Below are positions 1 to 38,004 of a stretch of DNA of 38,004 nucleotides, in pieces. Numbering within the stretch: position 1 is the stretch's first letter; each line of letters begins with the position of its first letter. This stretch comes from Clostridia bacterium. Its GTDB lineage: Bacteria; Bacillota; Clostridia; Oscillospirales; Acutalibacteraceae. The DNA is taken from positions 1 to 38,004 of the forward strand of contig JAFULG010000028.1 of NCBI GenBank assembly GCA_017473435.1, given 5' to 3'. The notes beneath the pieces were generated by a model. It ran no database searches. It saw only the letters and a program-made list of their open reading frames with translations, and was not told where the DNA came from. The translations under genes were made by a program, and so were the position numbers.

Positions 1-1274
1 CGGATTTAGGTGTAACATGTATTTATCTTAACCCTATATTTGAGTCCCAGAGTAATCACCGTTATGATACCTCGGATTACAGTGAAATCGATCCGCTGCT
101 CGGAACAGAAAAGGATTTTGAGAGGCTTTGCAAAAAAGCCGGGGAGTATGGTATTTCAATTATACTTGACGGCGTTTTCAGTCATACAGGTGATGACAGC
201 ATTTACTTTAATAAGTACGGCAGATATAAAAATCTCGGTGCTTTCCAGTCAAAGGAATCGGAATATTACGATTGGTATAAATTCATTGAATATCCAAATG
301 AATATCATTCATGGTGGGGTATAAGTATACTTCCCGAAATCAAAGAAGAGAGCCCATCATTTATCAAGTTTATTGCAGGTGAAAAAGGCATTGCCCAAAA
401 GTGGCTGAAGGCCGGTGCAAGAGGCTGGCGTCTTGATGTTGCCGATGAACTGCCTGATGTTTTTCTCGATGAGTTCAGAAAGGCTGTTAAAGCAGAAAAT
501 CCGGAGGCTCTTGTGCTTGGAGAAGTGTGGGAGGATGCATCAAATAAATTCAGCTACGGTGAAAGACGTCGTTATTTTGGCGGTAAACAGCTTGACAGCG
601 TAATGAATTATCCTTTTGCCGAGGCTATAATCAGCTTTCTGAGAAGCGGAAAGGTTGAAGGCTTTTCAGACAAAATACTTGCTATTCTCGAAAATTATCC
701 TAAGTGCTGTATAGATGTACTTATGAATCATATCGGCACTCACGATACAATGCGAGTTATAACCGCTCTTGCGGGAGAAAGCTGCGAGTACCGAGATAGA
801 CAGTGGCAAAGTGAACATTTCCTTTCAGAAAAGCAATATCAATTCGGTGTTAAGCTGTTGAAGCTTGCGTCCGTTATACAGTTTACTCTTCCCGGTGTGC
901 CTTGTATTTATTACGGAGATGAAGCCGGAATGGAAGGTTACAAGGATCCGTTCAACCGTAAGTTTTATCCTTGGGGAAATGAAAACCGTGAGCTTTTGGC
1001 ACATTATAAAAATCTTGGCAGATTGCGTAAAAATTGTCAATGTCTTAAGGACGGTGAATATCGTACTGTTTCTGAAATGCTTGGCTGTCTTGCTTATATC
1101 AGAAAGAGCAATATGGATGAAATTATGGTTATAGTTAACCGCAATGAGCATCCCATCGACTATTACCTGCCTTTTGAATGGCATAACTCAAGGGCTTTGT
1201 TCGGTTCGCATATGTGTGGTGACAAAGCTGTGATAAGCGGACTTGACGCAATAATACTTAAAAAGGAGAATTAA
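1..1274 (+). CDS. GH13 alpha-glycosidase (neopullulanase/alpha-amylase-like), 5' end cut by window
   Basis: The reading frame is open from base 3, so the gene starts upstream of the window. About 423 residues remain, and they hold the (beta/alpha)8 barrel of a GH13 alpha-glucan hydrolase. Visible motifs are LNPIFES and DGVFSHTG (conserved region I), GWRLDVADE with the nucleophile Asp at bases 435-437, GEVWED with the acid/base Glu at 522-524, and NHIGTHDT with the third catalytic Asp at 744-746. VPCIYYGDEAGMEG is typical of the neopullulanase/cyclomaltodextrinase group. The beta-sandwich after the barrel is short. No signal peptide can be judged. The family hydrolyses alpha-1,4 (and some alpha-1,6) linkages of maltodextrins; exact specificity is not visible. 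The stop is one base before prmA, so the two are probably co-transcribed. Confidence 0.93.
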   Translation, partial: DLGVTCIYLNPIFESQSNHRYDTSDYSEIDPLLGTEKDFERLCKKAGEYGISIILDGVFSHTGDDSIYFNKYGRYKNLGAFQSKESEYYDWYKFIEYPNEYHSWWGISILPEIKEESPSFIKFIAGEKGIAQKWLKAGARGWRLDVADELPDVFLDEFRKAVKAENPEALVLGEVWEDASNKFSYGERRRYFGGKQLDSVMNYPFAEAIISFLRSGKVEGFSDKILAILENYPKCCIDVLMNHIGTHDTMRVITALAGESCEYRDRQWQSEHFLSEKQYQFGVKLLKLASVIQFTLPGVPCIYYGDEAGMEGYKDPFNRKFYPWGNENRELLAHYKNLGRLRKNCQCLKDGEYRTVSEMLGCLAYIRKSNMDEIMVIVNRNEHPIDYYLPFEWHNSRALFGSHMCGDKAVISGLDAIILKKEN

Positions 1275-1275
1275 A

Positions 1276-2211
1276 ATGAGTGATTGGACAGAAGTGAAAA
1301 TCAGCGTTAATGCTGATGATGTTGATAAAGCAGGTGACATTGCTTCAATGGTAGTGCCTTACGGCATATATATTGAGGACTACCGTGAGCTTGAAAAAGA
1401 AGCCTGGGAAATTGCACATATTGATCTAATAGATGAGGAACTCCTCGAAAAAGACAGAACAAAAGCGATTGTACATGTATATATTTCACCTGAGGAAAAC
1501 CCTGCAGAGGCGGTTGCCTTTCTTCGTGAAAGATATTCCGCAGAAGGTATTGAAAATGAAATTGATCTTAATCAATGCAAAAATGAAGATTGGGAAAACA
1601 ACTGGAAACAGTATTTTCATCCCATTCCTGTCGGAGAAAAGCTTCTTATAAGACCTACCTGGGAGGACGAGTTTGAAGCAGGTGACAGAAAGGTGCTCAA
1701 CATTGAGCCCGGCTTGGCCTTTGGTACAGGCAGTCACGAAACAACTAGACTTTGCCTTGAAACCCTTGAAAAGCATATTCATGAAGGCACTGCTGTGCTT
1801 GATATCGGTTGTGGCAGCGGTATTCTTTCAATTGCATCTCTTCTTCTCGGAGCTGAAAAGGCTGTGGGTGTTGACATTGATGCACTTGCTGTTAAAACTG
1901 CGATTGAAAACGGTGAAGTCAACAATTTCAGGGAGCCTGAATACACAATTCTTCAGGGTAATCTTACTGATAAGGTTAACGGAAAGTTCGATGTTGTCGT
2001 TGCAAACATCGTTGCCGATGTTATTATCATGTTCTGTAAGGATGTAGCTTCCTTTATGAAGGATGATGCACTCTTCATCACTTCAGGTATAATTGATACA
2101 CGTGAGCAGGATGTTATTGATGCCTTTAACAAATACGGCTTTGAAATCAAGGCGCGCCACACAAAGGGCGGCTGGGTCTGCTTTGAATGTGTGAAGGGTG
2201 AAGGCAGATGA
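1276..2211 (+). CDS. prmA: Ribosomal protein L11 methyltransferase
   Basis: PrmA methylates ribosomal protein L11 using S-adenosylmethionine in the cytoplasm. The 311-residue protein has the usual length and order: an N-terminal L11-recognition domain (about 1-115) and a class I Rossmann methyltransferase. PGLAFGTGSHETT lies at about 145-157, the SAM-binding motif LDIGCGSG at 175-182, and VVANIVADV closes the active site. The start is fixed by AAAAGGAG just upstream. The gene follows the GH13 stop by one base and its end overlaps the YdcF-like gene by ATGA, so translation is probably coupled. In many Firmicutes prmA sits near dnaJ or rsmE; neither is present here. Confidence 0.95.
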   Translation: MSDWTEVKISVNADDVDKAGDIASMVVPYGIYIEDYRELEKEAWEIAHIDLIDEELLEKDRTKAIVHVYISPEENPAEAVAFLRERYSAEGIENEIDLNQCKNEDWENNWKQYFHPIPVGEKLLIRPTWEDEFEAGDRKVLNIEPGLAFGTGSHETTRLCLETLEKHIHEGTAVLDIGCGSGILSIASLLLGAEKAVGVDIDALAVKTAIENGEVNNFREPEYTILQGNLTDKVNGKFDVVVANIVADVIIMFCKDVASFMKDDALFITSGIIDTREQDVIDAFNKYGFEIKARHTKGGWVCFECVKGEGR

Positions 2212-2810
2212 AAAAGCTTAAACGCTTGCTGATTGAATTTGTTGCTTTGGCTGTGTTCGGCGTAGCCTGTGTTCTTGGGATAAACTATTATGTTATATTT
2301 TCGCAGAACCAGAGCATACTGACGGTTGATGAATCAACACAGCTTGATGATGCGGAGTATATACTTGTTCTCGGCTGCGGTGTGTTCGGTGACGAGCCCT
2401 CGGATATGCTTGAGGACCGCCTTTTGCGTGCCCTCGAGGTTGCGGAAAAGCTGCCTGAGGCAAAGCTTGTCCTTTCGGGAAACAACAGCGGAGAGGAGTA
2501 TAACGAGGTAGGTGTGATGAAAAGCTTTTGCATTGATAACGGCCTTGATGAAAGCAGAATCATAACCGACGATGATGGCTTCTCAACAGGCGAAAGTGTT
2601 ACCAATCTTGAAAACAATCAATCACCCGAAAAGGTCATAATTATTACGCAGAAATATCATTTGTACAGAGCAATGCATATAGCCTCGCAGTATGACATAG
2701 AGGCATACGGTGTTGCATCCAACCAACGAAGATATAAAATGCAGATTTATTATTCCTTGCGTGAGGTGTTGGCAAGGAATAAGGATTTCATAAAATATTT
2801 CTTTGTATGA
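2208..2810 (+). CDS. YdcF/SanA-like DUF218 membrane-anchored protein
   Basis: This 200-residue protein has one N-terminal transmembrane segment (about 9-30) and a DUF218 domain. Family hallmarks are ILVLGCGVFGD at the start of the domain, the central stretch AKLVLSGNNSG, ESVTNLENN, and the late VIIITQKYHLYRAMHIA. SanA, ElyC and YdcF of this family affect envelope integrity or vancomycin resistance in Gram-negatives; in Firmicutes the role is unclear. The likely topology is a cytoplasmic N-terminus with the domain outside. The ATG overlaps the prmA stop by four bases. A strong hairpin follows directly, ending the operon. Confidence 0.85.
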   Translation: MKKLKRLLIEFVALAVFGVACVLGINYYVIFSQNQSILTVDESTQLDDAEYILVLGCGVFGDEPSDMLEDRLLRALEVAEKLPEAKLVLSGNNSGEEYNEVGVMKSFCIDNGLDESRIITDDDGFSTGESVTNLENNQSPEKVIIITQKYHLYRAMHIASQYDIEAYGVASNQRRYKMQIYYSLREVLARNKDFIKYFFV

Positions 2811-2852
2811 AACTAACCGGGAAAGTATTTTACTTTCCCGGTTAGTTTCATA
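2811..2852. terminator. Bidirectional terminator hairpin
   Basis: A perfect 17-bp inverted repeat (2811-2827 and 2831-2847) with a 3-base loop lies between convergent genes. T-rich sequence follows on the plus strand. It probably terminates the ydcF-like operon and the minus-strand operon ending at 2866. Confidence 0.85.
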
Positions 2853-2865
2853 ATATCAGTGTTTA

Positions 2866-3198
2866 TTAAATGGACGCATTAAAAAATATGAAAACAATAG
2901 TGGCGAAACTTACAATCATAGCAACAAAGTGAAAAAGCGTTGATTTTTTCAGTGAAGAATTTCCTTCGCGATAACCTAATGAGGTAAGCTTAATTATGAA
3001 GGTAAGTATAGAAAAAATACCGTAAATGTGCCAAGTAAAGCCGTCAATAATAAATATGGGATTAAATAAAAACGAAATTGCATCATAAGGTATCGTGAGG
3101 GCGAGGATTGTAGCCGACAAATTCATAATACAGTAAATATATGTAATTATAGAACCGGTTGCAGCTATAGCGTTAAGTATTTTCTTTGTTTTATTCAT
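2866..3198 (-). CDS. Small integral membrane protein, unknown function
   Basis: I do not recognise a family. The start at 3198 (MNKTKKILN) is chosen because AAAGGTGG precedes it at good spacing; a longer open frame to 3312 would overlap the upstream hydrolase gene and has no better site. The product is 110 residues with about three hydrophobic segments (about 12-35, 52-70 and 88-108) and short charged loops. It is the last gene of the minus-strand run GH31, alpha/beta hydrolase, this gene. Nothing in the sequence gives a function. Confidence 0.7.
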   Translation of the reverse strand: MNKTKKILNAIAATGSIITYIYCIMNLSATILALTIPYDAISFLFNPIFIIDGFTWHIYGIFSILTFIIKLTSLGYREGNSSLKKSTLFHFVAMIVSFATIVFIFFNASI

Positions 3199-3268
3199 AA
3201 AAGCACCACCTTTCAGTTTTATTATATAAAAAATATCAAGCAACATTTTGTCGCGGCGAGTGGTTTCG

Positions 3269-4231
3269 TCAGCTCTCAAGAAAATCAAAAATCTTTTCCC
3301 ACACTTTTTCATCCTGTGCGGTCATCTTCCACCAGTCATAGGAAGCGACAAATTTTTTCTTCTGCTCGTCGGTTGAAAGCTCCTTTTTCTTCAGCTTTGC
3401 AGAAAGAGCCTTGAAAAAATCGTCTTTGTATACAACGGCAAACTCCGTGAAATTCGGGTTGTGGTTTTTTCCGTGCAGGAGCAGGAATTCAACATTTGGG
3501 TTACTTGCAAGCCCCTTTTGCATCACATCAAAATGCTTCCTTTTGTTCACGGTTTTGTCGTCTGCCGAATGTATAATCAGCACCTTTGTGTTGGTGTTTT
3601 TCAGGCTTTTAACCGTGTCAGTTTTTGAAAATACAGGGTTGTTCTTTTCTTCAATTGCGTAAAAATGCTCGTAAAGCTTTTTTATGCCGAAGAAAATCTG
3701 CTTGAGCATCTCGCTGACATTGACAAAGCCTGACATCGCAACAACATGGCTTATCTCAGGGTGAAGTGCAGGAATGTTCATGCTTGAAAAGCCGCCCCAG
3801 CTGTGACCTATAACGGAAATGTCAAAGCCCTTGAGAAAATCAACCTTTTTAAGAGCTTTTACGCAGCAGTCAAGGTCGTTGAGGCTTTGGGCGAAGCCAC
3901 GTGTATTTTCACCCTCGGATTCCATGCAGCCCGTGTGGTCGTAGGAAAAAACAAGATATCCCTTTTTGGCGAGGGTTTCAATCTCCCTGAAATATGAGCG
4001 GTGTCCTCCGCCCATACCGTGCTCAAAAATTATCAGCTTATTTGCAATGGGTTTGTCGTAGCTGTAAAAATAGCCCTGAAGCTTTTGTCCCGTGTTGCCT
4101 CTGAAGGCAAAGGGAATTTTTTTCATTCCGGGAAAATCCTTTTCCGAAAAGTAGTAAACTGTGCCGTAGTCCTTGAAACGGGTGAGCACCTGTTTATTAT
4201 ATATCTTCTCTATCTGATTTAACAATATCAT
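3269..4231 (-). CDS. Alpha/beta hydrolase (serine hydrolase, BAAT/DUF-type esterase-like)
   Basis: This cytoplasmic alpha/beta-hydrolase of 320 residues has no signal peptide. The oxyanion-hole region is EHGMGGG at about 70-76, and the nucleophile elbow is GHSWGG with Ser144. The acid is probably Asp224 or Asp225 in HSADDKTV, and the base His257 in HGKNHNP, giving a complete catalytic triad. The substrate cannot be read from the sequence; relatives are esterases, acyl hydrolases or peptidases. AAAGGA lies about 12 bases before the ATG. The gene lies 21 bases downstream of GH31 and is probably co-transcribed with it, which would suit removal of acyl decorations from sugars, but that is inference. 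Confidence 0.85.
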   Translation of the reverse strand: MILLNQIEKIYNKQVLTRFKDYGTVYYFSEKDFPGMKKIPFAFRGNTGQKLQGYFYSYDKPIANKLIIFEHGMGGGHRSYFREIETLAKKGYLVFSYDHTGCMESEGENTRGFAQSLNDLDCCVKALKKVDFLKGFDISVIGHSWGGFSSMNIPALHPEISHVVAMSGFVNVSEMLKQIFFGIKKLYEHFYAIEEKNNPVFSKTDTVKSLKNTNTKVLIIHSADDKTVNKRKHFDVMQKGLASNPNVEFLLLHGKNHNPNFTEFAVVYKDDFFKALSAKLKKKELSTDEQKKKFVASYDWWKMTAQDEKVWEKIFDFLES

Positions 4232-4252
4232 TTGTACTTATATCCTTTGGGT

Positions 4253-6661
4253 TTATTTCATATTGAGAATTTCGTTAATCGGACCTCTGAAGCACTCATC
4301 TACTGAGGGAAGCTTAAGATTCTTAAGAGTGGAAGAGAATTTTACAAGCTTCGTTGTAACGGGCAGCTGATATTTTGTCACAAGCTCGATAATTGCTTCC
4401 TTTTTATCTCTGTTTACGCGTATTTTTGTTTCGTTGAGAGCTATTTCAACCTTTGATTTAGGCGAAACGCCCTTGAGATATATTGTAACCTTTCCGTTAG
4501 ATTTGCTTATTTCAGCTTTTGCTTCTTTGCCGTTGAGCGTTACCGTGATTTCATCCGCATCGGTGATATCTTCGAAAACAAAGGTGTAATTACGTCTTTG
4601 CGGAAGAGAGCTGCAGTTGCCCTCAGCGGGTGTAACGGTGAAGGAAAGGTTGCGGTTTTCTTCCTTTACACTATACCTTGTAATTGCATAGTTGCCGTTC
4701 TTGTATTCATTGGTTTCACCGTCATCCTCGTAAAGGTTAAAGCTGTTATTACCGCGGTAAATTCGCAGAGTCATATCCTTAGGATTGAGACTACTGTTGT
4801 TTTTGTCGTCTGTTGCCATAGGAATAATTGCGCCTTCCTTGGCAAAGACGGGGATTGATTCAATTCCGCGGTACATTCTGAGCATCTGATTACCTTCGTA
4901 AACAGCACCGGTGTAAATATCTGTCCACCTTCCTTCGGGAAGCCAGACTTCAACAGAAGCGAGGTTTGTTTTTGGGTTAATCTTGCTTGTGATAGGTGCA
5001 ACCATAAGCTCCGAGCCGAAGAAGAATTGGTTTTTAACCTTGTAAGCCTCAGGAATCTCGGAATATTCATAGTACATAGGCTCGCAAAGGGCAAGACAAT
5101 CCTTATGTGTGCGGTAGTTCATTGAGTAGAGATAGGGGATAAGTGCGTGTCTTTCGCGAAGAGCCTTTGTTGCAAGAGCTTCTGCGGTGTAATTATGCTT
5201 CCAGGGCTCCTTGCCCATGAACTCGTTGCTTGTTGAGTGCAGACGCATAATGGGGGAATAAATACCGTACTGTACCCAGCGTGTGTAAAGCTCGTCATCC
5301 TTTGAGCCGCCCATATGACCGCCGATATCGTGGCTCCACCAGGTGTAGCCGATATTGGTTGCTGTTGAGGTGAAGTAGGGCTGGAAGTCAAGTGCCTCCC
5401 AACAGATTTTTGTGTCACCGGAAAATCCGAGGGGATAACGGTGTGATCCGACCTCAGCATAACGGGAAAGGATAAGCGGACGCTTTTTTCCGTCGGTGTT
5501 TGCGAGGGTGTGATAATGGTTGAGAGCCCAGAGGGGATCAAGATTCTTAAGCTTGGTGTTTTTGCCCTGTTGCCAATCAATCCACCAGAAGTCAACACCA
5601 TCATTTTCATAAGGCTTATGAAGTACGTTGAAATATGCATCGATATATTTCGGGTCGGATATATCAAATTCTATGCGCTTTTTAGTTGAGGGATCAACGC
5701 CCATTTTTTCACACATTTCTTCATACATATCCTCAAAGAATCGCACGCCCTGTGCAGGATGAAGGTTAACGGTTATCTTTAAATTCTGTTCGTGAAGCCA
5801 CTTGAGGAATCCCTTATAGTCGGGGAAAAGCTCAGTGTTCCAGCTGTAGCCGGTCCAACCGTCACCCTGGAAAATCCAATCTGTTCTGTTAGGCAAAAGT
5901 GTGGGCTTTCCGCCGCTTTTGCCGAAACGCTTTTTAACATCAACCCAATGCCAGTCCATATCAATTGTTGCAACGGTGATGGGGATTTCCTTTTCCACAA
6001 ACTTGTTCATAAGGTCGATATATTCCTGCTGAGTATAAGCCTTATAGCGGCTCCACCAGTTACCGAGACAGTATCTCGGAACAAGGGGGACCTCACCGCA
6101 AAGGGAGAAGAAATCCTTGAGGCATGCACGGTAATCGTGGTTGTAAGCAAAGTAGTATTCGTCCTTTTGGCTGCCCCTACGCTCGCTGAGTGTACCGTCG
6201 GGGTTGATTGTGAGGGAAAGCGAGTCATCAACAACGGCAACACCGTTTGTTGACATCAGACCTTCGCCGAGAGGAATTTCACCCTTGGTCTGGTCGAGGG
6301 TTCTGTATGTACCTTTAAGATTGCCTGATCTGAATTCTGTAAGGTTTTTCCCTCCCTTAAGAGAAATGCCGATCATTTTTTCATTTTTGGTGTCATAGCG
6401 GAAGATAGTTTTTGTTGTCATAATAATGACAATATCGCCATCCTCCATTGTTCTTATCTGCGGTTTGCAGAAGTTGCGATTAACAACGGTCTGTGTAGGT
6501 GAATCAATGAATTCTCTTTTAGGGTCAACCTCAACTCGGAGAAGTCTCTCTGTAAGCAGGGAAAGTCGAACATTATTTTTTCTTATAACAAGGCTTTCAT
6601 CGGTTTTGCTGTCGCATTTCCATGCGAAGGTATCGGTGAAATATTTGCTTGGCTTATTCAT
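4253..6661 (-). CDS. GH31 alpha-glycosidase
   Basis: Glycoside hydrolase family 31 enzyme of 802 residues, without signal peptide and so probably intracellular. The start at 6661 (MNKPSKYF) is preceded by GAAAGGAAG; the frame stays open to 6808 but that extension crosses the promoter region. The N-terminal beta-sandwich (about 1-190) is followed by the barrel, which contains ATIDMDWHW and the nucleophile Asp362 in WWIDWQQG. The likely acid/base is Asp416 in GFSGDTKICW. MRLHSTSNE and a proximal and distal C-terminal beta-sandwich follow. The family releases glucose or xylose from alpha-linked oligosaccharides. It is divergent from a GPH sugar transporter, which suggests uptake and cleavage of the same oligosaccharide. 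Confidence 0.93.
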   Translation of the reverse strand: MNKPSKYFTDTFAWKCDSKTDESLVIRKNNVRLSLLTERLLRVEVDPKREFIDSPTQTVVNRNFCKPQIRTMEDGDIVIIMTTKTIFRYDTKNEKMIGISLKGGKNLTEFRSGNLKGTYRTLDQTKGEIPLGEGLMSTNGVAVVDDSLSLTINPDGTLSERRGSQKDEYYFAYNHDYRACLKDFFSLCGEVPLVPRYCLGNWWSRYKAYTQQEYIDLMNKFVEKEIPITVATIDMDWHWVDVKKRFGKSGGKPTLLPNRTDWIFQGDGWTGYSWNTELFPDYKGFLKWLHEQNLKITVNLHPAQGVRFFEDMYEEMCEKMGVDPSTKKRIEFDISDPKYIDAYFNVLHKPYENDGVDFWWIDWQQGKNTKLKNLDPLWALNHYHTLANTDGKKRPLILSRYAEVGSHRYPLGFSGDTKICWEALDFQPYFTSTATNIGYTWWSHDIGGHMGGSKDDELYTRWVQYGIYSPIMRLHSTSNEFMGKEPWKHNYTAEALATKALRERHALIPYLYSMNYRTHKDCLALCEPMYYEYSEIPEAYKVKNQFFFGSELMVAPITSKINPKTNLASVEVWLPEGRWTDIYTGAVYEGNQMLRMYRGIESIPVFAKEGAIIPMATDDKNNSSLNPKDMTLRIYRGNNSFNLYEDDGETNEYKNGNYAITRYSVKEENRNLSFTVTPAEGNCSSLPQRRNYTFVFEDITDADEITVTLNGKEAKAEISKSNGKVTIYLKGVSPKSKVEIALNETKIRVNRDKKEAIIELVTKYQLPVTTKLVKFSSTLKNLKLPSVDECFRGPINEILNMK

Positions 6662-6869
6662 AGGATTCTGCTTCCTTTCATATTTACTCAAGTATATAAT
6701 ATACATTATTTTTGCGTAATTGCAATATGGTTTTTTACTTTTGTCAAAAAGCACAAAAAAGCAACAATTTTTTCTACTTATCAAAACGGTTAATAAAAGA
6801 GTAAACAATAGATTTTTTGTAATTTTTATGTTAAAATTACAGTTATGATTATAACCATGGAGGTTTAAT
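6662..6869. promoter_or_regulatory. Divergent control region between GH31 and GPH transporter
   Basis: 208 AT-rich bases separate two divergent sugar genes. A CG-centred, imperfectly palindromic stretch near 6781-6796 (CAAAACGGTTAA) resembles half of a LacI/CcpA-type operator, and GTTATGATTATAAC at 6842-6855 is a 5-bp inverted repeat. Both are weak on their own. No structured RNA is evident. Confidence 0.35.
6698..6725 (-). promoter_or_regulatory. Probable promoter of the GH31 operon
   Basis: On the minus strand TTGCAA (6720-6725) is separated by 16 bases from TATATT (6698-6703). These are acceptable -35 and -10 elements about 40 bases before the GH31 start. Confidence 0.5.
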
Positions 6870-8372
6870 ATGGAACAGAAAAAATATGTACCTAAAAAGG
6901 AACTGTCGGCGTTCTGCGTTGCAGGTATGGGTCAGGGTATGATTTATGCACTTATGTCAAGTTATATAAGTGACTATTACCTTAACGTGTTGCAGCTTAC
7001 ACCTATGTTTGTTTTGCTTCTTATGCTTCTTGCAAGAGTATGGGATGCAATCAATGACCCTATGATGGGTATGATTATTGACAGAAGCACCCTGAAAAGC
7101 GGTAAGATGAAGCCTTTTATCAAAGTTGCTATCATACCTATTGCAATTATGACGTTTTTAATGTATCTCAGTCCGAACCTCGGCAAAACCGAGCTTATGA
7201 TTTTTTCGGCTATTGTTTATGTCGGTTGGGGTATGATCTATACTGTAGGCGACGTTGCCTTCTGGGGCATTCCCAATGTTATTACACCTTCTTCTACAGA
7301 AAGAAGCTCAGTTATTTCTGTCAGTAAAATTTTCAACTCCATCGGTTCTGCCGTTCCTGAGGTGCTTTTCCTTGTTATCGGTCTTATAATTGCAGCCTGG
7401 GTTGAAAATTCTCCCGAAGCAATTGATCCTCTCACCGTACAGAAGAGAAAATATCTCCTTATGGCTATTGTGACTGTTGCACTCGGTAGTGTTCTTTACG
7501 CCTTTGTATTCAAGGTAAAGGAAAGAGTCAAGATGCCTGTTCGTAAGCGTGAGCCCGGTGAACCCTCACAGCTCAGCAGAGTGTTCAAGTGCAAGCCTCT
7601 TTTTCTTGTTCTTCTTATGGGTGTGCTTTCAAGCGGAAGATATATGGTTTCAGCAGCTGCAATCCATGTTGCAAGATATTCCTTCTATATCGGACCTGAC
7701 CTTGCAACTCTTGCAACAGAGGCCGAAAGAATTGCTGCAGTTGAAGCAAGTATTTCAACCGTTAAAACCGTATTCCAGATCAGCTCAATTATCGGTCTTT
7801 TCGGTGCGACGCTGTTTATGCCTAAGCTTATGAAGAAAATTGACTTCAAGAAGCTTGTTATTGTAAGCTGTCTTGCAGGCTTTGCCGCAAGTATTGTTAC
7901 AACTGTTGTCGGTTGGTTCACAATGAATCTTTACATCTGCATTCCTTTCATTATCATTTCCTGTATTCCTCTCGGTGTTATCAACACAGTATGCTTTGCA
8001 ATGATTTGTGACTGCCTTGACTATATGGAGCTTAAAACCGGCTTCAGAGATAACGCTCTCGGTGCCGCTTGTCAGGGCTTCATCAATAAGATCGGCAATG
8101 CCTTTGCTACCTCAGGCATAGTTGTTATGTACATGGTAATCGGCCTTAAGCCTGAGCAGATGCTTTCTTCAACGGCTGTTGTTGCTGCAACCGAGATGCC
8201 TGATAACCTTCGCTTTGCGATGTTTACTCTTGTTTCAATTGTTCCCGGTATCAGTATGCTTCTTTGTGCAATTCCCATGTTCTTCTATAATCTTACAAAT
8301 GATAAGAAGGCAAAGATCGCTGAGGAGCTTGCAGTTAAGAGAGCAGAGCGCGGTATCAGCATTGAAGCTTAA
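6870..8372 (+). CDS. GPH-family sugar:cation symporter (MFS, MelB-like)
   Basis: A 500-residue polytopic transporter with about 12 hydrophobic segments. The family signature is ARVWDAINDPMMG after the second helix, with Asp residues at the place used for cation coupling in MelB. Further support comes from YVGWGMIYTVGDVAFWGIP and CDCLDYMELKTGFRDNALG, both typical of glycoside-pentoside-hexuronide symporters. It probably imports an oligosaccharide or glycoside with Na+ or H+. ATGGAGG lies 9 bases before the ATG. Divergent GH31 and the downstream YhhN-like gene form its context. A paralogue lies at 17403-18815. Confidence 0.92.
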   Translation: MEQKKYVPKKELSAFCVAGMGQGMIYALMSSYISDYYLNVLQLTPMFVLLLMLLARVWDAINDPMMGMIIDRSTLKSGKMKPFIKVAIIPIAIMTFLMYLSPNLGKTELMIFSAIVYVGWGMIYTVGDVAFWGIPNVITPSSTERSSVISVSKIFNSIGSAVPEVLFLVIGLIIAAWVENSPEAIDPLTVQKRKYLLMAIVTVALGSVLYAFVFKVKERVKMPVRKREPGEPSQLSRVFKCKPLFLVLLMGVLSSGRYMVSAAAIHVARYSFYIGPDLATLATEAERIAAVEASISTVKTVFQISSIIGLFGATLFMPKLMKKIDFKKLVIVSCLAGFAASIVTTVVGWFTMNLYICIPFIIISCIPLGVINTVCFAMICDCLDYMELKTGFRDNALGAACQGFINKIGNAFATSGIVVMYMVIGLKPEQMLSSTAVVAATEMPDNLRFAMFTLVSIVPGISMLLCAIPMFFYNLTNDKKAKIAEELAVKRAERGISIEA

Positions 8373-8400
8373 GTGCTTATAAAAATCGGAGGTTAAAATT

Positions 8401-9117
8401 ATGACTACATATTTATCATTCGGCATAGGAATGTGCTTCCTTATTGCATTTATGGTTATGTGCAATAAAAAAAGAAGTGTTCTCGGTGTTTACATCAAGA
8501 ATCTTACAAGTATTTTCTTCATCCTTACAGCAGTTACGGGCGCTTTCAATAATACTGATATGCCCGATGTATGGAAGTATGTACTTCCCATTGTTGTCGG
8601 CCAGGTGTTCGGCCTTATGGGTGACATCTACCTTGACCAGAAGTGGCTTTATCCCCAGCACAATGACCAGTATCTCAACATGGGCTTCATCTCCTTCGGT
8701 ATCGGTCACTTCTTCTATATGGGTGCAATGTACACGCACGCAAAATTCAGCGTCAAGGATATGCTCGTACCTCTTGCAATCGGTGCTGTTGTAACAATTG
8801 TCAACCTTGCACTTGAAAAGCCCACAAAGCAGAAGTACGGCAAGTTCTTTGCCATTGTTACAGTTTACTGTATGATTCTCGGCACAATGCTCGGCACAGC
8901 CTTCTGGGCATATATCAAAACAAAGCAGGTTTCTTACCTTGTTTACACAATCGGTGCGGCTCTCTTCCTTCTTTCCGATATTATCCTTTCACCGATGTAC
9001 TTTGCGATTGAAGACGACAGAACCACACCGCTCAACTTTGTGCTTAACCATACAACCTATTATGTAGGTCAGTACCTTATCGCACTTACACCCTTACTGC
9101 TTGTAGCAACAGCATAA
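8401..9117 (+). CDS. YhhN/TMEM86-family membrane protein
   Basis: A 238-residue integral membrane protein with about eight hydrophobic segments. It matches the YhhN (lysoplasmalogenase) pattern: LMGDIYLDQ, then GFISFGIGHFFYMGA, then GAALFLLSDIIL, and a late HTTYYVGQYLIAL. The conserved Asp residues in GD and SD correspond to the proposed catalytic acids. Animal TMEM86B hydrolyses lysoplasmalogens, and plasmalogen lipids occur in anaerobic clostridia, so the activity is plausible, but bacterial function is largely inferred. It lies 28 bases after the transporter with GGAGG before its ATG, so the two are probably one transcript. Confidence 0.8.
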   Translation: MTTYLSFGIGMCFLIAFMVMCNKKRSVLGVYIKNLTSIFFILTAVTGAFNNTDMPDVWKYVLPIVVGQVFGLMGDIYLDQKWLYPQHNDQYLNMGFISFGIGHFFYMGAMYTHAKFSVKDMLVPLAIGAVVTIVNLALEKPTKQKYGKFFAIVTVYCMILGTMLGTAFWAYIKTKQVSYLVYTIGAALFLLSDIILSPMYFAIEDDRTTPLNFVLNHTTYYVGQYLIALTPLLLVATA

Positions 9118-9130
9118 ATCAAATAAAACA

Positions 9131-9163
9131 AAGCGCCTTCGGTTTTGAGTTGAAGGCACTTTT
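9131..9163 (+). terminator. Probable intrinsic terminator
   Basis: An 8-bp imperfect stem (GCGCCTTC at 9133-9140 with GAAGGCAC at 9152-9159) is flanked by A-rich and T-rich sequence after the YhhN gene. One pair is mismatched. Confidence 0.55.
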
Positions 9164-9189
9164 AAAGCATTCTGAAAGAAGTGTTAATT

Positions 9190-9735
9190 ATGAGTAAGTC
9201 AATATATGAACAGACATATGAATCAATCAAGGAGCTTTGTGAAAAAGCAAAGCTTAAGTCGGGAAATATTGTTGTTGTCGGCTGCTCCACAAGTGAGGTC
9301 GTCGGCTCTGTAATCGGTACAAATTCAAATTTTGAGGTTGCCGGTGAGATATTCAGAGCTTTGCATGATTACACGATGAGCAAAGGCATTTTTCTTGCCG
9401 TGCAGTGCTGTGAGCATCTTAACCGCGCAATTATCACGGAGCGTAAGGCAGTTCCCTTTGCCGAGATAGTAAATGTTGTTCCTCAACCGAAGGCGGGAGG
9501 CTCACTTGCAACTCACGCTTACCGCAGTTTTGAAGACCCCGTTGCAATTGAGGAGATAAAGGCAGATGCAGGCCTTGATATCGGATTTACGCTGATTGGT
9601 ATGCATCTGAAAAAGGTTGCTGTACCGTTGAGGCTTGAAAATAACAAAATCGGTGAAGCAACCGTTCTTGCCGCACGGATACGCCCGAAATTCATCGGCG
9701 GTGCAAGAGCTGTTTATGATGGGGAGATAATGTAG
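9190..9735 (+). CDS. UPF0340 / TIGR01440 family protein (YwlG-like)
   Basis: A 181-residue cytoplasmic protein that matches the UPF0340 family throughout: VVVGCSTSEVVGSVIG near residue 30, LAVQCCEHLNRA, VPQPKAGGS, and the terminal RPKFIGGARAVY. The function of the family is unknown. The ATG at 9190 is preferred over the GTG at 9181 because AAAGAAG then sits at a normal distance. It stands alone between two hairpins. In Bacillus, ywlG lies next to glyA and upp, which are not present here. Confidence 0.85.
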   Translation: MSKSIYEQTYESIKELCEKAKLKSGNIVVVGCSTSEVVGSVIGTNSNFEVAGEIFRALHDYTMSKGIFLAVQCCEHLNRAIITERKAVPFAEIVNVVPQPKAGGSLATHAYRSFEDPVAIEEIKADAGLDIGFTLIGMHLKKVAVPLRLENNKIGEATVLAARIRPKFIGGARAVYDGEIM

Positions 9736-9739
9736 AAAA

Positions 9740-9780
9740 AAGTGCTTACAACTTTTACAGTTGCAAGCACTTATATTTTT
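9740..9780. terminator. Bidirectional terminator
   Basis: A 14-bp stem with one mismatch (9740-9753 with 9759-9772) is followed by TATATTTTTT. It sits between convergent UPF0340 and comM/yifB genes. Confidence 0.85.
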
Positions 9781-11318
9781 TACTCTTCCGTTCTCCAGAA
9801 CTTTCTGTCAAGGCTTCTGTACTGTACAGCCTCGGTGATGTGCTGAAGCTCAATTGTCTCGCTCTTGTCAAGGTCGGCAATTGTTCTTGCCACACGGAGA
9901 ATTTTGTCGTAGGCTCTTGCGGAAAGGTCAAGCTGCTCAAAGCACCTTTCAAGCATTGCTTTGCATTGCTCGTTAAGCCGGCAATATTTACGGGTCATTT
10001 CAGGTGTCATTTTTGCGTTGCAGGTGACGCTTGTACCGTCGAAGCGTTCATTCTGAATGAGCCTTGCCTCGTTCACGCGTTTTTTGATTTCGGCTGAGGA
10101 TTCTGCTCTTTCGTCGTCGGACAGCTTTTTAAAGTCAACCTGGGGAACCTCAATGTGAATATCCATTCTGTCAAGTAAGGGACCGCTGACCTTTGAAAGA
10201 TATTTTGCGGGTGCGCCCTTTGCACAGGTGCATTTTTTTGTGGGGTGTCCGTAGTAGCCGCAGGGGCAGGGGTTCATTGCGCAAACAAGCATAACCTCAC
10301 TCGGGTATGTGAGCGAACCTGCAACTCTTGAAATGGTAACTACACCGTCTTCGATAGGCTGACGAAGAGCCTCCATTGACATTCGAGAAAATTCGGGCAG
10401 TTCATCGAGGAAAAGTACACCGTGATGTGAAAGGCTGATTTCTCCGGGGCGTGGGATTCTTCCGCCGCCTGCAAGACCGGCTGTTGATATTGAATGGTGA
10501 GGTGAGCGGAAGGGCCGTGATTTTACCAGTGTTGTGTTCGGCGGTAAAATGCCTGCGATGGAATAAATTTTTGTAACATCAAGGCTTTCCTTGAAGGTCA
10601 TATCTGGAAGGATTGACGGAATTCTTTTTGCAAGCATGCTTTTACCTGAACCGGGAGGTCCGATCATCAGAACATTATGCCCACCGGCAGCGGCAATCTC
10701 TAATGCTCGTTTGGTTTGAAGCTGACCCTTGACATCGGCAAAGTCAGGCATATATTCAATAACCTCAATAAGCTCGCTGAAAAGTGAGTCATCGGTTTTT
10801 GTAATAAGCTCCTTTCCCTCGAGGTGCTTGCAAAGCTGTTTTACAGTTTGAACCGGATAAATTTCAATATCCTTTACAACACAGCATTCGTGGGCGTTAT
10901 CCTGAGGTATGAATACTTTTTTGAAGCCCATTTCCTGAGCCTTGATAACCATAGGTAAAGCACCCTTGACCTTGTTTACATCACCGTTTAATGAAAGCTC
11001 ACCAAAAAACGCACAGTCCGATACGTTACAACGGAGCTGCCCTGTGGCAATTAGGATTGATACAAGTATGGGTAAATCGTAAATAGGACCTTCTTTTCTT
11101 ATATCGGCAGGAGTAAGATTAACGGTATATCTTGACGGCGGAAATTTGAATCCGCTGTTTTTCATTGCGGTACGCACTCTGTCGCGTGATTCGCTTACTG
11201 CTGTATCCGGCAGACCTACAATGTCAAATCGCACCATACCTCCGTCAACTGAGGCTTCAACGCCTACACCGTAGCTTTCCATGCCTAACATGCCAATGCT
11301 GTTTATCTTTACAAACAT
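9780..11318 (-). CDS. comM: YifB/ComM-family Mg-chelatase-like AAA+ ATPase
   Basis: A 512-residue protein of the ComM/YifB family. The order is an N-terminal S5-like ChlI domain (1-170, with IVGLPDTAVSESRDRVR), a central AAA+ module with Walker A GPPGSGKS at 220-227 and FLDELPEF as Walker B, and a C-terminal Mg-chelatase domain. The Cys-rich insert CAMNPCPCGYYG is typical. Gram-negative ComM is a hexameric helicase that promotes branch migration during natural transformation; the role in Clostridia is not settled. The ATG at 11318 is preferred over a TTG three codons upstream because AAAGGA is then well spaced. It is downstream of spoIID in the same direction. Confidence 0.92.
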   Translation of the reverse strand: MFVKINSIGMLGMESYGVGVEASVDGGMVRFDIVGLPDTAVSESRDRVRTAMKNSGFKFPPSRYTVNLTPADIRKEGPIYDLPILVSILIATGQLRCNVSDCAFFGELSLNGDVNKVKGALPMVIKAQEMGFKKVFIPQDNAHECCVVKDIEIYPVQTVKQLCKHLEGKELITKTDDSLFSELIEVIEYMPDFADVKGQLQTKRALEIAAAGGHNVLMIGPPGSGKSMLAKRIPSILPDMTFKESLDVTKIYSIAGILPPNTTLVKSRPFRSPHHSISTAGLAGGGRIPRPGEISLSHHGVLFLDELPEFSRMSMEALRQPIEDGVVTISRVAGSLTYPSEVMLVCAMNPCPCGYYGHPTKKCTCAKGAPAKYLSKVSGPLLDRMDIHIEVPQVDFKKLSDDERAESSAEIKKRVNEARLIQNERFDGTSVTCNAKMTPEMTRKYCRLNEQCKAMLERCFEQLDLSARAYDKILRVARTIADLDKSETIELQHITEAVQYRSLDRKFWRTEE

Positions 11319-11349
11319 ATTTATCAATCCTTTGTTTTCTTTGAATTTT

Positions 11350-11378
11350 ATTATACGCTTTCATTTTAAATTTGTAAA
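11350..11378 (-). promoter_or_regulatory. Probable sigma-A promoter of comM/yifB
   Basis: Minus-strand TTTACA (11373-11378) and TATAAT (11350-11355) with 17-base spacing. The -35 box overlaps the last codons of spoIID. Confidence 0.65.
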
Positions 11379-12358
11379 TCATTATTTGTAAATTCCGTTC
11401 CCGGATAAAAATGAGCAAGTATTTCCTTGTAGGTTTTACCTTGGCGCGCCATATAATCTGCACTGTACTGACTCATACCTACACCGTGCCCTTTACCGTA
11501 AACCTTAAAAATATAGATGTCGTCCTTAAGCGTACCTTTGAAAGATATCCCACGGAAGCCGAGTATCTTTTTTATGTCCCTGGCAGTAAATATTTCTGTG
11601 CCGACTCGCAGCTTGTTTATATAACCGCTTTCGGTTTTTTCGATAAGAGTTGTCCAGTCTTTCGGTGTATCACTTTCAAATATTGTATCAGAATTCTCCT
11701 CGAAAAGTGTTCTGAACTCGTTTGTGCTGATTTGTATTGTTTCCTCAAAGTCTGATGAAAGCTCATCACCCGGAGCGTTAACTGCAATTAGATAAGGAAC
11801 CTTGTTGCCCCAGACGTTTTCAGCACTCATGGTATAACCTCCCGAAAGAGCGTGAAAAACCGTCATCGCCGGTTTGTTATTGTAAGAGAGATATTCTCCG
11901 TATACGCTTCTTACTGCGTTTTCGATAATTTTTCTGTTTTTCTCGTAATCATCTCCCCATTTTTTCATTTGTTCGGATTTATCAAGATAGCATTGATGCA
12001 ACGAAGAAGAATCAGTGATTTGATAATCCTCGTTGTTGTTTTCTTTTCCCATTGTCCACAGAACATAGGTATAGCACACAACTGACTGTGCTTTAAGAGC
12101 TTCTTCACAATAAGTTGCCGGCATTTCACCTGCAACTGCTCCTACAAGGTATTCAAACATATCAACCTTAACTGTGGAATTATTCTCGGTTTTGAAAACC
12201 TTTACTGTGGTTTTTCCTGTTGTTTGTACAGTGCTTCCGGCAGTTTGAAGTGATGTATCAGTATAAGTCTCAGCTTTAGTGGTGGCAACCGAAACAAGGG
12301 GGAAGAGCAGTGAGGTAACACAAAGTATCAAACAAAGTATTGCGTAAATCTTGAGCAT
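11366..12358 (-). CDS. spoIID: Stage II sporulation protein D (SpoIID/LytB domain)
   Basis: A 330-residue secreted or membrane-anchored protein: an N-terminal hydrophobic segment (about 3-27) and a SpoIID domain. Diagnostic parts are EYLVGAVAGEMPATYCEEALKAQ, the repeated QCYLD region, TVFHALSGGYT, and the terminal GKGHGVGMSQYSADYMARQGKTY. SpoIID is a lytic transglycosylase that works with SpoIIP and SpoIIM in the mother cell to degrade septal peptidoglycan during engulfment. The catalytic Glu is probably that of GEMP. GAAAGGTAAG precedes the ATG. I see no clear sigma-E promoter. Its presence suggests a spore-forming lineage, though SpoIID-domain proteins also occur in non-sporulating relatives. 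Confidence 0.9.
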   Translation of the reverse strand: MLKIYAILCLILCVTSLLFPLVSVATTKAETYTDTSLQTAGSTVQTTGKTTVKVFKTENNSTVKVDMFEYLVGAVAGEMPATYCEEALKAQSVVCYTYVLWTMGKENNNEDYQITDSSSLHQCYLDKSEQMKKWGDDYEKNRKIIENAVRSVYGEYLSYNNKPAMTVFHALSGGYTMSAENVWGNKVPYLIAVNAPGDELSSDFEETIQISTNEFRTLFEENSDTIFESDTPKDWTTLIEKTESGYINKLRVGTEIFTARDIKKILGFRGISFKGTLKDDIYIFKVYGKGHGVGMSQYSADYMARQGKTYKEILAHFYPGTEFTNNDLQI

Positions 12359-12395
12359 TATTTTCTTACCTTTCTTTAAATGTTTGTCCTAAATA

Positions 12396-12424
12396 TTGAC
12401 TTTATAATTACTATGTTATAAAAT
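12396..12424 (+). promoter_or_regulatory. Sigma-A promoter of the citrate synthase operon
   Basis: TTGACT (12396-12401), 17-base spacer, TAAAAT (12419-12424). The start codon follows 55 bases later, with GGGAGG as its ribosome binding site. Confidence 0.7.
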
Positions 12425-12479
12425 ATAGGGTAATTACAATTTACAGTAGGTAACTATAATTTTTTCGGGAGGCAAAACA

Positions 12480-13907
12480 ATGTACGATAAAATTAACCCG
12501 ATTTCTCCGGAACTTCTGGAGGTAATGAGTGAAAAAATTGAAAAGAAAAGTCAGATAAATATGGATGACTTCTGGAAATACGGCGTTAAAAGAGGTTTGA
12601 GAAATCCTGACGGCACAGGTGTTATGGCAGGTCTTACAAACATCTGCTCTGTTGAAGGCTATTATATAGATGACGGTGAAAGAGTACCCAAAAACGGCGT
12701 TCTGAAATACAGAGGCTTTAATATTAATGATATAATTGAGGCCTGTGAAAAGGAAGACCGCTTCGGTTTTGAGGAAGTTGCTTATCTTCTCATATTCGGC
12801 TCACTTCCCACAAATGAGCAGGTAAATCTTTTTAAAGAAATACTTGGCACTTGCCGATTTCTTCCCGACACATATATTGAAGATGTGCTTATGAAGAATG
12901 CTTCTATGGATATTATGAATAAGCTTGCCAGATGTATCCTTATTGCGTATTCATTTGATGAAAATCCGGATGATGTTTCGATAGAAAATGTTCTCAGACA
13001 GTCTGTACAGCTTATAGCACAGATACCGGTTATCATAGGTTACGCTTATCAGGTTAAACGTAAGAAATTTTACGGTAAGAGTATGCATATTCATCCTGAA
13101 AAAAAGGAGCTTACTATTGCAGAAACAATACTCCGTTCAATAAGAAAGGACGGCAAATTCACTCACGAAGAGGCGAGACTTCTCGATATTTGCCTTATGC
13201 TTCATGCGGAACACGGCGGTGGTAATAACTCTACTTTTACTAACCGTGTGCTTACGTCAAGCGGAACAGATACTTATTCATCTTATGCCGGTGCTGTTGG
13301 TTCTCTTAAGGGCTCACGTCACGGCGGTGCAAATATTAAGGTTGTTAAAATGGTAGAAGATATCAAAGCACATATTGATATCGAAAACGAAGACGAGGTT
13401 TTTGCTTACCTTGAAAAAATTATAAGAAAAGAGGCAGGAGACGGCAGCGGACTTGTTTACGGTATGGGTCATGCGGTTTATACATTATCAGACCCGAGAG
13501 CAGTTATACTTAAGCGTAAGGCTAAGGAATTTGCTTATAAGAACGGTTTTGAAAAAGATTTTGAGCTTCTTAATTCAATCGAACGTCTTACACCCGAAGT
13601 GTTTAAAAAGGTTAAGGGCAAGACCAAAATTATGTGTGCAAACGTAGATCTTTATTCCGGGCTGATTTACAATATGCTCGGCATTCCTGAAGATCTTTAC
13701 ACTCCTCTTTTTGCTTGTGCAAGAATTGTCGGTTGGTCGGCTCACCGTCTTGAAGAGCTTATTTCCGGCGGAAAGATTATTAGACCGGCATACAAAAACA
13801 TTGCATTACCCAAAAAATATGTTCCGATCAATGAAAGAATTGAAAATTTCAAGTCACTTGAAAAATATGTTCCTTCCGATCAAAGAGAATACTCACAGGA
13901 GGATTGA
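12480..13907 (+). CDS. Citrate synthase (citrate/2-methylcitrate synthase family)
   Basis: A 475-residue cytoplasmic enzyme condensing oxaloacetate with acetyl-CoA. The active-site residues are in place: His in LMLHAEHGGGNNST, His in GMGHAVYTLSDPR, and a late Asp in MCANVDLYSG. SSYAGAVGSLKGSRHGGAN is the typical CoA/substrate region. The N-terminal extension (about 1-60) is longer than in the E. coli enzyme and is common in clostridial forms. A 2-methylcitrate synthase cannot be excluded. No aconitase or isocitrate dehydrogenase lies nearby; the probable role is glutamate synthesis through a partial TCA cycle. The stop is one base before the next gene's ATG, whose AGGAGG overlaps the end of this gene. 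Confidence 0.93.
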   Translation: MYDKINPISPELLEVMSEKIEKKSQINMDDFWKYGVKRGLRNPDGTGVMAGLTNICSVEGYYIDDGERVPKNGVLKYRGFNINDIIEACEKEDRFGFEEVAYLLIFGSLPTNEQVNLFKEILGTCRFLPDTYIEDVLMKNASMDIMNKLARCILIAYSFDENPDDVSIENVLRQSVQLIAQIPVIIGYAYQVKRKKFYGKSMHIHPEKKELTIAETILRSIRKDGKFTHEEARLLDICLMLHAEHGGGNNSTFTNRVLTSSGTDTYSSYAGAVGSLKGSRHGGANIKVVKMVEDIKAHIDIENEDEVFAYLEKIIRKEAGDGSGLVYGMGHAVYTLSDPRAVILKRKAKEFAYKNGFEKDFELLNSIERLTPEVFKKVKGKTKIMCANVDLYSGLIYNMLGIPEDLYTPLFACARIVGWSAHRLEELISGGKIIRPAYKNIALPKKYVPINERIENFKSLEKYVPSDQREYSQED

Positions 13908-13908
13908 A

Positions 13909-14814
13909 ATGAAAATTAAAAATTCAAATGATAATCTTAAATTAGGAAACCTCATCCCCTTAGTGTATGGCTCTGCACTTGTACTAATTGTTTTAAGATG
14001 CTTACAGCTTGCAAAATATATTGACAGTGAAACCGGCTTTCTTACAGGAGGCGGCTTTGTCAGTTTTGCTTTTTATGCAGTTATGGCGGTTGCCTGTATC
14101 GGTTTTGTTGCTGTTTCGTTTCTTTCCGCGCAGGGACGAAATGTTGAACTTGTTGCCTTAAAGGATAAGAACGCCGCAATCGGTTGTACTGTTTTTGCCG
14201 TAAGTCTTATTTATGATTTTTTGGACAGCTTTATTGAAGGTATAGTTATTTACAACGATATGCCTATTGAAAGCTACGGTAACATAGGCGAATTTGCAAA
14301 AGCTTTAATGGCAACAGGTGCTTTGCCTTATGCTCTTCAGGCTTTGTTTGCGCTGCTGTCAGCAGTATATGTTATAGTTCTTGCCAAAAGCTTTTTTGCC
14401 GGAAGCAAAGCAGCTCACAATAAAAAATTTATCGCTGTTGCTCCTGTTGCGTGGGCTTCCTTTAAGCTTATAACACGATTCATCAAACAGATAAGTTATA
14501 TTAAGGTTTCCGATCTGTTTCTGGAGCTGATTATGATATCATTTATGATACTGTTCTTTGTTGCATTGTCTCAGGTTGTATCAGGCGTTTACAGCGACGA
14601 CTCCGGATGGAGAATAACTGCTCTCGGTTTTAGCAGTGCCTTACTTTCATTTGTTATCAGCGTTCCGAGACTTGTATTTACTTTATTTGCTGATGAATTT
14701 GTAAATAAAGAATATCCTTTCAGTCTTGATGATGCAATGTTCGGAATATTTGCTCTTTTTATTGCTCTTGCTGCCGTGAAATCGGTTAAAAAAGCAGGCT
14801 TAAGTGAGGAATAA
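13909..14814 (+). CDS. Polytopic membrane protein, unknown function
   Basis: I do not recognise a family. The ATG at 13909 directly follows the citrate synthase stop and is preceded by AGGAGG inside that gene; a longer open frame from 13711 is only overlap. The 301-residue product has about seven or eight hydrophobic segments (roughly 14-33, 50-73, 90-108, 135-157, 170-184, 205-226, 236-257 and 275-292) and no charged catalytic cluster. It sits in an apparent operon with lgt and folD and is translationally close to both neighbours. No function can be assigned. Confidence 0.75.
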   Translation: MKIKNSNDNLKLGNLIPLVYGSALVLIVLRCLQLAKYIDSETGFLTGGGFVSFAFYAVMAVACIGFVAVSFLSAQGRNVELVALKDKNAAIGCTVFAVSLIYDFLDSFIEGIVIYNDMPIESYGNIGEFAKALMATGALPYALQALFALLSAVYVIVLAKSFFAGSKAAHNKKFIAVAPVAWASFKLITRFIKQISYIKVSDLFLELIMISFMILFFVALSQVVSGVYSDDSGWRITALGFSSALLSFVISVPRLVFTLFADEFVNKEYPFSLDDAMFGIFALFIALAAVKSVKKAGLSEE

Positions 14815-14819
14815 CATAT

Positions 14820-15890
14820 ATGGATATTTTTAAAAATCTTCCCGTAAGCTTTGCGGGAATTGACAGACTTTTTGAAGTTTCTAACTATATTGATCTCGGA
14901 TTTACCACTATACGCTGGTACGGTGCAATCATCGCCTTCGGCTTCACTCTTGCCGTGCTTTTCGGCGGTTACACAGCACACAAATGGAAAATAAATCTTG
15001 ATAAAATGATTGATGTTTTATTATACGGTACTGTTGCAGCTATTATAGGCGCAAGACTTTATTATGTTGCTTTTGAGTGGGATACTTATAAAAACAACCT
15101 TGTTGATATATTCAAAATATGGGAAGGCGGACTTGCAATTTACGGCGGTATTATCGGCGGTATTTTAGCGGCATTAGTCGTATGTAAAATTGAGAAACTT
15201 AACTTCTGCAATCTGCTTGATATGGTTGGAATGAGTTTACTTATCGGTCAGGGTATCGGACGTTGGGGCAACTATGCAAATCAGGAAGCCTTTGGCGGAT
15301 TTACCTATAAAAATTGGGGTATGATGAGCGAAAAAGTTGTTGAGTATATTGCCCGCAATCCTGCAAAATTCGGTATTGAAAACTTAACCGGTACTGAAGC
15401 AATAGGGGAATACATCGCTGAGAACAATCTTTATGTTCATCCGACATTTTTTTATGAGTCTGTCTGGTGCATTCTTGGATTTTTTGTTCTTTTTATAATT
15501 CTCAAGAAATTCCGTAAATTCAGCGGACAGCTTTTTCTTTGCTACGGTCTTTGGTACGGATTTGAAAGACTTATAGTTGAAGGCATGAGAACAGATAGTC
15601 TTTATGTTGCAAACACAAATCTTCGTGTATCACAGCTCGTTTCGTTAGCACTTGTAATTGTTTGCGGAATGTTACTTATTAGTCTTACGGTTAAATATAC
15701 AAAACATCCTAAGCCCATTGAAGGCATTGATTATTTTCCGCCAAAAACCGAAAAAGAGCTTCTTAGTGAAAAGAAAAAGCTCGAGCGTAAGGCTGCAAAG
15801 AAAAACAGCCGTCAGCTTAAGGTTCAGGATGGTAAGCCGATGCTGAAAAAAGCTTCTGAAAAATCAGACGAAGAAGCAAATAATATATAA
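14820..15890 (+). CDS. lgt: Prolipoprotein diacylglyceryl transferase
   Basis: Lgt transfers diacylglycerol from phosphatidylglycerol to the lipobox Cys of prelipoproteins in the cytoplasmic membrane. The 356-residue protein has about seven membrane segments, the IRWYGAIIAFGF motif near 31, WEGGLAIYGGIIGG near 101-114, and the Lgt signature GQGIGRWGNYANQEAFG at 143-159 with the essential Arg148. The Tyr/Arg-rich stretch FERLIVEGMRTDSLY follows. After about residue 300 it carries a Lys/Glu-rich cytoplasmic tail of some 55 residues that most Lgt proteins lack or have shorter. It lies 5 bases after the membrane protein gene and 11 bases before folD. Confidence 0.95.
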   Translation: MDIFKNLPVSFAGIDRLFEVSNYIDLGFTTIRWYGAIIAFGFTLAVLFGGYTAHKWKINLDKMIDVLLYGTVAAIIGARLYYVAFEWDTYKNNLVDIFKIWEGGLAIYGGIIGGILAALVVCKIEKLNFCNLLDMVGMSLLIGQGIGRWGNYANQEAFGGFTYKNWGMMSEKVVEYIARNPAKFGIENLTGTEAIGEYIAENNLYVHPTFFYESVWCILGFFVLFIILKKFRKFSGQLFLCYGLWYGFERLIVEGMRTDSLYVANTNLRVSQLVSLALVIVCGMLLISLTVKYTKHPKPIEGIDYFPPKTEKELLSEKKKLERKAAKKNSRQLKVQDGKPMLKKASEKSDEEANNI

Positions 15891-15901
15891 GAGGTGTTAC
15901 T

Positions 15902-16753
15902 ATGTATAAGTTGATAGACGGTAAAGCTGTATCGGAGTATATCAAAAATTCCGTTAAAGAAAAGGTCGCTGATCTCAAAGTGGAAGGTAAAGAAATAACC
16001 CTTGCTGTTATTATCGTTGGTAATGACCCCGCTTCAAGAGTTTATGTGAACAACAAGAAAAAAGCTTGTGAATATGTAGGCTTCAGATCTCTTGAATATG
16101 CACTTGATGAGCAGACCAGCGAACAGGAGCTGCTTGAGCTTATTGACAGACTCAATAAGGACAAATCTGTTAACGGAATCCTTTGTCAGCTGCCTGTTCC
16201 TGAGCATATTGATGAAGAGAAGGTTATTGACCGGATTTCACCTGAAAAAGATGTCGACGGATTTTCCAAGATAAACGTCGGTAAGCTCTGGGTAGGGGAT
16301 TATGATCTTGCCGCTTGTACGCCTATGGGTGTTATGGAGCTTCTTAAATATTACAATATCGATGTTAACGGTAAGAATTGCGTTATTATCGGCAGAAGTA
16401 ATATTGTCGGTAAACCTATGGCGGCTCTTCTTCTTGAAAAGAACGGTACTGTTACAATCTGCCATTCAAGAACAAAGAATCTCAGCGAAATTACAAGTCA
16501 GGCTGACATCCTTGTTGCTGCTGTGGGAAGAGCCGGTTTTGTAACGGCTGATATGGTAAAGGAAGGCGCTGTTGTAATTGATGTTGGTATAAACCGTAAT
16601 GCAGAAGGTAAGCTTTGCGGCGACGTTGATTTTGACGGCGTAAAAGATAAAACATCTTATATTACACCTGTTCCCGGCGGATGTGGCCCCATGACTATTG
16701 CAATGCTTATGAATAATACTCTTGTTGCTGCCGAAAAGCAAGGAGAAATATAA
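15902..16753 (+). CDS. folD: Bifunctional methylenetetrahydrofolate dehydrogenase/cyclohydrolase
   Basis: FolD interconverts 5,10-methylene-THF, 5,10-methenyl-THF and 10-formyl-THF for one-carbon supply. The 283-residue length is standard. Visible are the catalytic Tyr48/Lys52 pair in YVNNK, the signature GILCQLPVP, PEKDVDGF, the NADP-binding GRSNIVGKPMAALL and the final TPVPGGCGPMT. GAGGTG precedes the ATG. It shares the run with lgt upstream and, three bases downstream, the phosphopantetheinyl transferase gene. Confidence 0.96.
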   Translation: MYKLIDGKAVSEYIKNSVKEKVADLKVEGKEITLAVIIVGNDPASRVYVNNKKKACEYVGFRSLEYALDEQTSEQELLELIDRLNKDKSVNGILCQLPVPEHIDEEKVIDRISPEKDVDGFSKINVGKLWVGDYDLAACTPMGVMELLKYYNIDVNGKNCVIIGRSNIVGKPMAALLLEKNGTVTICHSRTKNLSEITSQADILVAAVGRAGFVTADMVKEGAVVIDVGINRNAEGKLCGDVDFDGVKDKTSYITPVPGGCGPMTIAMLMNNTLVAAEKQGEI

Positions 16754-16756
16754 AGG

Positions 16757-17386
16757 ATGCTTTATTATTCGTTGCTGGATATTTCAGCGATTACTGACAT
16801 ACAAACCGATAATATTAGGCAGAAAATCGCTCGGCATTTTACAGACGGTGATAGCCTTAAAAGAAAAGAATCTGTTATTGCAAGGGCTCTGCTTTGCCAT
16901 ATGCTTGATAAATGTTTCGGAGTTAGGGACTTTACCGTTGACAGCGATAAAAACGGTAAACCGGTCATTGTCAACAGCGATCTGTATTTTAATTTGAGTC
17001 ATAGCGGAAATTTTGTTCTTTGCGTATGCGGTGATGAAAATACCGGCTGTGATATTGAAAAAATAATGGCTTGTAATTTTAAGGTTGCAGAGCGGTTTTT
17101 TTGCGAAAATGAGTGCAGATTGTTAAGTGCAAGTGATAATTTTCCGTTTGATTTTATGAGAATGTGGACTCTTAAGGAAAGCGTTCTTAAATTTTCAGGA
17201 AAAGGTATATCCGGCGGTCTTGACTCCTGGGATTTTTCGGGTTATTATAAAGAGGATAAGTTTATGCTTGACGGACTGATGTTTCTGTCTTTTGAAAAAA
17301 ACGGATACTATATCAGTGTTTGCTCTCGGAGTGATGAGCTGATTTGCGTTGAAGCTTTTATCGGTGATATTATAATGGATTTATAA
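16757..17386 (+). CDS. 4'-phosphopantetheinyl transferase (Sfp type)
   Basis: A 209-residue transferase that moves phosphopantetheine from CoA to a carrier-protein Ser. The motifs are FNLSHSGN near 78-85, the Mg2+-binding Asp99 and Glu101 in GCDIEK, and WTLKES at 137-142. Length and order match the two-lobed Sfp/Gsp group, which acts on acyl or peptidyl carrier proteins, rather than the short AcpS. No synthase or carrier gene is near, so the target could be fatty acid ACP or a carrier elsewhere. It starts three bases after folD with AAGGAG inside the folD end. Confidence 0.88.
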   Translation: MLYYSLLDISAITDIQTDNIRQKIARHFTDGDSLKRKESVIARALLCHMLDKCFGVRDFTVDSDKNGKPVIVNSDLYFNLSHSGNFVLCVCGDENTGCDIEKIMACNFKVAERFFCENECRLLSASDNFPFDFMRMWTLKESVLKFSGKGISGGLDSWDFSGYYKEDKFMLDGLMFLSFEKNGYYISVCSRSDELICVEAFIGDIIMDL

Positions 17387-17402
17387 ATGAAAGGAGAGTT
17401 TT

Positions 17403-18815
17403 ATGAATACAATCAAATTTTTAAAAAGTAAGCTTGGTTACGGAATAGGTGCTGTAGGTCTTGACTTGAGCTACGGCATGTTCTACTCCTTCCTTGCTCA
17501 GTATCTTACAAACGTCCTTAAGCTTAAGCCCGGATTTTTACTTGTGCTTACGCCTATTGCAAGACTATGGGACGGTATCAATGACCCTATGATGGGTACA
17601 ATTGTTGACAACACAAATACAAAAATGGGTAAGTACAGACCCTGGATTCTCCGCGGTTCTATTCTTAATGCCATTGTACTTATTCTCCTTTTTTCAAACC
17701 CCTTTAAATTAGGCGGAGTTGCTCTTTGCGCATATATTGCAATTATGTACGTTGGTTGGGGTATGACAAACACTCTTGCCGATATACCATATTGGTCAAT
17801 GGTGCCTTCATTCACAAGCGATCCTAATGAAAGAAGCCTTATTTCAACTCTCGCCAGAACCTTCTCAGGTCTTGGTCAGGGTATTGTTTCCTTAGGTGCA
17901 CCTTTACTTATGGCCGCTGTCAGTCGCACTCCTTCTGTTGATCCGGAAACAGGTGAAAGCACAATGGTTTTTGACGAGCGCAGCTTTTTTATTTGCGCTG
18001 TTGTCTGTGCAGTCTGCCTTGTTTTCTTCTCAAGCCTTTCTGTTGCAACTACAAAAGAAACACGTACTACCAAGGCTGCAGAAAAGTTTTCCTTTAAAAA
18101 GGCAATACAGATCATCAAATCAAATGATCAGCGTCTTGTATTTATGCTTTTTGCAATGATTTCAAATGCAGGTTGGTACCTTACTTCAGGTGTTGCTGCT
18201 TATTACTTTGACGTTGTTGTGGGTGATCCGAAAAAGCAGTCAATGTTCTCAACCTTCCAGGCAGTCGGCTCTGTTGTTGGCTTGCTTCTTCTTCCCTTCC
18301 TCCAGAAATATATGTCAAAGAGAAGAGCATATCAGGTATCGCTTCTTCTCGCAGCTCTCGGTTATGCCGGTATTTCTGTCGGTGCTTTTGCGAACAATCT
18401 TATGGTTATGAACGTAAGCTATCTTCTCTGCTCAATCGGTATGGCTGCAATGTTCATTGCTCAGACGGTATTTCTTGCTGATGTTGTTGACTACGGTGAA
18501 TTTAAGATGGGCTTCCGTGCTGAGTCTATCACTTTCTCAATGAAGGGCTTTCTTCAGAAAATGGCATATACCCTTCAGACGATTATCCTTTTCGCTTCAC
18601 TCGGTCTTTCTAAGTATGACGGTGAGCTTCATGCACAGAATCCCGATTCAGCAAAGCTTGCAATTACACTTATGCTTTGCGTGATTCCAACAGTTCTCTT
18701 CCTTATTTCACTTGTTATATTCACAAAGAAGTTTAAGCTTCACGGTGATTTCATGGATGAAGTTACATCTTATGTAACGGAAAACAGAAAGAAAAGGGAG
18801 CTTGTAGCCGAATAA
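17403..18815 (+). CDS. GPH-family sugar:cation symporter (MFS, MelB-like), second copy
   Basis: A 470-residue transporter with about 12 membrane segments, paralogous to the one at 6870. The shared family landmarks are ARLWDGINDPMMGT, YVGWGMTNTLADIPYWSM and ADVVDYGEFKMGFRAES. It should import a glycoside or oligosaccharide with a cation; specificity is not readable. AAAGGAGAG precedes the ATG. It follows the phosphopantetheinyl transferase by 16 bases with no terminator between, so it may be read from the citrate synthase operon despite unrelated function. A hairpin ends the run. Confidence 0.92.
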   Translation: MNTIKFLKSKLGYGIGAVGLDLSYGMFYSFLAQYLTNVLKLKPGFLLVLTPIARLWDGINDPMMGTIVDNTNTKMGKYRPWILRGSILNAIVLILLFSNPFKLGGVALCAYIAIMYVGWGMTNTLADIPYWSMVPSFTSDPNERSLISTLARTFSGLGQGIVSLGAPLLMAAVSRTPSVDPETGESTMVFDERSFFICAVVCAVCLVFFSSLSVATTKETRTTKAAEKFSFKKAIQIIKSNDQRLVFMLFAMISNAGWYLTSGVAAYYFDVVVGDPKKQSMFSTFQAVGSVVGLLLLPFLQKYMSKRRAYQVSLLLAALGYAGISVGAFANNLMVMNVSYLLCSIGMAAMFIAQTVFLADVVDYGEFKMGFRAESITFSMKGFLQKMAYTLQTIILFASLGLSKYDGELHAQNPDSAKLAITLMLCVIPTVLFLISLVIFTKKFKLHGDFMDEVTSYVTENRKKRELVAE

Positions 18816-18831
18816 TTCAAGTTTATATTGA

Positions 18832-18868
18832 GTCGGTCCTGCGAGATTTTGCAGGATCGACATTTTTT
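18832..18868 (+). terminator. Intrinsic terminator
   Basis: An 11-bp stem with one wobble (GTCGGTCCTGC at 18832-18842 with GCAGGATCGAC at 18851-18861) is followed by ATTTTTT. It separates the GPH transporter from the ilv operon. Confidence 0.88.
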
Positions 18869-18901
18869 CGCTTTAAATCCTTAAAATTGCGTTGTTTTTG
18901 G

Positions 18902-18930
18902 TTGACATGTAAAAATCCTTGTGATATAAT
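18902..18930 (+). promoter_or_regulatory. Consensus sigma-A promoter of the ilv operon
   Basis: A perfect TTGACA (18902-18907), 17-base spacer and perfect TATAAT (18925-18930), with an extended -10 TG at 18922-18923. Transcription should start near 18937, leaving a leader of only about 34 bases before ilvB. Confidence 0.92.
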
Positions 18931-18970
18931 CTTTTCTAATTGATATGTCCCTTCTGAAAGGATTTTTAAA

Positions 18971-20668
18971 ATGAAACTTACAGGTTCACAGATTGTTATT
19001 GAAACCTTAATCGAACAAGGGGTGACCGACGTTTTTGGTTATCCCGGCGGACAGGTAATAAATATATATGATGCCTTGTATAAGGCAGGCGACAGGATTA
19101 ACCATTTCCTGACTGCTCACGAGCAAGGCGCCTCCCATGCGGCTGACGGTTATGCAAGAGCTTCGGGAAAGGTCGGTGTTGTAATAGCGACCTCAGGTCC
19201 GGGCGCAACTAATCTTGTAACCGGAATAGCTACCGCAATGCTTGATTCTGTACCCATGGTCGCAATTACGGGAAACGTTGCTTCGTCTCTTGTCGGCAAG
19301 GATAGCTTTCAGGAAATTGACATTACCGGTATCACCCTTCCCATAACAAAGCATAACTTTTTTGTTAAGGATGTAAACGAGCTTGCTGACTGTATAAGAG
19401 AAGCTTTTGTGATTGCAAAATCGGGAAGACCCGGACCGGTTCTTGTTGACATTCCTAAGGATGTACAGTTGGCTGTTTGTGAGTTTGAGGCAAAGGGGAT
19501 TGCACCTAAAAGTCCTGAAAAGCTCGCTAAAGAAAGTAAGCTGACAGAAGCTATTAAGCTGATAAATGAATGCGAACGTCCTTACATTTATGTCGGCGGC
19601 GGTGTGATGAGTCGTAGCCTTGGTGATGATGTTATCAGACTCAGTGAAAAAATTGACGCTTGCATCGGATGTACTTTTATGGGTCTTTCTTCAATTCCGG
19701 ATTCATACGAAAGATTTCTCGGTATGCAGGGCATGCACGGTCATTACGCTTCTTCAATGGCTAACAAAAATGCTGATCTTATCATTGGTATCGGTGTCCG
19801 TTTCAGCGACAGAGCTACAGGTGATACTCAGAAATATTGTAAGGGTGCCAAGATAATACAGTTGGATGTAGACAGAGCCGAAATAAATAAAAACATATTG
19901 GTCGATGTAGGTGTTATCGGCGATATCGCGGACAGCTTGAAACGAATTACCGATGCGGTTGATGCTAAGGCGAGACCTGAATGGCACAGTACATTTGAAA
20001 AGCTTAAGCAGGATGAGCTGTTAATTGAAAAAACTAATGAGAGTAAGTCAACCTCAGCGTTTTCACCTAAAAAGGTTTTTGATATTATCAATAAATATAA
20101 GGGTGATGATGTTCCTGTAGCAACGGATGTCGGACAGCATCAGATGTGGGCTGCACAGTATGTCAGCTTTGAAAAGAACAGAAAATTTATTTCATCCGGT
20201 GGCTTGGGAACAATGGGTTACGGACTCGGCGCTGCGATAGGTGCTCAGATTGCAACAGGTAAAAAGACTGTGCTTATAACCGGTGACGGCTCTTTCGGTA
20301 TGAATCTTAATGAGCTTGCCACAGCTGTTACCTACAATGTACCGGTTGTTATAGTTCTTCTTAATAACGGTGTACTCGGTATGGTACGTCAATGGCAGAC
20401 CTTGTTTTTTGAAAAGAGATATTCAAATACTGTCCTTGAAAGAAAAACAGATTTTCCGCTTCTGGCCAAGGCTTTCGGCGCTGAAAGCTATCACGCTGAA
20501 ACACCTGAGGAATTCGAAAAATCTATAAGCAAGGCTATGGAAAGCGACGGTCCGGTGCTTATCGAGGTTATGATTGAAAAGGATGAGCTTGTTCTTCCTA
20601 TGCTTCCTCCGGGAGGTTCAATAGAAGATATTATTGTGAGTATTGAAAAGGGGGATGACAATGAGTAA
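18971..20668 (+). CDS. ilvB: Acetolactate synthase, large (catalytic) subunit
   Basis: First enzyme of branched-chain amino acid synthesis, making acetolactate or acetohydroxybutyrate. The 565-residue length is normal. The N-terminal PYR domain has the ThDP-activating Glu51 in [13 protein letters not shown]. The middle domain has [15 protein letters not shown], and the C-terminal PP domain has the ThDP motif [12 protein letters not shown] ending in NN. MLPPGGS near the end is typical of anabolic enzymes. GAAAGGA precedes the ATG. The gene overlaps ilvN by 8 bases and is the first of ilvBNCD. Confidence 0.97.
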
Positions 20669-21161
20669 GTATGTAATTGCTGTATATGTTGACAATAAGC
20701 CCGGTGTGCTTACCAGAGTATCAAGTATGTTCACCCGTCGTGCATTCAACATTGATACGCTTACCGTTGGTGAGATTGAAAATCCTGCATATTCACGTAT
20801 TACGATTTCGCTTTCAGGTGACGAATATACTAAAAATCAGATTGTAGCCCAGCTTCATAAGTTACATAATGTTCAGAAGGTTAAGGTTCTTTCTGATGAA
20901 AGCGCAATGAAACGCGAACTTATGATTATCAAGATGAAAAATAATCCTCACAACAGAGCCGAAATTATGGCGGCTGCTGAGGTTTACAAAGGAAAGATCA
21001 TCGACTATTCAGTAAGCACAATCAGCGTTGAGGTTACGGGCGAGCCCGTAAAAATCGATGCTTTCATTGAGCTTATGAAGCCTCTCGGCATTTTGGAAAT
21101 GTGCCGTACCGGTATTGTTGCTATTGAGCGCGGTGCGGAAACTATGTTTTCTCAGGAATAA
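20661..21161 (+). CDS. ilvN: Acetolactate synthase, small (regulatory) subunit
   Basis: The regulatory subunit of 166 residues. An N-terminal ACT domain (about 3-75: [21 protein letters not shown]) binds valine for feedback inhibition, and a C-terminal domain follows ([19 protein letters not shown] to ERGAETMF). The ATG at 20661 is chosen over the ATG at 20655 because AAAAGGGGG then lies at proper distance. The 8-base overlap with ilvB suggests coupled translation and fixed subunit ratio. Confidence 0.95.
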
Positions 21162-21165
21162 ATAA

Positions 21166-22221
<1,056 letters not shown>

Positions 22222-22232
22222 TCATCTAAAAA

Positions 22233-22266
22233 TAGGGTCTGTTGAGCCGAGGCACAGCAGACCCTA
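22233..22266 (+). other. Intergenic hairpin in the ilv operon
   Basis: A 12-bp stem with one G-U pair (22233-22244 with 22255-22266) lies between ilvC and ilvD. No T tract follows, so it is more likely an mRNA processing or stabilising element, or a leaky terminator, than a full stop. Confidence 0.65.
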
Positions 22267-22294
22267 AATGACTTTTCCGAGAGGATGAAAAACT

Positions 22295-23959
22295 ATGATT
22301 AAAGATACTATTGTTGACGGTTTTGCCAATGCGCCGCACCGTTCACTTTATCACGCATTGGGTCTTACCGATGAAGAGCAGTCCAGACCGCTTATCGGTA
22401 TCGTTTCATCATTCAATGAAATTGTACCGGGTCATGTTAATCTTGACAAAATAGCAGATGCTGTAAAGCTTGGTGTTGCTATGGCAGGCGGTACACCAAT
22501 TGTTTTTCCTGCTATTACCGTTTGTGACGGAATTGCAATGGGACATGTCGGTATGAAATATTCGCTTATTACACGTGATCTTATTGCCGATTCTACAGAG
22601 GCAATGGTTATGGCTCACGGTTTTGACGGTCTTGTAATGATTCCTAACTGCGATAAAAATGTGCCGGGTCTTCTTATGGCGGCGGCAAGACTTAACATTC
22701 CGACTATTTTTGTTTCGGGTGGTCCGATGCTTGCAGGCAGACTTGACGGCAAGAAAACAAGCCTTTCAAGTATGTTTGAGGCAGTAGGTGCTTATTCTGC
22801 AGGCAAAATTGATGATAACAGACTCAAGGTTTGTGAAGAAAAAACCTGTCCCACTTGCGGTTCGTGTTCAGGAATGTATACGGCAAACTCAATGAATTGC
22901 CTTACTGAGGTTTTGGGTATGGGACTTGAGGGCAACGGAACTGTTCCTGCTGTTTATTCAAAGAGAATTGAGCTTGCAAAACACGCAGGTATGCAGATAA
23001 TGGAGCTTGTAAGAAAGAATATCCGTCCCAGAGATATAATGACAAAGGCAGCATTCAACAATGCTCTTACAGCTGATATGGCTCTTGGCTGCTCAACTAA
23101 CAGTATGCTCCACCTTCCGGCCATTGCAAATGAATGCGGTATTGAAATCAACCTTGATGATGCTAACAGAATCAGCGAAAAGACACCCAATCTTTGCCAC
23201 CTTGCTCCTGCAGGTCATACCTATATGGAAGATCTTAACGAGGCAGGCGGCGTATATGCTGTACTTAAGGAGCTTACAAAAAAAGAGCTTCTTGACACAA
23301 GCGTAATGACATGCACAGGAAAAACAATGGCAGAAAATATTGAAAATGCCGTAAATACGGATACCGATACAATCAGAAGCATTGATAATCCCTATTCACA
23401 GACAGGCGGTATCGCTGTTCTTCGCGGTAACCTTGCTCCCGACGGATGTGTTGTAAAGAGAAGTGCAGTTGCACCTGAAATGCTTGTTCACGAGGGTCCT
23501 GCAAAGGTTTTCGACAGTGAAGAGGATACAATAAGAGCTATTTACAACGGTGAAATTGTAAAGGGAGACGTTGTTGTTATCCGTTATGAAGGTCCTTCGG
23601 GAGGTCCCGGTATGAGAGAAATGCTTTCACCTACATCTGCTATTGCAGGTATGGGACTTGATAAGGATGTTGCTCTTATTACCGATGGCAGATTTTCCGG
23701 AGCTACAAGAGGCGCTTCAATCGGTCACGTTTCACCTGAAGCTGTAAGAGGTGGTCTAATAGCTTATGTAAAAGACGGCGATATAATAAGCATCAATATT
23801 CCTGAATATAAAATTGAGCTTAAGGTCAGCGAAGATGAAATAGAAAAGAGAAAAGCAGAAACAACTCTTAAGGTCAAAACAGATATAAAGGGTTGTCTTA
23901 AGCGTTACTCAGAAATGGTAAGCTCTGCCGACAAGGGTGCTATTATCAATAAGTTTTAA
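22295..23959 (+). CDS. ilvD: Dihydroxyacid dehydratase
   Basis: Dehydrates dihydroxy acids to 2-keto acids in valine, isoleucine and leucine synthesis. The 554-residue protein carries the Fe-S cysteines in [10 protein letters not shown] and [18 protein letters not shown], and the later signatures [14 protein letters not shown] and [15 protein letters not shown]. Such enzymes use an oxygen-sensitive Fe-S cluster, in keeping with an anaerobe. GAGAGG precedes the ATG. The genes ilvE, ilvA and leu are not in the window. Confidence 0.97.
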
Positions 23960-23976
23960 AATACGGTGAGCATATT

Positions 23977-25167
23977 ATGTCAAATCTTGATTTAAACCAA
24001 CTAAAAAATGAACTGGCGACACTTTCTGTTTTCAGAAATCTGCTTTACAAAAAAGAGATGGATAGCTTTTTCAAATTCATCGAAGAAGACGGTTTAAGCT
24101 TCAGGCTTTTGAGGTACGGTGAGTTTGTAAGCTCATTGGCTTTAAGCAACGCTTCTTTTTCGGAGTTTCTGAAAAAAGCTGTATGCGAGGATGAGAATAT
24201 TTATATAACCCTTGTTGCAAAAGGAATAGAAATTCCTTCCAGCGTTCGTAAAAATGCAGAAAGAGAGCTTGAAATTTTCAGTCGTATTACCGAGATAACC
24301 TGTGAAGATATAAGAGCATTTCTCGGATATGACGGTTATCTTCCTGAATTTGAAAATACACCTACAGATTTCAAAAGTATGTATTCGGACAGATGTGAAA
24401 ACGTTTCTTGCTTCGGCTACGGAATTTTCACCTCTTATCCTATGTTTAAGGTTGTCGGAAATGAAATTGTTCCTGTTAAATCCTGCGACGAAATAGAGGT
24501 TCAGGCTTTTGTCGGTTATGAAAAGGAAAGGCAGGCTGTAATTGACAACACAACAGCGCTCGTCAAAGGCAGTCCTGCAAATAATGTCCTTCTCTACGGT
24601 GATGCAGGTACCGGTAAATCCTCTACGGTAAAGGCTGTTGCGAATATGTTTTTCGATAAAGGTGTAAGGCTTATTGAAATAAGAAAGGATCAGCTTTTAC
24701 AGCTTTGCGATATTATGGGAAAAATCGCAGATAATCCTTTAAAGTTCATTATCTTTATTGATGATCTATCGTTTAATAAAAATGATGATCAGTTTTCGAT
24801 GCTGAAGGCGGCTTTAGAAGGTTCGGCGAGTGTCAGGGCAGGAAATGCTGTGATTTATGCTACAAGCAATCGTCGCCATATAGTCAAAGAAACCTTCTCT
24901 GACAGGGCTACCGGCGGAGATGACATTCACCGTAACGATACTGTTCAGGAGTTGCTTTCACTTTCGGAGCGTTTTGGTCTTACGGTTTATTTCTCAAAGC
25001 CGAACAAAATCTTATATCTTGATATAGTTCATCAGCTTGCAAAGAGATATTCTATTGATATGGAGCAGGGTGAACTTGACGTAAAGGCAGAAGCCTTCGC
25101 ACTTAATAAAGGAAATCGTTCTCCGCGTGCGGCAGAGCAGTTTATAAAAAGTCTTATAACAACATAA
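23977..25167 (+). CDS. DUF815-family AAA+ ATPase
   Basis: A 396-residue protein. An N-terminal helical region of unknown role (1-180) precedes an AAA+ module with Walker A GDAGTGKS at 208-215, Walker B FIIFIDDLSF near 258-267, and sensor/arginine region YATSNRRHIVKETFSDR. This is the DUF815 layout, where the ATPase resembles DnaC/IstB-like loaders. The biological role is not known. It lies 17 bases after ilvD with no terminator between and 19 bases before ridA, so it is likely in the ilv transcript. Confidence 0.88.
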   Translation: MSNLDLNQLKNELATLSVFRNLLYKKEMDSFFKFIEEDGLSFRLLRYGEFVSSLALSNASFSEFLKKAVCEDENIYITLVAKGIEIPSSVRKNAERELEIFSRITEITCEDIRAFLGYDGYLPEFENTPTDFKSMYSDRCENVSCFGYGIFTSYPMFKVVGNEIVPVKSCDEIEVQAFVGYEKERQAVIDNTTALVKGSPANNVLLYGDAGTGKSSTVKAVANMFFDKGVRLIEIRKDQLLQLCDIMGKIADNPLKFIIFIDDLSFNKNDDQFSMLKAALEGSASVRAGNAVIYATSNRRHIVKETFSDRATGGDDIHRNDTVQELLSLSERFGLTVYFSKPNKILYLDIVHQLAKRYSIDMEQGELDVKAEAFALNKGNRSPRAAEQFIKSLITT

Positions 25168-25186
25168 AATGAAAGGACGTTTAATT

Positions 25187-25564
25187 ATGATTACTAAAAT
25201 TTCTACTTCTAAGGCACCTGCAGCAATAGGTCCTTATTCTCAGGCTATTTCAACCGGTTCCATGCTTTACACCTCAGGTCAGCTTGGCATTAATCCCGAA
25301 AACGGTGAGCTGGAAGGTGCAGATGTTACTGCTCAGGCAGAGCAGGTTATGAAAAATCTCGGCGCTGTTCTTGAAGAAGCAGGAACTAATTTTGATAATA
25401 TTGTTAAAACCACTTGTTTTCTTGCCGATATGGCTGATTTTGCAGCGTTTAATGCGGTCTATTCAAAGTATATTACCTCTGCACCTGCAAGAAGCTGTGT
25501 TGCTGTTAAAACGCTTCCTAAAAACGCTCTTGTTGAAGTTGAAGCTATAGCTGTTATTGAGTAA
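25187..25564 (+). CDS. ridA: RidA family enamine/imine deaminase
   Basis: RidA hydrolyses reactive 2-aminoacrylate and related imines released by PLP enzymes such as threonine dehydratase, protecting branched-chain amino acid enzymes. The 125-residue length is standard. APAAIGPYSQA is at the N-terminus, VKTTCFLADMADF in the middle, and PARSCVAVKTLPKNALVEVEAIA at the end, including the conserved Arg and Glu. The ATG at 25187 is chosen since AAAGGA lies just upstream, inside the longer frame from 25169. Placement behind ilvBNCD fits its role. Confidence 0.94.
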   Translation: MITKISTSKAPAAIGPYSQAISTGSMLYTSGQLGINPENGELEGADVTAQAEQVMKNLGAVLEEAGTNFDNIVKTTCFLADMADFAAFNAVYSKYITSAPARSCVAVKTLPKNALVEVEAIAVIE

Positions 25565-25565
25565 T

Positions 25566-27644
25566 ATGAAAAATCAGCAAAAGATAAAATGGTTGATTTA
25601 TCCGGTATTGGTAGTTGTGATTTCTGTGCTGTCGGCTGTAAGCGCTTTTGCTGCGGATAATTCTTATCTTAGCTATGAGTTTATAGGTAATAGCTGTATA
25701 GTTACAGAATGTGACGATGAGGCAAAGGGGCAGATTAATGTTCCTGAAACGGTAAACGGAAAAGATGTTGTCGGAATAAAGGATAACGCTTTTTCTGATT
25801 GTTACTATCTGACCGGAATTAATCTTCCTGAAACCGTGAGAAGTATCGGAAACGGTGCTTTTGCATCTTGTATTTCTCTTGAAATGTTTGATATGCCGGA
25901 CAGTGTTGAAAATCTCGGAAATTCTGTTTTTTCAAATTGCGTTTCGTTAAGAATTGTTAACCTGTCACAGAGTGTCAATATCGTTCCTGAAGAAACCTTT
26001 TATATGTGTAAAGCTTTAAAAGAAATAGAAATTTCAGAGGATACGACCTTGTTCGGAAAAAATGCTTTTAAAGGTTGTTCGTCGCTGAGGAGTATTGTTT
26101 TACCGGGAAATTTATATGAAATTTCATCCGGTTGCTTTTCAAATTGCTCATCATTGGAAAAGGTTTATCTGCCCTTATCTGTTTTACAGATATGTCGTGA
26201 TGCTTTTGAAAAATGTACATCGTTGAATACCGTGTATTATCAGAGCAGCGAAAGAAATTTTGAAAAAATAAGTATCCTTGCTGGTAATGATTCTCTGTTG
26301 CACAGCAATGTGATTTTCAATCATAATCACAGATCGGCTTCTGTAGCAACCTCTGTTGAAGCAACATGCGAGGAAGACGGTTATACAACCTATGACTGTG
26401 TTTGCGGATTTTCAGAGACAAGCAATTATGTTGTTGCTAAAGGTCATGAACTTACTGAATATCTTAAGATTTATGAACCGGATTGTGTCAATACCGGTCT
26501 GGCTTATCTTAAATGTGCAAACTGTAATTTTTATGAAGAATTAATTCTTTCATTAAAGCAGCATACACCTGTAATTGATGCAGCGGTTAAGTCTGATTGT
26601 ATTAACACGGGTTTGACGCAGGGGAGTCATTGCTCTGTTTGCGGCAAAGTTCTGACAGCGCAGAATAAGGTGCCTGTCAGCGAGCACAGTTTTACAAAGA
26701 AGATATCAGATAAAGCTCATCTTGCCACGCAGGCTTCTTATACAGTACCGGCAACATATTATCTTTCCTGCGATGTGTGTGATGCAATAAGCAAGGATAA
26801 AACCTATACCGGAGCTACACTTTCTCTGGGTATAACAGGTAAGATTGTATCAACCTCTTCTAATGATTCAATTACATTATCCTGGAATAAGGTGGCTGAT
26901 GCTACAGGCTATGCCGTTTTTTACAAAAACACATCAGGCAAGTGGCAGACTTACAAATACCTGACTGCCAATACCCTGAAAATGACAAAGCTACCTTCGG
27001 GCAGATTATACGAATTTGCGGTAAGGGCTTACGTAACTGAAAGAGGTAAAACGGTGTTTTCTCCGTCTTTTGCGACACACAAGGAAGCAACAAGACCTTT
27101 GCCTCCTGGAAAAGTAGTTGCGGTACAGAATGAAAATGCAATTCAACTTAATTGGACCGCTTCGGCCGGCGCTACGAATTATCAGGTCTTTTATTATAAT
27201 ACGGTTCAAAAGAAATGGATAGTAATCGGTTATGCTGTCAAAGGTTGCAAGCATACAATTTATAATCTTAAGCCGGGTGTGGCGTTTACTTTTGCTGTAA
27301 GACCTTATATAAACACAGGAGCTAAAAATGTGCATTCCAGCAGCTACACTTCAATTTCAACATGCACAAAACCTATAGTTCCGATTTTGAAATCAACTCC
27401 GCTTAAAGGTGCGGTAAGACTTAATTGGGATAAGGTCAGCGGTGCTGACGGATATGTTATATACGGCTCTTCGAGTCCTAACTCGGGTTATGTCAAGCTT
27501 GCTATTACATCAGGTCTTACATATACTAAAAACGGACTTGTAAGCGGAAGAACCTATTATTTTAAAGCTTATTCTTATAAAAGGACACCTGCCGGTGTAG
27601 TTTACAGCTATGCAGGACCTGTGAAAACTGTTACAACAAGATAA
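25566..27644 (+). CDS. Secreted BspA-like leucine-rich-repeat protein with CxxC modules and fibronectin III domains
   Basis: A 692-residue exported protein. The signal peptide covers about 1-29 (cleavage after AFA). Residues 35-235 are LRR_5/BspA-type repeats with the pattern AFxxCxSLxxIxLPxSV. Residues 240-425 hold four CxxC modules (CVCG, CANC, CSVC, CDVC), as in many clostridial surface proteins. Residues 430-690 form three fibronectin type III-like domains with repeated LxWxxVxGAxGYxVY and SGRTYxFxVRAY. No LPxTG, SLH or choline-binding anchor is seen, so it may be released or held by the Cys modules. Its likely role is adhesion or polysaccharide contact, but this is inferred. The ATG at 25566 lacks a strong ribosome site and directly follows the ridA stop, so translation may be coupled. 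Confidence 0.85.
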   Translation: MKNQQKIKWLIYPVLVVVISVLSAVSAFAADNSYLSYEFIGNSCIVTECDDEAKGQINVPETVNGKDVVGIKDNAFSDCYYLTGINLPETVRSIGNGAFASCISLEMFDMPDSVENLGNSVFSNCVSLRIVNLSQSVNIVPEETFYMCKALKEIEISEDTTLFGKNAFKGCSSLRSIVLPGNLYEISSGCFSNCSSLEKVYLPLSVLQICRDAFEKCTSLNTVYYQSSERNFEKISILAGNDSLLHSNVIFNHNHRSASVATSVEATCEEDGYTTYDCVCGFSETSNYVVAKGHELTEYLKIYEPDCVNTGLAYLKCANCNFYEELILSLKQHTPVIDAAVKSDCINTGLTQGSHCSVCGKVLTAQNKVPVSEHSFTKKISDKAHLATQASYTVPATYYLSCDVCDAISKDKTYTGATLSLGITGKIVSTSSNDSITLSWNKVADATGYAVFYKNTSGKWQTYKYLTANTLKMTKLPSGRLYEFAVRAYVTERGKTVFSPSFATHKEATRPLPPGKVVAVQNENAIQLNWTASAGATNYQVFYYNTVQKKWIVIGYAVKGCKHTIYNLKPGVAFTFAVRPYINTGAKNVHSSSYTSISTCTKPIVPILKSTPLKGAVRLNWDKVSGADGYVIYGSSSPNSGYVKLAITSGLTYTKNGLVSGRTYYFKAYSYKRTPAGVVYSYAGPVKTVTTR

Positions 27645-27648
27645 AAAT

Positions 27649-29673
<2,025 letters not shown>

Positions 29674-30642
29674 TTATCTCCCTAAAGTTCCGTTGTGAAA
29701 TTCTTTTGCAAACCATATATCATCAACGGAAAATTCCTTGCCGTTCAGATATTCGAGTGAGCCTGCATCGGTTGTAAAGTCAAATATAAGCTTATGTGAG
29801 CAAAGACACTGCTTTTTGTAACCTACTTTTTTATTGTTCTCGTTTTTGCCGTATTTTCCGTCACCGAGCAATGGGTTACCGAGCCACGCCATATGAGCTC
29901 TAATCTGGTGTGTTCTGCCCGTAAGCAGGTCAACCTCGACAAGACTTAAACCGTTTTTACTACCGAGCACCTTGTATTTTGTCTTGATATATTTTGCCTC
30001 TTCGGAGGGCTTTTTAGAAATGAAAACCTTATTTTTACTTTCATTTTTCACAAGGTAGCCGTCGATGATATCCTCATTTTTCGGGGGAGTGCCATGAACA
30101 ATACAAAGATAAATTTTATGAAGCTCTCTGTCTTTCATTTTCTGGTTCAACACTCTCAGAGCTTCTGCTGTTTTTGCACAGATAACTATACCGCTTGTAT
30201 TGCGGTCAATTCTGTTGACTAATGCAGGAGTGAAAGAGCTTTCATCAGCGGGATTCCACTCCTTTTTTTCGAAAAGATATCTTTTAACACGTGTTATGAG
30301 CGTGTCAACATATTCGTTATCATCAGGGTGGGAGAGTAAACCAACTTTTTTGTTAAGCAGTATTACATTTTCATCCTCGTAAACTATATCAATTTTATTT
30401 GATGCAGACATAAAGTCATAGACTGTTTCCTTTTTTTCAAAAAACTCGTCATTTATGTACATATCGACAACATCGCCTATATTGAGCTTGGTTGAAATTT
30501 CCGCACGTTTGCCGTTGATTTTAATACGCTTGATGCGAATATATTTATACATCAGAGCCTTCGGTAACTTGGGACAGAACTTTGTAAGAAATTTATCCAA
30601 TCGCTGACCGCTGTCATTCTTTTCTACGGTGAAACTTTTCAA
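29674..30642 (-). CDS. RluA-family pseudouridine synthase
   Basis: A 322-residue rRNA or tRNA pseudouridine synthase. An N-terminal S4 RNA-binding domain (about 3-60: QRLDKFLTKFCPKLPK) is followed by the catalytic domain with RIDRNTSG (catalytic Asp), then LLTGRTHQIRAHMAWLGNPLLGDGKYG. I chose a TTG start at 30642: AAAGGAAG lies 7 bases before it and the S4 domain begins at once. The ATG at 30672 would place this ribosome site inside the gene. RluC or RluD specificity is not separable by eye. It is co-directional with ligA. Confidence 0.9.
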   Translation of the reverse strand: MKSFTVEKNDSGQRLDKFLTKFCPKLPKALMYKYIRIKRIKINGKRAEISTKLNIGDVVDMYINDEFFEKKETVYDFMSASNKIDIVYEDENVILLNKKVGLLSHPDDNEYVDTLITRVKRYLFEKKEWNPADESSFTPALVNRIDRNTSGIVICAKTAEALRVLNQKMKDRELHKIYLCIVHGTPPKNEDIIDGYLVKNESKNKVFISKKPSEEAKYIKTKYKVLGSKNGLSLVEVDLLTGRTHQIRAHMAWLGNPLLGDGKYGKNENNKKVGYKKQCLCSHKLIFDFTTDAGSLEYLNGKEFSVDDIWFAKEFHNGTLGR

Positions 30643-30727
30643 GATGATACTTCCTTTAAATATATTTAACATATTATAGCACAGAATTGATGGTTTGGGA
30701 AGAAGATTTTTTTGTATTTTTGTGTTG

Positions 30728-30756
30728 TTGATTTTATAAAAAAACTGTGATATTAT
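30728..30756 (+). promoter_or_regulatory. Probable sigma-A promoter of the first APH-like kinase
   Basis: TTGATT (30728-30733), 17-base spacer, TATTAT (30751-30756) with an extended -10 TG. The ribosome site GGAGG follows at 30771-30775. Confidence 0.72.
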
Positions 30757-30783
30757 GATTATAGAATTATGGAGGTTGGTACA

Positions 30784-31683
30784 ATGAAAGAATTACAAAA
30801 GTTTATGTTTATGAAAACGAAAGAAAATCCACTAAAATTTGATCGAGTAGGCAGTGGATTTTATGCCGATGTTTATAGGGCGGATTATAAAAATTTGTCA
30901 CCGATAATTGTTAAGGTTTATAAGTCTAAAGGTATGATGGAAAAGGAGAAAACTCAAATAAAGCTCCTTTCACAGTATGCGCTTTATACTATGCCGGATG
31001 TTTTGTGGTCACATTCTGCGGATGAAACGTATGATAAAGATGTGCTTGTAATGAATTTTCTTCAGGGTGAAAACGGAGGAAATGCATTTTATCTTACTCC
31101 TTCCAAAAAAGCAAAATTGGCTGAACAGGTTATTGATAATCTTCTTGCTTTTCACAATGTACATAATCCCGAAGGTTTTGGCGAAATAGACGCAGATAAA
31201 TATCATAAAACCTTCAATGAATATTACAGAGAAAAAGCTGATGTTATTTTAAAAATGGCCGAAAAGTTTAACGGCGACGGACAAATTACTGATTATGTTT
31301 TAAGCGTAGTAAAAGAAGCGGTAAAGGAATTTGATAAAATATTTTGTCTGCCGATTACCGAAGCATCCCTCATACATGGCGACTATAATATGTGGAATGT
31401 TATGATTGATAAAAAGAACTGTAATGTTACAGCAATTATTGACCCTTGCGGCTGTATGTGGGCAGATAGTGAATACGACTTATATCAACTTAACAACGCA
31501 AACGGAAAGCATCTTAAGTTGTTTGATACTTATGCTAAAAAGAAAACACTTTCTGAAAATTGCTTTGAAAAAATGGCGTTTTATGAGCTGTTTACAGAGA
31601 TTGAGCATTATTACAATTCGGGATATCCGGTGATAAAAAAACTAATCAAAAAACAAGCTGATAATCTGAAAAGATATTTGTAA
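30784..31683 (+). CDS. APH/fructosamine-kinase-like phosphotransferase, copy 1
   Basis: A 299-residue protein with the aminoglycoside-phosphotransferase kinase fold. Seen are a glycine loop GSGFYADVY (23-31), a Lys in IIVKVYK (44) for ATP, the catalytic loop HGDYNMWN (198-205) and the metal-binding Asp220 in IIDPCG, followed by MWADSEYDL. The substrate could be a sugar amine, choline-like small molecule, or antibiotic; nothing decides this. The ATG at 30784 is preferred because GGAGG lies between it and an earlier in-frame ATG. It is convergent with a similar gene at 31719-32633. Confidence 0.82.
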   Translation: MKELQKFMFMKTKENPLKFDRVGSGFYADVYRADYKNLSPIIVKVYKSKGMMEKEKTQIKLLSQYALYTMPDVLWSHSADETYDKDVLVMNFLQGENGGNAFYLTPSKKAKLAEQVIDNLLAFHNVHNPEGFGEIDADKYHKTFNEYYREKADVILKMAEKFNGDGQITDYVLSVVKEAVKEFDKIFCLPITEASLIHGDYNMWNVMIDKKNCNVTAIIDPCGCMWADSEYDLYQLNNANGKHLKLFDTYAKKKTLSENCFEKMAFYELFTEIEHYYNSGYPVIKKLIKKQADNLKRYL

Positions 31684-31720
31684 AAATCATCAGTCCTCAA
31701 AACAGAGGACTGATGATTTT
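31683..31720. terminator. Bidirectional terminator between the two kinase genes
   Basis: A perfect 16-bp stem (31683-31698 with 31705-31720) with a 6-base loop. The A and T ends serve as U tracts in both directions. Confidence 0.9.
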
Positions 31721-32633
31721 ATATTATGCTGTTTTTCTTTAGTTGCTTAATTAATTTTTTTGAACGCATTTTCAGGTAAGAATGAGTAATTGACCCAAGT
31801 TTTTTATACCAAAGCAATTCAGAATATAAAGCGTACATTTCAAGCTTGACATCACAATACTTTGAAGTTCTGACTTTGCTTTTATAAAGCTCGTACAAAC
31901 GAAGCTTTTTACCAAAACCTACAGTTAAAGCGAAAAGCTCATACTCAGGGTCAGCCCACATTACATTGAACGGATCAACAACCGAAAGCAGTTCAGTGGT
32001 TTTTTTGTCAATTATAAAATTCGGCATCCAGTAATCACCGTGTATTAGCGTAGGTTGTTTTATTTCATCTTCAAAAATTTTATCAAAATTTTCATATGAA
32101 AGTTTAACAGCTTTCATAACAACATTATCCAACTTGTTTTCTGTGTGCATATGCTTTGAAAAAGTATAAATTTCGTCGGCAAACAGCTTGTAGTATTCCT
32201 GCCAGGTATCATAAACGGCGTTGTCAAAAGGACCGAATTTATCGTTGTGAGCTTGTTGAATTGTAATTAAATTGTTGACGATGCTTTCCGCGAGATGCTT
32301 TTTGTTAAATCTGAATTTTAAAGATTTATCTGTTCCGCTTATGCCGTTAATGTATTCCATTGCAATAATACCGTATCCTTCGTCTTCGTCGAAAAAATAC
32401 ACATCTGGAATTTTACTTGCTGTTTTTTCTTTAAGATATAAAAGCATTTCAAATTCCTTTTTAATGAGTTCAGGATGTTTGCTTATTTTTACAGCAATTG
32501 AATTATTGTTGTTAAAAAATACGTGATAAACCGATCCGCTGGCGCCGTTGCCAATAGGTGAAATATTATCAACAATATATCCTGTTTTTTTATTTACGGC
32601 ATTTTTAATCAAACATTCTTCTTTCATTTGCAT
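31719..32633 (-). CDS. APH/fructosamine-kinase-like phosphotransferase, copy 2
   Basis: A 304-residue kinase-fold protein. The glycine loop is GNGASGSVYH (28-37), Lys49 in IAVKIS is the ATP lysine, HGDYWMPN (198-205) is the catalytic loop, and Asp220 in VVDPFN binds metal; MWADPEYEL follows. These positions coincide with copy 1 although most of the sequence differs, so the two are old paralogues or members of one subfamily. The start at 32633 is preferred since AAAAAGGA lies 6 bases upstream; an ATG at 32651 would include that site and one at 32627 is too far. Substrate unknown. Confidence 0.82.
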   Translation of the reverse strand: MQMKEECLIKNAVNKKTGYIVDNISPIGNGASGSVYHVFFNNNNSIAVKISKHPELIKKEFEMLLYLKEKTASKIPDVYFFDEDEGYGIIAMEYINGISGTDKSLKFRFNKKHLAESIVNNLITIQQAHNDKFGPFDNAVYDTWQEYYKLFADEIYTFSKHMHTENKLDNVVMKAVKLSYENFDKIFEDEIKQPTLIHGDYWMPNFIIDKKTTELLSVVDPFNVMWADPEYELFALTVGFGKKLRLYELYKSKVRTSKYCDVKLEMYALYSELLWYKKLGSITHSYLKMRSKKLIKQLKKNSII

Positions 32634-32821
32634 ATCACATCCTTTTTTCAATTATACCATCTATGCGTAATTTTTTCAACTGTAACACAATTTGTTGGGT
32701 TTGAGGTCGGATTTAACTGAATAATTTTGTTAATTTTTCCAAAAACAAAACCTTATATAAAATTCTTTTTGTAAAATGTAAAAAAATTCCAAATCTGTTA
32801 ATAATAACATTGAATAAATAC

Positions 32822-32850
32822 TTGATTTCTTACTGTTATAGTGATAAAAT
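32822..32850 (+). promoter_or_regulatory. Sigma-A promoter of the cofE-like/guaA pair
   Basis: TTGATT (32822-32827), 17-base spacer, TAAAAT (32845-32850) with extended -10 TG. The 285-base gap 32634-32918 holds this and otherwise AT-rich sequence with no structured RNA that I can recognise. Confidence 0.72.
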
Positions 32851-32918
32851 AATAAAGTATTTTTTTATCGGCTTAACCGATATTCTTACCAATTTAATTA
32901 TAAGGGGTAATGATTTAC

Positions 32919-34112
32919 ATGGAAAGAAAGACAGGTACAATTTCCAGAGGTATCCGTTGTCCGATCATCCGTGAAGGTGATGACCTTGCACAGATCGTAT
33001 GTGACAGCGTAATCGATGCCGCTAAAGGTGACGGTTTTGAACTCAGAGATAAGGACGTTGTTGCTGTAACAGAATCAATTGTTGCAAGAAGCCAGGGTAA
33101 CTACGCTTCTGTTGATGCAATTGCAAAGGATGTTAAAGAAAAGCTTGGCGGAGAAACAGTTGGTGTAATTTTCCCCATCCTTTCAAGAAATCGCTTTGCA
33201 ATCTGTTTAAGAGGTATTGCAATGGGCTGTAAGAAGATTGTTCTTATGCTCAGCTATCCCAGCGACGAGGTGGGTAATCATCTTCTTACCTACGATCAGC
33301 TTGACGAAGCAGGCGTGAATCCTTATAGTGATGTTCTGTCACTTGAAAAATACCGTGAACTTTTCGGTGAAAACAAGCATGAGTTTACAGGTGTTGACTA
33401 TGTTGATTATTACTCACAGCTTATAAAGGATTGCGGTGCTGAGTGTGAGGTTGTTTTTGCTAATCAGGCAAAAACTATTCTTGAGTATACTGATTGTGTT
33501 CTCACTTGTGATATTCATACAAGGGCACGTACAAAGAGACTCCTCAAGGCTGCAGGTGCAAAGGTTGTCCTCGGTCTTGACGATATTCTTACGTCTTCAA
33601 TTGACGGCAACGGCTTCAATGCTGATTTCGGTCTTCTCGGTTCAAACAAATCCACTGAGGATACCGTAAAGCTTTTCCCCAGAGACTGTGCTGAGTTCGT
33701 TAACAGAACGAAGGAGCTTCTTGATAAAGCAAGCGGTAAAAACATTGAAGTAATGGTATACGGTGACGGTGCGTTCAAGGATCCTCAGGGTAAAATCTGG
33801 GAGCTTGCTGACCCCTGCGTTTCACCCGGATATACTGCAGGTCTCAAGGGCACACCGAACGAGCTTAAGCTTAAATACCTTGCCGATAATGATTTCAAGG
33901 GTCTCAGCGGCGAGGAGCTCAAGGCTGCAATTTCAAAGCGCATTTCAGATAAGGGTGAGGAAAGTCTTGTCGGCAATATGGCTTCACAGGGCACAACACC
34001 CAGACAGTTCACTGATCTTATCGGTTCACTCTGCGACCTTACAAGCGGTTCAGGTGACAAGGGTACTCCTGTTGTTCTTGTACAGGGTTACTTTGACAAT
34101 TATACAAACTGA
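32919..34112 (+). CDS. CofE-like (coenzyme F420-0:L-glutamate ligase family) protein
   Basis: A 397-residue protein of the F420-0:gamma-glutamyl ligase family. The N-terminal half matches CofE: RCPIIREGDDLAQIV, then LRDKDVVAVTESIVARSQGNY, then SRNRFAICLRGIAMG. The C-terminal part (about 250-397) includes MVYGDGAFKDP and DPCVSPGYTAG, making it longer than archaeal CofE (about 250 residues). CofE adds gamma-linked glutamates to F420-0 using GTP, but most Clostridia do not make F420 and no cofC, cofD, cofG or cofH is present. The true substrate may be another acid or cofactor. The ATG at 32919 is preferred over 32910 for spacing to AAGGGG. It precedes the GMP synthase gene. Confidence 0.85.
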   Translation: MERKTGTISRGIRCPIIREGDDLAQIVCDSVIDAAKGDGFELRDKDVVAVTESIVARSQGNYASVDAIAKDVKEKLGGETVGVIFPILSRNRFAICLRGIAMGCKKIVLMLSYPSDEVGNHLLTYDQLDEAGVNPYSDVLSLEKYRELFGENKHEFTGVDYVDYYSQLIKDCGAECEVVFANQAKTILEYTDCVLTCDIHTRARTKRLLKAAGAKVVLGLDDILTSSIDGNGFNADFGLLGSNKSTEDTVKLFPRDCAEFVNRTKELLDKASGKNIEVMVYGDGAFKDPQGKIWELADPCVSPGYTAGLKGTPNELKLKYLADNDFKGLSGEELKAAISKRISDKGEESLVGNMASQGTTPRQFTDLIGSLCDLTSGSGDKGTPVVLVQGYFDNYTN

Positions 34113-34118
34113 TAAACA

Positions 34119-34145
34119 GGCGACCCTTTGCGGTCGCCGTCTTTG
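34119..34145 (+). terminator. Hairpin between cofE-like gene and guaA
   Basis: A perfect 7-bp GC-rich stem (GGCGACC at 34119-34125 with GGTCGCC at 34132-34138), followed by GTCTTTGG. The T tract is poor, so read-through into guaA is likely. Confidence 0.55.
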
Positions 34146-34186
34146 GTAGTTAAAATTTAAGTTAAAATACATTGGGAGGAATTAAA

Positions 34187-35188
34187 ATGGATTCAAACAA
34201 AAGACCCGAAACCATGGAAAGAATCACAACTAAAGCTCTCGCAGATGCATTTATCGATGAGCAGATTGCTGCTGTACGTGCACAGGTAGGGGATAAGAAG
34301 GTTCTTCTTGCTCTTTCAGGCGGCGTTGATTCGTCTGTTGTTGCTGCACTTCTCATTAAGGCAATCGGCAAGCAGCTTGTATGTGTTCATGTAAATCACG
34401 GCCTTATGCGTAAGGGCGAAAGTGAAAACGTTATTGAGGTTTTCCGCAATCAGCTTGATGCAAATCTTGTTTATGTTGATGCAACTGATCGATTCCTTGA
34501 TCTTCTTGCCGGCGTAAGTGATCCTGAGAGCAAGCGTAAAATTATCGGTGCAGAATTTATTAAAGTTTTTGATGAAGAGGCTGCAAAGCTTGACGGAATT
34601 TCCTTCCTTGCACAGGGTACAATTTATCCTGATATTCTTGAAAGCATTAAGCAGGCAGAAGGCAAGAAAGCTGTTAAGTCACATCACAATGTCGGCGGTC
34701 TTCCTGAAGATATGGCTATGGAGCTTGTTGAGCCTATTAAACTTCTTTTCAAGGATGAAGTACGTGTTGTAGGTGAGGCTCTCGGACTTCCTCATGCTAT
34801 GGTATACCGTCAGCCGTTCCCCGGTCCCGGCCTCGGTGTTCGTTGCCTTGGCGCAATTACTCGTGACCGTCTCCATGCCCTCAGAGAGGCTGATGCAATT
34901 CTTCGCGAGGAATTTGATCTTAACGGTCTTGCTGAAAAAGTATGGCAGTACTTTATTGCAGTGCCCGATATGAAGAGTGTCGGCGTAAAGGATGACAGCC
35001 GTTACGAAGGTTGGCCTGCAATTATAAGAGCTGTGAACACCACAGATGCTATGACTGCTACAATTGAAGAAATTCCTTACGCAGTTCTCCACAAAATTAC
35101 AGCACGTATTACCAATGAGGTTGAGGGTATTAACAGAGTATTGTTCGATTTAACCCCGAAGCCGACAGGTACAATTGAGTGGGAATAA
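34187..35188 (+). CDS. guaA: GMP synthase, ATP-pyrophosphatase subunit (no amidotransferase domain)
   Basis: GMP synthase converts XMP to GMP. The 333-residue protein holds only the ATP-PPase domain, with the PP-loop LALSGGVDSS at 41-50, and the C-terminal dimerization domain: QPFPGPGLGVR and the terminal GTIEWE. The N-terminal class I glutamine amidotransferase domain (about 200 residues in E. coli GuaA) is absent. The ORF starts cleanly at ATG 34187 after GGGAGG, and the upstream neighbour is unrelated, so this is not truncation. It may pair with a separate amidotransferase subunit as in archaea (GuaAa/GuaAb) or use free ammonia. Its 3' end is the probable attachment site of the element that follows. 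Confidence 0.93.
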   Translation: MDSNKRPETMERITTKALADAFIDEQIAAVRAQVGDKKVLLALSGGVDSSVVAALLIKAIGKQLVCVHVNHGLMRKGESENVIEVFRNQLDANLVYVDATDRFLDLLAGVSDPESKRKIIGAEFIKVFDEEAAKLDGISFLAQGTIYPDILESIKQAEGKKAVKSHHNVGGLPEDMAMELVEPIKLLFKDEVRVVGEALGLPHAMVYRQPFPGPGLGVRCLGAITRDRLHALREADAILREEFDLNGLAEKVWQYFIAVPDMKSVGVKDDSRYEGWPAIIRAVNTTDAMTATIEEIPYAVLHKITARITNEVEGINRVLFDLTPKPTGTIEWE

Positions 35189-35281
35189 AATTAAAAATAC
35201 CCGAAAGCCTTGTAAAATCTAGGTTTTCGGGTTAATTTTTTTGCTTTTGAGTACAATTTGAGTTCAAAAAATTGAGTATAA
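35175..35281 (+). repeat. Candidate attL: guaA 3' end plus TTGAGT direct repeats
   Basis: TTGAGTGGGAATAA at the very end of guaA (35175-35188) is followed, past the terminator, by three direct repeats: TTGAGTACAA (35247-35256), TTGAGTTCAA (35258-35267) and TTGAGTATAA (35272-35281). An inverted repeat CAAGCA...TGCTTG lies at 35287-35306. The guaA 3' end is a known target of several tyrosine-integrase elements. The repeats could be integrase arm sites. Crossover bases cannot be fixed without the right end. Confidence 0.5.
35199..35243 (+). terminator. Intrinsic terminator after guaA
   Basis: A 12-bp stem with one wobble (35199-35210 with 35221-35232) and a 10-base loop, followed by TAATTTTTTT. 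It stops guaA transcription before the element genes. Confidence 0.9.
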
Positions 35282-35308
35282 CAATTCAAGCAGGGGAGAG
35301 TGCTTGAT

Positions 35309-35899
35309 TTATTTAGGTATTGCACCTGAACGTTGAAGTTCCATCTCAATGGCTTCAATGTAATCTTTCATTTCATTCATAACATCAAGAATAGCTTGCT
35401 CATTTGTGTCGCCGTATTTAGCGGCACTTTTTTCATATCCATAGGTAATTTTCTCCCACTTTAATATGTCTTTGAAAACGTCATCAGACTTTAACATAAA
35501 AGCAAGACTTTGTGCATTTGAATCTGTGCCGTTCACTTTGGCATTAAAGAATTGTGAAACAAATGGATTAATGTCAAATGAAACTGTTTCGGGAATTAGT
35601 CCGTCATCTTCACCTCGTTCACCTTTGATAATGAGTAGATTTGTTTTTATGAGCATAAGGAGCAGTCCCATAAAATCGCCTTTGGTTTCAAGACGGATAT
35701 TATTATCTATTCCTGATATTGCAAAAGAACTTACACCGAGAGCTTCAGCAATCTTTTCAATTTGCTGAGCCTGCGGTGTCATTTTATTTGTTTCGTACTT
35801 TCTTATTGATACAGGGTGTATACCGCTAAGGTCAGCAAGCTCTCCTTGAGTTATACCCATACGTGTTCTTAAATATCTAATCTTATCGCCTATTGTCAT
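35309..35899 (-). CDS. XRE-family transcriptional regulator of the element
   Basis: A 196-residue regulator. Residues 1-58 are a Cro/CI-type HTH (IRYLRTRMGITQGELADLSGIHPVSIRKYE). The rest is a helical, acidic domain with no peptidase motif, so RecA-type self-cleavage is not expected; relief by a partner or antirepressor is possible. It is divergent from xis-int across a region rich in palindromes, the usual layout for an ICE or prophage repressor. AAGGAAAGGAAG precedes the ATG. The stop faces the guaA end of the element. Confidence 0.85.
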   Translation of the reverse strand: MTIGDKIRYLRTRMGITQGELADLSGIHPVSIRKYETNKMTPQAQQIEKIAEALGVSSFAISGIDNNIRLETKGDFMGLLLMLIKTNLLIIKGERGEDDGLIPETVSFDINPFVSQFFNAKVNGTDSNAQSLAFMLKSDDVFKDILKWEKITYGYEKSAAKYGDTNEQAILDVMNEMKDYIEAIEMELQRSGAIPK

Positions 35900-35935
35900 A
35901 GTATGCTTCCTTTCCTTGTAGTCAGGTCACTACTT

Positions 35936-35964
35936 ATTATATATCAAAGAAAGTCAAAAGTCTA
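35936..35964 (-). promoter_or_regulatory. Possible promoter of the XRE repressor
   Basis: On the minus strand TAGACT (35959-35964) and TATAAT (35936-35941) are spaced by 17 bases. The -35 is weak and overlaps the 35954-35973 palindrome, and the 35918-35933 palindrome lies just after the -10, which would suit autoregulation. Confidence 0.5.
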
Positions 35965-36019
35965 TACTTTTGATTAAAATAGTTGAATATGAACTAAATG
36001 TAAACAATAAAATCACCTC

Positions 36020-36048
36020 TTGACAAAATGTAGCGATGTCGCTATAAT
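36020..36048 (+). promoter_or_regulatory. Consensus sigma-A promoter of xis-int-mob
   Basis: Perfect TTGACA (36020-36025), 17 bases, perfect TATAAT (36043-36048). The TAGCGA-TCGCTA palindrome covers the spacer and the start of the -10, so bound repressor would exclude RNA polymerase. Confidence 0.93.
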
Positions 36049-36095
36049 AGTAAATGTAGCGAGAAGACTACACAACATATTAAGGAGGTGAACCA

Positions 36096-36284
36096 ATGAC
36101 AACAGAAAAGAAAATTTATATTACAGCACCTGAAATGGCAGAAATGCTGGGAGTATCCCTCGGACACGCTTATAAGATTATAAGAAGTCTGAATCAGGAA
36201 CTTAAAAAAGATGGCTACATTGTGATTGCCGGTAAAGTTCCAAAGGGTTATTTTGAAAAGCGCTGGTTTGGTTACAGTGCGTAA
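36096..36284 (+). CDS. Excisionase-like small HTH protein
   Basis: A 62-residue protein with a MerR/excisionase-type HTH at about 8-35 (ITAPEMAEMLGVSLGHAYKIIRSLNQEL), a short wing, and the end GKVPKGYFEKRWFG. AAGGAGGTG precedes the ATG. Proteins of this kind commonly precede integrase in clostridial ICEs and bend DNA for excision. It is 12 bases upstream of int and under the same promoter. A regulatory role without recombination function is an alternative. Confidence 0.8.
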   Translation: MTTEKKIYITAPEMAEMLGVSLGHAYKIIRSLNQELKKDGYIVIAGKVPKGYFEKRWFGYSA

Positions 36285-36296
36285 GGAGGTAAAAAC

Positions 36297-37361
36297 ATGA
36301 AAGCCCAAAAAGATGTAAAGACAGGAAAGTGGCTCATTCAATATAGATACACAGATTGGCAAGGAATCAGAAGAAAATCTACCAAAAGGGGATTTGATAC
36401 AAAGAGAGAAGCAGAAGAATGGCTAAGAAACTTTCTGCAATCGCAACAGGCGGATTTCAATATGAAGTTTGAGGATTTTCTCAGACTGTATTATGAAGAT
36501 ATGAAGCCGAGAATACGTGAGAACACAATGAATACAAAAAAGTATATTATCGACTTGAAAATACTACCGTTCTTCAGCAAGAAGAGTGTTAATAAGATAA
36601 CACCCGCCGATGTAAGAAAATGGCAGAATGAGCTGATATCGCAAGGATATTCTCAAACTTATCTCAGGACAATAAATAATCAGTTAACAGCAATATTCAA
36701 CTTTGCCGTTAGATATTATGATTTGAAAAGTAATCCTTGCACGAAGGCCGGAAGCATGGGTAAAAATTCAGCTGACGAAATGAAGTTCTGGACGAAGGAA
36801 GAGTTCTCAGTGTTTATTGATGGGGTAATGGATAAACAGAAGTCATATGTTGCCTTTATGACTTTGTTTTGGACAGGTATGAGAGTAGGGGAGTTACTTG
36901 CTTTAACACCTGCAGATATTAACTTTGATGAACGAACAATAAACATTTCAAAATCATATCAAAGGTTAGGCGGTAAAGATGTAGTGACTCCACCGAAAAC
37001 ACCTAAGAGTAACAGAGTTATTACAGTTCCTGATTTCCTGCTAGCAGATATAAAGGACTATATGAATCGTATATACTGCTTGGAAAGTACAGACAGACTC
37101 TTTAATATGACAAAGAGTTTTCTCGAAAAAGAAATGCAGAGAGGTATTAAAAATAGCGGTGTTAAACGTATCAGAATTCACGACATAAGACATTCTCACT
37201 GTGCTCTGCTCTTTGAGATGGGAATAACACCTTTGGAAGTTGCAGACCGTTTAGGTCACGAAAGAGTAGAAACAACACTCAACACTTATGCTCACCTATA
37301 TCCCAATAAGCAAAGAACACTTTCAGATAAACTACAAAAAATATATCAGGAGGAATTTTAA
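36297..37361 (+). CDS. int: Tyrosine recombinase / site-specific integrase
   Basis: A 354-residue integrase of the Tn916/phage type. The N-terminal arm-binding domain is about 1-50 (GKWLIQYRYTDWQGIRRKSTKRGF), the SAM-like core-binding domain 55-145, and the catalytic domain 165-345. The catalytic set is complete: Arg196 in GMRVGEL, Lys near 237, HDIR with His295 and Arg298, His321 in LGH, and the nucleophile Tyr331 in LNTYAHLYP. It mediates integration and excision of the element starting at the guaA end. The stop is adjacent to the ATG of the next gene. Confidence 0.95.
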   Translation: MKAQKDVKTGKWLIQYRYTDWQGIRRKSTKRGFDTKREAEEWLRNFLQSQQADFNMKFEDFLRLYYEDMKPRIRENTMNTKKYIIDLKILPFFSKKSVNKITPADVRKWQNELISQGYSQTYLRTINNQLTAIFNFAVRYYDLKSNPCTKAGSMGKNSADEMKFWTKEEFSVFIDGVMDKQKSYVAFMTLFWTGMRVGELLALTPADINFDERTINISKSYQRLGGKDVVTPPKTPKSNRVITVPDFLLADIKDYMNRIYCLESTDRLFNMTKSFLEKEMQRGIKNSGVKRIRIHDIRHSHCALLFEMGITPLEVADRLGHERVETTLNTYAHLYPNKQRTLSDKLQKIYQEEF

Positions 37362-37748
37362 ATGGCCGGGAAAGACGAGAAAAGGGTAAGAAGTAAAACA
37401 ATAAGCTTTTATGTTACACCTGAAGAAAACAAACACATTCAAGCGAGAATTAAAATCGCAGGTATGCCGAAGGGAGAATATTTTATCGAATCATTGCTGC
37501 ATCAAAAGATATGTATCTCCGTAGGCAAATATCAGAGTGACAGGTTGAGTTTAGAAATGAAAAAGTTAAGACTTGCACTTGAAAATACAAATGAAGTTGA
37601 GTCGTTAAAAGATGTAATAGACGAGTGCAAGGCATTACTTGAACAGCTTAAAAGTGTAATAGATGATAACTCAAACCTGTCGGCTGATATCTTTAACAGT
37701 AACAGCAGAAGGGGAAATAGCTTCAACTCGATTCCGCCTGATGCGTAA
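37362..37748 (+). CDS. MobC-like relaxosome accessory protein (ribbon-helix-helix)
   Basis: A 128-residue protein. A basic start and a beta strand (KTISFYVTPEENKHIQ) are followed by helices and GMPKGEYFIESLL, the pattern of a ribbon-helix-helix DNA-binding protein of the MobC type. A later Leu-rich helix (about 65-105) may form a coiled coil, with a Ser/Asn-rich tail. MobC proteins bind oriT and help the relaxase open it. The ATG abuts the int stop, with AGGAGG upstream, and the candidate oriT follows at once. An alternative is a transposon-control regulator; I favour the mobilization role. Confidence 0.75.
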   Translation: MAGKDEKRVRSKTISFYVTPEENKHIQARIKIAGMPKGEYFIESLLHQKICISVGKYQSDRLSLEMKKLRLALENTNEVESLKDVIDECKALLEQLKSVIDDNSNLSADIFNSNSRRGNSFNSIPPDA

Positions 37749-37754
37749 TTCTGT

Positions 37755-37818
37755 GTGTCAACCGTGACAACTTATTTGCCACTACCACAGAGGTCGTCAC
37801 GGTCGTCACGGTTGACAC
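37755..37818. repeat. 14-bp inverted repeat with 9-bp tandem repeats
   Basis: GTGTCAACCGTGAC (37755-37768) is perfectly inverted at 37805-37818. The right arm overlaps three tandem 9-mers, GGTCGTCAC (37792-37800), GGTCGTCAC (37801-37809) and GGTTGACAC (37810-37818). It looks like a protein-binding array, for the MobC-like protein or relaxase. Confidence 0.75.
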
Positions 37819-37858
37819 GGAAAACTGCATATTAATGAAAATAAATATGCGGTTTTCC
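37819..37858. repeat. 15-bp stem-loop
   Basis: 37819-37833 pairs with 37844-37858 with one G-T wobble and a 10-base loop. No T tract follows, so a terminator is less likely than a structural part of the oriT region. Confidence 0.7.
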
Positions 37859-37864
37859 TACCAC

Positions 37865-37937
37865 GTAGGGCGCAATAGCATCTTTTGAATACTCAAGTAG
37901 TCAAAAGTGCTTTTGCGTTACTCTTGACAAGAGTAAC
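37865..37937 (-). other. oriT: Candidate oriT with MOBQ-type nic site
   Basis: On the minus strand, TGCGCCCT (plus 37867-37874) equals the nic core of IncQ/MOBQ origins, cut between G and C. Just 5' of it on that strand is an inverted repeat: plus 37877-37888 (AGCATCTTTTGA) pairs with 37901-37911 (TCAAAAGTGCT) with one bulge. Two further perfect hairpins follow, CAAAAG/CTTTTG at 37902-37915 and GTTACTCTT/AAGAGTAAC at 37917-37937. Together with the MobC-like gene this fits a transfer origin. Confidence 0.6.
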
Positions 37938-38004
37938 AGAACCCTTAATAAGGTTTGGAGATTATAAAAGACGAGAAAGGTAAGGTGGTTCTATAAGAAG
38001 AACG

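Follow-up and report, generated by a model that had tools for sequence, protein, structure and literature searches.

The DNA analysed here (the window, 38,004 nucleotides) is the whole of contig C15, and its sequence ends at position 38004. Towards the right end lies the 3′ part of guaA (34172–35188, plus strand), which encodes GMP synthase (GMP_synt_C, E 1.4e-35; guaA_Cterm, E 9.4e-133) and is the presumed integration target, its last codons (35177–35188, plus strand) forming the 12-nt putative attL core GAGTGGGAATAA. It is followed by a gene for an HTH_3/Xre-type regulator on the minus strand (35309–35899; PF01381, E 7.2e-14) and by three genes on the plus strand. These encode an excisionase-like protein (36096–36284), which matches the ICEBs1 Xis model NF047858 with E 1.5e-17 at a score below the cut-off (63 of 100 bits), a tyrosine integrase (36297–37361; Phage_integrase, E 5.5e-20; Phage_int_SAM_3, E 1.6e-20), and a relaxosome accessory protein of the NikA/MobC-like kind (37362–37748; Pfam NikA-like PF21983, E 5.3e-11, above the cut-off), the gene for which begins immediately 3′ of the integrase stop. 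An earlier reading of the letters alone (the sequence-only reading) had placed a transfer origin (oriT) beside a MobC-like gene, in a module where integration and mobilization genes are tightly packed, and both the neighbour and the setting are borne out. No tRNA that might serve as attachment site was found by a tRNA search of the window. The last 4 kb of the window are 91% identical to a sibling element (locus L042 in genome G005), in which GAGTGGGAATAA stands at the end of guaA and recurs at the other end of the element, about 17.7 kb away (L103:10624–10635). Moreover, eight further proteins of the sibling were compared with Pfam (from ORFs of at least 90 aa, one long ORF being covered in part); two are ABC transporters, one is a methyltransferase, one has a weak radical-SAM match and four have no match, and no family of a transfer machine (T4SS) is among the eight. 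The 12-bp repeats at this distance and the lack of transfer machinery in the scanned proteins fit an integrative mobilizable element (IME), and the window element likewise looks like an IME at the 3′ end of guaA. For the window element, no right-end copy of GAGTGGGAATAA was found in C10, another contig of the same genome.

Folded as DNA, the 259 nt that follow the last gene are much more stable than shuffled sequences (z −8.9, 0/200). They begin with an inverted repeat that contains CGTCACGGT direct repeats (37755–37818), upstream of the oriT and perhaps a replication or regulator site; a piece of it (query 433–459) matches genomes G241, G273, G291 and G319, near Mob_Pre matches. A second inverted repeat with 18-nt arms follows (37819–37858). 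Then come, on the plus strand, a mini-hairpin CCTAC-CAC-GTAGG (37857–37869), and, 1 nt further on, the main stem-loop (37871–37917), with the outer arms CGCAA (37871–37875) and TTGCG (37913–37917) and the inner arms at 37882–37893 and 37896–37907. The third hairpin, GTTACTCTTG-A-CAAGAGTAAC (37917–37937), starts directly after the nick predicted below and has other arm sequences in relatives. The single Rfam match in the window is far under the gathering score. Judged from this sequence and its relatives, the region 37865–37915 with its surroundings is very probably an oriT, and one of a known kind (MOBV) with an architecture of its own. The sequence-only reading had assigned it to the MOBQ kind and expected a MobA/MobL relaxase, the product of a neighbouring gene, to cut the minus strand at TGCG^CCCT. 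The octamer on which it relied, TGCGCCCT, is indeed present on the minus strand (37874–37867), where it is preceded by an imperfect inverted repeat formed by the two 12-nt inner arms (92% complementary), which, counting the AGCA/TGCT extension seen by eye, leaves 6 bases to the proposed G/C cut. Octamer and repeat spacing both speak for a MOBQ origin. The same reading had conceded that the octamer alone could be due to chance, and this holds as well: it occurs twice in the window versus 0.65 times expected, and 16 of 100 shuffles gave at least two matches, so that it is uninformative by itself.

The relaxase gene itself is cut off by the end of the contig. A Shine-Dalgarno-like AAGGTGG (37982–37988, plus strand), recognised from the sequence and the relatives, is followed by what are probably the first four relaxase codons, ATA AGA AGA ACG (37993–38004, plus strand), and the same codons run on as IRRTISVMVGKGSVNH in the relative L013. 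The start codon is apparently ATA (37993–37995), with a later in-frame start possible. At the position of the relatives' ATG, 38 distinct relaxase genes (L036 and L163, where no relaxase starts, are left out of the count) have ATG in 16 cases, ATA in nine, TTG in eight, ATT in three, and GTG and ATC in one each; thus the start codon is a rare one in 13 of the 38, which possibly keeps relaxase levels low. In the sibling, the gene directly downstream of the oriT encodes a Mob_Pre protein (PF01076, E 2.3e-17, above the Pfam cut-off), and the same cut-off is passed by five other relatives. Contig C10 opens with residues 329–383 of a relaxase (its last 55), 95% identical to the sibling relaxase, and is colinear with the sibling; the C15–C10 join, deduced via the sibling, leaves a gap of about 1 kb to the window end. 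The PF01076 scan of the window's own genome gave a match on C23 only, missing the relaxase end on C10, which was recovered by a search with the sibling protein; PF03432 has six matches in this genome. Against the structure of MobM (4lvi), the sibling relaxase gives a weak match (E 0.0064; E 8.8e-05 as a three-sequence profile), and the HN..R and HxDExxPHxH motifs are kept in the alignment. The NCBIfam MobV equivalog model scores 48.6 to 53.7 bits in four relatives, 52 in the sibling, below its cut-off of 100, so that relaxases of this type form a distant MOBV clade. Taken together, the sequences indicate that the relaxase for this oriT is a MOBV (Mob_Pre) protein, encoded just downstream on the plus strand. 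As side observations, the sibling relaxase is followed by TnpV (PF14198; L042 6884–7270), a name known from Tn4451, and C10 encodes past the relaxase end a very long protein (L104 798–4754) that by eye resembles Rhs/YD-repeat surface proteins.

The MobA/MobL relaxase expected just past the window is therefore replaced, in C10 and in the relatives, by one of another family, the very outcome that had been named as contrary to the MOBQ proposal. Matches to PF03389 (MobA/MobL) in the window's genome lie on C72 and C68 only, contigs with other genes. Their oriTs, to which the octamer does bear a resemblance, carry the nic core TAAGTGCGCCCT at 12 of 12 positions, while the window agrees at 9 of 12 only. 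Furthermore, TGCGCCCT is kept in 16 of 43 relatives, and the relative L052 has GGGG in place of TGCG and is still complementary to the opposite arm. A minus-strand cut at the octamer is hence unlikely, since stem pairing together with the mini-hairpin can account for the octamer; on this comparison TGCGCCCT (37867–37874) is best read as the outer arm, or far base, of the main stem together with the edge of the small upstream hairpin, not as a cut site, and we regard the MOBQ assignment as highly improbable.

As a DNA query, the tail of the window found matches in 41 of 395 related genomes. The best-conserved stretch is 37900–37944, on the other side of the stem from the octamer, and it is 100% identical in several relatives. 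Among the relatives listed, the layout on the relaxase coding strand is mini-hairpin, stem-loop, and a hairpin starting TTACT. The right-hand hairpin stands upstream of the relaxase in 17 of 18 loci chosen by relaxase protein (L100 is without it), these loci having been hand-picked among the matches listed by a clade-typical partial profile match and not drawn at random. The stem was surveyed in 42 oriTs, obtained from 51 sites (44 non-duplicate) after the minus-strand reading of the L099 palindrome and L035 (no arm within 36–62 nt) had been dropped. Its bases are CGCAA/TTGCG in 35, CCTTT/AAAGG in two, CCCCG/CGGGG in one, CGTTC/GAACG in one and of other types in three, and the post-nick hairpin still starts with TT. 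The arm was located by complementarity, so these counts describe the variety of the bases and are no independent test of pairing; likewise, the searches themselves required a TT after the nick, a perfect right-hand hairpin and complementary stem bases, so that the constancy of these features is partly imposed.

For the position of the nick, two mapped MOBV systems offer a guide. MobSag cuts the relaxase coding strand at 5′-GTGCG/TT-3′, and the site of MobM is GTGTG/TT (PMC5090054); pMV158 transfers the coding strand and is nicked right where its IR3 stem ends on the 3′ side (PMC5863519). In the window, the 3′ end of the stem reads TTTTGCG^TTAC on the plus strand (37917/37918), which agrees with GTGYG/TT in GCG^TT and departs from it at the first G. 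Of 43 non-redundant relatives, selected for a TT[ACT]C[TC] start, 38 retain GCG^TTAC. Only one of 28 scanned Mob_Pre loci (30 loci have full-length profile matches) was positive for the pMV158-type nick motif, which means that MOBV oriTs are too variable for motif transfer to prove a nick. From these mapped nick positions and from the conservation, the nick is likely on the plus strand between 37917 and 37918, about 47 bases from the cut first proposed and on the opposite strand. A single event points to the same site: L095 (G291:C38:9400–11500) has the right-hand hairpin but is without the right arm and loop of the stem, and the right end of the missing 30-nt stretch coincides precisely with G^TTACT. 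The same contig has an intact oriT (L087) about 33 kb from L095.

Both bases of the stem read TTGCG outward, and 37 of the 43 relatives retain TGCGC[CT]C. The MOBV relaxase might instead cut at the mirror position TTGCG^C, so that the minus strand would be transferred. Yet MobSag was mapped to the coding strand and pMV158 transfers the coding strand (PMC5090054 and PMC5863519, respectively), the stretch missing from L095 ends at the plus-strand site, and the GNA loops described below belong to the plus strand, with pSK41 showing the same in its pMV158-type oriT; we consider the mirror position very unlikely. The hairpins could also be mainly regulatory, as terminator, operator or site of relaxase autoregulation, instead of an oriT. 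MobM does repress its own gene from its oriT (PMC5863519), so that regulation may coexist with an oriT role; the position, the architecture and the association with relaxases match mapped oriTs, and a mainly regulatory role in place of an oriT is very hard to credit.

We therefore favour, with a probability of roughly 0.85, the combined reading that the region is the oriT of an IME at the 3′ end of guaA, nicked by the element's own MOBV relaxase on the plus strand at 37917/37918, with exit driven by a helper. Taking the anatomy, the relaxase family, the conservation and the abutting mini-hairpin as read from the sequences, we infer for the binding, the position and strand of the nick, and the use of a helper the following course. 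The MOBV relaxase, from the plus-strand gene that follows the oriT, would bind the stem-loop at 37871–37917, nick the plus strand at TTTTGCG^TTAC and become attached to the 5′ T, and the element would leave through the conjugation machine of the helper. The mini-hairpin at the 5′ side of the stem, on the transferred strand, would be part of the site, perhaps serving recognition or the rejoining of the transferred end.

The MOBQ-type oriTs of the same genome (C72 and C68) and of the same taxonomic order allow a comparison with this architecture. For these, the nic consensus is NWACCNNTAAGTGCGCCCTYNN (PMC3832669). Of 31 MOBQ loci (29 plus C72 and C68), 18 had a MOBQ-type nic recognisable by script, and 17 an opposite arm; C72 was missed by the script though its oriT is visible, and in C68 extra DNA splits the two halves of the oriT. 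They share with the window the outer-arm module and, in 14 of the 17 (1.94 expected; 8 of 11 distinct), have a mini-hairpin that abuts the stem at its 5′ base, C68 being one of those without it. This mini-hairpin is on the same strand as the consensus nic, which is taken as the transferred strand. They differ from the window in the nic TAAGTGCG^CCCT, in the stem, in the MobA/MobL relaxase and in a nic strand that is opposite to the relaxase coding strand. Two of them (L004 1556–1610 and L005 6397–6557) are on contigs that also carry a gene that is ParM-like by eye. A 15-mer, TGCGCTCTCCGAGGG, which stands at the octamer position in many MOBV relatives, occurs at 22 places in 19 of 295 genomes (reversed control, 0), of which the script classed nine as MOBV-type, eight as MOBQ-type and five as neither, one of the five being C68. 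The presence of this 15-mer in both kinds of oriT would suit a two-faced site, in which the element's own MOBV relaxase cuts the plus strand and the MOBQ relaxase of a helper cuts the minus-strand module in trans. In MOBQ-type oriTs, however, TGCGCTCTCCGAGGG is the far stem base and not the consensus nic, and the window is without TAAG and its module is another variant, so that this double use seems quite improbable. Outside these genomes, pRW35 and pBDH17-2 carry CTCGCAGAG, downstream of a match to the neighbouring stretch. The MOBQ oriT of pSK41 has no abutting mini-hairpin, unlike the oriT in the mobV segment of the same plasmid; the abutting mini-hairpin is common, not universal.

In the MOBV-type oriTs, a hairpin with 3 or more bp and a 3–5 nt loop ends exactly at the start of the stem in 40 of 42 cases, whereas 3.8 are expected when the same 15 nt are shuffled, and among distinct 15-mers it is found in 28 of 30, with loops of the type GNA or GNNA in 23 of those 28. 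Many of the counted rows are related, so that the counts are not independent events. GNA loops give unusually stable DNA hairpins. In an offset scan, 34 of 41 oriTs had a GNA/GNNA hairpin at offset 0, while the offsets of 10–79 nt had 0.11 each on average, and TNC-type loops (GNA on the opposite strand) occurred once at offset 0, which places GNA/GNNA loops mostly on the plus strand, the one predicted to be transferred. In relatives the mini-hairpin has a stem of 3–4 bp that directly abuts the oriT stem, and its arms vary (CCC/GGG, CTC/GAG, CTCT/AGAG, TCC/GGA, CGC/GCG), which indicates that the pairing is kept and not one sequence. The window itself is outside the counted set, with its variant CCTAC-CAC-GTAGG one base off the stem. 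A narrow search of the open-licence literature found no description of such a mini-hairpin, which is a weak negative. We tentatively suggest, at somewhat below even odds, that MOBV and MOBQ oriTs in Firmicutes share an unrecognised element, the GNA/GNNA mini-hairpin which directly precedes the nick-proximal stem on the 5′ side, on the transferred strand. Since the two families have different relaxases and nick sequences, this mini-hairpin may be a common handle, for example for a host factor, for the relaxosome or coupling protein of the helper, or for the step in which the transferred end is rejoined. If it is such a handle, it could help to explain how unrelated relaxases use the same helpers.

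Among known systems, the MOBV1 oriTs of pMV158, IMESag-rpsI and the mobV segment of pSK41 have their nick at G^TT on the relaxase coding strand, at the 3′ end of a stem (IR3), as is predicted for the window, and they resemble it in lying just upstream of the mob gene. The pMV158-type oriT of pSK41 has, moreover, the same order, with a mini-hairpin (CTC-GCA-GAG) directly 5′ of the stem and then GTGTG^TTA. They are unlike the window in that its stem CGCAA...TTGCG is unrelated and in that a separate perfect hairpin after the nick replaces the overlapping IR2. Among the matches listed, the sibling relaxase has at most 47% identity to plasmid proteins, and 32–37% to those of Enterococcus and Lactobacillus. 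The MOBV element ATE-1 of Trueperella is similar by description, with a tyrosine integrase, the 3′ end of guaA and a MOBV relaxase (PMC5704250); an IncP helper has served for MOBV elements before (PMC5704250). Small MOBV plasmids of Firmicutes (NZ_CP136424.1, HG796793.1, NZ_MH229772.1 and others) repeat this oriT layout in front of a gene for a 'plasmid recombination protein'; unlike the window element, they are not integrated, and their listed neighbours include neither an integrase nor a NikA-like gene. Weak DNA matches (E 0.3 and 0.002) led to two small plasmids that are typed MOBV and have the relaxase just downstream and the same layout. In eight more plasmids from a protein search, chosen from 25 matches listed of 250 records and not drawn at random, the layout was found in six by script, in L163 by a second script and in L160 by eye only, with a CAAC hairpin. 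The layout is also present on plasmids with cfr(C) (Clostridioides difficile, L156) and erm(B) (Blautia, L051); the family and the likely cut site are corrected for a transfer origin that extends, in its layout, from the matched genomes to resistance plasmids. In addition, the layout suggests a strand-specific, structure-based signature that could help to find oriTs and to predict the transferred strand where motifs fail. Finally, a 4-kb record named "Bacteriophage sp." (L053, MT839806.1) has by eye an integrase-like ORF, an ATPase-like ORF, the same oriT and a MOBV-like relaxase start, and from its sequence looks like a mobilizable element, not a phage.
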